Below are positions 1 to 64,000 of a stretch of 64,000 nt of DNA, piece by piece. Source of the DNA: Rhodanobacter thiooxydans (GTDB lineage: Bacteria; Pseudomonadota; Gammaproteobacteria; Xanthomonadales; Rhodanobacteraceae); the NCBI RefSeq assembly GCF_021545845.1, contig NZ_CP088923.1, forward strand, positions 124,001-188,000. Direction: 5' to 3'. Below the pieces are notes generated by a model. The model saw only the letters and a list, made by a program, of their open reading frames with translations. It searched no databases and was not told the origin of the DNA. Both the position numbers and the translations under genes were made by a program. Within the stretch, counting starts at the first letter, position 1. Every line of letters starts with the position of its first letter.

Positions 1-1290
1 GCCGGCGTCAGCGCCGCCGTCAGCCTGGGCTTTGCGTTCTGGGTTTCGCCGCCGCTGATGCTGGCGGCGCCGGTGCTGATGGGCCTGGGCCTGCTGGCAT
101 CGCGCGCCTACGGCCGCGAGCAGTCGCTGGTCGCGCGCCAGTACGTGGTCGACATGACCCGGCTGTTCTGGCACAGCGAGGATTTCCCGCGGCGCCTGCG
201 CCACGTTCGTTCGTTCGAGCGCGAGGCGGCTGAGCAGGCGAGCTATGGCGCCATTTCCGGGCGGCTGTGCCACGGCTACCGGCGCCAGCTGGAGCTGGTG
301 GCGTCCGGGCGGCTGCTGCTGGAATTGCTGGCGGCGGCCGGGATCGCCGCGCTGTTCGTGCTGGCCCATCGCTGGCACGGCGTCGAGCAGGCCGAGTTGA
401 TCGCGGTGTGCCTGCTGCTCGGGCGCCTGCTGCCCTACCTGGTGACCACGCGGCAGAGCTTCCAGCAGCTGCGCTCGGCCGCGCCGGCGTTCGAACTGTG
501 GCAGCGCTACATGAACCTGGAGCCGGTGTACGCCTCCGCGGCGTCGCCGCAGGCCGACGCTTCGGGCGCCGCGCTGCACATCGAGCGGATGCGGCTGACC
601 CCGCCGCCCGGCGGGCTGGAGATCGGCGGGCTGGTGCTGCGGCCCGGCGAGCTGACCCTGGTCTGTGGCGACTCCGGCATCGGCAAGAGCAGCCTGGTCG
701 ACGTGCTGGCCGGCATGATGACGCCCGAGGTTTTCGTGGCGCACCGCGACGGCCGACCGATCGACTTCGGCGCGTACCGCGAGCTGGTGCGCCACGGCGC
801 CTACGTCAGCCAGGACGTGCGGCCGTGGCAGCACTCCGTGCGCGAATGCCTGCGCTGGGCGGCACCCGACGCCACCGACGCGATGCTGTGCGATGCACTG
901 GCCGACGTCGGCCTCGACAAACGGCTGGCCGAGGCGCCGCAGGGGCTGGATACCGAACTGCGCGGCGCGTCGAGCCGGCTTTCCGGCGGCGAACTGCAGC
1001 GCCTGCTGCTGGCCCAGGTGATCCTGCGCCAGCCGTTCCTGGCCGTGCTGGACGAAGCCACCAGCGCCCTCGACGCCGCTTCGGAAACCGCCGTTCTCGC
1101 CACGATCAGGCGCCGCCTGCCGCAGACCATCCTGGTCGTCGTGTCGCACCGCCCCGGCGTGGCGGCGATCGCCGACCGGTACCTGACCATCGGCAGCGAC
1201 CTCGTCGCCACGGTCGCTGGGCGGCCGGTTCGTGGTGTGGCGGTGGCCGGATCGTCCAAGCTTCTCGAAAAAGCATCACCGCTCAGCTGA
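1..1290 (+). CDS. ABC exporter, fused permease and ATPase, 5' truncated
   Basis: The gene enters the window already open, in frame from base 1, so its start and first membrane segments are missing. The visible part (429 codons) holds the end of a transmembrane domain with hydrophobic stretches, then an ABC ATPase from about residue 200. Walker A GDSGIGKSS is at bases 667-693; the signature LSGGELQRL, Walker B LAVLDEATSALD and the switch histidine in VVVSHRP follow. This order (membrane domain then ATPase in one chain) is that of exporter-type half-transporters. The substrate cannot be told. It ends 43 bases before ntrB; no functional link is evident. Confidence 0.85.
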   Translation, partial: AGVSAAVSLGFAFWVSPPLMLAAPVLMGLGLLASRAYGREQSLVARQYVVDMTRLFWHSEDFPRRLRHVRSFEREAAEQASYGAISGRLCHGYRRQLELVASGRLLLELLAAAGIAALFVLAHRWHGVEQAELIAVCLLLGRLLPYLVTTRQSFQQLRSAAPAFELWQRYMNLEPVYASAASPQADASGAALHIERMRLTPPPGGLEIGGLVLRPGELTLVCGDSGIGKSSLVDVLAGMMTPEVFVAHRDGRPIDFGAYRELVRHGAYVSQDVRPWQHSVRECLRWAAPDATDAMLCDALADVGLDKRLAEAPQGLDTELRGASSRLSGGELQRLLLAQVILRQPFLAVLDEATSALDAASETAVLATIRRRLPQTILVVVSHRPGVAAIADRYLTIGSDLVATVAGRPVRGVAVAGSSKLLEKASPLS

Positions 1291-1298
1291 AAGTCGAT

Positions 1299-1334
1299 TT
1301 GCACCAAGACGAGACATTGCCCATGATGGTGCAA
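1299..1334. promoter_or_regulatory. NtrC-like inverted repeat at the ntrB start
   Basis: A perfect 8-bp inverted repeat, TTGCACCA (1299-1306) and TGGTGCAA (1327-1334), has its last base on the A of the ntrB start codon. Each arm matches the half-site of classical NtrC operators, where the halves are only about 3 bp apart. Here they are 20 bp apart. A tighter partial dyad, TTGC-N10-GCAA (1317-1334), overlaps the right arm. This suggests NtrC-type autorepression, but that is inference. Confidence 0.45.
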
Positions 1335-2344
1335 TGAACGAGCTGGTGTGGCGGACGTGGGCGGAACAGACGGCGACCGGGCTGGCCCTGGTCGACGCGA
1401 ACCTGCGTCTGCGCTGGCTCAACCCCGCGCTGGTCGAAGGCCTGGGGCTGGGTTTCCGCAACGCGGTGGGACAGTCGCTCGGCCTGCTGCTGGACGATGC
1501 CGACGAGGGCGCGGCGCAGGCGGCAAAGGTGTTGGCGGAGCAGCGGTCGACGCAGTGGCGCGCCGTGGCGCTGGCCACGGCCGACGACCGCAAGCTCAGC
1601 GCGGACATCGCGCTGCAGCCGTTCGGCGACGGCCTGCTGCTGGAAGTGCACGTGCTGGCCGAACCGTCGCCGGCCACCTCGCCGCTGTCGGCCACCCTGC
1701 GCGGCTTCGCGCACGAGGTGAAGAACCCGCTGGCCGGCCTGCGCGGCGCGGCGCAGCTGCTGCAGCGACGGATCGAGGGCGAGGACCTGCAGGCGCTGGC
1801 CGGCATGATCATCGCCGAGGCCGACCGCCTCGGTGCGCTGGCCAACCGCCTGCTGCATCACGACGGCGCGGCGCAGCTCGGCCCGGTCAACATCCATCGC
1901 CTGCTGGAGCGGCTCGCCGACCTGCTGCTGGCCGAACCCGCGCCGCCGCAGCTGCGCCACGACTACGACCCCAGCGTGCCCGACCTGCACGGCGACGCCG
2001 ATCGCCTGCAGCAGATCCTGCTGAACCTTGCGCGCAACGCGCTGGAAGCCGGCGCACGCACGCTCACCCTGCGCACGCGGATCGAGCACGGCGTGCGCGT
2101 GGGCGAGCGGATGCTGCGCATGGCGCTGCGCGTGGACGTGATCGACGACGGCCCCGGCGTGCCCGCCGCGCTGCGCGACACCTTGTTCCAGCCGCTGGTC
2201 TCCGGCCGCGCCGACGGCACTGGCCTGGGCCTGGCGCTGTCGCGCGAGATCGCCCACGAACACGGTGGCGAACTGCGCTACGCCAGCCGCCCCGGCCACA
2301 CCGTGTTCTCGCTGTACCTGCCCATGGAGCGCCCGCATGACTGA
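1334..2344 (+). CDS. glnL: NtrB-type nitrogen-regulation sensor histidine kinase
   Basis: A soluble 336-residue kinase. An N-terminal PAS-like region (about residues 10-100, beginning WAEQTATGLALVDANLRL) precedes the dimerisation helix with phospho-acceptor His127 in FAHEVKNPLAG. A GHKL ATPase domain follows with N box LLNLARNALEAG, DDGPGVP and GTGLGLALSRE. There are no membrane segments, as is usual for NtrB. The start was set at 1334 because homology begins at MNELVW; an upstream in-frame start would only add low-complexity sequence from the ABC-gene tail. Its partner ntrC lies 281 bp downstream on the same strand, separated by two repeats. In the family NtrB phosphorylates NtrC under nitrogen limitation under PII control; glnA and glnB are not in the window. 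Confidence 0.88.
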   Translation: MNELVWRTWAEQTATGLALVDANLRLRWLNPALVEGLGLGFRNAVGQSLGLLLDDADEGAAQAAKVLAEQRSTQWRAVALATADDRKLSADIALQPFGDGLLLEVHVLAEPSPATSPLSATLRGFAHEVKNPLAGLRGAAQLLQRRIEGEDLQALAGMIIAEADRLGALANRLLHHDGAAQLGPVNIHRLLERLADLLLAEPAPPQLRHDYDPSVPDLHGDADRLQQILLNLARNALEAGARTLTLRTRIEHGVRVGERMLRMALRVDVIDDGPGVPAALRDTLFQPLVSGRADGTGLGLALSREIAHEHGGELRYASRPGHTVFSLYLPMERPHD

Positions 2345-2362
2345 TTCGCGCATGCACGCTCT

Positions 2363-2470
2363 GCTCCCTCCCCTGCGTCGCAGGGGAGGGCTGGGGTGGG
2401 GTGCGCTCTTGATCTCTCTCGCGACCCGGCGCAACCCCCTCCCAACCTCCCCCTGCAGGCAGGGGGAGGA
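2363..2470 (+). repeat. 108-bp intergenic repeat, copy 1
   Basis: It runs from GCTCCCTCCCCTGCGTCGC to CAGGGGGAGGA. It consists of two palindromic blocks (CCCTCCCCTGC...GCAGGGGAGGG and CCTCCCCCTGC...GCAGGGGGAGG) joined by a variable centre. A second copy follows after 30 bp, and an opposite-strand copy lies between edd and eda. It does not code. Confidence 0.85.
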
Positions 2471-2500
2471 GCTCGGCGGAGCGAGCCATGTCCCGCACGT

Positions 2501-2608
2501 GCTCCCTCCCTTACGTAGCAGGGGAGGGCTGGGGTGGGGTGCGCTCTCGATCTTCCCCGCCACCCGGCGCTACCCCCTCCCAACCTCCCCCTGCAGGCAG
2601 GGGGAGGA
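2501..2608 (+). repeat. 108-bp intergenic repeat, copy 2
   Basis: Same length and block order as copy 1 at 2363, with scattered differences (for example TTACGTAGCA in the first palindrome). It ends GGGGGAGGA 17 bases before the ntrC start, so its purine-rich end is part of the ntrC leader. Confidence 0.85.
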
Positions 2609-2625
2609 ATCCGTAGAGATGAGCG

Positions 2626-4005
<1,380 letters not shown>

Positions 4006-4044
4006 CGCCCGCGACGCCTCCTCCTCCTTGTGTCGTCCTCCCGC

Positions 4045-4114
4045 GTAGGGCGGGCACTGCCCGCCGCTTCTGCGTAGGCGTCGCATGGCGAATGGCGGGC
4101 GGTGCCCGCCCTAC
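4045..4114. repeat. GTAG-headed palindromic repeat pair
   Basis: GTAGGGCGGGCACTGCCCGCC at the left is mirrored by GGCGGGCGGTGCCCGCCCTAC at the right, giving two facing hairpins with GTAG/CTAC ends. It lies between the convergent ntrC and GH94 genes, and its right end reaches into the GH94 stop codon. It may also act as a bidirectional terminator. Confidence 0.8.
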
Positions 4115-7100
4115 GGTCCAAGGGTGATGCGCAGGCGGTGTGTGCCGCCGTCATCGGCCAGCGGCACCTCCTCGCTGGCAACTAGCGTTTGGCCGTCCAG
4201 TTCAACCTTCGCCACACCACGGCAAACCCGCTGCGGGTTCTCCACCTCGATCTCGTAGCAGGTGACATGCCGTTCGCCGTGGCGGCGGTAGCTGAGCCGG
4301 AAACCTGGCCAGTCCTTCGGCATGCACGGCTCGATGCGCAGCCGCTCGCCATGCAGATGGAAGCCGAGCAATGCCTCCAGTCCGGCGCGATACAGCCAGC
4401 CGGCGGAGCCGGTGTACCAGGTCCAGCCGCCGCGGCCGAGGTGCGGCGCCACCGAATAGACGTCCGCACAGGCGACGTAGGGTTCCACCTTGTAGCGCTC
4501 GATCGCTTCGGGGCTGTCGCCGTGGCGGATCGGGTTGAGCAGGTTGAACAGTCCGCCGGCACGGTCGCCGTCGCCGAGGCCGGCCCAGGCGAAGATCGAC
4601 CAGACCGCGCCGTGCGTGTACTGGCCACCGTTCTCGCGCACGCCGGGCGGGTAGCCCTTGATATAGCCGGGGTTCTCGCGGCTGTGGTCGAACGGCGGGG
4701 TGAACAGGCGCGCGATGCGATTGTCGTGGTCGAGCAGCAGGCGATCGACCGAGTCCATCGCCTGCACCGCGTGCGCGCGATCGGTGATGCCGGCCAGCAC
4801 GCTCCACGATTGCGCGATGGCGTCGATGCGGCACTCGTCGCTTGCGTGCGAACCCAGCGGCGTGCCGTCGTCGTAGTAGCCGCGGCGATACCACTGGCCG
4901 TCCCACGCCCGTTCCAGCGCGGCACGCAGCGCGTCGGCATGGCTGCGCCAGCGCTGCGCGCGCTCCTGCTCGTCGCGTCGTTCGGCGTACGGCGCCAGCG
5001 CGCCGATGGTGGCGAGCAGGAACCAGCCAAGCCAGCTGCTCTCGCCGCGTCCCTCGGCGCCGACCGCGTTCATGCCGTCGTTCCAGTCGCCGCTGCCGAT
5101 CGGCGGCAGGCCGTGCGCGCCGCAGGCGAGGCTGGTGTCGATCGCCAGCGCGCAGTGCTCGTACACGCTGGCTTGCCGCTCGGAGGGCTCGGGCTGGAAG
5201 AACGCGTCGGTGGCGCCGTCGGGTATCGGCTGGCCGGCGAGGAACGGCAGCGCTTCGTCCAGCACGGCTGCATCGCCGCTCACCTCGACGTAATGCATGG
5301 CCACGTACGCCAGCCAGAGGCAATCATCGCTGACTTTCGTGCGGATGCCCTGGCCGTGCGGCGGCAGCCACCAGTGCTGCACGTCGCCTTCGGCGAACTG
5401 GCGGCCGGCGGCGCGCAGCAGGTGTTCGCGGGCGAGATCGGGGCGGCTCACGCACAGCGCCATCACATCCTGCAGCTGGTCGCGGAAACCGTAGGCGCCG
5501 CTGGCCTGGTAGTAGGCGGTGCGCGCCCACAGCCGGCAACCGGCGACCTGGTACGGCAGCCAGTCGTTGAGCAGGATGTCCAGCGCACGATCGGGCGTGC
5601 GCACCTGCACGGCATCGAGCAGGCCATTCCACTGCGCGGCGATGTCGGCGTGCACGTCGTCCATGTCGATCACGCGATATTTCTCCACCAGCGCCTGCGC
5701 GGCGGCCTCGTCGGTGGCCTCGCCGAGCAGAAGCCGCAGGTCGAGCTGCGTGCCCGGCGGCAGTTCGATGCGCACCTGCAGGGCGCCGCACGGTTCCAGT
5801 CCGGCACCGAGACGGCCGGACAGCGGCGCGCCGTCGCGCAGCGCGAGCGGCAGCGCGACCGTGCCGAGCGGCCCCAGGAATTCGTAGCGGTCGCCGCTCA
5901 TCGAATGCGCGGGTCCGGCCAGGTCGATGAACGCCACGCGGTCGCCGAAGTCGGGCCGCCAGCGGTTGCGCGCGAACAAGGCGCCGGTGCGCTCGTCACG
6001 CGACGTGATCACGAACGGCGCCGGCGTGCTGCCGTTCGCGCCCAGCGCCCACTCGACGTAAGCGGTCACCGACAGCCGCCGCGCGCGCGGCGAGCGATTG
6101 CGCAGGCGCAGGCGCGACAGCTTGAGCGGGTCGTCCGTCGGCACGCACTGCAGCAGCTCCAGTTCGATGCCGTGCGCGTCGTTCTCGAAGCGCGTCCAGC
6201 CCTTGCCGTGGGTGGCCGCGTAGTGCGCGCCGGCCACGCGGATCGGCAGCGCGGTGGCGCTCCACAGCACGCCGGTGTCCTCGTCGCGCAGGTACAGCAC
6301 GTCGTGCGGGCTGTCGCTGACCGGATCGTTCGGCCACGGCGTCAGCGGATTCTGCTGGCTGTTGAGCGACCATGCGTAGCCGCCGCCTTCGGCCGACAGC
6401 ATGCAGCCGAACGCGGGGTTGGCGATCACGTTCACCCACGGTGCGGGCGTGGGGCGCTGTTCGTCGAGTTCGATCCGGTAGGCGCGGCCACCATCGACGA
6501 AGCCGCCGTAGCCGTTGGCGAATTCCGGCGCGTCGGTGCTGGCGGTGACGGCGGCAGCCGCAGCCGTGGTGGCTGCGCGGATCGCCGATGGCGCGGCGGG
6601 GGCGGGCGTCGACCCGGGCGCGGCCGGCGCCGGCGGCGCGCCATCCAGCACCACGCGCGCGACCGTCAGCAGGCCGTTGCGCAGGTCCTCGCCGATCGCG
6701 TCGTCGCGCAACGCGAACAGTTCGGCCTTGGGCAACCGGTCACCGGTTTTCAGGCGCGCCTGCTGCGCACTCACCAGCGGATCGAGCGCGGCTTGCCACG
6801 CGTCGCCGGCGCCGTGCAGCAACACCACGTCGACGGCGAGTTGCTGGCTGCGCCAATACTGCTGTGCCTGCAGCACCTCGTTCACGCGCGCCAGGTCGTC
6901 GGCTTCGCCGAGGCGAAGCAGGATGATCGGCCGGTCGCCGGAGATGCCGGCGGACCACAGCACTGGCGCGCCGCCGCGGCCGCGCGCCAGCGCGTCGGGC
7001 GCCGCGCGCTGGCGCGGATCGTTGTACAGCAGCGCGCTCATCCAGCCGGTGAATCGCGCCGCCTGCGCGGCGCCGATGCCGAGTCGTCGGCGCTCGGCTT

Positions 7101-7980
7101 CGGCCTGTTGCCCGGCGCCGTCGAACAACCGCTCGGCGGCGTCCGCATCGCCGAGTTGGGTGGTCAGCGCCATGGCGCCGTCGCGCGAATCGGCCAATCG
7201 CGTCCACAGCAGCAGGGTCACGCTGCTGTCCGGCGCCAGCGTGAAGCGTCGGCGCAGGCTGAATACTGGATCGAGCACGCAGCCGACCGTGTTCGACAAC
7301 GCGGCCCCCGGCTGCATCGCCTGCGCATCACGCAGCGTGCGCAGGCGACCGAGGAAGCGCGCACGGTCGGTTTCGCATTCGCCGGCATCGCCGCCTTCCG
7401 CCCCGGCGATCTGCATCGCCTGCGCGGCCCACACCTCGGCCTCGCTGGCGTCGCGCCGCCGCCGCGTGGCCAGCAGCATGCCGTGTGTGGCGTCCCGCGC
7501 GGTCTGCACGAACATCTTGGAGAACGCCGGATGCGCGTCGTCGGCACTGATCTGGCCGAGCACCAACTCTGCGTACGAAGTCAGCGACAGCGTGCGCTTG
7601 CGGTCGCCGTGGTTGCTCAAGCTGAGCCGGCGCAGTTCGATGTCGGCGTCGGCGGCTACCGCCACCTCCAGCACGCTATGTACGCTGTGGTGGCGCCGGC
7701 TGAAACGGGCGCAGCCGGCGTCGAACGCGACCGCGTCGTCCGGCCTGTGCGTGCCATACGGCTGCCGGCTGGCTGACCAGGCTTCACCGTCATCCTCGTC
7801 GCGCAGCAGCAGGTAGCTGCCCCAGCCGTCACCGACCGGATCCTCGCGCCAGCGCGTCACCGCCAGGCCGCGCCAGCGGCTGAAGCCGGCGCCGTTCGCG
7901 CCCAGCATCACGCTGTAGCGACCGTTGGACAGCAGGCAGCGCTGCTCCGCATCGATGCTGCGCGAGGAAGGCGATGGCAT
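4111..7980 (-). CDS. GH94 / GT36-type phosphorylase, probably beta-1,2-oligoglucan
   Basis: 1289 residues, starting at an ATG with GGAG five bases upstream; a further upstream ATG only adds sequence without homology. Two beta-sandwich (GT36) modules can be seen, the first starting LLSNGRYSVMLGANGAGFS near residue 15 and the second around NVIANPAFGCMLSAEGGGY near 490. An (alpha/alpha)6 catalytic domain follows. It carries GSGDWNDGMN (Asp968), the motif holding the catalytic Asp of GH94 phosphorylases. This layout equals the C-terminal half of cyclic beta-1,2-glucan synthase (NdvB/Cgs), but the GT84 synthase part is absent. Together with the divergent GH144-like gene this suggests phosphorolysis of sophoro-oligosaccharides to glucose-1-phosphate. 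The chain is longer than characterised sophorose-type phosphorylases (about 1100). Substrate is inferred. No signal peptide is seen. Confidence 0.85.
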   Translation of the reverse strand: MPSPSSRSIDAEQRCLLSNGRYSVMLGANGAGFSRWRGLAVTRWREDPVGDGWGSYLLLRDEDDGEAWSASRQPYGTHRPDDAVAFDAGCARFSRRHHSVHSVLEVAVAADADIELRRLSLSNHGDRKRTLSLTSYAELVLGQISADDAHPAFSKMFVQTARDATHGMLLATRRRRDASEAEVWAAQAMQIAGAEGGDAGECETDRARFLGRLRTLRDAQAMQPGAALSNTVGCVLDPVFSLRRRFTLAPDSSVTLLLWTRLADSRDGAMALTTQLGDADAAERLFDGAGQQAEAERRRLGIGAAQAARFTGWMSALLYNDPRQRAAPDALARGRGGAPVLWSAGISGDRPIILLRLGEADDLARVNEVLQAQQYWRSQQLAVDVVLLHGAGDAWQAALDPLVSAQQARLKTGDRLPKAELFALRDDAIGEDLRNGLLTVARVVLDGAPPAPAAPGSTPAPAAPSAIRAATTAAAAAVTASTDAPEFANGYGGFVDGGRAYRIELDEQRPTPAPWVNVIANPAFGCMLSAEGGGYAWSLNSQQNPLTPWPNDPVSDSPHDVLYLRDEDTGVLWSATALPIRVAGAHYAATHGKGWTRFENDAHGIELELLQCVPTDDPLKLSRLRLRNRSPRARRLSVTAYVEWALGANGSTPAPFVITSRDERTGALFARNRWRPDFGDRVAFIDLAGPAHSMSGDRYEFLGPLGTVALPLALRDGAPLSGRLGAGLEPCGALQVRIELPPGTQLDLRLLLGEATDEAAAQALVEKYRVIDMDDVHADIAAQWNGLLDAVQVRTPDRALDILLNDWLPYQVAGCRLWARTAYYQASGAYGFRDQLQDVMALCVSRPDLAREHLLRAAGRQFAEGDVQHWWLPPHGQGIRTKVSDDCLWLAYVAMHYVEVSGDAAVLDEALPFLAGQPIPDGATDAFFQPEPSERQASVYEHCALAIDTSLACGAHGLPPIGSGDWNDGMNAVGAEGRGESSWLGWFLLATIGALAPYAERRDEQERAQRWRSHADALRAALERAWDGQWYRRGYYDDGTPLGSHASDECRIDAIAQSWSVLAGITDRAHAVQAMDSVDRLLLDHDNRIARLFTPPFDHSRENPGYIKGYPPGVRENGGQYTHGAVWSIFAWAGLGDGDRAGGLFNLLNPIRHGDSPEAIERYKVEPYVACADVYSVAPHLGRGGWTWYTGSAGWLYRAGLEALLGFHLHGERLRIEPCMPKDWPGFRLSYRRHGERHVTCYEIEVENPQRVCRGVAKVELDGQTLVASEEVPLADDGGTHRLRITLGP

Positions 7981-8167
7981 GGCGACTCCGTCGACGGCGA
8001 CGAAAGTTCCAGCGTGCGCCGCGCGAAGCATAGGCGGCGTCAATCCGCGCTTCACCCTGCCGCGGAGTAGGATGCATGCCGCATCCATCGAGCATGCGGG
8101 TCCGGCGCCGAGGCGCGGCGTCTAGCGCGCCCGGGTGCCCTCACTGCGACAGGCCACGACGAGATCC

Positions 8168-9502
8168 ATGCGTTCCCACCCGCCCAGCCATCCGCTCGGA
8201 TCCGATACGCGGCTGCAGCGCCTGCAGAACAAGGCGTTCGCCTACTTCCAGTACGAGACGAACCTGCAGAACGGCCTGGTCTCCGACAAGACCGCGCCGG
8301 ACTGGCCGGCCAGCATCGCCGCGACCGGGCTGGCGCTGAGCTGCTACCCGGTGGCGGTCGAACGCGGGCTGATGAGCCGGCACGAGGCGATCAAGCGCAC
8401 GCTCGCCGCGCTGCGCTTCTTCCGCGACAGTCCGCAGGGCACCGAACCTGACGCCAGCGGCTACCGCGGCTTCTATTACCACTTCCTCGACATGCAGACC
8501 GGCCGGCGCGTGTGGCAGTGCGAACTGTCCACCGTGGACAGCGCCTTCCTGTTCGCCGGCATGCTGACCGCCGCCGCGTACTTCGACGACGACAGCGCCG
8601 AGCAGAAGGAGATCCGCGACACGGCGAACTTCCTCTATCAGCGCGCCGACTGGCCGTGGGCGCAGGCCGCGGACGGCACCATCGGCCACGGCTGGCACCC
8701 GGAAAGCGGCTTCATCCCGCATCGCTGGCAGGGCTACGACGAGGGCCTGCTGCTGTACGTGCTGGCGCTCGGCTCGCCGACACATCCGCTGCCGCCCGCA
8801 GCCTATGCGGCCTGGTCGTCCACCTACGAGTGGAAGCGCTGCTACGACATCGACTACCTGTACTGCGGCCCACTGTTCACCCACCAGCTGTCGCAGGTGT
8901 GGATCGACTTTCGCGGCATCCGGGACGCGTTCATGCGCGGCAAGGGCATCGACTATTTCGAGAACAGCCGCCGCGCCACCCTGGTCCAGCAGCGCTATGC
9001 GAGCGACAACCCGCTGGGCTTCAAGGGCTACGGCGAGCACTGCTGGGGCATCACCGCCAGCGACGGGCCCGGCCCGGCGACACTGAAGATCGACGGCATC
9101 GAGCGCCGGTTCTACGACTACGTCGGCCGCGGCGCGCCGTACGGCATCGACGACGGCACGCTGGCGCCGTGGGCGGTAGTGGCGTCGCTGCCGTTCGCGC
9201 CGGAGATCGTGCTGCCGACGGTGCACTACTTCATCCACACGCTGCAGCTGCACGACGCGCATCCCTACGGCTTCAAGGCCAGCTTCAACCAGACCTGGGT
9301 CGACAAGCCCGGCCAGCCGCTGGACGGCTGGGTATCGCCGTACTGTTTCGGTGTCAACCTCGGCCCGATCATGCTGATGGTGGAGAACCATCGCAGCGGC
9401 ATGCCATGGCAGCTGATGCGCGGCTGCCGCGCCATCGTCGACGGGCTGCGCCGCGCCGGCTTCGACGGCGGCTGGCTGGATGCCGGCAAACGGCACGCAT
9501 GA
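8168..9502 (+). CDS. GH144/glycoamylase-like protein, probable beta-1,2-glucanase
   Basis: 444 residues with the hallmarks of the glycoamylase-like (PF10091) / GH144 family. Examples are LQNKAFAYFQYETNLQNGLV near the N terminus, YRGFYYHFLDMQTGRRVW, ELSTVDSAFLFAGML, and YGEHCWGITASDGP. Family members are endo-beta-1,2-glucanases or the glycoamylase-like module of cyclic beta-1,2-glucan synthase. No export signal is evident. The start was placed at the ATG after GAGATCC; a GTG 33 bases upstream is possible. It is divergent from the GH94 gene (187-bp spacer) and 34 bases ahead of gnd, so it probably heads a glucan-to-phosphogluconate unit. Exact activity is inferred. Confidence 0.8.
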   Translation: MRSHPPSHPLGSDTRLQRLQNKAFAYFQYETNLQNGLVSDKTAPDWPASIAATGLALSCYPVAVERGLMSRHEAIKRTLAALRFFRDSPQGTEPDASGYRGFYYHFLDMQTGRRVWQCELSTVDSAFLFAGMLTAAAYFDDDSAEQKEIRDTANFLYQRADWPWAQAADGTIGHGWHPESGFIPHRWQGYDEGLLLYVLALGSPTHPLPPAAYAAWSSTYEWKRCYDIDYLYCGPLFTHQLSQVWIDFRGIRDAFMRGKGIDYFENSRRATLVQQRYASDNPLGFKGYGEHCWGITASDGPGPATLKIDGIERRFYDYVGRGAPYGIDDGTLAPWAVVASLPFAPEIVLPTVHYFIHTLQLHDAHPYGFKASFNQTWVDKPGQPLDGWVSPYCFGVNLGPIMLMVENHRSGMPWQLMRGCRAIVDGLRRAGFDGGWLDAGKRHA

Positions 9503-9536
9503 ACACGACAACCTTTCCCGTTACGGAGTGAGCACG

Positions 9537-10442
9537 ATGGAACTTGGCATGGTGGGTCTCGGGCGCATGGGCGCGAACATGGCAGAACGCCTGGTGAAGG
9601 GCGGCCACAAGGTCACCGGTTTCGACCCCAGCGCCGACGCGCGCCAGGCCGCGGCGGCGAACGGCATCGCGCCGGTCGCCTCGCTGGCCGCGCTGGTCGC
9701 CGCGTTGCCCGCGCCGCGCGTGATCTGGCTGATGGTGCCCGCCGGCAAGGTCACCGACGACACCGTCAGCGCGCTGCTGCCGCTGCTGGCCAAGGGCGAC
9801 ACGCTGATCGACGGCGGCAATTCCAACTACAAGGACACCCTGCGCCGAGCGCAGCGCTACGCCGAGCGCGAGCTGGGCTACGTCGACTGCGGCACCAGCG
9901 GCGGCGTGTGGGGGTTGAAGGAGGGCTACAGCATGATGATCGGCGGCGACAAGCCCACCGTCGAATCGCTGCGGCCGATCTTCGAGACGCTGGCGCCGGC
10001 GAAGGACCAGGGCTGGGGTCACGTCGGTCCGGTCGGCTCGGGCCACTTCACCAAGATGGTCCACAACGGCATCGAGTACGGCATGATGCAGGCCTACGCC
10101 GAAGGCTTCGCGATCCTCAAGCACAAGCAGGAGTTCGCCCTGGACCTGCACCAGGTCGGCGAGATCTGGCGCACCGGCAGCGTGGTGCGCTCGTGGCTGC
10201 TCGACCTGGCCACCGACGCGCTCGGCAAGAACCCGAACATGGACGGCATCGCACCCTACGTGGTCGACTCGGGCGAGGGCCGCTGGACCGTGGATGCGGC
10301 GATGGAACTGAGCGTGTCCGCCCCGGTAATCACCCTGTCGCTGATGGAACGCTACCGCTCGCGCGACAGCGACTCGTTCGCCGACAAACTGCTGGCGTCG
10401 CTGCGCAACGAGTTCGGCGGGCATGCGATCAAGAAGGAGTAG
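9537..10442 (+). CDS. gnd: 6-phosphogluconate dehydrogenase, short NAD-type
   Basis: Oxidative decarboxylation of 6-phosphogluconate to ribulose-5-phosphate. At 301 residues it is the short form (GndA/YqeC type), not the 470-residue enteric enzyme. The Rossmann motif GLGRMG is at 7-12. Asp30 (GFDPSADAR) closes beta-2, which in this family favours NAD over NADP. CGTSGGVWG and the catalytic KMVHNGIEYGMMQAYAEG follow. The start was set at 9537, with GGAG nine bases upstream. It directly follows the GH144-like gene (34 bp), suggesting co-transcription. It competes with edd (25.9-27.7 kb) for the same substrate. Confidence 0.92.
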   Translation: MELGMVGLGRMGANMAERLVKGGHKVTGFDPSADARQAAAANGIAPVASLAALVAALPAPRVIWLMVPAGKVTDDTVSALLPLLAKGDTLIDGGNSNYKDTLRRAQRYAERELGYVDCGTSGGVWGLKEGYSMMIGGDKPTVESLRPIFETLAPAKDQGWGHVGPVGSGHFTKMVHNGIEYGMMQAYAEGFAILKHKQEFALDLHQVGEIWRTGSVVRSWLLDLATDALGKNPNMDGIAPYVVDSGEGRWTVDAAMELSVSAPVITLSLMERYRSRDSDSFADKLLASLRNEFGGHAIKKE

Positions 10443-10472
10443 CGTGGTCCGCATCGGTCCCCCGATGCTCCC

Positions 10473-10497
10473 GTAGGAGCCCGCTCGCGGGCGATGC
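10473..10497 (+). repeat. GTAG-headed palindromic repeat, single copy
   Basis: GTAGGAGCCCGCTCGCGGGC followed by GATGC is one half of the paired repeats seen at 16087, 32308 and 47848. Here the mirror copy is missing. Confidence 0.7.
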
Positions 10498-10644
10498 CCT
10501 TGCCGCTCCCATGCCTGCTGCCCGAACGGCTCGCTTCCTCTCCACCGTTAGCGCGCGGGCAGGCATCGAACCCTCATCCCGTCATGCCGGCGAAGGCAGG
10601 CATCGCACTTCACCCGTTGCGGCCACGCCGGGGTCCTCGACCTC

Positions 10645-10669
10645 CTCTCCCCGGTCTCGCCGGGGAGAG
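10645..10669. repeat. Perfect 10-bp hairpin downstream of gnd
   Basis: CTCTCCCCGG and CCGGGGAGAG flank a five-base loop (TCTCG). It lies in the 336-bp gap between the convergent gnd and DUF488 genes and could end either transcript, but it lacks a T run. The rest of this gap (10443-10778) holds only the GTAG half-repeat and no credible gene. Confidence 0.55.
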
Positions 10670-10778
10670 GGAAGGGTGAGGGGCACTCTTGACTGGCTCT
10701 GGGAAAGTCGCCCGCAGCGCACGCTGGGAAGCATGCGCGAACTTCAACCGCGGACGGGGTTTCGCCAAGTGTGCCCAG

Positions 10779-11327
10779 CTACAGCAAGCCACCTTGCGCT
10801 GGCGCATAACTCAGCCGGCCGTCCACGACATGCGCCGGCGAGGTGTACGGGTGCACCGTGCTGTGCGTGGCGTCGATGATGTGGATGACCTCGATGCCGC
10901 GCAGCTTCAGCACGTCGGAAACGATCGAGCGGTGGCAGCGCCACCACACTGCTTCGGCACACATCATGGCGGTGCGCTTGCCGGCGGCCAGCGCCAGCAG
11001 CTCGGCGAGGCCGTCGGCAAACTCCGCGGTGGCCGTGTAATCCGCGTAGCCCTGGAACGAGGCGTTGCGCCACCCCGTATTCGGTGAGCCCGGCTGCACC
11101 TTGCGCCGGCCGCCGAGTCTGGGCATCCATTGGTAGGCGATGCCATGCGCGGGCAGCGTGGCGGCCAGCGCGTCGCTGGCGAAATGCGGGTAGCGGCGCG
11201 AACCGGGAAAGCGGCGCACGTCGGCGATCGCCTCGATCCGGTATTCATCCAGCAAGCCGAGGAATTCCTCCAACGTGCGGGTCGAATGGCCGATCGTCCA
11301 GATCGTGGCGGGATCATCGATGGGCAT
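10779..11327 (-). CDS. DUF488 family protein
   Basis: 182 residues matching the DUF488 family: N-terminal TIWTIGHSTRTLEEFLGLL, then ADVRRFPGSRRYPHF, and the C-terminal cysteine motif MCAEAVWWRCHRSIV. The family's biochemical role is not settled; the conserved Cys/His residues suggest a metal or redox site (inference). The gene starts three bases after the stop of the DUF2945 gene, so the two form one transcript. Confidence 0.82.
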   Translation of the reverse strand: MPIDDPATIWTIGHSTRTLEEFLGLLDEYRIEAIADVRRFPGSRRYPHFASDALAATLPAHGIAYQWMPRLGGRRKVQPGSPNTGWRNASFQGYADYTATAEFADGLAELLALAAGKRTAMMCAEAVWWRCHRSIVSDVLKLRGIEVIHIIDATHSTVHPYTSPAHVVDGRLSYAPAQGGLL

Positions 11328-11330
11328 CGC

Positions 11331-11543
11331 TCAGTCGATCTTGTGCAGCGCCGCGCCCTTGTGCATGGCGACGTGGTCGGTCTTGTCGCTCTGGATCTCG
11401 TATTGCGGGTCGGCCTCGCTGCAGTGGCGCAGGTGACCTTTGTATTCCGTATCGCGCGTGTGCACTGCGGTGATCCGGCCAGTCACATAGCCGGCCTCCG
11501 AATTCCAGCGCACGTGATCGCCGACCTTGAAGGGATGGCTCAT
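11331..11543 (-). CDS. DUF2945 / HVA1 TUDOR-like small protein
   Basis: A 70-residue basic protein starting MSHPFKVGDHVRWNSEAGYV and carrying GRITAVHTRDTEYKGH and DPQYEIQSDKTDHVAMHKG. These are the landmarks of the DUF2945 (hypervirulence-associated TUDOR-like) family, a small beta-barrel fold. It is first gene of a pair with the DUF488 gene. Function is unknown. Confidence 0.8.
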   Translation of the reverse strand: MSHPFKVGDHVRWNSEAGYVTGRITAVHTRDTEYKGHLRHCSEADPQYEIQSDKTDHVAMHKGAALHKID

Positions 11544-11639
11544 GGCGGTTCCTCATGCATGTTTACCGACCATTGACGCATGCGCTTCGTCCACGCCAGG
11601 TGGAGAGAGGCCTCGTGGCGGCGGAACATCCCGGTCCGG

Positions 11640-11888
11640 CTACTTGGTGCTCATGTTCCTCCCGAAGATGCCAAAGAACGGCACATGCAGGGCGAGCGGC
11701 AGGGACCGCCATACATCGAGGTCGCTGCGATCGGCCCACAGCACGTAGAGTGCGAACGGCTGGGCCAGCAACAACAGCCACCAGCACAGCAGGGCCGGTT
11801 GTCCCGGCAGGCGGCCGTGGTCGCGCCGGTAATTGCTCATGCCGAAACTGCCGCACAGCAGCGCCCAGGCCAGCCCGAACAGCAGCAC
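11640..11888 (-). CDS. Small predicted inner-membrane protein
   Basis: 82 residues from a GTG start, with two hydrophobic stretches (LLFGLAWALLCG and ALLCWWLLLLAQPFALYVLW) and a third weaker one near the C terminus. The frame stays open for 23 codons upstream (to a TAG near 11958) without an ATG, while an ATG in another frame sits at the head of that stretch. The true N terminus may therefore be longer, or the gene may carry a frameshift. No family recognised. Confidence 0.5.
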   Translation of the reverse strand: MLLFGLAWALLCGSFGMSNYRRDHGRLPGQPALLCWWLLLLAQPFALYVLWADRSDLDVWRSLPLALHVPFFGIFGRNMSTK

Positions 11889-12109
11889 GGTGGCCCTGAC
11901 CTCGACCTTTCGGTGCGGAGGCGCGCTGTTGGCAGAGTGATCATCCGTGGCCCCATGCTACGTCACCGCCCGTGGAGTGACGAGCCAACGCGGGACCGCG
12001 GCGGCGCTACCCGCCCCTGGATGGCCGTTGCGTGTGCCGGCTGTGGCCTGGTACGCGGAACGGCGATAATGGCAACTGCCAGCGGCTTCCCCGCCCGCAG
12101 AGGTTACGC

Positions 12110-13261
12110 ATGACCGACCACATGCCTGAGGACCTGTCCGCCATCGGCAGGGACCTGAGGGCCTACACCGACGAGCTGCGCCCGTGGCATGGCGTGGTCC
12201 GCAACGTGCAGGGGGACTGGGTGCTGCTCAGTCACGACCTGGTCCTGCAGGCCGCACGGGACGACCAGCGCTTCTCGAGCGCGGTGTCGCGCCACCTGCA
12301 TATTCCCAATGGGCTGGATGGCGCGGAGCACAGCGCCTACCGCGCGGCGCTCGACCGCTTTCTCACCCCGGGGGCACTCGCCCCCTTCCGGGGGGCATTC
12401 CACCGGGCGGCGGTCGACGTGGTCGCGTTGCTGCCCAGAGGGGTTGCAGTGGACGCGGTGGGCGGGTTCGGCAGCCGGTTTGCCGTCCGTGCACAGAGTG
12501 CGTGGCTGGGCTGGCCGAGCGATCTGGAAGACCGGCTGGTGGACTGGGTGGCCGAGAACCACGCCGCCACACGCTTGGGCGACCGCTCGCGGACACGGCA
12601 AGTGGCGGAGGCCTTCGATGCGCTGATCCGCGACGTACTCGCGCGGCGCCGTGATGTCGCGCCCCCGGACGCCGCCTACGATGTCACCGCCCGGCTGATG
12701 CGGACCGAAGTGGACGGCTGGCCTTTGACCGATGAGGAGATCGTCTCGGTCCTGCGCAACTGGACCGGCGGTGACCTGGGCACCATCGCACTGTGCGTCG
12801 GCGTGCTCGTGCATCGCCTGGCCACGCAACCTGCCATGCAGGATCGGCTGCGTGCGGGCGTGTCCGACGTCGAGTTCGACGCCATCGTCGATGAGATCCT
12901 GCGGATCGACGACCCGTTCGTGTCCAATCGCTGCGTGACCACCTGTCCGGTCACGATCGGCGGCGTGGAGCTGCCGCAAGGGGCGCGCGTGAAGTTGAAC
13001 TGGACGTCCGCCAACCGCGACGAAAGCGTGTTCGGCAACCCCGACGCCATGGACCCGCAGCGCAACGCCACGTACAACCTGGTGTACGGCATTGGCCGGC
13101 ACGCCTGCCCCGGCCGCCCGTTGGCCACGCTGGAACTGCGCATCGCGATGCAGGCGCTGCTGGCGGCGACTTCCTCGATCACGCTGGCGCCACAGTCGCC
13201 GGCCGAACGCGAGGTGGCGCCGGTGGGCGGCTGGGCCAGGGTGCCCGTGATGCTGGCATAA
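12110..13261 (+). CDS. Cytochrome P450
   Basis: 383 residues, soluble bacterial class. The heme loop is YGIGRHACPG with ligand Cys333. The I-helix has the oxygen-activation segment GGDLGT in place of AGxDT, and the K-helix EILR supplies the ExxR pair. The first residue of the heme loop is Tyr rather than the usual Phe. The start was placed at the ATG of MTDHMPEDL; MPEDL at 12122 is an alternative. No ferredoxin or reductase gene is nearby, so redox partners must be elsewhere. The substrate cannot be inferred. It stands alone, divergent from the small membrane protein and convergent with the AlgR-like gene. Confidence 0.9.
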   Translation: MTDHMPEDLSAIGRDLRAYTDELRPWHGVVRNVQGDWVLLSHDLVLQAARDDQRFSSAVSRHLHIPNGLDGAEHSAYRAALDRFLTPGALAPFRGAFHRAAVDVVALLPRGVAVDAVGGFGSRFAVRAQSAWLGWPSDLEDRLVDWVAENHAATRLGDRSRTRQVAEAFDALIRDVLARRRDVAPPDAAYDVTARLMRTEVDGWPLTDEEIVSVLRNWTGGDLGTIALCVGVLVHRLATQPAMQDRLRAGVSDVEFDAIVDEILRIDDPFVSNRCVTTCPVTIGGVELPQGARVKLNWTSANRDESVFGNPDAMDPQRNATYNLVYGIGRHACPGRPLATLELRIAMQALLAATSSITLAPQSPAEREVAPVGGWARVPVMLA

Positions 13262-13575
13262 GCGGGGCGTTTCTCCTTGGCTCTTGCAACCGCGGACATC
13301 GCCGATTGCCTTGAAGCGGCCGTCCGTTAATCCCCGGCACAGGATCGTGACGCCTCCCCGGATGGCGTGCCGGCATGAACACGCACGAAAGCACCAGCCC
13401 CGATTCAAGGATGGCGGCAAAGAGCGAACACCGGGTCGTGCGGAAAGCCCTCAAGCCGGAACAACGCTGCCGCATGGCATATTCAGGGATCGCGGTGCCA
13501 TGTCTTGTCATCCACCATCTGCGATGGCAAGTATCGTCATACTGGATTGCTTGTTGAGTTCGGCAGCTCGGACAT
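13262..13575. other. Intergenic region without recognisable gene
   Basis: 314 bp between the convergent P450 and LytTR-regulator genes. A 60-codon frame at 13375 has no homology, no ribosome site and atypical composition. I see no hairpin with a T run. Confidence 0.5.
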
Positions 13576-14280
13576 TCACCCCAGCCGCAGCAGCTTCCGC
13601 ACCGCCGGCAGGTTGCGCCGGCTGATCTCGGGGTTGAGTTCGCTGCCGTCGAGGCGGGCCAGCACGCGGCCGTCGGCGAGGGTCTTGAGGCCGAGCAGGC
13701 GCGGCGGCGGGACGAGGCAGTTGCGGTGCAGGCGGATCAGCTGGTCGGGGTAGGTTTCTTCCAGCTGGCGCAGCGATTCCTCGATCAGCAGCTCGCCGCG
13801 GCGGTGCTGCACCACCACGTATTTCTCGTCGGCGAGCAGGCAGATCACCTCGTCCAGCGCGATGCGCACCTGCTCGCCGCGCAATCGACCGTGCAGGTAG
13901 GCGGGCGGTTCGCGCGGGGCGTCGGCGAGGCGGCGTTGCGCGCGCTGCAGCGCGTCGCGCAGGCGGTCGAGCCGCACCGGTTTCAGCAGGTAGTCGACCG
14001 CGCCCAGCTCGAACGCCTTCAGCGCGTGTGCCTCGTAGGCGGTGCAGAAGATCACCTGCGGCCGTGCGCGGCCGGCCAGGCGCTGCGCCAGCGCCACGCC
14101 ATCGGTGCCGGGCATGTTGATGTCCAGCAGCAGCGCGTCCGGCTGCAGTTCGTCCAGTGCGGCCAGCGTGGCCTCGCCGTCGCCGACGCTGCCGACCACC
14201 TCCACTTCGGCGCATTCGGCCAGCAGGGCGGTCAGGCGCGCGCGCGCCAGCGGCTCATCGTCGACCACCAGCACGCGCAT
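13576..14280 (-). CDS. algR: AlgR/LytR-type response regulator
   Basis: 234 residues: a receiver domain (VLVVDDEPLARARL, phospho-acceptor Asp53 in LLLDINMPGTDG, signal Thr in FCTAYEAHALKAFELGAVDY) joined to a C-terminal LytTR DNA-binding domain (about 140-234, CLLADEKYVVVQHRRGELLI and RLHRNCLV). Its ATG shares one base with the stop of the upstream kinase (TGATG), so translation is coupled. AlgR in Pseudomonas governs alginate, pili and virulence genes; none of those is near, so the symbol indicates family only. Confidence 0.85.
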   Translation of the reverse strand: MRVLVVDDEPLARARLTALLAECAEVEVVGSVGDGEATLAALDELQPDALLLDINMPGTDGVALAQRLAGRARPQVIFCTAYEAHALKAFELGAVDYLLKPVRLDRLRDALQRAQRRLADAPREPPAYLHGRLRGEQVRIALDEVICLLADEKYVVVQHRRGELLIEESLRQLEETYPDQLIRLHRNCLVPPPRLLGLKTLADGRVLARLDGSELNPEISRRNLPAVRKLLRLG

Positions 14281-15332
14281 CAGCCTTTTCCCCCCGGCAG
14301 TTGCAGCCGTACCACGAAGCGCTCGCCCTGCGCGCCGGCCTGCACGCTCGCCTGCGGCCCATAGCGGTAGGCCACGCGCTGGCGCACGCTGTCCAGACCA
14401 TGACCGTTGCCGGCGGCAGGCGGGGTGGGCGGCAGCGGGTTGCCGATCTCGATGCGCACGTCGCGGCCATCGCGCCAGCCACGCAGGGTCACTTCGCCGC
14501 CCTCGCGCAGCGGCTGGATGCCGTGGCGCACCGCGTTCTCCACCAGCGGCTGCAGCAGCAGGCGCGGCAGTGGGAAATCGCGCGGCAGCTCGTCCAGTTC
14601 GCGCCGCACGCGCAGGCGTTCGCCCAGGCGCAACTGCTCGATCGCCAGATAGCGTTCGACCAGCGCCAGCTCCTCGCCCAGCGTGCCGTCGGCGCTATCG
14701 TGCTGGCCCAGCGCAGCGCGGAACAGTTCGGAGAGATCCTCCACCGTGCGCTCGGCGGCGGCGGGATCGACCCGGATCAGTGCCGCCACGGTGTTCATGC
14801 TGTTGAACAGGAAGTGCGGGCGGATACGCGCCTGCAGTGCTTCGACCTGCGCGCGGCTCACTGCTGCCAGCCGTACCTGCCACTGCGCCAGCACGTAGAA
14901 ATAGCGCAGCATCGCGGCGCCGAGCAGGGCGGTGATCAACAGGTTGTCGCACACGAACACGGGCAGGCTGCCGCGCACCAGGTGCATCTGCAGCGCGCCG
15001 TCGAACCAGTGCGCCGCGAGGCTGCCGAGCAGCACGATCAGCAGCAGCAGCAGCCACACGCCCGCATACGGCAGGTGCCCGGGCAGGCGCTGCAGCCATG
15101 GCCGCAGCGCGCACAGCACTACCGCCGCCACCATGCCCAGCAGAGTCGCGAACAGCATGCCGACGCTGTAGGCCGACCAGTCGCGCGGGTCGTCGCGAGC
15201 CAGCCACATCACGGTGACCGTGAGCGCACCGACCACCAGCAGCGCGAACAGCGCCGGCAGCTGGCAGAAGTCCGGCAGCGGACTTTGTTCGGTGCGGCCG
15301 CGTGCGGCGCGGCGGGAGGTGGGTTCGCGCAT
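14280..15332 (-). CDS. algZ: AlgZ/LytS-type membrane sensor histidine kinase
   Basis: 350 residues. Four hydrophobic segments span about residues 25-160 (for example ALFALLVVGALTVTVMWLA and LLLLLIVLLGSLAAHWF). The His-kinase domain follows, with His173 in RIRPHFLFNSMNTV, the mark of the LytS/AlgZ group. A degenerate GHKL ATPase (LLLQPLVENAVRHGI, GNGHGLDSVRQR) closes it. It is first gene of the pair with the LytTR regulator and overlaps it by one base. The signal sensed is unknown; the membrane segments rather than a periplasmic domain would be the sensor. Confidence 0.87.
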   Translation of the reverse strand: MREPTSRRAARGRTEQSPLPDFCQLPALFALLVVGALTVTVMWLARDDPRDWSAYSVGMLFATLLGMVAAVVLCALRPWLQRLPGHLPYAGVWLLLLLIVLLGSLAAHWFDGALQMHLVRGSLPVFVCDNLLITALLGAAMLRYFYVLAQWQVRLAAVSRAQVEALQARIRPHFLFNSMNTVAALIRVDPAAAERTVEDLSELFRAALGQHDSADGTLGEELALVERYLAIEQLRLGERLRVRRELDELPRDFPLPRLLLQPLVENAVRHGIQPLREGGEVTLRGWRDGRDVRIEIGNPLPPTPPAAGNGHGLDSVRQRVAYRYGPQASVQAGAQGERFVVRLQLPGGKG

Positions 15333-15362
15333 GCGGGCAAGTATGCCGCAGCGCGGTCGCGC

Positions 15363-16025
15363 TTACGTCAGCCGCTGGCCCAGCCAGCGGCGCAGGTCGT
15401 CGATCTCCTCGGCGCAGACCGCGTGGGCCATCGGGTAGGTGTGCCAGTCCACCGCGTAACCCAGCGCCAGCAGCGCATCGCGCGAAGCGCTGCCACGCGG
15501 CAGCACCACCACCGGGTCGGCGGTGCCGTGGCCCCAGAAGATCGGCGTGGCGGCGTTTGCCGCGCTGCGCTCGGCGGCGAGCGCGCTGGCGATCGGCAGG
15601 TAGGTGGACAGCGCGACGATGCCGGCCAGCTTTTCCGCATGGCGCAGCCCCGCGGCCAGCGCGATCGCGCCGCCCTGCGAGAAGCCGGCGAGGAAGATCC
15701 GCCCGCTCGGCACGCCGCGCTCGTGCTCGCGTTCGATCAGCGCCTCGACCGCGGCGATCGAGACGCGGATGCCGGCTTCGTCCTGCCGCGCATGCGCGTC
15801 GAAGCCGATGATGTCGTACCACGCGCGCATCGACATGCCGTTGTTGATCGTCACCGGTCGCACCGGCGCATGCGGAAACACGAAACGCAACGCCGGCCAT
15901 GCCGGGTCCACCAGCTCCGGCACGATCGGCGCGAAGTCGTTGCCGTCCGCACCGAGGCCATGCAGCCAGATCACGCTGTAGCGGGGCGAAGGGCCGGTTT
16001 CGTGTTCGACGGTGGGCAGGGACAT
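15363..16025 (-). CDS. Alpha/beta-hydrolase carboxylesterase (phospholipase/thioesterase family)
   Basis: 220 residues of the carboxylesterase/lysophospholipase group. The oxyanion segment WLHGLGADGNDF is at 20-31, nucleophile Ser116 in GFSQGG, Asp170 in GHGTADPVV and His201 in YPMAHAV. It is cytosolic, without a signal peptide. Members hydrolyse short acyl esters, lysophospholipids or acyl-protein thioesters. The start is the ATG of MSLPTVEHE. It ends 30 bases before algZ on the same strand, so co-transcription with algZ-algR is possible. Confidence 0.88.
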   Translation of the reverse strand: MSLPTVEHETGPSPRYSVIWLHGLGADGNDFAPIVPELVDPAWPALRFVFPHAPVRPVTINNGMSMRAWYDIIGFDAHARQDEAGIRVSIAAVEALIEREHERGVPSGRIFLAGFSQGGAIALAAGLRHAEKLAGIVALSTYLPIASALAAERSAANAATPIFWGHGTADPVVVLPRGSASRDALLALGYAVDWHTYPMAHAVCAEEIDDLRRWLGQRLT

Positions 16026-16086
16026 GGCATGGATCGATGGTGGAAGACGGGTGTCATCGTAGCAGTCCTGCTCCCCGCCTCGACGC

Positions 16087-16178
16087 GTAGGAGCCCGCTG
16101 GCGGGCGATGCCTTGAAAACCGGGATTCGGGATTCGGGATTCGCAAAGGCAACCGCATCGCCCGCCAACGGCCCCTAC
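16087..16178. repeat. GTAG-headed palindromic repeat pair
   Basis: GTAGGAGCCCGCTGGCGGGC at the left faces CATCGCCCGCCAACGGCCCC at the right, ending CTAC. Between them is a micro-repeat of GGGATTC (three tandem units). It lies between the esterase and prolyl oligopeptidase genes. Confidence 0.8.
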
Positions 16179-16192
16179 AACGGGTGGGTGGT

Positions 16193-18355
16193 TTATTTTT
16201 CGATGTCCAGCTCCAGCTCGTGCGCGAAGAAGGTCAGGCCGATCGCAGTGTCGCCGACGCGCTGGCTGAACGGGGCGCCGATGCCGTGGCCGGCGTTCGT
16301 GCGGGTCAGCAGCAGGATCGGCTGCGTCGACGAGCTGGCGTTCTGCAGCGCGGCGGCGAACTTGCGCGATTGCCATGGCGCCACCCGCGGATCGTTTTCG
16401 CCAGTGGTGAGCAGCACCGCCGGGTAGGCGGTGTTCGCCTGCACGTGCTGCAGCGGCGAGTAGGCCAGGGTGGCCTTGAACTGGGCCGGGTCCGCGATGC
16501 TGCCGTACTCGGGGATGTTGTACGGGCCGTTGGCGAAGTGGGTCTCGTGGCGCAGCATGTCGTAGATGCCCACGCGCGCCACCACCGCGCGGTAGTCGCC
16601 GGGGTGCTGCACGATCTGCGTGCCCATCAGCAGGCCGCCGTTGCTGCCGCCCAGGATGCCGAGATGGCCGCGGTCGGTCCAGCGCGCGTCGATCAGCGCC
16701 AGCGCGGCGGCGTGGAAGTCGTCGAACACGTTCTGCTTGTGCAGCTTCTGGCCCTGCGCGTGCCATGGCTGGCCGTTCTCGTTGCCGCCGCGGAGGTTGG
16801 CGTAGGCGAGTACGCCGCCGCGTTCCAGCCAGGCCAGGCTGGCGCCGATGAAGCCGGGCTTCACCGGCAGGTCGAAGCCGCCGTAGCTGTACAGGATGGT
16901 GGGCCGCTTGCCGTTCGCCGTGGTGCCCTGCAGCGACAGCACGGTCACCGGGATCTTGGTGCCGTCCTTCGAGCTGCCGTCGATGCGCTGCACCACCACC
17001 TTCGAGTAGTCGGCGGCAGGCTTCACCTCGAACACGGTCTTCAGCGTGCCGTTCTTGCCGTCGTACTCGGCCCAGCGCGTGGGTGTGGTCCAGCCGCTGT
17101 AGCTCACCAGCGCCTTGTCGCTGCCGGATTCGGCGGCGATGTCGCCGATGCCGATGCCGTGCGGCGGCAGCGGCAGCCGGCGCACGAATTTCGCGCCGGC
17201 GGCGTACTGCTCGACCCACCAGTCCGGACCCCAGCTGCGCACCACCAGGAAGCCGTCGCCGAGCGGGGCGATCTGCTGGATCGCGCCCGCGCGTTCGGCC
17301 AGCACCGGCACAGCCTTGCCGTCGCTGCCGATGGCCACGATGCGGCCGCGCGGCGCATCCTGGAATGCGGCGGCATATAGACGTCCATTCACCCAAGCCG
17401 CCGTGCGCACGTTGGCGTGGCGGTCGAGCACGCGGGCGAAGCCGTCGTCGTGCTGCAGGAACACTTCGGCCGGGCCGCCATCGCCGTCGTAGGTGAGCAC
17501 CGCGGCCTGCGCGCTGGCCGGCGCATTCACCAGCACGTACTCGGCGGTTTTCGAATAGCCCTGGCCGAACACCACGTGGTCCGTCGCGGCGGCCTGGCCC
17601 AGCGCGTGGTGCACCAGCGTGGCGTGGAACTGTTCCACTTCCTGCCCGGCCGCTGGCGGCGCGAAGCGCACGTAGCTGAAGCCGTGCTCGTCGGCGTCCC
17701 AGGCCAGGCCCTGCGGGGTGGTGCCGCCGCCGGCCCAGGGCAGGGTGTCGGGCAGGGTCTTGCCGCTGGCCACGTCGAGCACGCGGATGGTGGTCAGCTC
17801 GCTGCCGCCCTCGGCGGTGCCGTAGGCGAGGTAGCGCCCGCGCGGCGACGGCCAGTAGGCGGTGATCGCGGTGCCGCCGTGCTCGACGTTCGGGTCCACC
17901 AGCACCTTCGCCGCGCCGTCCGGCCAGGCCTGTGCGATCAGCACCGGCTGCGGCTGCGGCGGGATCTGCTGCAGGTAGAACAAGGTGCCGCCGGCCAGCG
18001 TCGGGCCGGAGCGCGTGGTCGAGGTGATCGCCAACTGCTGCACCCGCGCGGTAAGCGCCTTGCCCTGCGGCATCGCGGCCAGGGTCGCCTCGGTGTACGC
18101 GTTCTGCGCGGCTATCCATTGCCGCACCGCCGGGGCGTCCGGGTTTTCCAGCCAGCGGTACGGATCGGCCACGCTGACGCCGTGGAACTCGCTGGACGCG
18201 GCCTGCCGCGGCGTCGGCGGCGGCAGCGGCTGCGATTCGCCGATCAGCGCCATTTCGCGTGGTGGCTTCGGCGACGGATTCACGGGCGGCAGCTGGGCCG
18301 CGATGGTGCCGCCGGCGGCGAGCAGCAGGGGGACGGCAAAGGACGCGAGGCGCAT
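16193..18355 (-). CDS. Secreted prolyl oligopeptidase (S9A)
   Basis: 720 residues with an N-terminal signal peptide (MRLASFAVPLLLAAGGTIAA). An N-terminal beta-propeller begins VADPYRWLENPDAPAVRQW, a typical S9A marker. The C-terminal alpha/beta-hydrolase domain has nucleophile Ser in LGILGGSNGGLLMG and His690 in TNAGHGIG. It should cleave proline-containing peptides in the periplasm. The start MRLAS was chosen; MEPAMRL four codons upstream is also possible. It is divergent from the S9B gene (145-bp spacer), so two proline-type peptidases share a control region. Confidence 0.9.
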   Translation of the reverse strand: MRLASFAVPLLLAAGGTIAAQLPPVNPSPKPPREMALIGESQPLPPPTPRQAASSEFHGVSVADPYRWLENPDAPAVRQWIAAQNAYTEATLAAMPQGKALTARVQQLAITSTTRSGPTLAGGTLFYLQQIPPQPQPVLIAQAWPDGAAKVLVDPNVEHGGTAITAYWPSPRGRYLAYGTAEGGSELTTIRVLDVASGKTLPDTLPWAGGGTTPQGLAWDADEHGFSYVRFAPPAAGQEVEQFHATLVHHALGQAAATDHVVFGQGYSKTAEYVLVNAPASAQAAVLTYDGDGGPAEVFLQHDDGFARVLDRHANVRTAAWVNGRLYAAAFQDAPRGRIVAIGSDGKAVPVLAERAGAIQQIAPLGDGFLVVRSWGPDWWVEQYAAGAKFVRRLPLPPHGIGIGDIAAESGSDKALVSYSGWTTPTRWAEYDGKNGTLKTVFEVKPAADYSKVVVQRIDGSSKDGTKIPVTVLSLQGTTANGKRPTILYSYGGFDLPVKPGFIGASLAWLERGGVLAYANLRGGNENGQPWHAQGQKLHKQNVFDDFHAAALALIDARWTDRGHLGILGGSNGGLLMGTQIVQHPGDYRAVVARVGIYDMLRHETHFANGPYNIPEYGSIADPAQFKATLAYSPLQHVQANTAYPAVLLTTGENDPRVAPWQSRKFAAALQNASSSTQPILLLTRTNAGHGIGAPFSQRVGDTAIGLTFFAHELELDIEK

Positions 18356-18500
18356 GGCGGGTTCCATGGAAAGACGTGGAGGCCCGGGAGAGTAGCAACG
18401 CGCCGCCGCCATTGCAGCCGACGACCGCTGACTATCGGCAGGGTGGCCGCGTACCTGCGGCCGGCTCGGGTATGCTGGCCTTTTTGCCAGGGGAGAACCC

Positions 18501-20942
18501 ATGCGTCGTTTGCTGCTTGCCGCCCTCGTCGCCTTCATTGCTGCGCCGGCCGCCGCCGCGCCGGCGTCGACGCCGTTGGACCTGGAAACCGTGATGGCCA
18601 ACCCCGACTGGATCGGCCAGGCGGTGGAGCAGCCGTACTGGAGCGTGGACGGACGCCATGTGTACTACTCGATGAAGCGTGATGGCAGCCCGCTGCGCGA
18701 CCTGTACCGGGTCGACCCGGCGACCGGCCAGAGCGTGAAGCTCGACCCGACCGAGCGGGCGCAGGCCGATGGTCCGGCGGTGTTCGACCGCGCGCACCGG
18801 CATGCCGCCTTCATCCTGCATGGCGACGTGTTCGTGGTCGACCTGGCCAGCGGCCGGCGCCGCCAGGTCACGCGCACGCCGCAGGACGAAGTCGCACCGC
18901 GCTTCTCTGTCGACGGCCGCGCGCTGCAGTACCGCACCGGCAACGACTGGTACAGCTACGACCTGGCCAGCGGCGTCGCGGCGCCGGCGGCGATCCTGAA
19001 ATTCGCCGACGATCCGCAGGCGAAGCAGCCCGATGCGCTGGGCAGGCGCCAGCTCGAGCTGTTCAAGACGCTGCGCGAGATCAAGGCCGACAAGCAGGCC
19101 GCGCGCGACGAGGACAAGGCGCAGGATGCGGCCGACCCGGGCCGTGCGCCGCCACCGTTTTACCTCGGCGACAAGATCGCTGCGGTGGATACCGAACTGT
19201 CGCCGGACGGCCGCTGGATGCTGCTGGTCACCGTGCCCAGGGACTACGCCAAGGGCGAGGCGCCCAAGGTCAACCACTACGTCACCGAGAGCGGCTATAC
19301 CGAGCCGCAGGACGCGCGCATCTACGTCGGGCGCAACGATCCTGCGCCGCAGTCGCTGCTGCTGCTGGACCTGCGTGGGCACCAGCAGTACCCGCTGAAG
19401 ACCGACGGCCTGCCGGGTATCAAGGACGACCCGCTCAAGGCGCTGCGTGCGCAGGCCGTGACCGCGCTGGAAAAGGCCGGCAAGCAGGACGAGGCGAAGG
19501 CGCTGAAGGCGCCCGACGTGCGCGCGGTGCGCATCATCGCCGGCACCGATGACATTGGTGGCGGCGGCATCGTGTGGAGCGACGACGGCGGCCAGCTGGC
19601 GATCCAGCTGCGCGCGATCGACAACAAGGACCGCTGGATCGCCAGCGTGGACTTCGACAGGCACGCGCTGGTGCCGCAGCACCGGCTCACCGACCCGGCG
19701 TGGATCAACTGGAATTTCAACGATTTCGGCTGGCTGAAGGACGGCCGCACGCTGTGGTACCTGTCCGAGGAAACCGGCTGGTCGCAGCTGTATGCGAAGC
19801 CGCTGGGCGGCAAGCCGAAGGCGCTGACCACTGGCCGGTTCGAGGTGAGCCATCCGCAGCTCGGCGAGGACGGTCGCTGGTTCTACCTGCGCACCAACAA
19901 GGTGGCGCCGTACAGCTACGACGTCTACCGCGTGCCGTCCGCCGGCGGCGAGCTGGCGCGCGTGACGAACTACCAGGGTATGGACGACTTCGCGCTGTCT
20001 CCCGACGGCACGCAGCTGGCCGTGCTGCATTCCGCGCCGTACCTGTTCGCCCAACTGGCGGTGCAGCCGTCCGCCGGCGGCACGCCGCGCGAACTGACCC
20101 GGACGATGAAGCCGGCCTACCTGGCGCACGACTGGATCGCGCCGAAGATCGTCGAGGTGCCGTCCTCGCACGGCGCCGGCTCGATCTACGCGAAGTACTA
20201 CGGCCCGGCCAATGAAACCGATGCGCCCGCCTCGCGACCGGCGGTGATCTTCGTCCACGGCGCCGGCTACCTGCAGAACGTCAAGCTGTCGTCCACGTAC
20301 TATTTCCGCGAGCAGATGTTCCACAACCTGCTGGTGAGCCAGGGCTACGTGGTGCTGGACATGGACTACCGCGCCTCGGAAGGTTACGGCCGCGCCTGGC
20401 GCACCGCGATCTACCGCCAGATGGGCCACCCGGAGCTGGAGGACCTGCTCGACGGCAAGGCCTGGCTGGTGAAAAACCATGGCGTCGATCCGCGGCGCGT
20501 GGGCATCTACGGCGGCAGCTACGGCGGCTTCATGACCGAGATGGCGCTGCTGCGCGCGCCCGGCGAATTCGCCGCCGGCGCTGGGCTGCGCCCGGTCAGC
20601 GACTGGACGCTGTACAACCACGAGTACACCTCGAACATCCTCAACGATCCGCAGCTCGATCCCGCGGCGTACCGGGCCAGCTCGCCGATCGAATACGCGG
20701 AAAAGCTGCAGGACCCGCTGCTGATCCAGCACGGCCTGATCGACGACAACGTGTTCGCCGAGGATTCGATCCGCCTGTACCAGCGCTTCATCGAACTGCA
20801 CAAGAAGAACTTCTGGATGTCGCTGTACCCGCTGGAACGCCACGGCTTCGTGCATGCCGATTCCTGGTACGACGAATACCGGCGCATCGACGAGTTGTTC
20901 GGAACGTACGTGAAGCCGGTGAGGGATGAGTCGAGGCACTGA
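18501..20942 (+). CDS. Secreted dipeptidyl-aminopeptidase-like S9 peptidase
   Basis: 813 residues with signal peptide MRRLLLAALVAFIAAPAAAA. A long beta-propeller (DPP IV N-terminal type) is followed by a hydrolase domain. Nucleophile Ser673 lies in YGGSYGGFMTEM, the Asp in QHGLIDDNVFAED and the His in ERHGFVHADSW. This GxSYGG form is typical of the S9B/S9C groups. It should remove dipeptides or degrade oligopeptides in the periplasm. It is divergent from the S9A gene and is followed by a GTAG repeat. Confidence 0.9.
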   Translation: MRRLLLAALVAFIAAPAAAAPASTPLDLETVMANPDWIGQAVEQPYWSVDGRHVYYSMKRDGSPLRDLYRVDPATGQSVKLDPTERAQADGPAVFDRAHRHAAFILHGDVFVVDLASGRRRQVTRTPQDEVAPRFSVDGRALQYRTGNDWYSYDLASGVAAPAAILKFADDPQAKQPDALGRRQLELFKTLREIKADKQAARDEDKAQDAADPGRAPPPFYLGDKIAAVDTELSPDGRWMLLVTVPRDYAKGEAPKVNHYVTESGYTEPQDARIYVGRNDPAPQSLLLLDLRGHQQYPLKTDGLPGIKDDPLKALRAQAVTALEKAGKQDEAKALKAPDVRAVRIIAGTDDIGGGGIVWSDDGGQLAIQLRAIDNKDRWIASVDFDRHALVPQHRLTDPAWINWNFNDFGWLKDGRTLWYLSEETGWSQLYAKPLGGKPKALTTGRFEVSHPQLGEDGRWFYLRTNKVAPYSYDVYRVPSAGGELARVTNYQGMDDFALSPDGTQLAVLHSAPYLFAQLAVQPSAGGTPRELTRTMKPAYLAHDWIAPKIVEVPSSHGAGSIYAKYYGPANETDAPASRPAVIFVHGAGYLQNVKLSSTYYFREQMFHNLLVSQGYVVLDMDYRASEGYGRAWRTAIYRQMGHPELEDLLDGKAWLVKNHGVDPRRVGIYGGSYGGFMTEMALLRAPGEFAAGAGLRPVSDWTLYNHEYTSNILNDPQLDPAAYRASSPIEYAEKLQDPLLIQHGLIDDNVFAEDSIRLYQRFIELHKKNFWMSLYPLERHGFVHADSWYDEYRRIDELFGTYVKPVRDESRH

Positions 20943-20969
20943 TCGCGCGTCGTTGCCCGTCGCGCTGAT

Positions 20970-21043
20970 GTAGGTACGCACCTGTGCGCGATGCTCTTGG
21001 CTCTGCCCGGCATCAGAGCATCGTGCACAGGGTGCGCTCCTAC
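20970..21043. repeat. GTAG-headed palindromic repeat pair
   Basis: GTAGGTACGCACCTGTGCGC GATGC faces CATCGTGCACAGGGTGCGC and TCCTAC. It belongs to the GCGCACCCTGTGCGC-type of the family, as at 24161, 27751, 39229 and 63209. Confidence 0.75.
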
Positions 21044-21147
21044 GGGCAGTTATGCGGGTATGCGGACCGATGCACGAGATACGCGAAAAGCGTTATGGCT
21101 GGCGTTGGTGAGAAGGAACTTCCGATGACGAAAGGAGGTATCGACGC

Positions 21148-21741
21148 ATGAATCTTGCCTTGTTCGATTTCGACGGCACCATCACCACCCGCGAGATGTT
21201 TGCCGATTTCATGCATTTCGCGGTGACGCCGCGGCGGCTGGCTGTCGGCAAGTGGCTGCTGGCGCCGGTGGTGATCGGCTACAAGCTCGGCCTCGTTTCC
21301 AGCAATGCGATCCGCTCGCACGTGGTGCGCTTCGGTTTTCGCGACGAGCCGATGGCGCGACTGGACCAGGCCGGTGAGCGGTTCGCGCGCGAGGTACTGC
21401 CCGGCGTGTTGCGCGAACAGGCGATGGAACGCATCGCCTGGCACAAGGCGCAGGGCGACGTGGTCGTGGTCGTCTCCGGCGGGCTCGACGCCTATCTGCA
21501 GCACTGGTGCCGCCGGCACGGGCTGGCGCTGATCTGCTCGGAGCTGGAAGTGGTCGATGGCCGCTACAGCGGTCGCTATCGTGGAAGCCAGTGCGTCGGC
21601 GCCGAGAAGCCACGGCGGGTGCTGCAGCAGTACGACCCCGGCGACTTCGACTGCGTCTACGCCTACGGCGACACCAGCGAGGATCTTGACCTGCTGGGCA
21701 TCGCTGATCGACGGTACTTCAACTGGCAGGAAGTGGCCTGA
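21148..21741 (+). CDS. HAD-superfamily phosphatase (SerB-like, subfamily IB)
   Basis: 197 residues. Motif I is DFDGTIT with nucleophile Asp7 and acid/base Asp9. Motif II is VVVVSGG, a lysine follows in GAEKPRRVLQQY, and motif III is YAYGDTSEDLDLL. A helical cap lies between motifs I and II. This is the subfamily IB pattern (phosphoserine phosphatase, phospholipid-head-group phosphatases). The substrate is not determined. A strong AAAGGAGGT ribosome site lies 11 bases before the ATG. A hairpin at 21748 follows the stop. Confidence 0.85.
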   Translation: MNLALFDFDGTITTREMFADFMHFAVTPRRLAVGKWLLAPVVIGYKLGLVSSNAIRSHVVRFGFRDEPMARLDQAGERFAREVLPGVLREQAMERIAWHKAQGDVVVVVSGGLDAYLQHWCRRHGLALICSELEVVDGRYSGRYRGSQCVGAEKPRRVLQQYDPGDFDCVYAYGDTSEDLDLLGIADRRYFNWQEVA

Positions 21742-21747
21742 GTCATC

Positions 21748-21781
21748 GGGCACCCCGCGTTGCGTGCAACGCGAGGTGCCC
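21748..21781. terminator. Bidirectional hairpin between convergent genes
   Basis: Outer arms GGGCACC/GGTGCCC and inner arms CGCGTTGC/GCAACGCG are separated by one mismatch and a two-base loop. It lies between the stops of the HAD gene (+) and the secreted-protein gene (-). No long T run, so termination strength is uncertain. Confidence 0.6.
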
Positions 21782-21807
21782 GGGACAGTGCCGTCGAACG
21801 AACCGGC

Positions 21808-22443
21808 TCAGTGCAGCGAGGCCAGCTTCACGCCCTTCACTTTCAGCGCCTGCGCTACGTCGTACATCGCCTGGTTGAGGATCTTGTGAGTGTTCTCGTC
21901 GGCGCCATGGCCGAACTTCGCGTCGATGTCCTGCATCACCTGCACGTGGATGTCGTGCGACAGGGCCTTGTCGAACAGATAGCCCGACCACCAGGTGCCG
22001 TCGGTGGTGGTGCCGGCCGTCACCAGCGTGCTGGCCAGCTTCGCGCCCTTCAGGTCGGCCGGCGCGGCCGGCAGCTTCACTCCCGCTTCGGTGGCGCGCT
22101 TCAGGCCGTCATTGACGGCGAAGGTCATGCCGGCGATGAAGTTGTCGGTGGCGGTCTTGCCGTACTGCTTGGTGAGCTTGGCCACTTCGGCGTTGACGGT
22201 GTCCTGGCCCAGCATCGAAACCAGCGCCGTGGCGAAGTCGAAGTGGCTGGCGCCACCACCGGCTTCGACCAGGGCGGCGGTGACGTTCAGCGCGGGCGCA
22301 CCGCTGTAGGTGCCGCCGCCGAACCAGTTCATCTGCGAGGCGTACATGCTGTGCGCGGGGGTGGCTGGGGCGTGCTGCGCCTGCACGGCGGCGGTGCCGC
22401 CGAAGGCCAACGCGAGGGCGAGTGCGAAGACGGTCTTGTTCAT
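21808..22443 (-). CDS. Secreted protein of unknown function
   Basis: 211 residues with signal peptide MNKTVFALALALAFGGTAAVQA. The mature part is mostly helical and polar (for example DNFIAGMTFAVNDGLKRATE and HKILNQAMYDVAQALKVKG), with one tryptophan-rich patch (GTWWSGYLF). No cysteine in the mature part and no catalytic motif seen. The start was chosen by AAGGAG nine bases upstream; a GTG nine bases earlier would abut the ribosome site. A GGAACCTC-type promoter precedes it, matching those of folE and the ECF sigma gene, so it is probably in that sigma factor's regulon. Confidence 0.8.
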   Translation of the reverse strand: MNKTVFALALALAFGGTAAVQAQHAPATPAHSMYASQMNWFGGGTYSGAPALNVTAALVEAGGGASHFDFATALVSMLGQDTVNAEVAKLTKQYGKTATDNFIAGMTFAVNDGLKRATEAGVKLPAAPADLKGAKLASTLVTAGTTTDGTWWSGYLFDKALSHDIHVQVMQDIDAKFGHGADENTHKILNQAMYDVAQALKVKGVKLASLH

Positions 22444-22508
22444 GGTGATCACTCCTTCAGATGGGTAGCGCCAGCGAACGGATGCACGCTATAGACGTAC
22501 CAGTGCGC

Positions 22509-22538
22509 ATGGGATGCGATCAGCCCGCGAGAGGTTCC
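22509..22538 (-). promoter_or_regulatory. ECF-type promoter for the secreted protein
   Basis: On the minus strand, GGAACCTC (22538-22531), 15 bases, then ATCCCAT (22515-22509). Sequence and spacing of the first block match the folE and sigma-gene promoters; the second block differs at two positions (ATCGGAT there). The leader to the ATG would be about 60 bases. Confidence 0.5.
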
Positions 22539-22560
22539 GGGTGAATCGGCTGCGCGCGCG

Positions 22561-22590
22561 GGAACCTCGGGCGCATCCAGTTCATCGGAT
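22561..22590 (+). promoter_or_regulatory. ECF-type promoter for folE
   Basis: GGAACCTC (22561-22568), 15 bases, ATCGGAT (22584-22590). It is identical in both blocks and in spacing to the element upstream of the ECF sigma gene (23399). GAACCT-N17-TCGGA fits the spacing of RpoE-like promoters. It begins 59 bases before the folE ATG. Confidence 0.6.
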
Positions 22591-22619
22591 GGTCGACCAC
22601 TACCGAAAAAGGCTCTCCG

Positions 22620-23243
22620 ATGCTCGACCTTGACCAGGCTTTTGCCCTGCGCGCCATGCTGCCTGCAGCGGCCGAAACTCCGCACCCGACCCGCGCCGAG
22701 GCCGAAGCCGCGGTGCGCACGCTGATCCGCTGGGCCGGCGACGACCCCGCGCGCGAAGGCCTGCTGGCCACTCCGGCGCGCGTGGTGCGTGCGTACGAGG
22801 AATGGTTTGCCGGCTACCGGCAGGATCCGGCCAGCCTGCTCAGCCGCACCTTCGGCGAAGTCGGCGGCTACGACGAACTGGTCATCCTGCGCGACATTCC
22901 GCTGCAGTCGACCTGCGAACACCACCTGGCGCCGATCCGCGGCGTGGTGCACATCGCCTACCTGCCGAACCAGCGCGTGGTCGGCATCTCCAAACTGGCG
23001 CGGCTGGTCGAGGCGTTCGGCCGGCGCCTGCAGATCCAGGAGCGGCTCACCGTGGAGATCGCCGACACGCTGGCCAAGGTGCTGCAGCCGCGCGGCGTGG
23101 CGGTGATCATCGAAGCCAGCCACGACTGCCTGTCCTCGCGCGGGGTGCGCCTGCACGGGGTGTCGATGCAGACCCGGCGCCTGCTCGGCGAATTTGCGCG
23201 GGAACCGCGGCGTGGCGAGATCCTGGCGACGCTGGCCGGCTGA
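22620..23243 (+). CDS. folE: GTP cyclohydrolase I
   Basis: Converts GTP to 7,8-dihydroneopterin triphosphate, first step of tetrahydrofolate and pterin synthesis. 207 residues. Zinc ligands are the Cys and His of STCEHH and the Cys of SHDCLSSRG; the substrate-binding VGISKLARLVE, RLQIQERLT and HGVSMQTRR segments are all present. The start ATG has AAGG eight bases upstream. An ECF-type promoter precedes the gene. Its last codons and stop are part of a 19-bp perfect inverted repeat that begins a run of four hairpins. Confidence 0.95.
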   Translation: MLDLDQAFALRAMLPAAAETPHPTRAEAEAAVRTLIRWAGDDPAREGLLATPARVVRAYEEWFAGYRQDPASLLSRTFGEVGGYDELVILRDIPLQSTCEHHLAPIRGVVHIAYLPNQRVVGISKLARLVEAFGRRLQIQERLTVEIADTLAKVLQPRGVAVIIEASHDCLSSRGVRLHGVSMQTRRLLGEFAREPRRGEILATLAG

Positions 23244-23383
23244 GAGGTTGTGGCTATTCAACCTCTCAGCCGGCCAGGGATGGCCGGTCGCGGATCGGGC
23301 ACGCAGGTGCCTGATTCGCGTGAGCGAGTCCGGGCGTGTACCGGACTCGCGATAGAAGAAAACCACAGGGAGTGGTTTTCTTC
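23232..23383. other. Cluster of four consecutive hairpins after folE
   Basis: Hairpin 1 has perfect 19-bp arms (23232-23250 and 23259-23277) and contains the folE stop. Hairpin 2 has 14-bp arms with two G-U pairs (23289-23302, 23307-23320). Hairpin 3 has perfect 10-bp arms GCGAGTCCGG/CCGGACTCGC (23324-23333, 23341-23350). Hairpin 4 has perfect 12-bp arms GAAGAAAACCAC/GTGGTTTTCTTC (23355-23366, 23372-23383). None is followed by a T run. This could be a structured 3' UTR, a small RNA or stacked weak terminators. Confidence 0.7.
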
Positions 23384-23398
23384 ACAGGCTCTGACCCG

Positions 23399-23428
23399 GG
23401 AACCTCAAGTCACCCCGATGCATCGGAT
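23399..23428 (+). promoter_or_regulatory. ECF-type promoter for the sigma gene
   Basis: GGAACCTC (23399-23406), 15 bases, ATCGGAT (23422-23428), just after hairpin 4. It is the same as the folE promoter. A 12-bp palindrome CCGATGCATCGG (23415-23426) overlaps the -10 side. It suggests positive autoregulation by the encoded sigma factor. Confidence 0.6.
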
Positions 23429-23449
23429 CAGGTGTAAAAGGAGAAAGCC

Positions 23450-24154
23450 ATGTCAGCCCATGCCCATGTTTCACCCGTCGATGTCGCCGCACTGGACGAT
23501 CACGCGCTGGTGGCGCTGGTCCGCGACGGCCATCGCGAGGCGTTCCGCCACATCATGCAGCGCTGCAACCAGCGGCTGTTCCGCGTGGCGCGCGCGGTGC
23601 TCGGCGAGGATTCGGAAGCGGAAGACGTGCTGCAGGAATCGTATATGCGTGCCTATCACAAGCTGGATTCGTTTCGAGGCGACTCGACCCTGCTGACCTG
23701 GCTGACCAGCATCGTGCTGAACGAGGCGCGCGGGCGCCTGCGCAAACGGCACACCATGGTCGACCTGGAGCAGGTCGACGCGGCGGTGGACGATACCCAC
23801 CAGGTCATCCAGTTCCCCTCGAAATTCGGTAGCGAGGATCCGGCCGTCGCGGCTGCCCGCAGCCAGATCCGCCACCTGCTCGAACACGCCATCGACGACC
23901 TGCCGCCGGCATTCCGCACCGTCTACATGATGCGCGAGGTGGAGGAGTGTTCGGTCGAGGAAACCGCCCATCTGCTGGCGATCAAGCCGGAGACGGTGAA
24001 AACCCGCCTGTATCGCGCGCGCCGGCTGCTGCGCACGTCGTTGCACGGCAGCCTGGCCGAAACCATGAGCGGGGCGTTCCCGTTCATGGGCCAGCGCTGC
24101 GCGCGCGTCACCGACGCGGTGATGGCAAGGTTGGACGCCGAGCCGGCCAATTGA
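23450..24154 (+). CDS. ECF RNA polymerase sigma factor
   Basis: 234 residues. Region 2 spans about 20-100 (ALVRDGHREAFRHIMQRCN, AEDVLQESYMRAYHKLDSF) and region 4 about 140-200 (LPPAFRTVYMMREVEECSVEETAHLL, KTRLYRARRLLR), the RpoE-like pattern. A C-terminal tail of about 35 residues (MSGAFPFMGQRCARVTDAVM) is unusual and could be regulatory. AAAAGGAG lies nine bases before the ATG. No anti-sigma gene is adjacent: the next gene is on the other strand. The likely targets include itself, folE and the secreted-protein gene. Confidence 0.9.
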   Translation: MSAHAHVSPVDVAALDDHALVALVRDGHREAFRHIMQRCNQRLFRVARAVLGEDSEAEDVLQESYMRAYHKLDSFRGDSTLLTWLTSIVLNEARGRLRKRHTMVDLEQVDAAVDDTHQVIQFPSKFGSEDPAVAAARSQIRHLLEHAIDDLPPAFRTVYMMREVEECSVEETAHLLAIKPETVKTRLYRARRLLRTSLHGSLAETMSGAFPFMGQRCARVTDAVMARLDAEPAN

Positions 24155-24160
24155 ACTGAT

Positions 24161-24229
24161 GTAGCGCACCCTGTGCGCGATGCTCTTCGTCATGTGACGG
24201 AAAGCATCGCGCACAGGGTGCGCCCCCAC
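24161..24229. repeat. GTAG-headed palindromic repeat pair
   Basis: GTAGCGCACCCTGTGCGCGA faces CATCGCGCACAGGGTGCGC. It lies between the convergent sigma and thioredoxin genes and may end both transcripts. Confidence 0.75.
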
Positions 24230-24238
24230 GGACGCCGG

Positions 24239-25051
24239 TCAGTGCGTGGGGGGCGGGGTGATCCGCTGCAGTCGTTCGGCCAGCGTGGCGCGCGACAGCT
24301 CGCCCATGTGCAGCTCGCGCAGGCGGCCGTCGGCGTCGAGGAACAGCGTGGTCGGGTAGCCGCGCACGTTGTACTGGTTCGACAGCTGCAGGTTGCCGTC
24401 GATCAGCACGTGCTGCAGCGTCAACCGCTGCACCTGCATGAACTGCCGCACCGCCGCCGCCGATTCGCCCTGGTCGGCGAACACGAAGCGCACCTGCGAC
24501 ATCGTACGCTGCGCCTCGGCCAGCACCGGCATCTCGCGCCGGCACGGCCCGCACCAGGTGGCCCACAGGTTGATCACGGTGGGCTGGCCGCGCAGCGTTT
24601 GCAGCGGCACCTCGCGTCCGTCCAGGTCGCTCAGCACGAAGGCCGGCAGGCCGGGATGGGTGGTCGTGGCCAGCTTGTACGCGGCCAGCCCGGCGAAGGC
24701 CCAGGCCGCGATGCCGACCGCCACGCCGGCGGCCAGCGGCCGGCGCAGCGGCGGCCGGCGCCAGCCGATCAAGGTCGTCGCCAGCAGCAGGCCGAGCAGA
24801 CCGGCGATCCGGTCGAAGCCCTGGTCGCGGATGTTCAAGATGCTCCAGGGCTGCTGCGCATACTGCGGCCACCAGCCGGCCACGTAGGCGATGCGCGCCA
24901 CCAGCAAACCGAAGCCGAGTGCCAGGTACAGCGCGTTGCCGGCGTCGGCATGGCCGCGTCGGCGCAGAAAGCCGACGGTGGCAAGCGCAGCGATGACGCC
25001 GAACAGCAGCGCCAGCACGGCCGACGAAAGTGCCAGCGGTCCGATGTTCAA
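24239..25051 (-). CDS. TlpA-like membrane-anchored thioredoxin
   Basis: 270 residues. Four hydrophobic segments (LALSSAVLALLFGVIAALAT, YLALGFGLLVARIAYVAGWW, IAGLLGLLLATTLIGW and AAGVAVGIAAWAFAGLAAY) precede a periplasmic thioredoxin domain from about residue 135. Its active site is TWCGPCRREMP and its cis-Pro is in RGYPTTLFLD. It should reduce disulfides in the periplasm (TlpA/ResA role). The start is uncertain: a TTG with AAGGA nine bases upstream was chosen over a GTG 57 bases earlier, because the segment between is proline/arginine-rich. It is the last gene before eda on this strand. Confidence 0.82.
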   Translation of the reverse strand: MNIGPLALSSAVLALLFGVIAALATVGFLRRRGHADAGNALYLALGFGLLVARIAYVAGWWPQYAQQPWSILNIRDQGFDRIAGLLGLLLATTLIGWRRPPLRRPLAAGVAVGIAAWAFAGLAAYKLATTTHPGLPAFVLSDLDGREVPLQTLRGQPTVINLWATWCGPCRREMPVLAEAQRTMSQVRFVFADQGESAAAVRQFMQVQRLTLQHVLIDGNLQLSNQYNVRGYPTTLFLDADGRLRELHMGELSRATLAERLQRITPPPTH

Positions 25052-25135
25052 CGTGATGGTTCCTTGCCGGGGCCGCCGCGGGATCGGCGAGCGTGTGCAG
25101 GAACGCACCTTACCCGGTATCGCGCGCCAGCGGAC

Positions 25136-25783
25136 TCAGCGCAACGCCGCTGCCTCGCGCGCCAGCTGCTCGATGCCGGCCCAGTCGCCGCTGGCGAGTT
25201 TGTCGGCGGGAGTGAGCCAGGAGCCGCCCACGCAGAGCACGTTTGGCAGGGCCAGGAAATCCGGCGCGCTGGCCAGACTGATGCCGCCGGTGGGGCAGAA
25301 GCGGATCTGCGGCAGCGGGCTGGCCCAGGCGCCGAGCAGCTTGTGGCCGCCGGCCGGTACCGCCGGAAAGAACTTCAGATGCCGGTAGCCGCGTTCGAGC
25401 AGGGCCATCGCCTCGCTGGCGGTGGCCACGCCGGGCAGCAGCGGCAGTTCGCTGTCGTCGGCGGCGTCGAGCAGGCGAGGCGAGGTGCCGGGCGACACGG
25501 CGAAGCGCGCGCCGGCCTGTTGCGCAGCCGCCAGGTCGCGCGCGGACAGCGCGGTGCCGCAACCGACCACCGCGCCTTCCACCTCGGCGGCGATCGCGCG
25601 GATCGCGTCCAGCGCGGCGCTCGTGCGCAGGGTGACCTCGATCGTCGGGATGCCGCCGGCGACCAGCGCACGCGCCATCGGCACCGCGGCCCTCGCGTCG
25701 TCGATGATCACCACCGGAATCACCGGCGCCAGCCGCATCAGGGCTTCGACTTGCTGCTGCTTGTGTTCGATGGGACTGGTCAC
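25136..25783 (-). CDS. eda: KDPG aldolase (Entner-Doudoroff)
   Basis: Cleaves 2-keto-3-deoxy-6-phosphogluconate to pyruvate and glyceraldehyde-3-phosphate. 215 residues; Schiff-base Lys137 in YRHLKFFPA, catalytic Glu49 in TIEVTLRT, phosphate-binding CPTGGI and VGGSWL. Starts at a GTG with GGAG five bases upstream; a longer frame runs through the 108-bp repeat and is not coding. It is the last gene of zwf-pgl-edd-eda. Confidence 0.93.
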   Translation of the reverse strand: MTSPIEHKQQQVEALMRLAPVIPVVIIDDARAAVPMARALVAGGIPTIEVTLRTSAALDAIRAIAAEVEGAVVGCGTALSARDLAAAQQAGARFAVSPGTSPRLLDAADDSELPLLPGVATASEAMALLERGYRHLKFFPAVPAGGHKLLGAWASPLPQIRFCPTGGISLASAPDFLALPNVLCVGGSWLTPADKLASGDWAGIEQLAREAAALR

Positions 25784-25802
25784 GTGGGCTCCGGACTGTT
25801 GG

Positions 25803-25910
25803 CTCCTCCCCCTGCAGAGCAGGGGGAGGTTGGGAGGGGGTTGCTCAGGTTGGCGGGATAGGTCAAGAGCGACCCCACCCCAACCCTCCCCTGCTGCGCA
25901 GGGGAGGGGC
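25803..25910 (-). repeat. 108-bp intergenic repeat, copy 3 (between edd and eda)
   Basis: Reverse-strand copy of the repeats at 2363 and 2501, with the same two palindromic blocks. Read along transcription it has the same orientation as in ntrB-ntrC and ends GGGGGAGGAG shortly before the eda start. Confidence 0.85.
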
Positions 25911-25916
25911 ACGAGC

Positions 25917-27734
25917 TCACAGCACGCCGGCGCCGAGGTCGGCGTTGGCGGCTGCCTGGCGGAACAGGCCGAACAGTTCGCGGCCCATGCCGCTGTGCTC
26001 GCCGGACAGGTCGGCGACGTGCGGCAGGCGGGCGTCCAGTTCGTGCGCTTCCATCAGGACGTCCAGACGTCCGTTCGCCGCGTCCAGCCGGATGAGGTCG
26101 CCGTCGCGGATCTTGGCGAGGTTGCCGCCGGCCACCGCCTCGGGGGTCACGTGGATCGCCGCCGGCACGCGGCCGGAGGCGCCGGACATGCGCCCGTCGG
26201 TGAGCAGGGCGATGCGGTGGCCGCGGTCCTGCAGCAGCGCCAGCGTGGGGGTGAGCTTGTGCAGCTCGGGCATGCCGTTCGCGCGCGGACCCTGGAAGCG
26301 CACCACCGCCACGAAGTCGCGGTTGAGCTCGCCGCGCTTGAACGCGCCAGCCACCTCGTCCTGGTCGTTGAACACGATCGCCGGCGCCTCGATCAGCAGG
26401 CGGTCGTCCGGTACCGAGGAGACCTTGATCACCGCGCGGCCGAGGTTGCCGTCGAGCATGCGCAGGCCGCCGTCGGCGCGGAACGGTTCGTCCACGCCGC
26501 GCAGCACGCCGCGGTTGCCGCTCTGCTTGGCCACCGGCAGCCAGGCGATGTCGCCGGCCTCGTCCAGCTGCGGCACGCGCGTGTAGCCTTCCAGGCCGGT
26601 GCCGAAGATGGTCTGCACGTCGGCGTGCAGCAGGCCGGCGCCGAGCAGCTGGTCGATCAGGAACGCCATGCCGCCGGCGTCGTGGAACTGATTCACGTCG
26701 GCGTAGCCATTCGGGTACACGCGCGCCAGCAGCGGGATCACGCCGGACAGCGCGTCGAAGTCATCCCAGCGCAGCTGGATGCCGGCGGCGTGCGCGATCG
26801 CCACCAGGTGCAGCAGGTGGTTGGTGGAACCGCCGGTGGCGTGCAGGCCGATCACGCCGTTGATGATCGCGCGCTCGTCGATGAGGTGGCCGAGCGGCAG
26901 GTAATGGTCGCCCAGCGCGCTGAGGTCGGCGACGCGGCGCACCACCTCGGCGGTGAGCGCGTCGCGCAGCGGCGTGTCCGGCGGGGTGAAGCTGGCGCCG
27001 GGCAAGTGCAGGCCCATGATCTCCATCAGCATCTGGTTGGAGTTCGCGGTGCCGTAGAAGGTGCAGGTGCCAGGCGCGTGGTAGGAAGCGGCTTCGGCTT
27101 CCAGCAGTTCGGCCTTGCTCGCCTTGCCGTCGGCGAAGGCTTGGCGCACCTTCGATTTCTGCTCGTTCGGGATGCCGCTGGGCATCGGGCCGCTGGGCAC
27201 GAAGGCGGCGGGAAGATGGCCAAAGCTCAGTGCGGCGATCAGCAGTCCCGGCACGATCTTGTCGCAGATGCCGAGGAACAGCGCGCCATCGAACATGTCG
27301 TGCGACAGCGCCACCGCGGTGGCCAGCGCGATCACATCGCGCGAGAACAGCGACAGCTGCATGCCGGCGCGGCCCTGGGTAATGCCGTCGCACATCGCCG
27401 GCACGCCGCCAGCGACCTGCGCGGTGAAGCCGGCGTCACGGGCGATCTGGCGGATCAGCGCGGGGTAGCGCTCGTACGGCTGGTGCGCCGACAGCATGTC
27501 GTTGTAGGCGGTGACGATGGCGAGGTTGGCGTGCTGGCCGCTGCGCAGCGCGGCCTTGTCCTCGGTGCCGCAGGCGGCGAAGCCGTGCGCGAGGTTGCCG
27601 CAGGACAGGTGCCCGCGGCGCGGCCCGCTGCGGTCCGCCGCGTCGATCCGTGCGAGGTAGGCCGCGCGCGTCTCGCGACTGCGCTCGCGCAGGCGTTCGG
27701 TGACTTCGGCGACGACGGGATGGAGCGTGGTCAT
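25917..27734 (-). CDS. edd: 6-phosphogluconate dehydratase
   Basis: Dehydrates 6-phosphogluconate to KDPG. 605 residues, IlvD/Edd family. Cysteines for the iron-sulfur cluster lie in [18 protein letters not shown] and [10 protein letters not shown]. Further family motifs are [31 protein letters not shown] and [17 protein letters not shown]. Same strand as pgl and zwf upstream, with a GTAG repeat in between, and eda downstream across a 108-bp repeat. Confidence 0.95.
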
Positions 27735-27750
27735 GATTCGTTCCGGTCAG

Positions 27751-27844
27751 GTAGGAGCGCACCCTGTGCGCGAACGGCGGGCGCAGCCCGCCTGTGGTGT
27801 GGCAAGGCAACCGCAAGAGCATCGCGCACAGGGTGCGCTCCTAC
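27751..27844. repeat. GTAG-headed palindromic repeat pair (pgl-edd)
   Basis: GTAGGAGCGCACCCTGTGCG faces CATCGCGCACAGGGTGCGC and TCCTAC. A shorter inverted repeat (GGCGGGC/GCCCGCC) sits inside. It could reduce read-through from zwf-pgl into edd. Confidence 0.8.
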
Positions 27845-27864
27845 GGGGATGCCGTTGGTGGTAG

Positions 27865-28578
27865 TCACGGGCACCAGTACACCGCCACCGGCACGCGCTG
27901 CTGGGTCAGCACCGCACGCACCGGGTAATGCTGCGCGGCGCCGAGACCGAGCCGCGCGTCGGCCAGCAGGTCGCGCTTTTTCTCGCCGGCGACCAGCAGG
28001 TACAGCGCGCGCGTTTCCAGCAGCGTCGGCAGGCTCAGCGTGATACGCGGCTCGCCGGCGCCGGGCGCGCGCATCGGCAGCACGCGGGCGCGGCCGTCCG
28101 GGTCCAGCGCCTCGGCCAGGTGGTCGCCGCCGGGGAAGAACGAGGCGGTGTGGCCGTCGTCGCCCATGCCCAGCACCACCGCGTCGAACGGCAGCGGCAG
28201 CGCGTCGATGCGCGCCGCGGCGGTGGCCAGCCCGGCTTCGGGGGCGGCATCGCCGGTATACAGCGGCACGAACGGCGCGGCCGCGGCGGCGTGCTGCAGC
28301 AGGCGCGCCTTCACCAGCCGTGCATTCGAGCGCTCGTCGGTATCAGGCACCCAGCGTTCGTCGACCAGGGTCACCTGCACCCGGGCCCAGTCGAGCTGCT
28401 CGCGCGCGAGGCGGTCGAAGAAATCCTTCGGCGTGCTGCCGCCGGAGACCGCCAGCACGGCATGGCCGCGTTCGGCCACACCGCTGCGCAGGCGCTCGGC
28501 GACGCGTTCAGCCAGCGCCGTGGCCTGCGCCTTGCAGTCGGTGAAGCTGTGCGTGGTGACGTTCAGGTGGGGAGTCAT
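27865..28578 (-). CDS. pgl: 6-phosphogluconolactonase
   Basis: Hydrolyses 6-phosphogluconolactone. 237 residues, DevB/SOL family: SGGSTPKDFFDRL, VTLVDERWVP and LGMGDDGHTASFFPG are the phosphate-binding and catalytic loops. It follows zwf (111-bp spacer) and precedes edd. Confidence 0.94.
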   Translation of the reverse strand: MTPHLNVTTHSFTDCKAQATALAERVAERLRSGVAERGHAVLAVSGGSTPKDFFDRLAREQLDWARVQVTLVDERWVPDTDERSNARLVKARLLQHAAAAAPFVPLYTGDAAPEAGLATAAARIDALPLPFDAVVLGMGDDGHTASFFPGGDHLAEALDPDGRARVLPMRAPGAGEPRITLSLPTLLETRALYLLVAGEKKRDLLADARLGLGAAQHYPVRAVLTQQRVPVAVYWCP

Positions 28579-28689
28579 GGCAGAACTGTCGCGCCGGGCA
28601 CCCAGGCGTGGCCGCGCGCATCGTGGTGAGGGGACGGCCAGTCTGCCGCAGGCATCGGGGTGATCGGGTGAAGCATCGGTAAACGCGGC

Positions 28690-30153
28690 CTATTCGCTGT
28701 CTTCGTTCCAGGTGCGGCCGTCGCGCTCGATCAGCGCCACCGCGGCGCTCGGCCCCCAGCTGCCGGCGGTATACGGTCGCGGCGCCTCGCCGCTGTCGGC
28801 CCAGGCGGCGAGGATCGGGCCGGCCCAGCGCCACGCCGCTTCCACTTCGTCGCGGCGCATGAACAGGGTGGGGTTGCCGCGCACCACGTCGAGCAGCAGG
28901 CGCTCGTACGCATCGGGCTGCTGCACGCCGAACGCCTCGGCGAAGCTCATGTCCAGCGGCACGTGGCGCAGGCGCAGGCCGCCCGGGCCGGGATGCTTGA
29001 TGGTCAGCCACAGCTTCACGCCCTCGTCCGGCTGCAGCCGCAGCACCAGCCGGTTCTGCGACAGCGTGCCGGAGTCGGGACTGAAGATCGAATGCGGCAC
29101 CGGCTTGAAGGTCACCACGATTTCCGACACCCGGCTCGGCAGCCGCTTGCCGGTGCGCAGGTAGAACGGCACGCCGGCCCAGCGCCAGTTGGCGATCTCC
29201 GCCTTCAGCGCGACGAAGGTTTCGGTGTTCGACTTGCTGTTGCCCAGCTCCTCTGGGTAACCCGGCACGCTGGCGCCCTCGGCCACGCCGGCGCGGTACT
29301 GGCCGCGCACGGTGAGCTGGGCGGCGTTGCTGTCGTCGATGGGCTTCAGCGAATGCAGCACCTTCAGCTTCTCGTCGCGCACCGCGTCGGGCGCCAGCGA
29401 GGACGGCGGCTCCATCGCCACCATGCACAGCAGCTGCAGCATGTGGTTCTGCACCATGTCGCGCAGCGCACCGGCGCGGTCGTAGTAGGCGCCGCGGTGG
29501 CCCACGCCGAGGGTTTCGGCCACGGTGATCTGCACGTGGTCGATGTGCCCGGCGTTCCACAGCGGCTCGAACAGCGCGTTGCCGAAGCGCAGCACCAGCA
29601 GGTTCTGCACCGTCTCCTTGCCGAGGTAGTGGTCGATGCGGAAGGTCTGCGATTCGCTGAACACCTTGCCGACCGCGTCGTTGATCTGGTTCGCGCTGGC
29701 CAGGTCGCGGCCGATCGGCTTCTCCAGCACCACGCGCGAGGCACCCTGGTTGAGCTGGTAGTGGCCCAGCCGGGTGCAGATGTCGACAAAAAGTTCGGGC
29801 GAGGTGGACAGGTAGAACACGCGCACGTGCTCGGGCTGTTTGCGCATGAACGCGGCGAAGTCGTCCCAGCCCTCGTCCTTGCGCGCATCCAGCGGGTGGT
29901 AGAACACCTGCTGCAGGAACACGTCGAGCTGTGCCGCCGCGCACACCCCGATCATCGCCTCGCGCAGGTGCGTACGGTAGCCGGCGTCGTCCAGCGCCTC
30001 GCGGGCGACGCCGACGATGCGACTGCTGCCGGGGATCTGGCCGTCGAGGAAGCGGTGGAACAGCGCGGGCAGCAGCTTGCGCACGGCGAGGTCGCCGGTG
30101 CCGCCGAAGATCACCAGGTCGAACGGTTCGACCGTTTGGGAGGAAGCAGTCAC
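28690..30153 (-). CDS. zwf: Glucose-6-phosphate 1-dehydrogenase
   Basis: First step from glucose-6-phosphate into the Entner-Doudoroff route. 487 residues. Nucleotide-binding FGGTGDLAVRKLLPALF, substrate-binding RIDHYLGKETVQN with the catalytic His-Asp pair, and EKPIGRD are all present. It begins at a GTG seven bases after GAGG. It is the first gene of zwf-pgl-edd-eda and is divergent from the NagR-like regulator with a 347-bp shared control region. Confidence 0.96.
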   Translation of the reverse strand: MTASSQTVEPFDLVIFGGTGDLAVRKLLPALFHRFLDGQIPGSSRIVGVAREALDDAGYRTHLREAMIGVCAAAQLDVFLQQVFYHPLDARKDEGWDDFAAFMRKQPEHVRVFYLSTSPELFVDICTRLGHYQLNQGASRVVLEKPIGRDLASANQINDAVGKVFSESQTFRIDHYLGKETVQNLLVLRFGNALFEPLWNAGHIDHVQITVAETLGVGHRGAYYDRAGALRDMVQNHMLQLLCMVAMEPPSSLAPDAVRDEKLKVLHSLKPIDDSNAAQLTVRGQYRAGVAEGASVPGYPEELGNSKSNTETFVALKAEIANWRWAGVPFYLRTGKRLPSRVSEIVVTFKPVPHSIFSPDSGTLSQNRLVLRLQPDEGVKLWLTIKHPGPGGLRLRHVPLDMSFAEAFGVQQPDAYERLLLDVVRGNPTLFMRRDEVEAAWRWAGPILAAWADSGEAPRPYTAGSWGPSAAVALIERDGRTWNEDSE

Positions 30154-30500
30154 GCGATTACCTCGACTCGATGCCGGATGGTGGGCAGGGCGGCCGGTGG
30201 CGCGCTTGCCCGGGTTGGCTTTGATCGTACCAGTGAAATACCAGATCGACTACCGCATTGCATACGAATTCATGCGGAGGCTCGATCGGGCAGCCGCGGG
30301 CGCACTCGCCATCCCGTTCGTCCCGAGTGCAGGCTACGGGCCGTAATCGCTGGGATTAGCCAAGTCCGTGGGGCACTTCGGGTCCGCCCGCCGAGGCGAA
30401 CCAGGCTCATGCAGACGGATTCGAGCCGCCGGGCACTCCAGGGTCGAGAGACGTACCGGGCGGCTTGCGGCCAGTGGTTCGCTATTGGTATCGTTCGCGC
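30154..30500. promoter_or_regulatory. Divergent control region of zwf and the nag operon
   Basis: 347 bp without a gene. TACCAG occurs twice as a direct repeat one helical turn apart (30228-30233 and 30239-30244) on the zwf side, and GGTAT recurs near the regulator start (30487). GntR-family operators often use TGGTA/TACCA halves, so these are candidate operators. A promoter-like TTGCGG-N18-TATCGT ends six bases before the regulator ATG, which would make that mRNA leaderless. All low certainty. Confidence 0.35.
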
Positions 30501-31253
30501 ATGGAAGCCGCCCTTGCCCACGAATACCGCCGGATCTGCCACGACCCGGCCACGCACCAGCCGCTGGCCTACCTGCGCCTGCGCCAGGCGATCCGCAACA
30601 TCATCGGGCACCGTGACATCGAGCCGGGCCAGGCGCTGCCCAGCGAGCGCGATCTGTCGCAGACGCTGAAGCTGTCGCGGGTGACCGTGCGCAAGGCGAT
30701 CGCCGGCCTGGTCGAGGAAGGCCTGCTGACCCAGCGCCACGGCGCCGGCACCTTCATCGCCGAGCGCATCGTCAAGCCGATGTCGCGGCTGACCAGCTTC
30801 ACCGAGGACCTGCGCGAGCGCGGCCTGTCGCCGCGCTCGGAATTCTTCGAGCGCGGCATCGGCGAGGTGACGCCGGAGGAGTCGATGGCACTGAACCTGT
30901 CGCCCGGCTCGCTGGTGGTGCGCCTGCACCGCGTGCGCTACGGCCAGGACGAGCCGCTGGCGATCGAGCGCAGCGTGGTTCCGGCCAGCGTGCTGCCCGA
31001 CCCGCTGCTGGTGCACGACTCGCTGTACGAGGCGCTGGAAAAACTCAACGCACGCCCGCGCCGCGCGCTGCAGCGGCTGCGCGCGGTGTCGCTGAACGCG
31101 CAGCAGGCGCGGCTGCTGCACGTCGGCGTGGGCAGCGCCGGGCTGAACATCGAGCGGCGCAGCTTCCTCGACGACGGCCGCGTGGTCGAGTTCACCTGCT
31201 CCTGGTACCGCGGCGACATCTACGATTTCGTCGCCGAACTGCAGACCGACTGA
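30501..31253 (+). CDS. nagR: GntR/HutC-family regulator of amino-sugar genes (NagR/NagQ-like)
   Basis: 250 residues: an N-terminal winged helix-turn-helix (PLAYLRLRQAIRNIIGHRDI, LPSERDLSQTLKLSRVTVRK, GLLTQRHGAGTFIAE) and a C-terminal UTRA effector domain (about 90-245, ending FVAELQTD). Placement directly before nagB-II (9 bp) and nagA indicates a GlcNAc-phosphate-responsive repressor. No Shine-Dalgarno is seen before the ATG. The regulator could also act on zwf, which shares the control region. Confidence 0.85.
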   Translation: MEAALAHEYRRICHDPATHQPLAYLRLRQAIRNIIGHRDIEPGQALPSERDLSQTLKLSRVTVRKAIAGLVEEGLLTQRHGAGTFIAERIVKPMSRLTSFTEDLRERGLSPRSEFFERGIGEVTPEESMALNLSPGSLVVRLHRVRYGQDEPLAIERSVVPASVLPDPLLVHDSLYEALEKLNARPRRALQRLRAVSLNAQQARLLHVGVGSAGLNIERRSFLDDGRVVEFTCSWYRGDIYDFVAELQTD

Positions 31254-31262
31254 AGGAACGCC

Positions 31263-32294
31263 ATGGACGCCCGCGACACTCTGATGTTCCAGGAGGCGCA
31301 CGAGTCGGCCGCGGTGCTGGCGCGCCAGTTCGCCGCGAACGAGGCGGTGGTGGCCGCGTTGGCGCGTGAGCTGCGCGCGCAGCCGCCGCGCTTCATCGTC
31401 ACCTGCGCGCGCGGCAGCTCCGACCATGCGGCGGCCTACGCCAAGTACGTGTTCGAGACCCAGCTGGGCATCGTCACCGCCTCGGCCTCGCCGTCGGTCA
31501 CTTCGGTGTACGCGGCCGAGCAGCGCTGGCAGGGCGCGCTGTTCATCGCGATCTCGCAGTCGGGCAAGAGCCCCGACCTGCTGCGCAATGCGCAGGCCGC
31601 GAAGGTCGCCGGCGCGCGCGTGGTGGCGCTGGTGAACGTGGCCGATTCGCCGCTGGCGGCGCTGGCCGACACGGTGATCCCGCTGCACGCCGGCCCCGAG
31701 CGCAGCGTGGCGGCCACCAAGAGCTATATCGCCGCGCTGGCCGCGGTGCTGCACCTGTGCGCGCGCTGGCGCGGCGACGCCGAACTCGGCACCGCCCTGC
31801 AGGCGCTGCCGGATGCGTTGCGCGCCGGCTGGGACGCGGACTGGTCGGCGCTGGTCGATGGCCTGGCCGGGGCGCACAACCTGTTCGTGGTCGGTCGCGG
31901 CTACGGCCTCGGCATCGCGCTGGAGGCGGCGCTGAAGTTCAAGGAAACCTGCGGCCTGCACGCCGAGGCGTTCAGCGCGGCCGAGGTGAAGCATGGCCCG
32001 ATGGCGCTGGTCGGCCCGGATTTTCCGGTGCTGTGCTTCGCTCAGGACGACGACACGCTGGACAGCACGCTGGCGGTGGCGCGCGAATTCCGCGGCCGCG
32101 GCGCGCAGGTGTTCGTGGCCGCGCCCGGGCTGCATGGCGCTGGCAGCTTGCCGGTGGCCGGCGGCCTGCCGGCGCTGTGCACGCCGCTGCTGACCATCCA
32201 GAGCTTCTACCGCGCGGCCAGCGCCCTGGCGCTGCGCCGCGGCTTCAACCCCGACCTGCCGCCGCATCTGAACAAGGTCACCGAAACCGTTTGA
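31263..32294 (+). CDS. nagB: Glucosamine-6-phosphate deaminase, SIS type (NagB-II)
   Basis: 343 residues with two SIS domains: CARGSSDHAAAYAKYV and AISQSGKSPDLL in the first; VVGRGYGLGIALEAALKFKE and AEAFSAAEVKHGPMALV in the second. It lacks the glutaminase domain of GlmS. In this gene order it fits NagB-II, which converts glucosamine-6-phosphate to fructose-6-phosphate and ammonia. Nine bases after nagR, 143 before nagA. Confidence 0.87.
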   Translation: MDARDTLMFQEAHESAAVLARQFAANEAVVAALARELRAQPPRFIVTCARGSSDHAAAYAKYVFETQLGIVTASASPSVTSVYAAEQRWQGALFIAISQSGKSPDLLRNAQAAKVAGARVVALVNVADSPLAALADTVIPLHAGPERSVAATKSYIAALAAVLHLCARWRGDAELGTALQALPDALRAGWDADWSALVDGLAGAHNLFVVGRGYGLGIALEAALKFKETCGLHAEAFSAAEVKHGPMALVGPDFPVLCFAQDDDTLDSTLAVAREFRGRGAQVFVAAPGLHGAGSLPVAGGLPALCTPLLTIQSFYRAASALALRRGFNPDLPPHLNKVTETV

Positions 32295-32307
32295 TCCGAT
32301 GGCATGG

Positions 32308-32407
32308 GTAGGAGCCCGCTCGCGGGCGATGCCTTGAAAGCCGAGATTCGGGATTCGGAATTCGGGATTCGCAAAAGCAAGAGCATCGCCCGCGAGCGGG
32401 CTCCTAC
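32308..32407. repeat. GTAG-headed palindromic repeat pair (nagB-nagA)
   Basis: GTAGGAGCCCGCTCGCGGGC faces GCCCGCGAGCGGGCTCCTAC. The centre carries GGGATTC-like micro-repeats as at 16087. It fills the spacer between nagB-II and nagA. Confidence 0.85.
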
Positions 32408-32437
32408 GTGAGGTTTCGCGTCCATGGTCGATCACGC

Positions 32438-33574
32438 ATGAAGTCGCTCACCCACGCCCGCGTACTCACCGCCCACGGCTGGCGTGACGACCTCGCCGTG
32501 CTGCTCGACGGTGCGCACATCGTCGACCTGCTGCCGCCATCCGACCCGCGCGTGCGCACCGCGCAACAACACGACCTGCGCGGCGCCATGCTGCTGCCCG
32601 GCTTCATCGACGTGCAGGTCAACGGCGGCGGCGGCGTGCTGTTCAACGACGCGCCCACGGTGGAGACGATCCGCACCATCGGCGCCGCGCATCGCCGCTT
32701 CGGCACCACCGGCTTCCTGCCCACCCTGATCAGCGACAGCGTCGACATCATGCGCGCCGCACTGGCCGCAGTGGAACAGGCGTTCGAGGAAGGCGTGCCG
32801 GGCCTGCTCGGCATCCATCTGGAAGGCCCGTACCTCGCCCCTGAGCGCAAGGGCGTGCACGACGCGAAGTGGTTCCACGTGCCCGGCGAGGAAGAACTCG
32901 CCATGCTGTGCGCACCGCACCGCGGCGTGCGGCTGCTGACGCTGGCGCCCGAGCGCGTGCCGCACCACGTCATTGCGCGGCTGACTGCCGCCGGCGTGCT
33001 CGTCAACGCCGGCCACACGGCGGCCGACTACGCCACCACCCGCGTCGCACTGGCCGCGGGTGTGCGCGGCTTCACCCACCTGTTCAACGCGATGACTCCG
33101 CTGGGCAGCCGCGAACCCGGCGTGGTCGGCGCGGCGCTGGACGACCCCGGCAGCTGGTGCGGCCTCATCGTCGATGGCCACCACGTGCATCCGGCCAGCC
33201 TGCGCGTGGCGATCGCCGCCAAGCCGCGCGGCAAGATGCTGCTGGTCACCGACGCGATGCCGCCGGTCGGTGCGGACCGCCCCGACTATGTGTTGAACGG
33301 CGAAACCATCATCGTGAAGGACGGCATCTGCCAGACCGCCGGCGGCGTGCTCGCCGGTTCCGCGCTGGACATGGCCAGCGCCGTGCGCAACACCGTGCAG
33401 ATGCTCGGCCTGCCGCTGGACGAGGCGGTGCGCATGGCCAGCACCTGGCCGGCCGAGTTCCTCGGCTTGGGCGAAAGCCACGGCCGCATCGCGCCCGGTT
33501 ACCGCGCCGACCTGGTGGTGCTGGACGCGGAATACCGCGTGCAACAGAGCTGGGTCGGCGGGAAAAGCGGGTAG
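32438..33574 (+). CDS. nagA: N-acetylglucosamine-6-phosphate deacetylase
   Basis: 378 residues, amidohydrolase fold. Metal and substrate motifs are PGFIDVQVNGGGG, GIHLEGPYLAPERKG, NAGHTAADY, FTHLFNAMTP, VDGHHVHP and VTDAMPPVG. It makes glucosamine-6-phosphate for the preceding enzyme. The start is the ATG of MKSLTHARV; a GTG 30 bases upstream lies in the repeat edge. Confidence 0.93.
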   Translation: MKSLTHARVLTAHGWRDDLAVLLDGAHIVDLLPPSDPRVRTAQQHDLRGAMLLPGFIDVQVNGGGGVLFNDAPTVETIRTIGAAHRRFGTTGFLPTLISDSVDIMRAALAAVEQAFEEGVPGLLGIHLEGPYLAPERKGVHDAKWFHVPGEEELAMLCAPHRGVRLLTLAPERVPHHVIARLTAAGVLVNAGHTAADYATTRVALAAGVRGFTHLFNAMTPLGSREPGVVGAALDDPGSWCGLIVDGHHVHPASLRVAIAAKPRGKMLLVTDAMPPVGADRPDYVLNGETIIVKDGICQTAGGVLAGSALDMASAVRNTVQMLGLPLDEAVRMASTWPAEFLGLGESHGRIAPGYRADLVVLDAEYRVQQSWVGGKSG

Positions 33575-33617
33575 GAGCGCATTGCCCAAATAGCCGTCCG
33601 AAGCTAAAGTAGCGCGG

Positions 33618-33822
33618 TTCAGGTGTCCCGACGGCCCAGCGCCCAAGGGATGAAACGGGAAGCCGGTGCGTGGTGCGCAAACGCACTGCAAGGCCGGCGC
33701 TGCCCCCGCAACGGTAAGCGAGATCACGAGCGGCGGACGCCACTGTGCATGGCACGGGAAGGCGCCGCTCGGGGCATGCGGATCGCCGCACGCCACTCGC
33801 CAGCCCGGAGACCGGCCGGAAC
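33618..33822 (+). ncRNA. Cobalamin riboswitch
   Basis: The conserved B12 box GCTGCCCCCGCAACGGTA is at 33699-33716. Upstream are TTCAGGTGTCCC and GGGATGAAACGGGAAGCCGGTGCG, downstream the closing CAGCCCGGAGACCGGCC. Order and spacing are those of the coenzyme-B12 aptamer. The leader continues to the btuB ATG at 33967. In this class, adenosylcobalamin binding blocks translation or transcription of the downstream receptor. Confidence 0.93.
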
Positions 33823-33966
33823 GCTTTCCTGGTGGCTCGCGGTGGGCGAGGCCGAACCACGTGTCGGTCGATCCTGCCCGCCCGTCGTTCCGTCTTCCTC
33901 CCATGCCTGTCGCCAGCTCATTGGACACATGAGTCGTGCGCGGGTGCACGGCGTAGAGGAACGAAC

Positions 33967-35817
33967 ATGAAGAAGACCCTGCTGACCGCGGCGCTGCTCG
34001 GCTGCACGCTGGCCGCCCACGCGGCCGACCAGAACGACGCCTCGTCGCTGAGCCCGGTGATCGTCACCGCCACGCGCACCGCGATCACCGCCGACGACGC
34101 GCTGTCCTCGGTGACCGTGATCACCCGCGCCGACATCGAGCGGCTGCAGCCGCTGTCGGTGCCGGATCTGCTGGCCGGCCTGCCCGGTCTGAGCTTCGCC
34201 AACACCGGCGGTTACGGCGAACAGACTTCGCTGTTCATGCGCGGCACCAACTCCACCCACACCCTGCTGCTGGTCGACGGTGTGCGGGTGGCCTCGGTCA
34301 GCGCCGGGCTGGCGGCGTTCGAGCAGATTCCGGTGGAGCAGATCGAGCGCATCGAGGTGGTACGCGGCCCGCGTTCCAGCCTGTACGGCGCCGACGCGAT
34401 CGGTGGAGTGATCCAGATCTTCACCCGGCGCGGTACGCCGGGCGGCGGCCTGCAACCCACGTTCAGCGTGACCACCGGCAGCAACCATCTGCTGCGCGGG
34501 CAGGCCGGCCTGGCCGGCGGCGACGAGCATGCCTGGTACCACCTCAGCGTCGGCGCGCAGTACACGCGCGGCATCAACGCCTGTCGCGTCGGTGCGGCCG
34601 AGGCCTTCGCCGGCTGCTTTGCCGACGAGCCGGACCGCGACGCCTTCCGCAACAGGAACCTGAGCGCCGGCGGCGGCTACCGCTGGGACAACGGCGCCGA
34701 GCTCAGCGGCACCTGGCTGCGCAGCCTCGGCGAGATCCATTACGACGGCAGCTACCAGAACCGCAGCCGCACCGTGCAGCAGGTCGCCGGCAGCCACCTC
34801 AGCTTCAACCCGCTGCAGGCGTGGAAGACCACGCTGAGCGTGGGCCAGAACCTGGACCGCTACGACAACTACGAGAACCAGGCCTTCGTCGGCTACATCT
34901 ACTCGCGGCGCAACCAGGCGTCGTGGCAGAACGACATCAGCGTGGCCAGCAACCAGCTACTCACGCTCGGCATCGACTGGCAGGGCGAACACATCGACAG
35001 CGACACCGGCTTCCTCGCCAATCACCGCAACGATACCGGCGGCTACGCGCAGTACCAGGGCACGTTCGGCCGCAACGAAGTGGAGCTGTCGGCACGGCGC
35101 GACCACAACAGCCAGTTCGGCAACCACAACACCGGCGCGGCGGCATGGGGTTATCACTTCGACGGTGGGCTGAAGCTCTCCGCCAGCTACGGCAGCGCGT
35201 TCCATGCGCCGACCTTCAACGACCTGTACTACCCGTACGGCAGCGGCAATCCGAAGCTGAGGCCGGAGAAGTCGCGCAGCGCCGAACTGGGCCTGAGTCA
35301 GCAGCAGGATACGTGGAACTGGGCGCTGAACGCCTACCAGACCCGCATCGACCAGCTGATCGCGCTGGACAGCAACTGGGTGCCGCGGAATGTGAGCAAG
35401 GCCCGCATCCGCGGCGTGGAAGGCCAGCTCGGCGCCAACCTCGCCGGCTGGCAGCTGCAGAGCTACCTGACCTGGCTGCAGCCGCGCAACGAAGACGGCG
35501 GCGCGAACGACGGCAAGCTGCTGCCGCGCCGGCGCGAGCACACCGCGCGGGTGGACCTGGACCGGCGCTTCGGCGCCTTCGGCGTCGGCGCCACCGTCTT
35601 CGCCGCCGGGCGCGGTTTCGACGATGCGGCCAACCGGCACCGGCTCGGCGGCTACTCCACCACCGACCTGCGCGCCAGTTGGCATTTCGCGCCGGACTGG
35701 CAGGTGGAGGCGCGGCTGGCCAACGTGTTCGACCACCGCTACGAGACCGTGTGGTACTTCAACCAGCCCGGTCGCGGCGCGTTCCTGACCCTGCGCTACA
35801 GCCCCGCGGCACGCTGA
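33967..35817 (+). CDS. btuB: TonB-dependent vitamin B12 receptor, BtuB-type
   Basis: 616 residues with signal peptide MKKTLLTAALLGCTLAAHA. A TonB box follows (SPVIVTATRT), then a plug domain to about residue 150 (TLLLVDGVRVASVSAG, ERIEVVRGPRSSLYGADAIGG) and a beta-barrel with repeated aromatic strands. The last strand GAFLTLRYS precedes a short tail (PAAR), so the usual terminal aromatic residue is not the last one. The cobalamin riboswitch upstream identifies the substrate. No btuCDF or cobalamin synthesis gene is nearby. Confidence 0.92.
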   Translation: MKKTLLTAALLGCTLAAHAADQNDASSLSPVIVTATRTAITADDALSSVTVITRADIERLQPLSVPDLLAGLPGLSFANTGGYGEQTSLFMRGTNSTHTLLLVDGVRVASVSAGLAAFEQIPVEQIERIEVVRGPRSSLYGADAIGGVIQIFTRRGTPGGGLQPTFSVTTGSNHLLRGQAGLAGGDEHAWYHLSVGAQYTRGINACRVGAAEAFAGCFADEPDRDAFRNRNLSAGGGYRWDNGAELSGTWLRSLGEIHYDGSYQNRSRTVQQVAGSHLSFNPLQAWKTTLSVGQNLDRYDNYENQAFVGYIYSRRNQASWQNDISVASNQLLTLGIDWQGEHIDSDTGFLANHRNDTGGYAQYQGTFGRNEVELSARRDHNSQFGNHNTGAAAWGYHFDGGLKLSASYGSAFHAPTFNDLYYPYGSGNPKLRPEKSRSAELGLSQQQDTWNWALNAYQTRIDQLIALDSNWVPRNVSKARIRGVEGQLGANLAGWQLQSYLTWLQPRNEDGGANDGKLLPRRREHTARVDLDRRFGAFGVGATVFAAGRGFDDAANRHRLGGYSTTDLRASWHFAPDWQVEARLANVFDHRYETVWYFNQPGRGAFLTLRYSPAAR

Positions 35818-35831
35818 GCCGTGCCATGCAT

Positions 35832-35859
35832 GCAGGAAGCCCGGCCGCGGGTTTCCTGC
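35832..35859 (+). terminator. Hairpin after btuB
   Basis: Arms GCAGGAAGCCCG and CGGGTTTCCTGC pair over 12 bp with one G-U and a four-base loop, 15 bases after the btuB stop. A T run is lacking. Confidence 0.5.
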
Positions 35860-35865
35860 AGGCGG

Positions 35866-35911
35866 GTGGACTTCAGGCACATACACAAGGGAGGCGGCAG
35901 CTGGCATAAAG
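35866..35911 (+). promoter_or_regulatory. Shared upstream element of the RND genes, copy 1
   Basis: TGGACTTCAGGCACATACAC, 16 bases, then GGCATAAAG, ending 79 bases before the first RND start. The same pair of blocks precedes the second RND gene at 39334. Probably a promoter/operator, type unknown. Confidence 0.55.
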
Positions 35912-35990
35912 CCGACATGAAGGGAACTCTCGCCAAGCCTCGGGCCGTGCTCACGGCCCATTCGCCACGCCCATGGACCGGGGTGGCTGC

Positions 35991-38900
35991 ATGAACGTCT
36001 TCGCACCGCTGGTGCGCCGCCCGGTGGGTACTTCGCTGCTTGCCATCGGCCTGCTGCTGGGCGGCCTGTGGGCCTACCTGCTGCTCGGCGTAGCGGCGTT
36101 CCCGTCGATCGAATTCCCCGGCGTGGCGGTGTTCGCGCAGATGCCCGGCGCCAGCGCGCAGACCATGGCCACCACCGTGGTCGCGCCGCTGGAGCGGCAT
36201 CTGGGGCGCATTCCCGGGGTGCGCATGATGGCCTCCAGCGCCAGCGAAGGCGCCGCGCAGATCCAGGTCATCTTCAACATGGACCGCGGCGCCGACAAGG
36301 CCGCACGCGACGTGCAGGCGGCGATCAACGCGGCGGCGGCGGACCTGCCGCCCGGCATGCCCAGCCCACCCGGCTACTTCAAGTTCGACACCTCGCAGAT
36401 TCCGGTGCTGCTGGTCTCGCTGACCTCCTCCAGCCTGCCACCGGATCGCCTGTACGACCTCACCGATACCCTGCTGAAGCCGGCGGTGGCGCAGATTCCC
36501 GGCGTGGCCCAGGTGCAGGTGGGCGGCGGCACGCCGCACGCGGTGCGCATCGTGCTGGACACCCGCGCGCTGGTGGGCATGGGCGTTACCGCCAACGACG
36601 TGGCCAATGCGCTGCGCGCCGCCAACGTCAGCTCGCCGCAGGGCACGCTCAGCAACGGCGCCATGCGCATGACGGTGAGCGCCAACGACGCGCTGCATAC
36701 GGCGCGGGATTTCGCCGCGCTGGTGATCGCCAGCCGCAACGGCGTGCCGGTGCGGCTGGCCGACGTGGCGACGATCAGCGGCGGTCAGCAGGACAAGTAT
36801 GCCGCGGCGTGGTTCAACGGCCAGCGCGCGGTGGTGATGCAGATCAACAAGCGGCCGGAGGCGAACGCGGTGGCCACCGTGCAGGCGATCCGCGCGCGCC
36901 TGCCGCAGCTGCGCGGGGTGTTGCCGGCCGACGCCACCATCACCCCGATCTTCGATTTCACCCCGACCACGGTGTCGGCGCTGCACGAGGTGGAGGTGGC
37001 GCTGCTGATGGGCATCGCGATGGTGGCGCTGGTGATGCTGGTGTTCCTGCGTCGGCTGCGACCCACCGTGATCGCCATGTTCAGCGTGCCGCTGTCGCTG
37101 GCCGGCGCGTTCGTGGCGATGTGGATGCTCGGCTTCACCCTGAACATCTTCTCGCTGATCGCGCTGGTGCTGTGCGTGGGCTTCGTGGTGGACGACGCGA
37201 TCGTGGTGATCGAGAACATCGTGCGCCACATGGAACGCGGCGAGCCGCCGCTGCAGGCCGCGCTGGCCGGCGTGCGCGAGATCGGCTTCACCGTGCTGTC
37301 GATCACCCTGTCGCTGATCGCGGTGTTCGGTCCGATGGTGTTCGGCAACAACATGTTCACCATGCTGATCCGCGAGTTCTCGGTGACCCTGATCGCCACC
37401 ATCGTGATCTCCGCGCTGGTCTCGCTCACGCTGACCCCGGCGCTGTGCGGCGCCTGGCTGGCGCACGAGCCGGCGGGCGCACGCGTGCCGGGGCGGCTGG
37501 AGCGCCTGGCCGAACGCTTCGACAGCGGCATGCTGCGCAGCTACGAGCGCGCGCTGGACTGGGCGGTGCGCCATCGCCGGATCATGCGCTGGCAGCCGCT
37601 GATCCTGCTGGCGCTCACCATTGGCCTGGCGGTGGCGGTGGCGATGACCGCCGGCGGCGGCCTGATGCCGAAGGAGGACACCGGCCTGCTGCAGGCCAGC
37701 ATCACCGCCGACGCCAACGTCTCGCCGCTGCTGCTGGCGTGGCGCACGCAGGAGGTGGCGGCGAAGGTCAAGGCCGACCCGGCGGTGCGCGACGTCTCCG
37801 CCTTCCTCGGCAGCAACAACGGCGGTGGCGCGGTCGGCAACCAGGCCAGCCTGTTCGTCGACCTGAAGCCGCCGGGCGACCGGCCGGGCGACCGCCAGGT
37901 CAGCTCCCAGGCGGTGGTCGACCGGCTGGACAAGGTCTTCAAGAACGTGCCGGACCTGGACGTGTCGCTCTCGGTCAACCAGTTCATCAGCGGCGGTGGT
38001 GGCGGTGGCGGCGGCCGCGGGCAGTACGCGTTCCAGCTCGACAGCGTGGATGGCGTGCCGCTGCAGCAGCCCACCCTCAAGCTGGCGCAGGTGATGCGCG
38101 GCATGAAGCAGTTCCGCAACGTCAGCACCAGCTTCGACAGCATCGGCAAGCAGCAGATGCTGCAGGTGGACCGCAACGCCGCGGCGCGGCTGCACGTGAG
38201 CGTGGCCCAGGTCGACACCGCCCTGGCCAACGCGTTCGGGCAGACCCCGGTCTCCACCATCTACTCGGACATCAACCAGTACCGCGTGGTGATCACCGCC
38301 GAGAGCGCCGAGTCGCTGAGCCCGGCCGCCCTGCTCAATACCTACGTGCGCAACACGCAGGGGCGGATGATTCCGCTGTCCGCGCTGGCGCAGATCCAGC
38401 CGCACATCGCGCCGGTCACCATCAGCCATTTCGACCAGCTCGAATCGGCCGCGATCAACTACAACCTGGCCAAGGGAGTCACCCAGGCCGATGGCCTGAA
38501 GCTGGTCGAGCAGGCGATGTTCGCCGCGCAGCTGCCGCCGGGCGTGCACAGGAAGTACAGCGGCGACAACAAGAACCTGGTCGACGCGATGAACAATGCG
38601 CTGATCATGCTGCTGGCAGTGATCCTGGTGATGTACGTGGTGCTGGGCATCCTGTACGAGAGCCTGATCCACCCGCTGACGATCCTTTCCACCCTGCCGG
38701 CCGCCGGCATGGGCGCGTTCCTGGCGATGCTGGTGACGCATACCCAGTTGACCCTGATGTCGGTGATCGCGGTATTGATGCTGATCGGCATCGTCAAGAA
38801 GAACGCGATCCTGATGGTGGACTTCGCGCTGGTGGCCGAGCGCGACCACGGCATGTCGCCGCCGGCGGCGATCCGCGAGGCGGCGCTGGTGCGCTTTCGC

Positions 38901-39167
38901 CCGATCACCATGACCACCCTGGTGGCGATGGGCGCGGCGCTGCCGCTGGCGATCGGTTTCGGCTACGGCTCGGAAATGCGCCAGCCGCTGGGCATCGCCA
39001 TCCTCGGCGGCCTGTTCGTGTCGCAGCTGCTGACCCTGCTGAGCACCCCGGCGATCTACCTGTGGCAGCACGACCATCGCGAGCGCAAGGCGGCGCGGCA
39101 GCAGCTGCGCGCGGAGATCCGGCGCCAGCGCCAGGTGCAACAGCAGATGCCGGCGCTGCCAAAATAG
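35991..39167 (+). CDS. RND multidrug efflux permease, MdtB/MdtC-like (1)
   Basis: 1058 residues of the HAE1 family with 12 membrane helices. The first helix is preceded by FAPLVRRPVGTSLLA. The proton-relay Asp pair lies in GFVVDDAIVVIENIVRHMERG, and IGIVKKNAILMVDFAL marks the second half. An unusual run of eight glycines (ISGGGGGGGGRGQY) sits in the second periplasmic loop where relatives have a short charged turn. The start MNVFAP was chosen to match the paralogue. No adaptor (MdtA) gene is adjacent, which is unusual. Confidence 0.9.
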   Translation: MNVFAPLVRRPVGTSLLAIGLLLGGLWAYLLLGVAAFPSIEFPGVAVFAQMPGASAQTMATTVVAPLERHLGRIPGVRMMASSASEGAAQIQVIFNMDRGADKAARDVQAAINAAAADLPPGMPSPPGYFKFDTSQIPVLLVSLTSSSLPPDRLYDLTDTLLKPAVAQIPGVAQVQVGGGTPHAVRIVLDTRALVGMGVTANDVANALRAANVSSPQGTLSNGAMRMTVSANDALHTARDFAALVIASRNGVPVRLADVATISGGQQDKYAAAWFNGQRAVVMQINKRPEANAVATVQAIRARLPQLRGVLPADATITPIFDFTPTTVSALHEVEVALLMGIAMVALVMLVFLRRLRPTVIAMFSVPLSLAGAFVAMWMLGFTLNIFSLIALVLCVGFVVDDAIVVIENIVRHMERGEPPLQAALAGVREIGFTVLSITLSLIAVFGPMVFGNNMFTMLIREFSVTLIATIVISALVSLTLTPALCGAWLAHEPAGARVPGRLERLAERFDSGMLRSYERALDWAVRHRRIMRWQPLILLALTIGLAVAVAMTAGGGLMPKEDTGLLQASITADANVSPLLLAWRTQEVAAKVKADPAVRDVSAFLGSNNGGGAVGNQASLFVDLKPPGDRPGDRQVSSQAVVDRLDKVFKNVPDLDVSLSVNQFISGGGGGGGGRGQYAFQLDSVDGVPLQQPTLKLAQVMRGMKQFRNVSTSFDSIGKQQMLQVDRNAAARLHVSVAQVDTALANAFGQTPVSTIYSDINQYRVVITAESAESLSPAALLNTYVRNTQGRMIPLSALAQIQPHIAPVTISHFDQLESAAINYNLAKGVTQADGLKLVEQAMFAAQLPPGVHRKYSGDNKNLVDAMNNALIMLLAVILVMYVVLGILYESLIHPLTILSTLPAAGMGAFLAMLVTHTQLTLMSVIAVLMLIGIVKKNAILMVDFALVAERDHGMSPPAAIREAALVRFRPITMTTLVAMGAALPLAIGFGYGSEMRQPLGIAILGGLFVSQLLTLLSTPAIYLWQHDHRERKAARQQLRAEIRRQRQVQQQMPALPK

Positions 39168-39169
39168 CC

Positions 39170-39300
39170 CCGGTTCCCCCGATGATCCGTCGGGAATGCT
39201 CGACCCTGACAGGTCGGACATCAAGATCTAAGGAGCGCACCTTGTGCGCGATGCTCTTCGCCACGTTACGAAGGGCATCGCGCACAAGGTGCGCTCCTAC
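39170..39300 (+). repeat. 130-bp composite repeat ending in a GTAG-type palindrome, copy 1
   Basis: Begins CCGGTTCCCCCGATGATC, with small hairpins CCCGA/TCGGG and GACC/GGTC. It continues into a GGAGCGCACC...GGTGCGCTCC palindrome (39229-39300) that ends CTAC. A nearly identical block is at 63148, where the last bases are missing. Confidence 0.8.
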
Positions 39301-39333
39301 AGAAAACCGGATACCCCTGCCTTCCGGCACGGG

Positions 39334-39378
39334 GTGGACTTCAGGCACATACACCGGGACGTGCCAAAGGGCATAAAG
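39334..39378 (+). promoter_or_regulatory. Shared upstream element of the RND genes, copy 2
   Basis: The same blocks as at 35866, here 15 bases apart, ending 70 bases before the second RND start. The sequence between and around the blocks differs, so conservation of the blocks suggests selection rather than recent duplication. Confidence 0.55.
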
Positions 39379-39448
39379 TGGGCATGCACGGACTGCCCGC
39401 CACTTCCCCGACCTCCCCACGCCCGCCGCGCGCGCGGGCGGAAGCGCC

Positions 39449-42400
39449 ATGAACATCTTTGCCCCGCTGATCCGCCGTCCGGTCGGCACCTCGCTGCTCG
39501 CGCTCGGCCTGATGCTGGCCGGCTTGTGGGCTTACCTGCTGCTCGGCGTGGCGGCGCTGCCGTCGCTGGATTTCCCCGGCGTCTACGTGGTGGCCAGCCA
39601 GCCCGGCGCCAGCGCGCAGACCATGGCGAACACCGTGCTGGCGCCGCTGGAGCGGCACCTGGGGCGCATTCCCGGCGTCGACGAGATGTACGGCAACGCC
39701 AGCGAGGGCCAGGCCTCGGTGATGGTGCGCTTCACCTTCGACCGCACCGCCGACAGCGCCGCGCGCGACGTGCAGGCGGCGATCAATGCGGCCGCGGTCG
39801 ACCTGCCGACCGGCATGCCGTCGCTGCCGCAGTACTTCAAGTTCGACACCTCGCAGATCCCGATCCTGTTCCTCACCTTGACCTCGACCGGCCTGCCACA
39901 GGACCAGCTGTTCGATCTTGCCGACACCATGCTGAAGCCGGCGGTGGCGCAGATCGACGGCGTGGCCCAGGTGCAGGTGTTCGGCGGCACCCCGCATGCG
40001 GTGCGGATCGAGCTGGACAACGGCGCGCTGGCGGCCAAGGGCCTCACCACCAACGACGTGGCCAACGCGCTGCGCGCGGCCAACGTCACCTCGCCGCAGG
40101 GCACGCTGAGCGACGGCCATACGCAGATGACGGTGAGCGCCAGCGACAGCCTGCAGACGCCAGCCGAGTTTGCCCGCCTGCTGATTTCGGTGAGGAACGG
40201 CACGCCGGTGCGGCTGTCCGACGTGGCGAAGGTCTACAGCGGCCAGCAGGACGAATACCAGGCGGCCTGGTTCAACGACGCGCGCGCGGTCGGCCTGCAG
40301 ATCAGCAAGCGGCCGGAGGCGAACGCGGTGGCCACGGTGGAGGCGATCCGCGCGCGCCTGCCGCAGCTGCGCGCCTCGCTGCCGTCCAGCGTGACGATGA
40401 CGCCGGTGTTCGATCTCACCCAGACCACCAAGTCGGCGCTGCACGAGGTGCAGGTGGCGCTGCTGATCTCGATCGCCATGGTGGTGCTGGTGATGCTGGT
40501 GTTCCTGCGCCGGCTGCGGCCCACGCTGATCGCCACACTCAGCGTGCCGCTGTCGCTGGCCGGCGCATTCGTGGTGATGTGGACGCTGGGCTACACGCTC
40601 AATACCTTGTCGCTGGTGGCGCTGGTGCTGTGCATCGGCTTCGTGGTGGACGACGCCATCGTGGTGATCGAGAACATCGTGCGCCACATGGAGCGCGGCG
40701 AGCCACCGATGGAGGCCGCGCTGGCCGGCGTGCGCGAAATCGGCTTCACCGTGGTCTCGATCACCTTGTCGCTGGTGGCGGTGTTCGCGCCGCTGCTGTT
40801 CGGCAACAACATACTGATCATGCTGCTGCGCGAGTTCTCGGTGACGCTGACCGCCGCGGTGGTGATCTCGGCGCTGGTCTCGCTCACGCTCACCCCGGCG
40901 TTGTGCGCCTGGCTGCTGAGCCACGAGCCGGAGCACACCAGGCAGCCCGGGCGCATCGAGCAGGCGGTGGAACGCTTCGACCGCCGGCTGCTGCACATCT
41001 ACGAGCGTGCGCTGGACTGGGCCATGCACCATCGCCGGATCATGCGCTGGCAACCGTTGACCCTGCTGATCCTGACCTTCGTGCTCGGCTTCGCGGTGGC
41101 CAAGACCGCCGGCGGCACCTTCATGCCCGACGAGGACACCGGCCAGCTGCAGGTGGACATCAGCGCCGACGCCAACATCTCGCCGGCCGAGCTGACCGCG
41201 CGCGCGCTGGCGGTGGCCAAGATCATGCAGGCCGATCCGGCCGTGCTCGACCAGCTGACCATGCTTGGCCGCGACGGCGGTGGTGGCGGCGCGGTGGGCA
41301 ACAACGCGCAGATGTTTGTCGACCTGAAACCGCGCGGCAGCGGGCCGGGCGAGCGCCGCGAGGGCATCAAGCAGGTGGTCGAGCGGTTGTCCAAGCAGTA
41401 CGACAAGCTGGCCAACGTGAAGGTCTCGGTGAGCGCCGCGCAGTTCCTCGGCGGCGGCGGCAGCGGCGACAAGGGCGGGCAGTACGAATTCCAGCTGGTC
41501 AGCACCAACGGCGGCGACCTGCAGCCGTGGGCGCTGAGGATGGTGCGGCAGCTGCGCGCGATGAAGGAGTTCCGCGACGTCAGCAGCAACTTCGACCAGG
41601 TCGGCAAACAGCAGCTGCTGAAGATCGACCGCGAGGCGGCCGCGCGCCTGCACGTGGGCGTCGGCACCATCGACTCGGCGCTGTACAACGCGTTCGGCCA
41701 GCGCCAGGTGTCGCAGATCTACTCCGACATCAACCAGTACGCGGTGGTGCTGAGCACCGGCGCGGCCGAGCGGGTGAGCCCGGAGTCGCTTCTCGACGTG
41801 CGCGTGCGCAACGAGCAGGGACGGATGATCCCGCTGTCCGCGCTGGCGACCATCGCGCCGAACCTGAGTCCGCTGCGCATACGCCACCACAACCAGCTGG
41901 AAGCAGCCACGATCAGCTACAACCTGGCCAAGGACGTCACCCAGGACGTGGGCGTGAAGCTGGTCGAGCAGGCCGCCTACGCCGCGCGCCTGCCGGCCGG
42001 CATGCGGGTGGATTTCACCGGCGCCAACCAGCGCCTGAAGCAGGCCCAGTCCAACGGCATGGTGCTGCTGCTCGGCTCGATCCTGGCCATGTACATCGTG
42101 CTGGGCATTCTTTATGAAAGCCTCGGCCATCCGCTGACCATCCTCTCCACCCTGCCGGCCGCCGGCGCCGGCGCGTTCCTGGCGATGCTGGTGACGCAGA
42201 CGCAGATCTCGCTGATGGCGATCATCGCGGTGCTGATGCTGATCGGCATCGTCAAGAAGAACGCGATCCTGATGGTCGACTTCGCCCTGGTGGCCGAACG
42301 CGAACGCGGCTTGCCCGCGCCGGAAGCGATCCGCGAGGCGGCGCTGGTGCGCTTCCGCCCGATCACCATGACCACCCTGGTGGCGATGGGCGCGGCGCTG

Positions 42401-42616
42401 CCGCTGGCGATCGGCTTCGGCATCGGCTCGGAAATGCGCCAGCCGCTCGGTATCGCCATCGTCGGCGGCCTGCTGGTGTCGCAGCTGCTGACCCTGCTGA
42501 GCACGCCTGCGATCTACCTGTGGAACCACGACCGCAAGATCCGCAAGGCGGCGCGCCGCGAACGCAAGGCGGAGAAGAAGCGGCTCAAGGCGCTGGGCGG
42601 GACCCAGGCGGCGTGA
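39449..42616 (+). CDS. RND multidrug efflux permease, MdtB/MdtC-like (2)
   Basis: 1055 residues, a close paralogue of the preceding pump along its whole length (FAPLIRRPVGTSLLALGLML, GFVVDDAIVVIENIVRHMERG, GIVKKNAILMVDFAL). A glycine-rich segment FLGGGGSGDKGGQYEFQL occurs at the same loop. Two adjacent, similar RND permeases recall MdtB-MdtC, which form mixed trimers; whether these do is inference. The adaptor and outer-membrane partner are not adjacent; the emr NodT protein (49-50.6 kb) or adaptor at 54.7 kb are on other transcripts. Confidence 0.9.
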   Translation: MNIFAPLIRRPVGTSLLALGLMLAGLWAYLLLGVAALPSLDFPGVYVVASQPGASAQTMANTVLAPLERHLGRIPGVDEMYGNASEGQASVMVRFTFDRTADSAARDVQAAINAAAVDLPTGMPSLPQYFKFDTSQIPILFLTLTSTGLPQDQLFDLADTMLKPAVAQIDGVAQVQVFGGTPHAVRIELDNGALAAKGLTTNDVANALRAANVTSPQGTLSDGHTQMTVSASDSLQTPAEFARLLISVRNGTPVRLSDVAKVYSGQQDEYQAAWFNDARAVGLQISKRPEANAVATVEAIRARLPQLRASLPSSVTMTPVFDLTQTTKSALHEVQVALLISIAMVVLVMLVFLRRLRPTLIATLSVPLSLAGAFVVMWTLGYTLNTLSLVALVLCIGFVVDDAIVVIENIVRHMERGEPPMEAALAGVREIGFTVVSITLSLVAVFAPLLFGNNILIMLLREFSVTLTAAVVISALVSLTLTPALCAWLLSHEPEHTRQPGRIEQAVERFDRRLLHIYERALDWAMHHRRIMRWQPLTLLILTFVLGFAVAKTAGGTFMPDEDTGQLQVDISADANISPAELTARALAVAKIMQADPAVLDQLTMLGRDGGGGGAVGNNAQMFVDLKPRGSGPGERREGIKQVVERLSKQYDKLANVKVSVSAAQFLGGGGSGDKGGQYEFQLVSTNGGDLQPWALRMVRQLRAMKEFRDVSSNFDQVGKQQLLKIDREAAARLHVGVGTIDSALYNAFGQRQVSQIYSDINQYAVVLSTGAAERVSPESLLDVRVRNEQGRMIPLSALATIAPNLSPLRIRHHNQLEAATISYNLAKDVTQDVGVKLVEQAAYAARLPAGMRVDFTGANQRLKQAQSNGMVLLLGSILAMYIVLGILYESLGHPLTILSTLPAAGAGAFLAMLVTQTQISLMAIIAVLMLIGIVKKNAILMVDFALVAERERGLPAPEAIREAALVRFRPITMTTLVAMGAALPLAIGFGIGSEMRQPLGIAIVGGLLVSQLLTLLSTPAIYLWNHDRKIRKAARRERKAEKKRLKALGGTQAA

Positions 42617-42684
42617 TCCGACCCGTGGCTGTGTAGCTGCGTCGGAATTGCTAAGGTTGACCCTTTCCAACGAAGGGACCGCCC

Positions 42685-44064
42685 ATGCGTCTGCGTCCGG
42701 CTGCCTTGCTCGCTCCGCTCGTCCTGCTGGCTGCGCTGGCCTCGTCGCCGTTGATCGCGGCCGAGCTGACCATTCCGCCGATCCAATACCACCAGCGCAC
42801 CCTGCCGAACGGTCTGCAGGTGCTCAGCGTGGAGGATCACGCCAGCCCGAACGTCGCGGTGCAGGTGTGGTACCACGTGGGCTCGAAGGACGACCCGCAG
42901 GGCCGCTCCGGCTTCGCGCACCTGTTCGAGCATCTGATGTTCAAGAGCACCAAGCACATGCACGCCGAGCAGTTCGACCGGCTCACCGAAGACGTGGGCG
43001 GAGCCAACAACGCCTCCACCGGCGACGACGTCACCAACTACTTCGAGGTGGTGCCCAGCAATCATTTGCAGACGCTGCTGTGGGCCGAAGCCGAGCGGCT
43101 GTCCAACCTCAACGTGGACGAGGCGAACTTCAAGTCCGAGCGCGCGGTGGTGCAGGAGGAATACCGCCAGAGCGTGCTGGCCAATCCATACGGCAAGCTG
43201 TTCAACGCGATCGACCCGCACTCGTACACGGTGCATCCGTACCAGCGCCCGACCATCGGCAGCATCGAGGACCTGGACGCGGCCACGCTGCCGGACGTGA
43301 TCGCGTTCCACCAGACGTTCTACCGGCCGGACAACGCCACCCTGATCGTCGCCGGCGATTTCGACCCGAAGCAGCTCGACGCCTGGGTGGACCAGTACTT
43401 CGGCTGGATCCCGAAACCGGCCGCACCGATCCCGCAGGTCACCGTGTGGGAACCGAAGCGCGGGAAGAACCTGCGCTACACCGTCACCAGCGAGACCGCA
43501 CCGCTGCCCGCGGTGGCGATCACCTGGCTGCTGCCGCCGGCTTCCGACACGGCCGACAGCATCCCGCTCAAGGTCGCCGCTGCACTGCTGGCGAAGGGTG
43601 ATTCCTCGCGGCTGTACCAGTCCCTGGTGTACCGCCACCAGGTGGCCCAGCAGGCTGGCGCCGACGCCGACGGCCGGGTCGGGCCAGGGCTGTTCACCGC
43701 CTACGCGATCCTTGCCAGCGGCCACCGGCCGGCGGAGGCGGAGAAGCTGCTGCACGAGGAGATCATCTGGCTGGCTACCCAGCCGATCCCCGCCGCCGAG
43801 CTGGACAAGGTGAAGACGCAGCTGCTGACCAGCGAGCTGAAGCAACGGCAGACCGCGCAGGGCCTGGCCTTCGCGCTGGGTCAGGCGACGCTGATCGACG
43901 GCGGCGCGGAACACGCCAACACCGACCTGGCCACCCTGCAGAAAGTCACCGAGCAGGACGTGCACTGCGTGCTGCAGAAGTACGTGACCGGCGCGCACAG
44001 CGTCACCATCGACTATCTGCCGCAACCCGCCGGCGCAGCGAAGGCATCGGGAGAAGCGAAATGA
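42685..44064 (+). CDS. M16 zinc metallopeptidase, catalytic subunit
   Basis: 459 residues with a signal peptide (MRLRPAALLAPLVLLAALAS). The inverted zinc motif HLFEH is at 79-83, and a later glutamate in SERAVVQEEYRQ supplies the third ligand. Both M16 halves are present. Periplasmic peptide degradation or processing is expected. The last four bases (ATGA) overlap the next gene, its probable inactive partner. Confidence 0.92.
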   Translation: MRLRPAALLAPLVLLAALASSPLIAAELTIPPIQYHQRTLPNGLQVLSVEDHASPNVAVQVWYHVGSKDDPQGRSGFAHLFEHLMFKSTKHMHAEQFDRLTEDVGGANNASTGDDVTNYFEVVPSNHLQTLLWAEAERLSNLNVDEANFKSERAVVQEEYRQSVLANPYGKLFNAIDPHSYTVHPYQRPTIGSIEDLDAATLPDVIAFHQTFYRPDNATLIVAGDFDPKQLDAWVDQYFGWIPKPAAPIPQVTVWEPKRGKNLRYTVTSETAPLPAVAITWLLPPASDTADSIPLKVAAALLAKGDSSRLYQSLVYRHQVAQQAGADADGRVGPGLFTAYAILASGHRPAEAEKLLHEEIIWLATQPIPAAELDKVKTQLLTSELKQRQTAQGLAFALGQATLIDGGAEHANTDLATLQKVTEQDVHCVLQKYVTGAHSVTIDYLPQPAGAAKASGEAK

Positions 44065-45536
44065 GCTGCCGCAAGAACGCCTGCCGTCTGGCCGTCTTTA
44101 CGGCCATCTTGGTTGCCACCGGCAACGTGGCGGCTGCCGACTTTCCCGCCACGCCGCCCGCGCCCGGCCCCGCGCCGCAACTGAGCGTGCCGACGCCGAC
44201 GACGCAGACCCTGGCCAACGGCCTGCAGGTGGTCAGCGTGCGCCGCGGCGGCCTGCCGCTGGTCACTGCGCAGCTGATCGTACGCCGCGGCGGCGAGATG
44301 GATCCGCCGGCGCTGGCCGGCCTGGCCGACCTCACCGCGAATCTGCTGACCAAGGGCGCCGCCGGCAGGAGCGCGCCGCAGATCGCCGCCGCCGCCGAGG
44401 CGCTGGGCGGCTCGCTGGATGCCGCCGCCGGCTGGGACGAAAGCGCGGTGGGCATCACCGTGACCACGCCGAAACTGCCGCAGGCGCTGGGCCTGCTGGC
44501 CGAGGTGGTCAGGCAGCCCGATTTCAGCGCCGAGGAGTTAAAGCGGGCGCAGGCGCAGGCGCTCGACGACCTGCGCCTGACGCTGAGCCGGCCCACTGCG
44601 CTGGCCTCGCTCGCCGCCAGCCGCGGCGTGTTCGGCGCTGGCGCCTACGGCCATTCGCGCGGCGGCACGCCGGCCTCGATCGCGCGCATCGGCCGCGCCG
44701 ACGTGCAGCGGCTGCACGCGGCGCTGTACCGGCCGGACAACGCGATCCTGGTGCTGGCCGGCGACATCACCCCGGCGCAGGCGCAGCAACTGGCGCAGGC
44801 CAGCTTCGGCGACTGGCGCAAGCCGACCACGCCGCTGCCGGCGCGGCCGGCGGGCAGGGCCGCCAGCCAGCTGCCGAGGATGCTGCTGATCGACCAACGC
44901 GGCGCCGGCCAGGCCGGCGTGGTGGCGGCGCATGCCGCGCCGCCACGCGGCGACGGCGACTACTACGTGGGCACGCTCGCCAACGCGGTGCTCGGTGGCT
45001 CGTACTCGGCGCGGTTGAACCAGGAAATCCGCATCAAGCGCGGCCTGTCCTACGGCGCCACCAGCCGGTTGGAACCGCTGCGCGACGCCGGCCTGTGGCT
45101 GGCCTCGGCGCAGACCAAGAACCCTTCCGCGGCGCCGGTGGTCGAGCTGATGCTGGGCGAGTTCAAGCGCCTCGGCGACAGCCGCATCGGCGTCGACGAA
45201 CTGGCCGCGCGCAAGGCCACCTTGATCGGCGGCTACGGCCGCAGCCTGGAAACCACCACTGGCCTGGCCGGGCAGGTTGGCGAGTTGGCGGTGTACGGCG
45301 TGCCGCTGGACGAGATCGGCAAGTACGTCGCGCGGGTGCAGGCAGTGACGCCGAAGCAGATCGAGAAGTACGCGAAGCGGCACCTGGCCGCCGGCGCCGG
45401 CACGGTGGTGGTGGTCGGCGACGCCGTGCTGTTCGCCGCTGACATCCGCAAGGCGCATCCGCAGGCCGCGCTGCTGCAGTCGACCGCGCTGGATCTGGAC
45501 AGCCCGACCCTGCAGCCGGCGGGCAGCAGAAAATAA
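44061..45536 (+). CDS. M16 family protein, non-catalytic partner
   Basis: 491 residues with signal peptide ending AAADFPA. It has the M16 fold (TLANGLQVVSVRRGGLPLVTA; IKRGLSYGATSRLEP) but where HxxEH should be the sequence reads LAGLADLTANLLTKG, so zinc binding is lost. By analogy with mitochondrial processing peptidase and other bacterial M16B pairs it would form the dimer partner of the preceding enzyme. Overlap of start and stop supports coupled synthesis. Confidence 0.9.
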   Translation: MSCRKNACRLAVFTAILVATGNVAAADFPATPPAPGPAPQLSVPTPTTQTLANGLQVVSVRRGGLPLVTAQLIVRRGGEMDPPALAGLADLTANLLTKGAAGRSAPQIAAAAEALGGSLDAAAGWDESAVGITVTTPKLPQALGLLAEVVRQPDFSAEELKRAQAQALDDLRLTLSRPTALASLAASRGVFGAGAYGHSRGGTPASIARIGRADVQRLHAALYRPDNAILVLAGDITPAQAQQLAQASFGDWRKPTTPLPARPAGRAASQLPRMLLIDQRGAGQAGVVAAHAAPPRGDGDYYVGTLANAVLGGSYSARLNQEIRIKRGLSYGATSRLEPLRDAGLWLASAQTKNPSAAPVVELMLGEFKRLGDSRIGVDELAARKATLIGGYGRSLETTTGLAGQVGELAVYGVPLDEIGKYVARVQAVTPKQIEKYAKRHLAAGAGTVVVVGDAVLFAADIRKAHPQAALLQSTALDLDSPTLQPAGSRK

Positions 45537-45559
45537 CCGTCCTGACCGTGCCATCACCG

Positions 45560-45585
45560 AACCCCGGCCATCGTGCCGGGGTTTT
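45560..45585 (+). terminator. Intrinsic terminator of the M16 operon
   Basis: Arms AACCCCGGC (45560-45568) and GCCGGGGTT (45575-45583), six-base loop, followed by two further Ts (TTTT in all, the first two in the stem). It lies 24 bases after the stop. Confidence 0.8.
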
Positions 45586-45705
45586 GACATCGTGGGCGCA
45601 ACAATCTGTTGCCGAAATCGACCCAGGTCGGGGCTTCGCCCGGCACGGACTGCTTAGTAAACTATGCGGTACACAAAAAGAATCACTACCGCGAGGTCGC
45701 CCCCC

Positions 45706-46227
45706 ATGTCTCTCCATCCCCTCATCCGCAGCGCATTTGTGCTGGCCCTGGTCACCGCCGCGCTGCCGGCGGCCGCCACCCGGTTCGAAGTGCAGGCCGG
45801 CCGCAGCAACTCGAATAGTCACGGTGCGAACACCGCCTTCATTGAGGCGGTGTTCGACGGGCATCGCATCGGCACGACCCGCTTCAGCTGGTCGCCGGAT
45901 GTCTCGCTCGGCTGGATCGATGGTCGCCGCCTGGCGAACGACAACGGCCGCTACACCATGCGCGATTCGGTAGCGCTGCTGGCCGCCGGTGCACGCTTCC
46001 ACTTCGGCGACGCCGGCGACTGGTACCAGCCGCTGTTCTTCAGCGAGCAACTGGCCGCCACCAACCACGCCACCCACGCGCTCTCCAGCCACTACCAGTT
46101 CGTCAGCACGCTGGGCTGGCAGGCGAAGCATTTCAGCGTGGCGATCCGACACATCTCCAACGGCGGGCTGCATCGCCCGAACACCGGCGAGACGATGGCG
46201 CTGGTCGGTGTCGCCTTCGATATCTGA
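45706..46227 (+). CDS. pagL: PagL-like lipid A 3-O-deacylase
   Basis: 173 residues with signal peptide MSLHPLIRSAFVLALVTAALPAAA. A short outer-membrane barrel with the PagL active-site segment: His149 and Ser151 in IRHISNGGLHRPNTGE, and a glutamate at 162. PagL removes the 3-O acyl chain of lipid A in the outer membrane. The start MSLHP was chosen for its signal peptide; an ATG 42 bases upstream would add a basic extension. It stands alone between two terminators, convergent with emrB. Confidence 0.85.
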   Translation: MSLHPLIRSAFVLALVTAALPAAATRFEVQAGRSNSNSHGANTAFIEAVFDGHRIGTTRFSWSPDVSLGWIDGRRLANDNGRYTMRDSVALLAAGARFHFGDAGDWYQPLFFSEQLAATNHATHALSSHYQFVSTLGWQAKHFSVAIRHISNGGLHRPNTGETMALVGVAFDI

Positions 46228-46248
46228 CTGGCGCATGGCCGATCCGTT

Positions 46249-46284
46249 GAACGAGCACGGCCCCGTTCGGGGCCGTGCTCGTTC
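46249..46284. terminator. Perfect 16-bp hairpin between pagL and emrB
   Basis: GAACGAGCACGGCCCC and GGGGCCGTGCTCGTTC enclose a GTTC loop. It lies between two convergent stops (46227 and 46303) and should serve both strands. Confidence 0.8.
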
Positions 46285-46302
46285 CGGTGATTGCCATCGG
46301 TT

Positions 46303-47829
46303 TCAGTGGCCGCCGGCGACCGGTCTGGCCTTCGGCGTGAACGGCGGCCTGGCCAGCCAGATCACCAGCACCAGCGCCAGGAAGATCCAGCCCAGCGCGT
46401 GGAACACCTCGTTGAACGAGATCTGGTAGGCCTGCTGGGTGATGATGTCGTTGAGCACACCGGCAGCGGCCTGCTGGTCGCCCTGGCCGAGCTGGTGCAG
46501 CGCGGCCTGCGTGGTCGGGCTGTAAGCGGTGATGTGTTCGGTCAACCGCTCGTGGTGGGTCACCGCACGGCGCTCCCACAGCAGTGTGGTGAGCGACGCC
46601 GAGAAGCTGCCGCCCAGCGTGCGCAGGAAGGTGGCCAGGCCGGAGCCGGACGCGATCTCGTTCTGCTGCAGGTCCGACAGCAGGATGGTCAGCACCGGCA
46701 TGAAGAACAACGCCACGCCCAGACCCTGCCACAGCTGCACCATCGCCACGTGGTAGAAGTCGATGCCGATGAAGAAGTCCGAGCGCATGAAGCAGGTGCC
46801 GGCCATCACCACGAACGCGACCGAGGCCAGCATGCGCAGGTCGAAGCGGGTGGCGTACTTGCCCACGAAGAAGGTCAGCAGCACCGGCAGCACGCCGATC
46901 GGCGCGGTGGCGAAGCCGGCCCAGGTCGAGGTGTAGCCGAGGTTGCGCTGCAGCCACAGCGGCACCAGCAGGCCGATCGCGAAGAACGCGGCGTAGGCCA
47001 GGGTCAGCGCGATGGTGCCGGCGGTGAAGTTGCGGTGGCGGAACAGGCGCAGGTCGACGATCGGGTCCTTGTCGGTCAGTTCCCAGATCAGGAACACCGC
47101 GATGCCGATCGCCGAGACGATGCTGGTGACGATGATGAAGCTGGAGTTGAACCAGTCCTCGTCGTTGCCCTTGTCCAGCACGATCTGCAGCGCGCCCACG
47201 CCGATGATCAGGCTGACCAGGCCGACGTAGTCGACCTTCGGCCGCTCGGTCTTCTCCACTTTTGCGCGCAGCTGGTTCGCCACCACCATGCTGGCGAAGA
47301 TGCCGATCGGTACGTTGATGAAGAAGATCCACGGCCACGAATAGTTGTCGGTGATCCAGCCGCCGAGGATCGGCCCGGCGATCGGCGCCACCACCGTCAC
47401 CATCGCCAGCAGCGCCAGCGCCATGCCGCGCTTGGCCGGCGGGTAGATGCCGATCAGCAGGCTCTGCGTGATCGGGTACATCGGCCCGGCCACCGCGCCC
47501 TGCAGCGCACGGAACAGGATCAGCATGCCCATGCTCTGCGACACCCCGCACAGGAACGAGGTCAGCGCAAACAGCAGCGTGCAGGCGGTGAACAGCCGCA
47601 CCTCGCCGAAGCGGCGGCTGAGAAAGCCGGTCAGTGGCAGCGCGATCGCCATGCTCACCGCGAACGAGGTGATCACCCAGGTGCTCTGGTTGTTGCTAAC
47701 GCCGAGGTTGCCGGCGATGGTCGGCAGCGACACGTTCGCGATGGTGGTGTCCAGCACCTGCATGAACGTGGCCAGCGACAGGCCGACCGTGCTCAGGGCC
47801 AGGTGGGGCGGGCGGAATTCGGTGGTCAT
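46303..47829 (-). CDS. emrB: DHA2-family MFS efflux permease, EmrB-type
   Basis: 508 residues, about 14 membrane helices. DHA2 markers: LATFMQVLDTTIANVSLPTI at the first helix, NNQSTWVITSFAVSMAIALP, GWITDNYSWPWIFFINVPIG (motif C region). It pumps hydrophobic drugs with EmrA and an outer-membrane channel. Last gene of marR-nodT-emrA-emrB, with a GTAG repeat in the emrA-emrB spacer. Confidence 0.93.
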   Translation of the reverse strand: MTTEFRPPHLALSTVGLSLATFMQVLDTTIANVSLPTIAGNLGVSNNQSTWVITSFAVSMAIALPLTGFLSRRFGEVRLFTACTLLFALTSFLCGVSQSMGMLILFRALQGAVAGPMYPITQSLLIGIYPPAKRGMALALLAMVTVVAPIAGPILGGWITDNYSWPWIFFINVPIGIFASMVVANQLRAKVEKTERPKVDYVGLVSLIIGVGALQIVLDKGNDEDWFNSSFIIVTSIVSAIGIAVFLIWELTDKDPIVDLRLFRHRNFTAGTIALTLAYAAFFAIGLLVPLWLQRNLGYTSTWAGFATAPIGVLPVLLTFFVGKYATRFDLRMLASVAFVVMAGTCFMRSDFFIGIDFYHVAMVQLWQGLGVALFFMPVLTILLSDLQQNEIASGSGLATFLRTLGGSFSASLTTLLWERRAVTHHERLTEHITAYSPTTQAALHQLGQGDQQAAAGVLNDIITQQAYQISFNEVFHALGWIFLALVLVIWLARPPFTPKARPVAGGH

Positions 47830-47847
47830 CGGAACCAGTCGGTCGTT

Positions 47848-47923
47848 GTAGGAGCCCGCTTGCGGGCGATGCTCTGGCTCTGAATTTCCAGACCAGAAGC
47901 ATCGCCCGCAAGCGGGCTCCTAC
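47848..47923. repeat. GTAG-headed palindromic repeat pair (emrA-emrB)
   Basis: GTAGGAGCCCGCTTGCGGGC faces GCCCGCAAGCGGGCTCCTAC. It fills the 106-bp spacer between emrA and emrB and may alter their expression ratio. Confidence 0.85.
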
Positions 47924-47935
47924 GGGGGTTTGGAG

Positions 47936-49144
47936 TTACTTGCCGCCGGCCATGTTGGCGTGGACGATCTGCGTGATCGTCGCGTCGGCGCTGGCCAGTT
48001 GCTGCCGGTAGACGTCGGTGCTGAAGGCGGGCTTGCTCGGCGAGCGCTGCGAAAGCATCGGGCCGCTGCGGTCGTGCAGGCCCACATCTACGTTCAGCGA
48101 CATGCCGATGCGCAGCGGGTGCCGGTCCAGCTGGGCCGGGTCGTCGAACACGATGCGCACCGGGATGCGCTGCACGATCTTGATCCAGTTGCCGGTGGCG
48201 TTCTGCGCCGGCAGCAGCGAGAACGCGCTGCCGGTGCCCACGCCCAGGCTCTGCACCTTGCCCTTGTAGGCCACCTTGCCGCCGTAGACGTCGGACTCGA
48301 TCGTCACCGGCTGACCGATGCGCATGTCGGTGAGCTGGGTTTCCTTGAAGTTCGCGTCCACCCACACCTGGTGCAGCGGCACCACCGCCATCAGCGCGGC
48401 GCCCGGCTGCACGCGCTGGCCGACCTGCACCGAGCGTTTGGCCACATAGCCGTCCACCGGCGCGACCAGGGTGGCGCGCTCGTCGTCGAGGAAGGCGGCG
48501 CGCAGGCGTGCCGCGGCGGCCTGCACGTCCGGGTGCGAGGCGACCACGGTGTCGTCGACCAGCACCTTGCTGGTCTGGTACTGCTGCTGGGCGGTGACCA
48601 GGTTGCTCTCGGCGCTGGTCAGCGCGTCGCTGGCGTGCGCCAGTTCCTCGGCCGAGATCGCGCCGGACTTGGCCAGCGCCACGCGCCGCTGGTAGTCGGC
48701 GCGCGCCTTGTCCACCGCGGTCTTGCGCGCGGCTACGTCGGCCTGCGCGCCGTTCATGCTGGAGTACAGGCCGCGCACCTTGCGCACGGTGGCGGCGAGG
48801 TTGGCCTTCGCCCCGGCCAGCGCCACGTCGGCGTCGCTGGGGTCGAGCCGCACCAGCACGTCGCCGGCATGCACCAGGTCGCCGTCGTCGGCGCCGATGC
48901 TGACCACGGTGCCGGGCACCTGCGGGGTGATCTGCACCACGTTGCCGTTGACGTAGGCGTCGTCGGTGCCCTCGTACCAGCGGCCGTCGAGGAAGTACCA
49001 CAGAGACCAGCCGACGGCGGCGAGCAGCATCACGCCGCCGAGCAGGCGCAACAGCAGGCCGCGCGGGTTGTTCCTCGCCGGCGGGCTGACCGGGATGCTG
49101 GCAGCCGCGGCGCCGCTCGAATCAGGGATGGTCTGGCTGGACAT
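47936..49144 (-). CDS. emrA: EmrA-type membrane fusion protein
   Basis: 402 residues. A single N-terminal membrane helix (LLLRLLGGVMLLAAVGWSLW) precedes a biotinyl-lipoyl half (GNVVQITPQVPGTVVSIGAD), an alpha-hairpin and a second lipoyl half (ATLVAPVDGYVAKRSVQVGQ). It bridges EmrB to the outer-membrane channel. Nine bases after the nodT-type gene's stop. Confidence 0.93.
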   Translation of the reverse strand: MSSQTIPDSSGAAAASIPVSPPARNNPRGLLLRLLGGVMLLAAVGWSLWYFLDGRWYEGTDDAYVNGNVVQITPQVPGTVVSIGADDGDLVHAGDVLVRLDPSDADVALAGAKANLAATVRKVRGLYSSMNGAQADVAARKTAVDKARADYQRRVALAKSGAISAEELAHASDALTSAESNLVTAQQQYQTSKVLVDDTVVASHPDVQAAAARLRAAFLDDERATLVAPVDGYVAKRSVQVGQRVQPGAALMAVVPLHQVWVDANFKETQLTDMRIGQPVTIESDVYGGKVAYKGKVQSLGVGTGSAFSLLPAQNATGNWIKIVQRIPVRIVFDDPAQLDRHPLRIGMSLNVDVGLHDRSGPMLSQRSPSKPAFSTDVYRQQLASADATITQIVHANMAGGK

Positions 49145-49153
49145 GGGGCTGCC

Positions 49154-50605
49154 TCAGGAACGTGACGGGGTGGGGGACGGGATGGCGACGGCCGCATCGG
49201 TGCGCGGCTGGTAGCCGCCGCCGAGGGCCTGGATCAGCTGTACCGAAAGATCGGCCTGCTGCGCTTCAAGCGCGGCGCTGCCGCGCTCGACGGCGAGCAA
49301 CTGCTGGCGCACGCTGAGCGCTTCCAGGTAGCTGCCGACGCCGGCCTGGTAGCGCTGCTCGGCCAGATCCCAGGCTTGTTGCGCGGCATCCTGCGCGCGT
49401 TGCTGCGCGGCGATCTGCGTCTGCAGCGACTTGAGCGCGGAGAGTTCGTCGGCAACCTGGTTGAGCGCGCCGACCAGGGTCTGGTTGTACTGCGCCACGG
49501 CGAGGTCGTACTGCGCGTCCTTGGCCGAAAGGTTCGCGCGCAGGCGGCCGCCGTCGAAGATCGGCAGGCTGAGCGACGGCCCGACCTGGTAGAACCGTCC
49601 GGCCAGGCTGAGCGGATTGGCGCCGCCCAAGCTGACCAGGCCGGCCATCGCGCCGATGCTGATGTCCGGCAGGAACTCGGTCTTCGCCGCCCTGATGTCC
49701 TTGCCCGCGGCCTCGACGCGCCAGCGCGCCGCGACCAGGTCGGCGCGATGGCCGACGAGCTCCAGCGGCAGCTTCGCCGGCACCGCCAGCGCGGCCGGCG
49801 CCAGCTGCCGCGGCCGTTCGAGCTGCAGGCCGCGGTCCGGGCCCTTGCCCAGCAGCACCGCCAGCGACGAGCGCGCCGCATCGACCGCGCGACGGGCCAG
49901 TGCCGCCTGCTGCTCGGCGCTGGCCACTTCGGCGTCGCCCTGCTTCAGCGCGACCTGGTTGTCGATGCCGGCGGCCACGCGCTGGCGGGTCAGTTCGCGC
50001 GCGGAACCGGCGCGTTGCAGCTCGGCGTCGGCCAGGTCCTGCTGGGTGAAGGCATAGCCGAGCTGGACATAGGCGCGGGCCACGTTGCCGGACAGCTCGA
50101 TGCGCGCGGCACGGGCGTCCACCTCGGCTGCGCGCGCCTGGCCCAGCGCCGCTTCCCACGCGGCGCGCTTGCCGCCCCATGGGTCCAGATCCCACTTGAA
50201 GCTGGTGTAGCCGTACTTGGCGATGGCGAAATGCGCCTTGTCGCCGAGCAGTGCGGGCGGCGGCCGGGCACCGGCGACCGCGGCGCCGCCGTTCACGCTG
50301 GGCCCGCGTGCGGCGTCGGCGAAGCCCGCCGCGGCCTGCGCGGCGCGGGCGCGCGCATCGGCCACACCCAGGCCAGGGTTGTCCTGCAGCGCCTCGGCGA
50401 TCAACGCGTCCAATTGCCGGTCGCCCAGCCCGGTCCACCAGTCGGTGGTTGGCCACGCGGCCGCGGACAGCTGGGCCAGGCTGCGCCCGGCCTTCAGGGT
50501 GGACGGGTCGGTCGGCGTGCCTTCCGGGTGCAAGCCGCCGCTGCTGGCACAAGCGGCCAGCGCAAGGGTCAGGGCAGCCGCAGCCGCCAGTTGATGCAGA
50601 TGCAT
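49154..50605 (-). CDS. NodT-family outer-membrane efflux lipoprotein
   Basis: 483 residues. Lipoprotein signal with lipobox LALAACAS. Two outer-membrane efflux repeats follow (WWTGLGDRQLDALIAEALQD; ARAYVQLGYAFTQQDLADAE; PDISIGAMAGLVSLGG; VADELSALKSLQTQ). It is the TolC-like exit duct for EmrAB. 22 bases after marR. Confidence 0.92.
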   Translation of the reverse strand: MHLHQLAAAAALTLALAACASSGGLHPEGTPTDPSTLKAGRSLAQLSAAAWPTTDWWTGLGDRQLDALIAEALQDNPGLGVADARARAAQAAAGFADAARGPSVNGGAAVAGARPPPALLGDKAHFAIAKYGYTSFKWDLDPWGGKRAAWEAALGQARAAEVDARAARIELSGNVARAYVQLGYAFTQQDLADAELQRAGSARELTRQRVAAGIDNQVALKQGDAEVASAEQQAALARRAVDAARSSLAVLLGKGPDRGLQLERPRQLAPAALAVPAKLPLELVGHRADLVAARWRVEAAGKDIRAAKTEFLPDISIGAMAGLVSLGGANPLSLAGRFYQVGPSLSLPIFDGGRLRANLSAKDAQYDLAVAQYNQTLVGALNQVADELSALKSLQTQIAAQQRAQDAAQQAWDLAEQRYQAGVGSYLEALSVRQQLLAVERGSAALEAQQADLSVQLIQALGGGYQPRTDAAVAIPSPTPSRS

Positions 50606-50627
50606 GGAGGGAGTCCAGGAGGGGAGG

Positions 50628-51086
50628 TCAGCTCTTGTCGCGCAGCGCGTGCAGCACGCGCTCCAGGTAGTCCTGCAGTTGCGCCTGTTCGGCCTCGCTC
50701 AGCGAACGCTGCGCGGCGGTCAGCACGTGCTCGTTGCAGTCGACCAGCTGCGTCCACAGCGCGTTGCCGGCGTCGGTCAGCTCGATGCGCAGGGCGCGCC
50801 GATCCTGCTCATGCGGGCAGCGGCGCAGGTAGCCCTTGCCCTCGAGGTGGTCGAGCTGGCGGGTCATCGCGCCGCCGTCCAGTTCCACCGAGCGGGCCAG
50901 CTCGCTGGCCGACATCGGCCCGAGCCGGGCCAGCCGTTTGAGGATCAGGAACTGGGTGAAGCTCAGGTTCAGGCCCTTGGCCGCCAGCTCGGTTTCCATC
51001 GCCCGCACGATCTCCGTGCGGACCAGGCCGAGCAGGATGCCCAGGCTTTCCTTGGGCGTGGAGAAGGCAAGCGATTCGCTATTCAT
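50628..51086 (-). CDS. MarR-family regulator of the emr operon
   Basis: 152 residues with the MarR winged helix (FTQFLILKRLARLGPMSASELARSV, GAMTRQLDHLEGKGYLRRC, DRRALRIELTDAG). First gene of the efflux operon, so it likely represses it and is released by a pump substrate. Its start follows the promoter -10 by only eight bases with no Shine-Dalgarno, so the mRNA is probably leaderless. Confidence 0.9.
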   Translation of the reverse strand: MNSESLAFSTPKESLGILLGLVRTEIVRAMETELAAKGLNLSFTQFLILKRLARLGPMSASELARSVELDGGAMTRQLDHLEGKGYLRRCPHEQDRRALRIELTDAGNALWTQLVDCNEHVLTAAQRSLSEAEQAQLQDYLERVLHALRDKS

Positions 51087-51094
51087 GGCCGCGC

Positions 51095-51132
51095 ATTCTA
51101 TTGCCAAAATTATATTTGTCAATGCAAATATA
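51095..51132 (-). promoter_or_regulatory. marR-emr promoter with palindromic operator
   Basis: On the minus strand, -35 TTGACA (51122-51117), 16-bp spacer, -10 TAGAAT (51100-51095). An 8-bp inverted repeat, TATATTTG and CAAATATA (51111-51118, 51125-51132) with a six-base centre, covers the -35. This is the form of MarR-type operators. The AT-rich patch stands out from the surrounding GC-rich DNA. Confidence 0.78.
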
Positions 51133-51138
51133 TTCGAG

Positions 51139-51435
51139 TCAAGTTTTGCTCAGGCAAGTGTTCAGGGCGGCGCGGGTCCGCTGGGACCGAAAGTCGTCGT
51201 GCACCAGCGCGTGCAACGCGGGAGCGCGGAAGATGAACAGCTCGAACACGCCCAGCGCCAGCAGGGTCGGCAGTTGCGCCAGCAGGCGGGGTTCGGTCTC
51301 GCGACGCACCGATCCCGGGGCGCCGGATCGAGCATCAGCTGGGTATGCACCACGGATTCGGTGAGTGCGTCGGCGTACGTGGCGGGGCGTCCCCGCTGCG
51401 GGTACTTCCACTACCGCCCAGGCTTGCCCATGCAC
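51139..51435 (-). pseudogene. Possible degraded coding remnant
   Basis: A 98-codon frame whose second half reads like protein (LPTLLALGVFELFIFRAPAL then HALVHDDFRSQRTRAALNTC). In its first half a neighbouring frame looks more protein-like (RGRPATYADALTESVVHTQL), so a frameshift may separate two parts of one decayed gene. No family recognised. It occupies the gap between the marR promoter and the RND pump stop (51473). Confidence 0.25.
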
Positions 51436-51472
51436 ACCTCCATGCAGCGCAGCGGGCTGAAGGCCTTCCCGC

Positions 51473-54400
51473 TCAGGCCGCGTCGCGGCCAGGCAGGTGG
51501 CGGCCGCCGTCGCGCGCCAGCCACCCGTAATACAGCAGCGGAATCACCAGCAGGGTCAGCACGGTCGATACCAGCACGCCAAATACCAGCGACACCGCCA
51601 GGCCCTGGAAGATCGGGTCGCCGAGGATGAAGAACGCGCCGAGCATCGCCGCCAGCGCGGTGAGGATGATCGGCTTGGCGCGCACCGCGCCGGCCTCGAC
51701 CACCGCATTCTCCAGGCTCAGCCCCGCCGCCAGCGAATGGTTGATGAAGTCCACCAGCAGGATCGAGTTGCGCACGATGATGCCGGCCAGCGCGATCATG
51801 CCGATCATCGAGGTGGCGGTGAACTGCGCGCCGAACAGCCAGTGCCCCGGCATCACGCCGATCACGGTCAGCGGGATCGGCGCCATGATGATCAGCGGCA
51901 CCAGGTAGCTGCGGAACTGCCCGACCACCAGCAGGTAGATCAGCAGCAGGCCCATCGAGTAGGCGATGCCCATGTCGCGGAACGTCTCCAGGGTGATTTC
52001 CCACTCGCCGCTCCAGCGCACCGAGAAGCCGCTGTCGCTGGCTGGCGGCGCGGTGAACTTCTGCGCCAGCTGCTGCCTGTCCAGGCGCGTCTGGCCGATT
52101 TTGCCGACCAGCCGGAACATGCCGTAGACCGGGCTGTCCTCGCTGCCGGCGTCGTCGCCGGTGACGAAGGCATAGGGCAGCAGGTCCTTGTGGTAGACCG
52201 CGTCGGCCCACGGCCGGGTGACCACCTTCACCACCTCGGAGATCGGCACCAGCTGTCCCGCGGCGGAGCGCACGCGCAGCTTGAGCACATTGTCCATCGA
52301 GCCCAGCGCGGCCGGCGGCAGCCGCAGCACGATCGGCACCGCGTACTTGGCGTTCTCGTCCGCCATGTAGCTGGCCGGCGTGCCGCCCATGCCGGTGCGC
52401 AGGGCGTCGACGATGTCGGCCTGGCTGATGCCCAGCGCGGCCGCGCGCGCACGGTCGATCTCCACCAGCTGGCGCGTCGCCTGCGGGTTCTCCGTGCTCA
52501 GGTTGACGTCGACGATACCCGGCGTACGCTCGAACAGCTGCGCCAGCGCCAGCACGACCCCGCGCTGGTCGCGGTAGTCCGGCCCGTAGATCTCGGCCAC
52601 GATCGGCGCTATCACCGGCGGCCCGGGCGGCACCTCGGCCACCACCAGGTGGGCGTGGAAGCGCTGCGCCACCGCCGCCAGCGCCGGGCGCACCGCCAGC
52701 GCAACCTGGTGGCTTTGCCGCTGGCGCTCGCCCTTGTCGACCAGGTTGACCTGGATGTCGCCCTGGTACGGCTGGTTGCGCAGGTAGTACTGGCGCACCA
52801 GGCCGTTGAAGTTCATCGGCGCCGAGGTGCCGGCGTAGAGCTGGTAGTCCTTCACCTCCGGCACACCGTCCAGCACGCGGCCGAGCTCGACCAGCACGCG
52901 CTGGGTCTGCTCCAGGGTCGAACCCTCGGGCATGTTCAGCACCACCTGGAACTCGGACTTGTTGTCGAACGGCAGCATCTTCAGCACCACCAGCTTGACC
53001 CCGGCCAGGCCGGCGGCCAGCAGCACCAGCAGGCTCATGCCGAGGAACAGCCGGCGCCGGTTGCGCGCCGCCTTCGGGTGGCCGAGGAACGGGCGCATCA
53101 CGCGGGTGAACAGGTTCTGCAGGAAGTCGTCGATGCGCGAGTGCTGCGCCGCGCCGGCCGCCGGCGCATGGCGGCGCAGCAGCTGGTAGGCCAGCCACGG
53201 CGTGACCACGAAGGCCACCGCCAGCGAGATCAGCATGCCGACCGAGGCGTTGATCGGGATCGGCCGCATGTACGGCCCCATCAGCCCGCCAACGAAGGCC
53301 ATCGGCAGCAGCGCGGCGATCACCGTGAAGGTGGCCAGAATGGTCGGCCCGCCCACTTCGTCCACCGCGGCGGGAATCGCCTGCAGCAGGCTCTTGTCGC
53401 CGCGCGCCATGTGCCGGTGGATGTTCTCCACCACCACGATCGCGTCGTCGACCAGGATGCCGATCGAGAAGATCAGCGCGAACAGCGACACCCGGTTGAT
53501 GGTGAAGCCGATCGCCCACGAGGCGAACAGGGTCACCGCCAGCGTCACCACCACGGCGGTGCCGACCACCACCGCCTCGCGCCAGCCCAGCGCCAGCAGC
53601 ACCAGCAGCACCACCGCCAGCGCGGCCAGGCCCAGGTGCAGCAGCAGCTCGTCGGCCTTATCGTTGGCGGTCTGCCCGTAGTCGCGGGTCACCGTGGCGT
53701 GCACGCCCGCGGGAATGTCGACCCCGCGCAAGGCGTCCAGCCGCTCGCGGATGGTGCCGGCGATGGTGTGGGCATTGCTGCCGGCCTTCTTGGCGATCGC
53801 CAGGGTCACCGCGGGGGCCAGCCCGGCGAGCGGCCCGGCCCGGCCCGGCGGCGTGCCGAACGAGGCCAGCCGCGTCACATGGTTGCTGCCCGCCTCCACG
53901 CGGGCCACGTCCGACAGATACAGCGGGCGGCCGTCGGCCAGGCCGATCACCAGCTGCGCCACCTCGTCCGCGTTCATCAGCAGGGTGCCGGCCTTGACCG
54001 GCAGGTCGCGGTTGCCGCCGATCTCGCTGCCGGCGTCGACCGCCACGTTGGCCGCCTTCAGCGTGCGCACCAGGTCGGCGACGGCGAGCTGGTGGGTGGC
54101 CAGTTTGGCCGGATCCAGCTCGACCATCACCGCGCGCTCCGGCGCGCCGATGGTGTAGACGTCGCGCGTGCCGGGCACCCGCTTGAGCTCGGTCTCCAGC
54201 GTGTGCGCCACCTTGGCCAGCTGCTCGGGCGTGGTTTCCGGGCGGTCGGACCACAGGGTCACCGCCATCATCGGCACGTCGTCGATCCCGTACGGCTTCA
54301 CCAGCGGCTGGCCGACGCCAAGCCCGGCCGGCACCCAGTCGGCGTTGGAGTACAGCTTGTTGTACAGGTCGACCAGCGCCTGCTGGCGCGGCACGCCGAC

Positions 54401-54715
54401 GTCGAACTCCACCGTCACCACTGCCATGCCGGCGCGGCTCATCGAGTAGACGTGCTTGACGCCCTTGATCTCGGCGACCTTCTGCTCCAGCGGAAAGCTC
54501 ACCAGGTTCTCGACGCTCTGCACGCTGGCGCCCGGGTACGGCACCAGCACGTTGGCCATGGTCACTTCGATCTGCGGGTCTTCCTCCTTGGGCGTGATGA
54601 TCGCCGCGGCGATGCCCAGCAGCAGTCCGGCCAGCGCCAGCAAGGGCGTGATCTGCGAGGCCTGGAACGCCCGCGCGATACGCCCGGAGATACCCAGCCG
54701 GGTAGGCTCATTCAT
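51473..54715 (-). CDS. RND efflux permease of the sulfide operon
   Basis: 1080 residues, AcrB/HAE1-like with 12 membrane helices. The Asp pair is in IGILVDDAIVVVENIHRHMARG; ATSMIGMIALAGIIVRNSIL marks the second half. Its start overlaps the adaptor stop by eight bases (ATGAATGA). Last gene of sqr-DUF2892-DUF302-adaptor-RND. It is distant from the paralogous pumps at 36-42.6 kb. The substrate is unknown; context points to a sulfur compound or a toxic product of sulfide stress (inference). Confidence 0.9.
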   Translation of the reverse strand: MNEPTRLGISGRIARAFQASQITPLLALAGLLLGIAAAIITPKEEDPQIEVTMANVLVPYPGASVQSVENLVSFPLEQKVAEIKGVKHVYSMSRAGMAVVTVEFDVGVPRQQALVDLYNKLYSNADWVPAGLGVGQPLVKPYGIDDVPMMAVTLWSDRPETTPEQLAKVAHTLETELKRVPGTRDVYTIGAPERAVMVELDPAKLATHQLAVADLVRTLKAANVAVDAGSEIGGNRDLPVKAGTLLMNADEVAQLVIGLADGRPLYLSDVARVEAGSNHVTRLASFGTPPGRAGPLAGLAPAVTLAIAKKAGSNAHTIAGTIRERLDALRGVDIPAGVHATVTRDYGQTANDKADELLLHLGLAALAVVLLVLLALGWREAVVVGTAVVVTLAVTLFASWAIGFTINRVSLFALIFSIGILVDDAIVVVENIHRHMARGDKSLLQAIPAAVDEVGGPTILATFTVIAALLPMAFVGGLMGPYMRPIPINASVGMLISLAVAFVVTPWLAYQLLRRHAPAAGAAQHSRIDDFLQNLFTRVMRPFLGHPKAARNRRRLFLGMSLLVLLAAGLAGVKLVVLKMLPFDNKSEFQVVLNMPEGSTLEQTQRVLVELGRVLDGVPEVKDYQLYAGTSAPMNFNGLVRQYYLRNQPYQGDIQVNLVDKGERQRQSHQVALAVRPALAAVAQRFHAHLVVAEVPPGPPVIAPIVAEIYGPDYRDQRGVVLALAQLFERTPGIVDVNLSTENPQATRQLVEIDRARAAALGISQADIVDALRTGMGGTPASYMADENAKYAVPIVLRLPPAALGSMDNVLKLRVRSAAGQLVPISEVVKVVTRPWADAVYHKDLLPYAFVTGDDAGSEDSPVYGMFRLVGKIGQTRLDRQQLAQKFTAPPASDSGFSVRWSGEWEITLETFRDMGIAYSMGLLLIYLLVVGQFRSYLVPLIIMAPIPLTVIGVMPGHWLFGAQFTATSMIGMIALAGIIVRNSILLVDFINHSLAAGLSLENAVVEAGAVRAKPIILTALAAMLGAFFILGDPIFQGLAVSLVFGVLVSTVLTLLVIPLLYYGWLARDGGRHLPGRDAA

Positions 54716-55817
54716 GGGTGGACGCACCGCTGGAGGGCCGGCCGGCGGCGTGCCGCGCGACCAGCCAGGCACGGGCCGCCTGCGGGTCGCGGGCCACGCG
54801 TTCGCCGTCGTCGAGCCCGGCCAGGATCTCGACGTGGTCGCCGTCCTGCGGGCCGATGCGCAGCTGGCGCAGGCTCACCCCGTACGCGTCGAGCGCGTAG
54901 ACGCCGACCAGCTCGCCGCGCCGCACCAGCGTCGAGGCGGGCAGCAGCAGGCGCTTCGCCGCGCCGGTGGCGAACGCCACCTTCACCGTCATGCCCGGAT
55001 ACAGGCCACCGTTGTCTGCCGGCAACGGCAGCCGCACGTTGAACGTGTGGGTCTGCGGGTCGGCGTAGGGAAACACCTCGACCGCGCCGGCCGCGATGCG
55101 CCGCTCGCCGCGCAGCACCTGCGCCGAGTGGAACTGGCGGATCGCCTCGACCGCGCTCTGCGGCACCTGCACGTTGACCCGCAACTGGTCCAGCGCCTGC
55201 AGCTGGATCAGCGGCTGCGGCGACGGCGGCCCGGCCTGCACCGCCTCACCCACGTGCACGAAACGACGCGTGATGATGCCGGCGAACGGCGCGCGCAGCA
55301 CGGTGTAGTCCAGCTGCTGGCCGACGTTCGCCAGCTGGGCGCGCGCGGCATCCAGCGCCGCGCGCGCCGCATCGCGCGCCGCGCGCTGCTGGTCCATCTG
55401 CGCGGCGGACACGTAGCCTTTCGCATAGACCGCCTCGATGCGCCCGAACGACGCCTGCGCCTCCTTGTAGCTCGCCTCGGCCGAGGCGAGCTGTGCCCGG
55501 GCGGCCTGGCGCGCGGACTGCTGCTCCACGTCGCTGAAGCGCACCAGCACGTCGCCCTTGGCCACCACGTCGTTGACGTCGTACGGCAGTTCGCGCACGC
55601 GCGCATTGGTCTGCGCGGTGATCGTCACCTGCTGCACGGCCTCGACCACGCCGTCCCAGAGCTGCTGCCGCGGCGCGTCCTCCGCGCGCACGACGATCGC
55701 CGCCAGCGCCGGCGGTTTCGCCGCGGCGTCGCCGGCGTTCGGCTTGCCGCCGCAGCCGGCGAGCAGGCCCAGCGCGAGCAGCGCGGCGGGCAGCGAGCGG
55801 AGGTGGCGCATGCTCAT
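54708..55817 (-). CDS. RND adaptor (membrane fusion) lipoprotein
   Basis: 369 residues. Lipobox LLAGCGG with lipid Cys22. Lipoyl half ITAQTNARVRELPYDVNDVV, an alpha-hairpin (ARAQLASAEASYKEAQASF), then VLRAPFAGIITRRFVHVGE and a beta-barrel. Its start ATG overlaps the DUF302 stop by four bases. No outer-membrane channel gene is in this operon. Confidence 0.92.
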   Translation of the reverse strand: MSMRHLRSLPAALLALGLLAGCGGKPNAGDAAAKPPALAAIVVRAEDAPRQQLWDGVVEAVQQVTITAQTNARVRELPYDVNDVVAKGDVLVRFSDVEQQSARQAARAQLASAEASYKEAQASFGRIEAVYAKGYVSAAQMDQQRAARDAARAALDAARAQLANVGQQLDYTVLRAPFAGIITRRFVHVGEAVQAGPPSPQPLIQLQALDQLRVNVQVPQSAVEAIRQFHSAQVLRGERRIAAGAVEVFPYADPQTHTFNVRLPLPADNGGLYPGMTVKVAFATGAAKRLLLPASTLVRRGELVGVYALDAYGVSLRQLRIGPQDGDHVEILAGLDDGERVARDPQAARAWLVARHAAGRPSSGASTHE

Positions 55818-56197
55818 GCGGCCTCGTCGATCATCCGCATGGTCGCGCTTTCGACCTCCTGCGCGATCGCGGCCAGCTGCGCGTCGGACGAGAGCATGCC
55901 GAGCATCGGCACCGGCTTGATCATGCCGATGCGCGTGTCGCCGTTCTCGGTGTACACCGAGATGCGGCAGGGCAGCGCCATGTTGAGACGCAGGTCGGTG
56001 GCCAGCACGCTGGCGGCGTGGCGCGGGCTGCACACCTCGAACACCTTGCATTGCCCGGCGAACGCGAAGCCCTTGCTGCGCAAGGTGGCGCCCAGGTCGT
56101 GCACGTGCAGCACGCCGAACTGGTGGCGACTGACGGCGGCGTCGAGATCGCTGACCGCGTCCTCGAAGGATTTTGTCGATTCCACGATGTAGTACAT
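55814..56197 (-). CDS. DUF302 family protein
   Basis: 127 residues, starting MYYIVESTKSFEDAVSDLDA and carrying FGVLHVHDLGATLRSKG, CKVFEVCSPRHAASVL, ALPCRISVYTENGDTRIGM and the C-terminal EVESATMRMIDEAA, the DUF302 pattern. Function unknown; DUF302 proteins recur beside sulfur-oxidation and heavy-metal genes. Three cysteines (CKVFEVC, LPC) could bind sulfur or metal (inference). Overlaps the adaptor gene by four bases. Confidence 0.85.
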   Translation of the reverse strand: MYYIVESTKSFEDAVSDLDAAVSRHQFGVLHVHDLGATLRSKGFAFAGQCKVFEVCSPRHAASVLATDLRLNMALPCRISVYTENGDTRIGMIKPVPMLGMLSSDAQLAAIAQEVESATMRMIDEAA

Positions 56198-56226
56198 GTT
56201 GGTTGCCTCTCTCGCGCGCGGCGCGG

Positions 56227-56433
56227 TTATGACTTGATCGCGCAGGCCGGCTTCAGGCCGAGCTTGCGCAGGATGATGGCCAGCGGGCAGAGGCCGCTGA
56301 AGGCGGACTGGAACAGGTTGAACCCGACGAAGGCGGTCAGCCACAACCAGCCGGGCGACACGAAGTGGGCGAGGCCCAGGCTGATCAGGATCACCGCGCC
56401 GGCAAAGGCTCGTACCGCGTTTTCGATAGTCAT
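56227..56433 (-). CDS. DUF2892 small membrane protein (YgaP-like)
   Basis: 68 residues, two membrane helices (AFAGAVILISLGLAHFV and WLWLTAFVGFNLFQSAF) followed by the family motif GLCPLAIILRKLGL. Related to the membrane tail of the rhodanese YgaP, but without the rhodanese domain. The conserved Cys suggests a link to sulfur transfer. 72 bases after sqr and 29 before the DUF302 gene. Confidence 0.87.
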   Translation of the reverse strand: MTIENAVRAFAGAVILISLGLAHFVSPGWLWLTAFVGFNLFQSAFSGLCPLAIILRKLGLKPACAIKS

Positions 56434-56505
56434 GTTGTTCTCCTGCAGTGGATGGAGGGTGGCGCGGCGCGTTGGCCCCTCATGGGGCAGTCTCGCCGCG
56501 GGCGG

Positions 56506-57807
56506 TCATGGGGCCGGCGTCTCGTCGGCCTTGACGTCCGGCTTCAGGCGCTCGATGCCGAACGCCTCCATGATGGTTTTCTCGTAGATCGGGTCGGCCT
56601 GGCCCTTGCGCATCTTGCGCAGGAAGTACTTCTCGTAGGCAACCTTGGCCAGGTGCACCCACTTGCCGGTCATCGCCTTGGTCACGTTGCGCGGCGGAAT
56701 CTGCGGCAACGCGATGAAGGCGAAGCCGCGGTCGCCCATGTCGGCCAGGCACATCGCGTTCCAGGTAGCGCGCGCATGCGGCGGCTTGCCGGCGATGGCG
56801 TCGCGCAGGTTGTGCGCGATGGCGGTGACCATCGACTCGATCATCAGCCCGGTCTTGGGCGCGCCGGTGGGTACCGGGGTGACCTCGACCGGCGGAATGG
56901 CCACGCACACGCCGGCGGCGTAGACGTTGGGGTAGGCGGGGTTGCGCTGAAACTCGTCGATCAGCACGAAGCCGCCTGGATTGACCAGGCCCTCGACCTC
57001 CTTCACCGCGTCGACGCCGGCGAACGAGGGCAGCAGCATCGAGAAGGCAAACGGCAGGTTGTGTTCCTGCTGCAGCTGGCCGCGTTCATCCAGTTGCTCG
57101 ACATGCATCGCACCGGATTCGACCGAGCGCACCCGCGCGTTGGTGATCCACTTGATGTGGCGCTGGCGCAGTTCCGATTCGAGCAGTCCCTTGGAGTCGC
57201 CGATGCCGCCCAGGCCCATGTGGCCGATGTACGGTTCGGCGGTGACATAGGTCATCGGCACCCGGTCGCGCAGCTTGCGCCGGCGCAGGTCGGTGTCCAC
57301 GATCATCGCAAACTCGTAGGCGGGGCCGAAGCAGCTGGCGCCCTGCGCCGCGCTGATCACGATCGGCCCCGGGTGCTTGAGGAACTCCTGATAGGCCAGC
57401 CAGGCCCGGTGCGCGTGCGGGCCGGTGCAGATCGACTGCGTGTAGCCTTCCGGCCCGCTGCCCGGTACCCGCTCGAACGCCAGGCGCGGCCCGGTGGTGA
57501 TCACCAGGTAGTCGTAATCCAGCTTGCGCCCGTCGCCCAGTTCGATCTGGTGGTCGGCCGGGTGCACCTTGCTGGCACCGGCGTCGATAAAACGGATGTC
57601 GCGCCGGGCCAGCGGCTGGGCGACGTCCACCCGGATCTCGTCCTGCCCGCGCCAGCCCACCGCCACCCAGGGGTTGGAAGGCGTGAAGTTGAACTGCGGC
57701 CCTTCGCCGATCACGGTGATCGCGTGCCCACTGCCCACGGTGTCGCGGATCTCGTAGGCCGCCGACATGCCGCCCAGGCCTGCTCCAAGGATGACGATGT
57801 TTGCCAT
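56506..57807 (-). CDS. sqr: Sulfide:quinone oxidoreductase
   Basis: 433 residues. FAD-binding ILGAGLGGMSAAYE at the N terminus. The three catalytic cysteines are present: Cys127 (SICTGPHAH), Cys159 (GASCFGPAYEF) and Cys353 (AMCLADMGDRG), with spacing close to the Cys128/160/356 set of Acidithiobacillus ferrooxidans SQR. PVPTGAPKTGLMIESM also matches. It oxidises sulfide to polysulfide at the membrane and reduces quinone. First gene of a five-gene operon, divergent from the ArsR-type sensor with a 207-bp control region. Confidence 0.93.
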   Translation of the reverse strand: MANIVILGAGLGGMSAAYEIRDTVGSGHAITVIGEGPQFNFTPSNPWVAVGWRGQDEIRVDVAQPLARRDIRFIDAGASKVHPADHQIELGDGRKLDYDYLVITTGPRLAFERVPGSGPEGYTQSICTGPHAHRAWLAYQEFLKHPGPIVISAAQGASCFGPAYEFAMIVDTDLRRRKLRDRVPMTYVTAEPYIGHMGLGGIGDSKGLLESELRQRHIKWITNARVRSVESGAMHVEQLDERGQLQQEHNLPFAFSMLLPSFAGVDAVKEVEGLVNPGGFVLIDEFQRNPAYPNVYAAGVCVAIPPVEVTPVPTGAPKTGLMIESMVTAIAHNLRDAIAGKPPHARATWNAMCLADMGDRGFAFIALPQIPPRNVTKAMTGKWVHLAKVAYEKYFLRKMRKGQADPIYEKTIMEAFGIERLKPDVKADETPAP

Positions 57808-57898
57808 GGCTCGACACTCCTCTGGGGTGTGTGGAAACGGGACTGCTCATCTCGGCTGGAGCCGACTGCCACGGTAGGCGCCTATGCGTTGCGACAGC

Positions 57899-57968
57899 TT
57901 GACCAGGGTCAATATTTCTAATAGAAGAATCTACATTAGGCATAGCTTATTTAGATAGCTGTGCTAAA
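57899..57968. promoter_or_regulatory. Divergent control region of the sulfide genes
   Basis: An AT-rich island in GC-rich DNA. It holds a perfect TTGAC-CAGG-GTCAA palindrome (57899-57912) of FNR/Anr/Dnr type, a TTCTA-A-TAGAA dyad (57916-57926), and TTTAG/CTAAA arms nine bases apart (57950-57954, 57964-57968). TTGACC with N17 and TAGAAG could be a promoter toward the sensor gene. ArsR-type BigR proteins bind AT-rich imperfect palindromes, so the latter dyads are candidate operators. Confidence 0.5.
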
Positions 57969-58014
57969 GTCAAGCCCTACACCCAGCAGACAGCACCGAC
58001 CCGGAGGCGCAGCC

Positions 58015-58365
58015 ATGCCGTTACCGAACCATGCGGATCTGGGCGCCATGCGCGCCTGCGCCGATGATGCGTCGCGCCTGCTCAAGGCGCTCGGCAACGC
58101 CCAGCGCCTGCGCGTGCTGTGCCTGCTGGTCGACCGCGAGATGTCGGTGGGGCAGATCAACGAGCAGTTGCCCGACCTGGCCCAGTCCGCGCTCTCGCAG
58201 CACCTGGCCAGGTTGCGCGAGGAAGGCCTGGTAAACACGCGGCGCGAGTCGCAGACCATCTGGTACGCGCTCGCGCCCGGGCCGGCCGAACGGATCATCG
58301 ACGCGCTGTATGGCATCTATTGCGCGCCTGCGGAAAAATCGCGCTCGCGGAAGTCGCGGGCCTGA
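58015..58365 (+). CDS. bigR: ArsR-family persulfide sensor, BigR/SqrR-type
   Basis: 116 residues with the ArsR winged helix (LLKALGNAQRLRVLCLLVD; SALSQHLARLREEGLVNTRR). Cys36 in the second helix and Cys103 in the last helix match the cysteine pair that BigR, SqrR and YgaV use to sense persulfides by forming a sulfur bridge; no arsenic-type Cys cluster is present. GGAGG lies nine bases before the ATG. It should repress both itself with the downstream MBL gene and the divergent sqr operon. Confidence 0.88.
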   Translation: MPLPNHADLGAMRACADDASRLLKALGNAQRLRVLCLLVDREMSVGQINEQLPDLAQSALSQHLARLREEGLVNTRRESQTIWYALAPGPAERIIDALYGIYCAPAEKSRSRKSRA

Positions 58366-58408
58366 GCCGCGGGCGGCCGCGCTTCGATCATCCAGCGGGG
58401 GAGCTTCC

Positions 58409-59275
58409 ATGCCACAGCCTGACGTGACGGCGTTCTTCCACGCCGCCAGCCACACCTTCAGCTACGTGGTGGCGGACCCGGCGACGCGCCGCGCCGCGGT
58501 GATCGACGCGGTGCTCGACTACGACGCGGCGTCCGGGCGCAGCGGCCACCAGTCGGCCGACGCGCTGGTGGCGTTCGTGCAGGCGCAGGGTCTGGCGGTC
58601 GACTGGATCATCGAAACGCACGTGCACGCCGACCACCTGTCGGCGGCGGCGTACATGCAGGCGCAGCTGGGCGGCCGGCTCGGCATCGGCGAGCACGTGC
58701 GCGCCGTGCAGGCGACCTTCGGTGAACTGTTCAACGCCGGCGCCGGCTTCGCCCGCGACGGCAGCCAGTTCGACCACCTGTTCGCCGACGGCGAGCGCTA
58801 CCGCGTGGGCAGCATCGAGGCCAGCGCGATTCACACGCCGGGCCATACACCAGCCTGCATGACGCACGTGATCGGTGATGCGGCGTTCGTCGGCGACACC
58901 CTGTTCATGCCCGACTACGGCACTGCCCGTTGCGATTTCCCCGGCGGCGACGCGGCGACGCTGTACCGCTCGATCCGGCGCATTTTCGAGCTGCCGGGCA
59001 GCACGCGGATCTTCCTCTGCCACGACTACAAGGCGCCCGGCCGTGAGACGTTTTCGCACCAGACCACGGTGGCCGCCGAGCGCACCGGCAACGTCCACGT
59101 GCGCGACGGCATCGGCGAGGCCGAGTTCGTCGCCCTGCGCCGCGAGCGCGACGCCACGCTGGCCGTGCCGCCGCTGCTGCTGCCCGCGGTGCAGGTGAAC
59201 ATGCGCGCAGGCCGGCTGCCGCCGGCCGAGGACAACGGCGTGCAGTACCTGAAAATCCCGCTGGATGCGTTCTGA
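58409..59275 (+). CDS. MBL-fold hydrolase, persulfide dioxygenase/Blh-like
   Basis: 288 residues. The metal motif THVHADHLSAA has HVHADH at 71-76; HTPGHTPACMTHVIGD, FVGDTLFMPDYGTARCDFPGG and FLCHDYKAPGRE complete the ETHE1/Blh pattern. These proteins oxidise glutathione persulfide to sulfite, downstream of SQR. It follows bigR by 43 bases, GGGGAG upstream of the ATG, and forms its operon. No fused rhodanese domain. Confidence 0.88.
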   Translation: MPQPDVTAFFHAASHTFSYVVADPATRRAAVIDAVLDYDAASGRSGHQSADALVAFVQAQGLAVDWIIETHVHADHLSAAAYMQAQLGGRLGIGEHVRAVQATFGELFNAGAGFARDGSQFDHLFADGERYRVGSIEASAIHTPGHTPACMTHVIGDAAFVGDTLFMPDYGTARCDFPGGDAATLYRSIRRIFELPGSTRIFLCHDYKAPGRETFSHQTTVAAERTGNVHVRDGIGEAEFVALRRERDATLAVPPLLLPAVQVNMRAGRLPPAEDNGVQYLKIPLDAF

Positions 59276-59326
59276 GCACTGGCCGCGCTGCGGCACAATG
59301 GCGGTTTGTCGCTGCCGGAGTGAGGG

Positions 59327-60184
59327 ATGATCTACGTACTGCTCAGCGTGGCGTGCAGCGTGCTGGTGTCGGTGCTGCTGAAGCTGGCGCGGCGTTTCGG
59401 CATCGACGTGGGCCAGGCGATTGCCTGGAACTACGTGGTCGCTGGCGCGCTCACCACGTGGCTGTTGCAGCCCACGCCGGTGAGCCTGCGCGGCCCAGGC
59501 GTGCCATGGCTGGCACTGGCCGCGCTGGGCATCCTGCTGCCCACGATCTTCCTGGCGCTGGCCGCATCCGTGCGCCACGCCGGCATCGTGCGCAGCGACG
59601 CGGCGCAGCGGTTGTCGCTGCTGCTCTCGCTGCTGGCCGCGTTCGCGCTGTTCGGCGAACAGCTCACCGCGTTCAAGGCGCTCGGCGTCGTGCTGGGCCT
59701 GCTCGCCCTGCTGGGCATGGTCTGGCGCAGTGGGCATGACAACGCAGAACGCGGCACGGCCGGTTGGCTGTATCCGCTGGCGGTGTTCACCGGCTTCGGC
59801 GTGATCGACATCCTGTTCAAGCGCGTGGCCCAGGCCGGCGTACCGCTGGGCGCGTCGCTGCAGGCGATGTTCGCGCTGGCCCTGCTGGTCGCCTTCGCAT
59901 TGCAGCTGTGGCGCCGCGCGCGCGGGCAGACTCGCTTCACCGCGCGCAACGCGCTGGCCGGCCTGCTGCTCGGCCTGGCCAACTTCGGCAACATCCTGTT
60001 CTACCTGCGCGGCCACCGCGCGCTGCCCGAGCACCCGGCGCTGGTGTTCGCCAGCATGAACCTCGGCGTGGTCGCATTGGGCGCGCTGGTCGGCCTGCTG
60101 CTGTTCCGCGAGCGCCTGAGCCGGCTCAATCTCGCCGGCGTGGCGCTGGCGCTGTTGGCGATCGGGGTGATCGCGTACGGCTGA
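59327..60184 (+). CDS. EamA/DMT-family transporter
   Basis: 285 residues, ten predicted membrane helices in two EamA halves (YVLLSVACSVLVSVLLKLAR; LYPLAVFTGFGVIDILFKRV). Substrate unknown; family members export amino acids or metabolites. GGAGTGAGGG just before the ATG. Possibly transcribed with the MBL gene (51-bp gap). Confidence 0.85.
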   Translation: MIYVLLSVACSVLVSVLLKLARRFGIDVGQAIAWNYVVAGALTTWLLQPTPVSLRGPGVPWLALAALGILLPTIFLALAASVRHAGIVRSDAAQRLSLLLSLLAAFALFGEQLTAFKALGVVLGLLALLGMVWRSGHDNAERGTAGWLYPLAVFTGFGVIDILFKRVAQAGVPLGASLQAMFALALLVAFALQLWRRARGQTRFTARNALAGLLLGLANFGNILFYLRGHRALPEHPALVFASMNLGVVALGALVGLLLFRERLSRLNLAGVALALLAIGVIAYG

Positions 60185-60278
60185 GCAGTGACTTCTGGGC
60201 TATGAAATCGCGCTGCCGCGCTGTCTATGCTGCGACGCTTCGGGGCGACGGCGCCCCAGCCAGCGGGAATTCCGGGCC

Positions 60279-61880
60279 ATGCGCAAACTTCCTCTCGTCG
60301 CGTTGTCGTGTGCACTGCTGCTGAGCGCGGTCGCGATCGCCGCCCCGGACAAGAAGGACGACAAGTCCAAACCGGAGCAGTCCGACGCGACGCTGGTCGA
60401 GCCGCAGTCGTCGGCCAGCGAGGGTTCGGTATCGGTCGAGGGGCATCGCATCGACTACAAGGCGGTGGCCGGCACGCTGGTGCTGCATGGCAAGGGCGAC
60501 AAGGAGGACGAGCCGCAGGTCAGCATGTTCTACGTCGCCTACTTCAAGAAGGGGGCGAGCGCGACGAAGCGGCCGGTCACCTTCATCTACAACGGCGGCC
60601 CCGGTTCGGCCACGGTGTGGCTGCACATGGGCGCATTCGGGCCCAAGCGGGTGGTCACCAGTGACGACAGCCATACGCCGGCGGCGCCGTACGGGCTGGT
60701 CAACAACGACTACAGCCTGCTCGATGCCTCCGACCTGGTGTTCATCGACGCACCGGGCGCCGGCTTCAGCCGGTTGATCGCCGCTGACCCGGACAAGTCC
60801 AAGCGCGAGGAGCAGATGAAGGATCGCCAGAAGGCGATCTACGGCGTGGACGGCGACGGCCATGCGTTCGCCCAGTTCGTCACCCGTTTCCTGTCGAAGT
60901 ACGACCGCTGGAATTCGCCGAAGTACCTGTTCGGCGAAAGCTACGGCACCACCCGCTCGGCGGTGCTGGCGAACATCCTGGAGAACGAGGACAGCGTCGA
61001 CCTCAACGGGGTGATCCTGCTGTCGCAGATCCTCAGTTTCGACACCAGCATCGACGGGCCGGAGTTCAATCCCGGCATCGACCTGCCGTACGAGCTGGCG
61101 CTGCCGACCTTCGCCGCCACTGCGTTCTACCACCACAAGCTGCCGCAGCAGCCGGCCGCGCTGGAACCGTTCCTGCGCGAGGTGGAGCAGTACGCGCTGG
61201 GCGATTACGCGCAGGCGCTGATGGCCGGCTCGCGCCTGGACGACGCGCGCAGGCAGGCGGTGGCGCAGAAGCTGCACGCGTACACCGGCCTGCCGGTGCC
61301 CTACCTGCTGAAGGCGAACCTGCGCGTGACCGGCGGCATGTTCGAGCACGAGCTGCAGGCCGACGGCGACGTCACCACCGGGCGGCTGGACAGCCGCTTC
61401 GCCGGGCCGTCGATCGATCCGCTGAGCAAGGATTCCGAGTACGACCCGCAGTCCTCGGCGATCAGCTCGGCCTACGTGGCCGCGTTCAACGACTATGTGC
61501 GGCGCGAGCTGAAGTTCGGCCAGGGCCGGCAGTACCGGCTGTTCGCCGACATCAAGCATTGGGATTTCTCGCACAAGGCGCCCGGCGTGCATGGCGAGGC
61601 GCTGCAGTCGTCGACCAACGTGATGCCGGACCTGGCGATGGCGATGAAGACCAACCCCAACCTCAAGGTCTCCCTGCACGGCGGCTACTACGACCTGGCC
61701 ACGCCGTACTTCGCCGCCGACTACGAGATGCGCCACCTGCCGATCCCGGCCAGCCTGGAGCGCAACATCAGCTATGCGTGGTACCCGTCCGGGCACATGG
61801 TGTACGCGCACGAGTCGTCGCTGAAGCTGCTGCACGACAACGTCGCGCGCTTCATCGGGCAGACCGACAACGTCAAGTAA
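60279..61880 (+). CDS. S10 serine carboxypeptidase-like protein
   Basis: 533 residues with signal peptide MRKLPLVALSCALLLSAVAIA. S10 landmarks: oxyanion YNGGPGSATVWLHMG, nucleophile in FGESYGTTRSAVL, Asp in LHGGYYDLATPYFA and His in YPSGHMVYAH. It should trim C-terminal residues from peptides in the periplasm. It completes a set of secreted peptidases in this window (S9A, S9B, M16, S10). Confidence 0.9.
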   Translation: MRKLPLVALSCALLLSAVAIAAPDKKDDKSKPEQSDATLVEPQSSASEGSVSVEGHRIDYKAVAGTLVLHGKGDKEDEPQVSMFYVAYFKKGASATKRPVTFIYNGGPGSATVWLHMGAFGPKRVVTSDDSHTPAAPYGLVNNDYSLLDASDLVFIDAPGAGFSRLIAADPDKSKREEQMKDRQKAIYGVDGDGHAFAQFVTRFLSKYDRWNSPKYLFGESYGTTRSAVLANILENEDSVDLNGVILLSQILSFDTSIDGPEFNPGIDLPYELALPTFAATAFYHHKLPQQPAALEPFLREVEQYALGDYAQALMAGSRLDDARRQAVAQKLHAYTGLPVPYLLKANLRVTGGMFEHELQADGDVTTGRLDSRFAGPSIDPLSKDSEYDPQSSAISSAYVAAFNDYVRRELKFGQGRQYRLFADIKHWDFSHKAPGVHGEALQSSTNVMPDLAMAMKTNPNLKVSLHGGYYDLATPYFAADYEMRHLPIPASLERNISYAWYPSGHMVYAHESSLKLLHDNVARFIGQTDNVK

Positions 61881-61947
61881 GCCGCACCGCTCCGTCCCCA
61901 CCGGCGCATGTCGCGCAGCCAGTGGGTAGATACCGTCTCGTTCCGCG

Positions 61948-62970
61948 TTATGCAAGCGAGCATCCAGGTGATGCGTGCGCAGAGGCAACGAGGCGGTGTC
62001 TGGGGTAGTCAGGATCAAACAGCGAGTTGGTATGGATGACGCCCCAGACTAGGTGCAGGAGCTTCCGCATGGCGGCACACACGGTCACGATGGGGAGCTT
62101 CCCGCGTGCGAGCAACCGTTCGCAGAAGGCACGAACCACGGGGTTGTGGTTCTTGGCGCAGATGGCGGGAAAGTAGAGTTTGGCGCGCAAGCCGGGGGCA
62201 CCGGTTTTGGAGATCCGGACCTGTCCCTTGAGCGTGCCCGACTCGCGCCGTGCCGGGTTGAGGCCGGCGAAGGCGACCAGCTTGCCCGGCGCGTCGAAGC
62301 GTCGCAGGTCGCCCAGTGCGGCGAGCAGGGAGGCCGACGTGGTCTTGGCGATGCCGGGGATGGACGTCATCAACGCCGCGTCGTAGCGCAGCTGGGGATC
62401 CTTGTCGATGTGATTGTTGATGCGCTGCTCCAGCGCCTTGATCTGCTTGCGCAGTTCCTTGAGCGACGCTTCCACCGAGTCGCGTACGGCGTCATTGGCG
62501 ACGTCGAGTCGGTTCGCTTCCATCCGCTCCATGCCCTTGAGATCGTCCAGCCGTTCGACCAGCGCGCGCAAGGTGCGCTGGGCCGCTGTCGGCGGCATCC
62601 ACGGCGCCATCGGATGGGTGCCGGCCTGCTGACTGGTGGCGAACTGCGCAATGAGCTTGGCGTCTGTGCGGTCGGTCTTGGTTCGCGTCAGCTGGCTCTT
62701 GCCGAAGTACTTTACTTGCGCCGGATTGGCCACGTAGACCGTCTTGCCTTGCTGTACCAGGAAGATGGCCAGTGCCTCGTGATAGATCCCCGTCGCTTCC
62801 ATGCACACCGCCGCTTCCGGCGCGTGCTTGTCCAACCAGGTCATCAACTCCTGGAAGCCTTCTTCACGATTGGCCACCTTGGCGCGTGTCTGGAATTTGC
62901 CCGGCTTGGCCAGACCAACGGCCACATCAAACGTGGCCTTGGCCACATCCACTCCCACAACGTTTGTCAT
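61948..62970 (-). mobile_element. IS110-family transposase gene (element 1)
   Basis: 340 residues. N-terminal RuvC-like DEDD domain: GVDVAKATFDVAVG, AAVCMEATGIYHEALA and RTKTDRTDAKLIAQFA. A coiled-coil segment follows (SLKELRKQIKALEQRINNHI), then the C-terminal transposase domain (SIPGIAKTTSASLLAALGDL; FAGLNPARRESGTLKG; ISKTGAPGLRAKLYFPA). The start was set at 62970, seven bases after GAGG. Element ends are not defined; IS110 elements lack long terminal repeats. The gene is intact. Upstream non-coding sequence contains a long-range stem (62991-63093). Confidence 0.92.
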
Positions 62971-62990
62971 CGCCTTACCTCGCATGGTTT

Positions 62991-63093
62991 GTTCCGATCA
63001 CCATGCTCATCCGGCTGATCCTTAGGTGTGCAGGCTCACGCCAGTGGCGGGCCGAGGGTACCGTTCAAACTTCTGGATGAGCGAAATCGGAAC
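62991..63093 (-). ncRNA. Candidate structured RNA upstream of IS110 element 1
   Basis: GTTCCGAT (62991-62998) and GCTCATCC (63005-63012) pair with GGATGAGC (63075-63082) and ATCGGAAC (63086-63093): two 8-bp stems with an internal loop, closing a 62-base interior. It lies directly upstream of the transposase start. IS110 elements encode a bridge RNA in such a non-coding end; assignment here is inference. Confidence 0.35.
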
Positions 63094-63147
63094 CGGGGTG
63101 TGCATCTACGTCACGGGCTCGAAGCCAAAGGAGCGCATCGGCATCAC

Positions 63148-63274
63148 CCGGTTCCCCCGATGATCAGTCGGGAATGCTCGACCCTGACAGGTCGGACATC
63201 AAGACCTAAGGAGCGCACCCTGTGCGCGATGTTCTTCGTCACGTGACCGAAAAGCATCGCGCACAGGGTGCGCT
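63148..63274 (+). repeat. 130-bp composite repeat, copy 2, interrupted
   Basis: Matches the block at 39170-39300 up to GGTGCGCT (63267-63274). There the first copy goes on with CCTAC and this copy switches to TGTATG. The missing end coincides with the start of the second IS110 non-coding region. Confidence 0.8.
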
Positions 63275-63489
63275 TGTATGTTTGGTCCCGGCAAGCGAGA
63301 AAGAGCTTGCCGGGGTGGAGGGACCAGGTTCGCATCTGGCCAAAGGCACAGACGGTAGGAGACTTCGTCTCGCCCCTCACCACCAGCGCCAATAAGGAAT
63401 CTATCGGCCTTTGGGACCGACGATTTGTGGCAAGCCAGCGCAGGTGAGTTCCCGGCAAGCGCCCTGAAAGCTACCCGGGAGAACCCCTC
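63275..63489 (+). ncRNA. Non-coding end of IS110 element 2, candidate bridge RNA
   Basis: 215 bases with no gene between the interrupted repeat and the transposase ATG. A perfect 10-bp hairpin CCCGGCAAGC/GCTTGCCGGG (63287-63296, 63305-63314, loop of eight) opens it, and CCCGGCAAGCG recurs at 63451-63461. Length, location and 5' hairpin fit the left-end bridge RNA of IS110 elements. Target and donor loops were not assigned. Confidence 0.45.
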
Positions 63490-64000
63490 ATGGCAATGCA
63501 TGTTGAAGCTCGATTGATTGGCGCCGATGTGGCCAAGGCGGAGCTGGTGATTCGCCAGTCCTGGTCGTCGGATGTGGTGAAGTTGAGCAATGAACGCAAG
63601 GCGATCGACCGCTACCTCAAGACGCTGGCCGGCCCCGTGTGCCTGGCGGTGGAAGCGACCAACGTCTTTCACGTCCTGCTGGTCGAGCGGGCTCACGCGT
63701 TGGGGCATTCGATCTACGTGATTGATGGCCTGCGGCTGAAGCGCTACCGCGAAAGCATCGGCGGACGAGCCAAGACCGATGCGTCGGACGCCGCCTTGCT
63801 ATTGCGCTACCTCACGCATGAAAAGAGCGATCTGCGGGCGTGGACCCCGCCGCCAGCGGGCTATGCCACGGTCCAGCGTCTACTGCGCCGTCGCGCCGTG
63901 CTGGTTCAGGCACAAACGACCTTGCGTCAGAGCCTGCAATGCCTGCCGGAGCTAAAGACCTCCACGCGCGCCATGCTGGCCAAGATGGCCCACCTGCAGC
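63490..64000 (+). mobile_element. IS110-family transposase gene (element 2), cut by window end
   Basis: 170 codons are visible from ATG; the rest lies beyond the window. RuvC-like DEDD segment: RLIGADVAKAELVIRQSW, CLAVEATNVFHVLLVERA and GGRAKTDASDAALLLRYL, followed by the start of the coiled-coil linker (LLRRRAVLVQAQTTLRQSL). Its sequence is clearly different from element 1, so this is a separate IS. The ATG follows GGGAGAACCCCTC. Confidence 0.85.

Follow-up and report, generated by a model that had tools for sequence, protein, structure and literature searches.

In many related bacteria, an RND efflux pump of the kind encoded by Rhodanobacter thiooxydans is a conserved partner of sulfide genes. 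We propose that the R. thiooxydans locus is probably a detoxification operon that responds to sulfane sulfur and includes an export arm of its own. Accounts of how cells dispose of the sulfane sulfur made by sulfide:quinone oxidoreductase (SQR) have mostly centered on enzymes (dioxygenase and rhodanese) and on exporters of small anions. With a widespread RND module at the sulfide switch, active export would join these routes, unnamed pump clades would gain a physiological role, and sulfide exposure would be tied to efflux capacity.

Layout of the locus and its sulfide genes

The window, that is, the whole stretch of 64,000 nt analyzed here, comes from R. thiooxydans, a soil-type bacterium. Its minus strand carries a cluster that reads sqr (56506..57807), a DUF2892 gene (56227..56433), a DUF302 gene (55814..56197), an RND periplasmic adaptor (MFP) gene (54708..55817), and a gene for an RND permease of 1080 amino acids (51473..54715). 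Opposite, on the plus strand, lie an ArsR-type repressor gene (57961..58365) and an MBL-fold gene (58409..59275). A sequence-only reading had described this order, with spacers of 72 and 29 bp followed by overlaps of 4 and 8 bp, facing a BigR/SqrR-type sensor and a dioxygenase-like gene. Every gene sits where that reading had placed it, the spacing was borne out, and the facing pair proved to be bigR-like and dioxygenase-like. The operon also contains no gene for an outer-membrane channel of its own, as had been claimed. The nearest such gene (49154-50605) is part of a neighboring MarR/HlyD-type cluster, and the NodT-type channel of the window was present by tblastn only in loci L063, L064, and L066, which share this cluster, with weak matches in L068 (29%) and L211 (24%).

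The product of sqr aligns with the Acidithiobacillus ferrooxidans SQR (3sz0) across almost its full length (536 bits). Three redox/catalytic Cys residues, which we take to be 128, 160, and 356 in A. ferrooxidans numbering, are aligned in the window and kept in 117/117 compared loci, a set preselected at ≥50% identity in which some genomes are counted twice. By this Cys test, the window gene encodes an A. ferrooxidans-type SQR, predicted to reduce quinone with sulfide. The small transmembrane DUF2892 protein (PF11127, Pfam YgaP-like_TM) is a frequent companion of the pump, its gene staying beside the pump genes even in loci where SQR was not found. The DUF302 gene (PF03625, with a match to 1q9u) is an optional module member present in some relatives only; a second copy in the genome is at locus L218, where tblastn matched none of the query proteins.

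The MBL-fold protein, whose gene start at 58409 is inferred (the longest open reading frame starts at 58310), matched the NCBIfam Blh model (NF040641) with 376 bits, below the 625-bit cut-off and over model positions 138-423 only, which is the dioxygenase half. As it lacks the initial portion of that model, we do not consider it a bifunctional Blh (sulfur transferase/dioxygenase). It matched the solved chains 9g8t (428 bits), 4ysk (374 bits), and 4efz, and more weakly the ETHE1 persulfide dioxygenase 4chl (82 bits); we take 4ysk to be a persulfide dioxygenase. A HVHADH segment satisfies the metal-binding HxHxDH motif.

For the ArsR-type protein, the best NCBIfam score was to BigR, and since its 87 bits fall short of the equivalog cut-off of 155, we call the protein BigR-like rather than BigR proper. 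It matched the structures 4k2e (HlyU) and 3pqj (BigR), and its Cys54 and Cys121, numbered from the GTG at 57961 (an alternative ATG start lies at 58015), align with the HlyU pair. The Cys pair was found in 86/86 compared loci, preselected at ≥45% identity.

A palindrome, CTAAATAAG-N6-CTAATGTAG, lies at 57931..57954 between the divergent genes, and this exact copy is the only one in the 4.2-Mb genome. Of 86 distinct regions upstream of bigR, the window included, 54 contain the motif CTANATNAG-N6-CTNATNTAG with at most two mismatches, and none of the shuffles did; 15 of the 86 regions lacked it even when three mismatches were allowed. At up to three mismatches, it also occurred in five of six SQR-less loci, the exception being L222. 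This conserved palindrome next to bigR is a putative BigR operator that the repressor would bind.

We consider it plausible that the five minus-strand genes are co-transcribed. A promoter scan of 50900-58450 found no promoter within the operon, but as it found none between bigR and sqr either, the negative result for the operon carries little weight. The sole promoter-like site in the scanned region (51122-51095) lies ahead of the MarR gene, against an average of 0.6 in shuffles, and one terminator-like site falls within the sqr coding region, against 2.8 in shuffles.

Conservation of the pump beside sulfide genes

Conserved order in relatives had been set in advance as the test of the claimed link between pump and sulfide genes, and the link passed it. 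Of 117 Rhodanobacteraceae genomes, 39 have sqr, 45 have the pump, and 37 have both. The pump lies directly downstream of sqr on the same strand in 36 of these 37, at a distance of 1.1-3.4 kb in all 36 one-contig cases. The sequence-only view that such a pump is not a standard member of the sulfide-oxidation operon is thus not supported in this family. Since genomes of one family share ancestry, the 36 cases are not independent, and this common ancestry is what would favor a coincidental neighborhood or plain vertical descent with no functional link. That explanation is already contradicted by loci that are rearranged yet linked, as the core genes recur together in at least six orders across several orders of Gamma- and Betaproteobacteria.

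These orders are bigR< sqr-DUF2892-MFP-RND; bigR< DUF2892-MFP-RND-sqr; RND<MFP<DUF2892<bigR< sqr>; MFP-RND-sqr-DUF2892; bigR< DUF2892-DUF302-sqr-MFP-RND; and MFP-sqr-RND-DUF2892, the last in three relatives of a Rhodocyclaceae metagenome-assembled genome (MAG). In the two MFP-first orders, bigR was not seen. Locus L063, from R. thiooxydans LCS2, keeps the gene order of the operon described here. Moreover, bigR-DUF2892-MFP-RND was kept in all six informative genomes where SQR was not found; a rhodanese gene adjoins the SQR-less module in two cases and an SQR-like flavoprotein gene in one. An arrangement kept in this way in relatives is more than chance, and on the combined strength of the family survey, the rearranged loci, and the SQR-less loci, we rejected a chance neighborhood, the probability of which we regard as practically negligible.

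The association has limits on both sides. Among the 80 loci anchored on SQR, the pump is missing from 15 even though the flanks reach 5 kb on either side. Relatives in the broader RND family, about 55-60% identical, are mostly not sulfur-linked: no sulfur-gene profile matched at 63 of the 76 loci compared across the class. In the pump tree, sulfur-linked pumps group mainly in two clades, making up 42 of 43 rows in one and 8 of 8 in the other, with three elsewhere, and we count this clustering in favor of the proposed operon.

Pump class, proposed mechanism, and candidate substrates

The permease (Pfam ACR_tran, 548 bits) is HAE-1-like by an Asp-Asp pair in TM4, which we take to be the HAE-1 motif and to differ from the metal (HME) pattern; an Arg presumably occupies the position of AcrB Lys940. 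The Asp-Asp and Arg relay residues are invariant across 115 aligned permease rows, the window included. The permease scored under every listed NCBIfam permease cut-off, its best multidrug score being 478.8 bits to NF033617 (cut-off 1250). Metal-type identity was rejected, as the scores of the permease to the CusA/CzcA model TIGR00914 (261.8 bits, cut-off 701) and of the adaptor to CzcB (128 bits, cut-off 319) were far too low. The adaptor, scored with a query that began one codon ahead of its ATG, passes TIGR01730 (193 bits, cut-off 94.9), so the permease has an adaptor partner; a lipobox-like LLAGC lies close to the adaptor N terminus.

A Cys-based signature of sulfur-linked pumps was also considered. 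Among the fetched rows, a single Cys occurs in 35 of 52 sulfur-linked pumps, and 53 of the 62 others are free of Cys. This signature was dropped, as the Cys sits at differing positions (1009 in 17 rows, 509 in 12) and is absent from the pump encoded in the window. A comparison between pump clades for a substrate signature returned three positions that differ at ≥80%, none of them informative.

A polysulfide bridge between the two repressor Cys residues is established in characterized BigR relatives. In the mechanism that we propose, rising sulfide or sulfane sulfur would likewise link the two Cys of the BigR-like protein, and the bridged repressor would leave the operator between bigR and sqr. 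Derepression would switch on SQR, the persulfide dioxygenase, the DUF2892 protein, and the adaptor-RND pair. SQR would convert sulfide to polysulfide or persulfide, and the pump, working with a shared outer-membrane channel, would remove harmful sulfur species from the periplasm or inner membrane. What the pump carries is the most tentative part of this mechanism; the candidates are low-molecular-weight persulfides, polysulfides, and hydrophobic polysulfanes, S8 among them. Since genomes in which SQR was not found also keep the pump module, the exported species may have a source other than SQR.

A more specific version, possible but doubtful, has the module devoted to secreting zero-valent sulfur. 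Polysulfide or hydrophobic S8/polysulfane left in or at the inner membrane by SQR or rhodanese would then be gathered by the DUF2892 protein together with the adaptor-RND pair and expelled from the cell. If true, extracellular elemental sulfur would be explained, and sulfide detoxification would include a regulated step in which sulfur is actively exported at the expense of the proton gradient.

The pump could instead be a general multidrug or stress exporter placed under sulfide control, clearing drugs, metabolites, or damaged lipids rather than sulfur during respiratory poisoning. Its Asp-Asp pair, its best scores to multidrug permease models, the location of most class-wide relatives away from sulfur genes, and the lack of a clear clade-specific substrate signature are all consistent with such a role. 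However, the pump falls far short of the multidrug cut-offs, and it has stayed linked to genes for SQR, rhodanese, and SQR-like proteins even where the locus was rearranged; we consider a general exporter unlikely. The natural substrates might also be external organic sulfur toxins (plant polysulfanes, thiosulfinates, or isothiocyanates), in which case BigR would sense the sulfane sulfur that they release while SQR and the dioxygenase clean up. Other bacteria have RND pumps that act on organosulfur compounds from plants, which we count in favor of this proposal together with the persistence of the module where SQR was not found, but the sequence holds nothing specific pointing to such compounds, and we regard it as very improbable.

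Comparison with known systems

Among the closest known counterparts of the locus is one in Azospira suillum PS, where an sqr-efflux pump-adaptor operon (Dsui_3440-3443) is highly expressed under H2S (PMC5358917, 2017). The operon was also flagged by Bar-seq under H2S, which may reflect a fitness effect of either sign, and in-frame deletions of it were made; cells without the operon oxidized H2S at the same rate (PMC5358917), as would be expected if it serves tolerance or export and not oxidation. Like the window, Dsui_3440-3443 joins an MFP, SQR, a pump, and a small protein of no named family in one operon. Its gene order is different, matching, by locus-tag order alone, the MFP-SQR-RND-DUF2892 arrangement of the Rhodocyclaceae MAG relatives, and the available text mentions no bigR or dioxygenase gene alongside.

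The Azospira authors, in the same text, ascribe the upregulation of RND pumps under H2S to stress, either general or caused by metal sulfides, and favor the latter (PMC5358917). By extension, the window pump could export metal ions, metal-sulfide complexes, or arsenite/antimonite, toxic when sulfide is present. A cyanobacterial ArsR-SQR-DUF302 operon, which the accessible part of its source ties to arsenite, would agree with such a role (PMC5061849). Against it stand the HAE-1 rather than HME residues, the low CusA/CzcA and CzcB scores, and the sulfane-sulfur Cys pair retained in the regulator, and we judge metal export improbable. Where the window has an RND pump, the Synechocystis plasmid sqr operon has a transporter presumably of the chromate family, with arsenite import as its supposed role. 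The likeness between the two, on the portion of the source at hand, consists of ArsR, SQR, and DUF302 plus a transporter (PMC5061849).

The window pump resembles the HAE-1 multidrug systems AcrAB-TolC, MexJK, and OqxAB in its permease and adaptor families and its Asp-Asp proton relay, but differs from them in its sub-cut-off NCBIfam scores and in an operon without a channel gene. We take the BigR/Blh operon of Xylella and Acinetobacter, SqrR of Rhodobacter, and YgaV-YgaP of Escherichia coli to be persulfide-sensing systems. They share with the window a dithiol ArsR repressor and a dioxygenase or YgaP-like transmembrane partner; the Acinetobacter transporters named in the available text are of the TauE and YeeE/YedE types, not RND as in the window (PMC7315123). 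Sulfane-sulfur ArsR regulators appear to control RND efflux pump genes among other transporters, according to a single sentence in the available part of a recent account, a part without the module, operator, pump clade, or SQR linkage described here (PMC12423496, 2025).

The suggestion that the window represents a possibly undescribed branch of sulfide detoxification thus fails for the sqr-RND operon itself (PMC5358917) and for RND genes beside such regulators (PMC12423496), going by the parts of these sources available, and stands for the rest. As far as our literature searches show, what is new is the breadth of the association, its conserved core, the pump clades, and the operator motif.

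Operon, flanking genes and the putative operator

The five minus-strand genes (57807 to 51473) are spaced as the sequence-only reading had reported, with gaps of 72 and 29 bp followed by overlaps of 4 and 8 bp, all of which we confirmed. The first product aligns over nearly its full length to A. ferrooxidans SQR, with three Cys kept, and is followed by a small protein matching Pfam YgaP-like_TM (DUF2892), a DUF302 protein, an RND adaptor (MFP; TIGR01730), and an RND permease (ACR_tran). On the plus strand, the BigR-like ArsR protein (57961-58365) has both sensor Cys present, and the closest matches of the MBL-fold dioxygenase-like protein (58409-59275) are 9g8t, 4ysk, and 4efz. An ORF 2.7 kb past the latter gene (61948-62985, minus strand) is presumably, by its look, an IS110-type transposase. 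The host genome measures 4.2 Mb, and its close relative Rhodanobacter thiooxydans LCS2 shows 95% (SQR) and 97% (pump) identity. A second DUF302 gene is located elsewhere in this genome, at G000:C1:3132583 (loci L002 and L218), with no tblastn match to the operon proteins around it. Directly downstream of the operon, a second efflux cluster (46303-51122, minus strand) encodes a MarR regulator, a NodT-type channel, an HlyD-type adaptor, and then an ORF that we take, by its look, to be an EmrB-type MFS pump; a promoter-like site for this cluster (11 of 12) is found at 51122-51095. The RND pump could use the NodT-type channel of this adjoining cluster.

The regions upstream of bigR (121 in total, 86 distinct, window counted) commonly contain the palindrome CTANATNAG-N6-CTNATNTAG. 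It was found at up to two mismatches in 54 of the 86 distinct regions versus none in 20 dinucleotide shuffles each, and at up to three mismatches in 71 versus 0.55, leaving 15 regions where it was absent at that threshold; since it was derived from these same 86 regions, the counts are descriptive and form no blind test. The sole exact site in the window's genome is at 57931-57954, and one other site carries two mismatches, which is probably chance given that sites were fewer overall than in the backwards control (3). Reading in the direction of sqr, a TTGACT box, seen by eye and not reported by the promoter scan, precedes the exact site by 12 bp; provided that this box is used, a repressor bound at 57931-57954 would cover the -10 region.

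Linkage of sqr and the pump

Both proteins were searched in the 117 genomes of the host's family (SQR at E<=1e-60, pump at E<=1e-200), yielding SQR in 39, the pump in 45, and both in 37, a co-occurrence with Fisher's p = 3e-20 in a test that ignores shared ancestry. The two share a contig in 36 of these 37 genomes, and in all 36 the pump lies 1,148-3,404 bp downstream of sqr on the same strand. In the split case (genome G358, locus L230), the start of a pump follows sqr at the contig end, as it does in G348 (L227), one of two SQR-only genomes; the other, G356 (L228), has SQR alone. Pump identity in genome G380 is just 42-44%. Three genomes of the window's genus show the order DUF2892-DUF302-sqr-MFP-RND with bigR divergent. 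In Rhodanobacter spathiphylli (L066:16435-18757), genes for the dioxygenase-like protein, a protein with a BLH-phosphatase domain, and a TauE sulfite exporter come after the pump; such a cluster would cover almost the whole route from sulfide through sulfite to export.

For a wider view, named genomes were scanned with SQR as the anchor; the scan covered the best 80 of 118 loci, whose ranking by similarity to the window SQR biases them towards kin. Among these best 80, the pump was at least 50% identical in 52, no such pump was present in 15 despite both flanks reaching 5 kb, and 13 had a short flank. The 52 pump-bearing loci comprised sqr-DUF2892-MFP-RND (24) and DUF2892-MFP-RND-sqr (8), both with bigR divergent, bigR-DUF2892-MFP-RND pointing away from sqr (5), the first order with DUF302 added (4), and cut or different arrangements (11, including two MFP-RND-sqr-DUF2892). 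Orders named among the carriers were Lysobacterales, Steroidobacterales, Nevskiales, Salinisphaerales, Moraxellales, and Burkholderiales. Three loci from Novosphingobium and a Pseudomonadota MAG (L124, L139, and L140) have a BigR-like gene next to a less similar RND pump (44-45%), with an sqr-DUF2892 pair a few kb away, so that the link between pump and sulfur may reach Alphaproteobacteria.

Pump matches were present in 111 of 150 genomes from the family to which a Rhodocyclaceae MAG belongs. Among the 32 loci examined there (the 30 best pump matches, including L269, plus L268 and L270), DUF2892 immediately followed the pump in 29, and SQR immediately preceded it in three (L278, L284, and L289), which read MFP-sqr-RND-DUF2892 in the wider stretches taken for 20 genomes. 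SQR was seen in none of the 17 remaining wide stretches and a BigR-profile match in two, while weak dioxygenase-profile matches (E 9e-4 to 2e-8) occurred in 10 of the 20. Putative operator-like sites with three mismatches lie near the start of MFP-RND-DUF2892 (adaptor match) in L305, L307, L308, L309, L311, and L315, relatives of the MAG near which bigR was not seen.

The apparent core module and the pump clades

Eight genomes of the host's family carry the pump without an SQR match, two of which (L225 and L226) are uninformative owing to short contigs. All six informative loci (L219-L224) keep bigR divergent from DUF2892-adaptor-pump, and five have the palindrome at up to three mismatches, L222 being the one from which it is absent. 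In L220, two SQR-like fragments (39-42% identity) between bigR and DUF2892, where sqr would sit, suggest that SQR was lost and the pump kept. A rhodanese gene adjoins the module in L219 and L222, an SQR-like flavoprotein gene follows the pump in L221, and no sulfur enzyme was noticed in L223 and L224 on inspection of the bare gene calls. Since bigR, DUF2892, adaptor, and pump persist in the SQR-less loci, these four seem to form the core in this family, and SQR seems to be a frequent member that can be replaced. Several Lysobacterales loci have a distant second SQR-like flavoprotein gene after or near the pump (L221:3746-4924, L261:2732-3877, and L085:17724-18854).

A control anchored on the pump covered 274 genomes of the class, with loci taken from the matches listed. 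Of the 76 listed loci with at least 51% identity (window's genome left out; five partial at contig ends), the SQR profile matched in three and 63 had no match to SQR, BigR, DUF2892, DUF302, or dioxygenase profiles, and the pump family as a whole is thus not a sulfur pump. In a FastTree pump tree of 115 rows (125 fetched, minus 11 shorter than 1000 residues, plus the window), 42 of 43 rows in one clade (support 95) were sulfur-linked, bigR alone adjoining the remaining row, as were 8 of 8 in a second clade (support 99) and three more rows scattered elsewhere. The sulfur label needed 5 changes versus a shuffled mean of 38; with a midpoint root, a program warning of one long-branch join, and rows partly collected via SQR, gain and loss are indistinguishable on this tree.

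Proposed role and comparison with Azospira

RND pumps capture their substrates in the periplasm or in the outer leaflet of the inner membrane. BigR relatives are described in section 2.1 of PMC12423496 as repressors responsive to sulfane sulfur, and SQR releases polysulfide or S8 according to the available portions of PMC5358917. Taken together, these points make it most likely that the pump expels a sulfur species which the cell produces or encounters during sulfide stress. We predict that the locus is a detoxification operon that responds to sulfide and has an RND pump of its own. Already in print are an Azospira operon (PMC5358917) and a single-sentence mention of RND pumps in the neighbourhood of regulators of this kind (PMC12423496). 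We found no description of the conserved module, the pump clades, or the putative operator among open-licence papers (PMC12423496 in its main text only), and within that literature these three are new relative to print.

The Azospira study is the sole experiment that we found bearing on an sqr-pump operon (PMC5358917, available portions). There, the sqr-pump-adaptor operon showed high expression and a transposon-fitness flag under H2S, and its deletion gave an oxidation rate of 0.49 versus 0.50 mM per h; the rate being unchanged, the operon is separate from oxidation in that organism, which leaves tolerance or export. Its authors suggested metal sulfides, whereas the scores of the window pump are not those of a metal pump. 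Judging by gene order alone, we infer that Azospira carries this same module, in which its small gene of no assigned function would be DUF2892.
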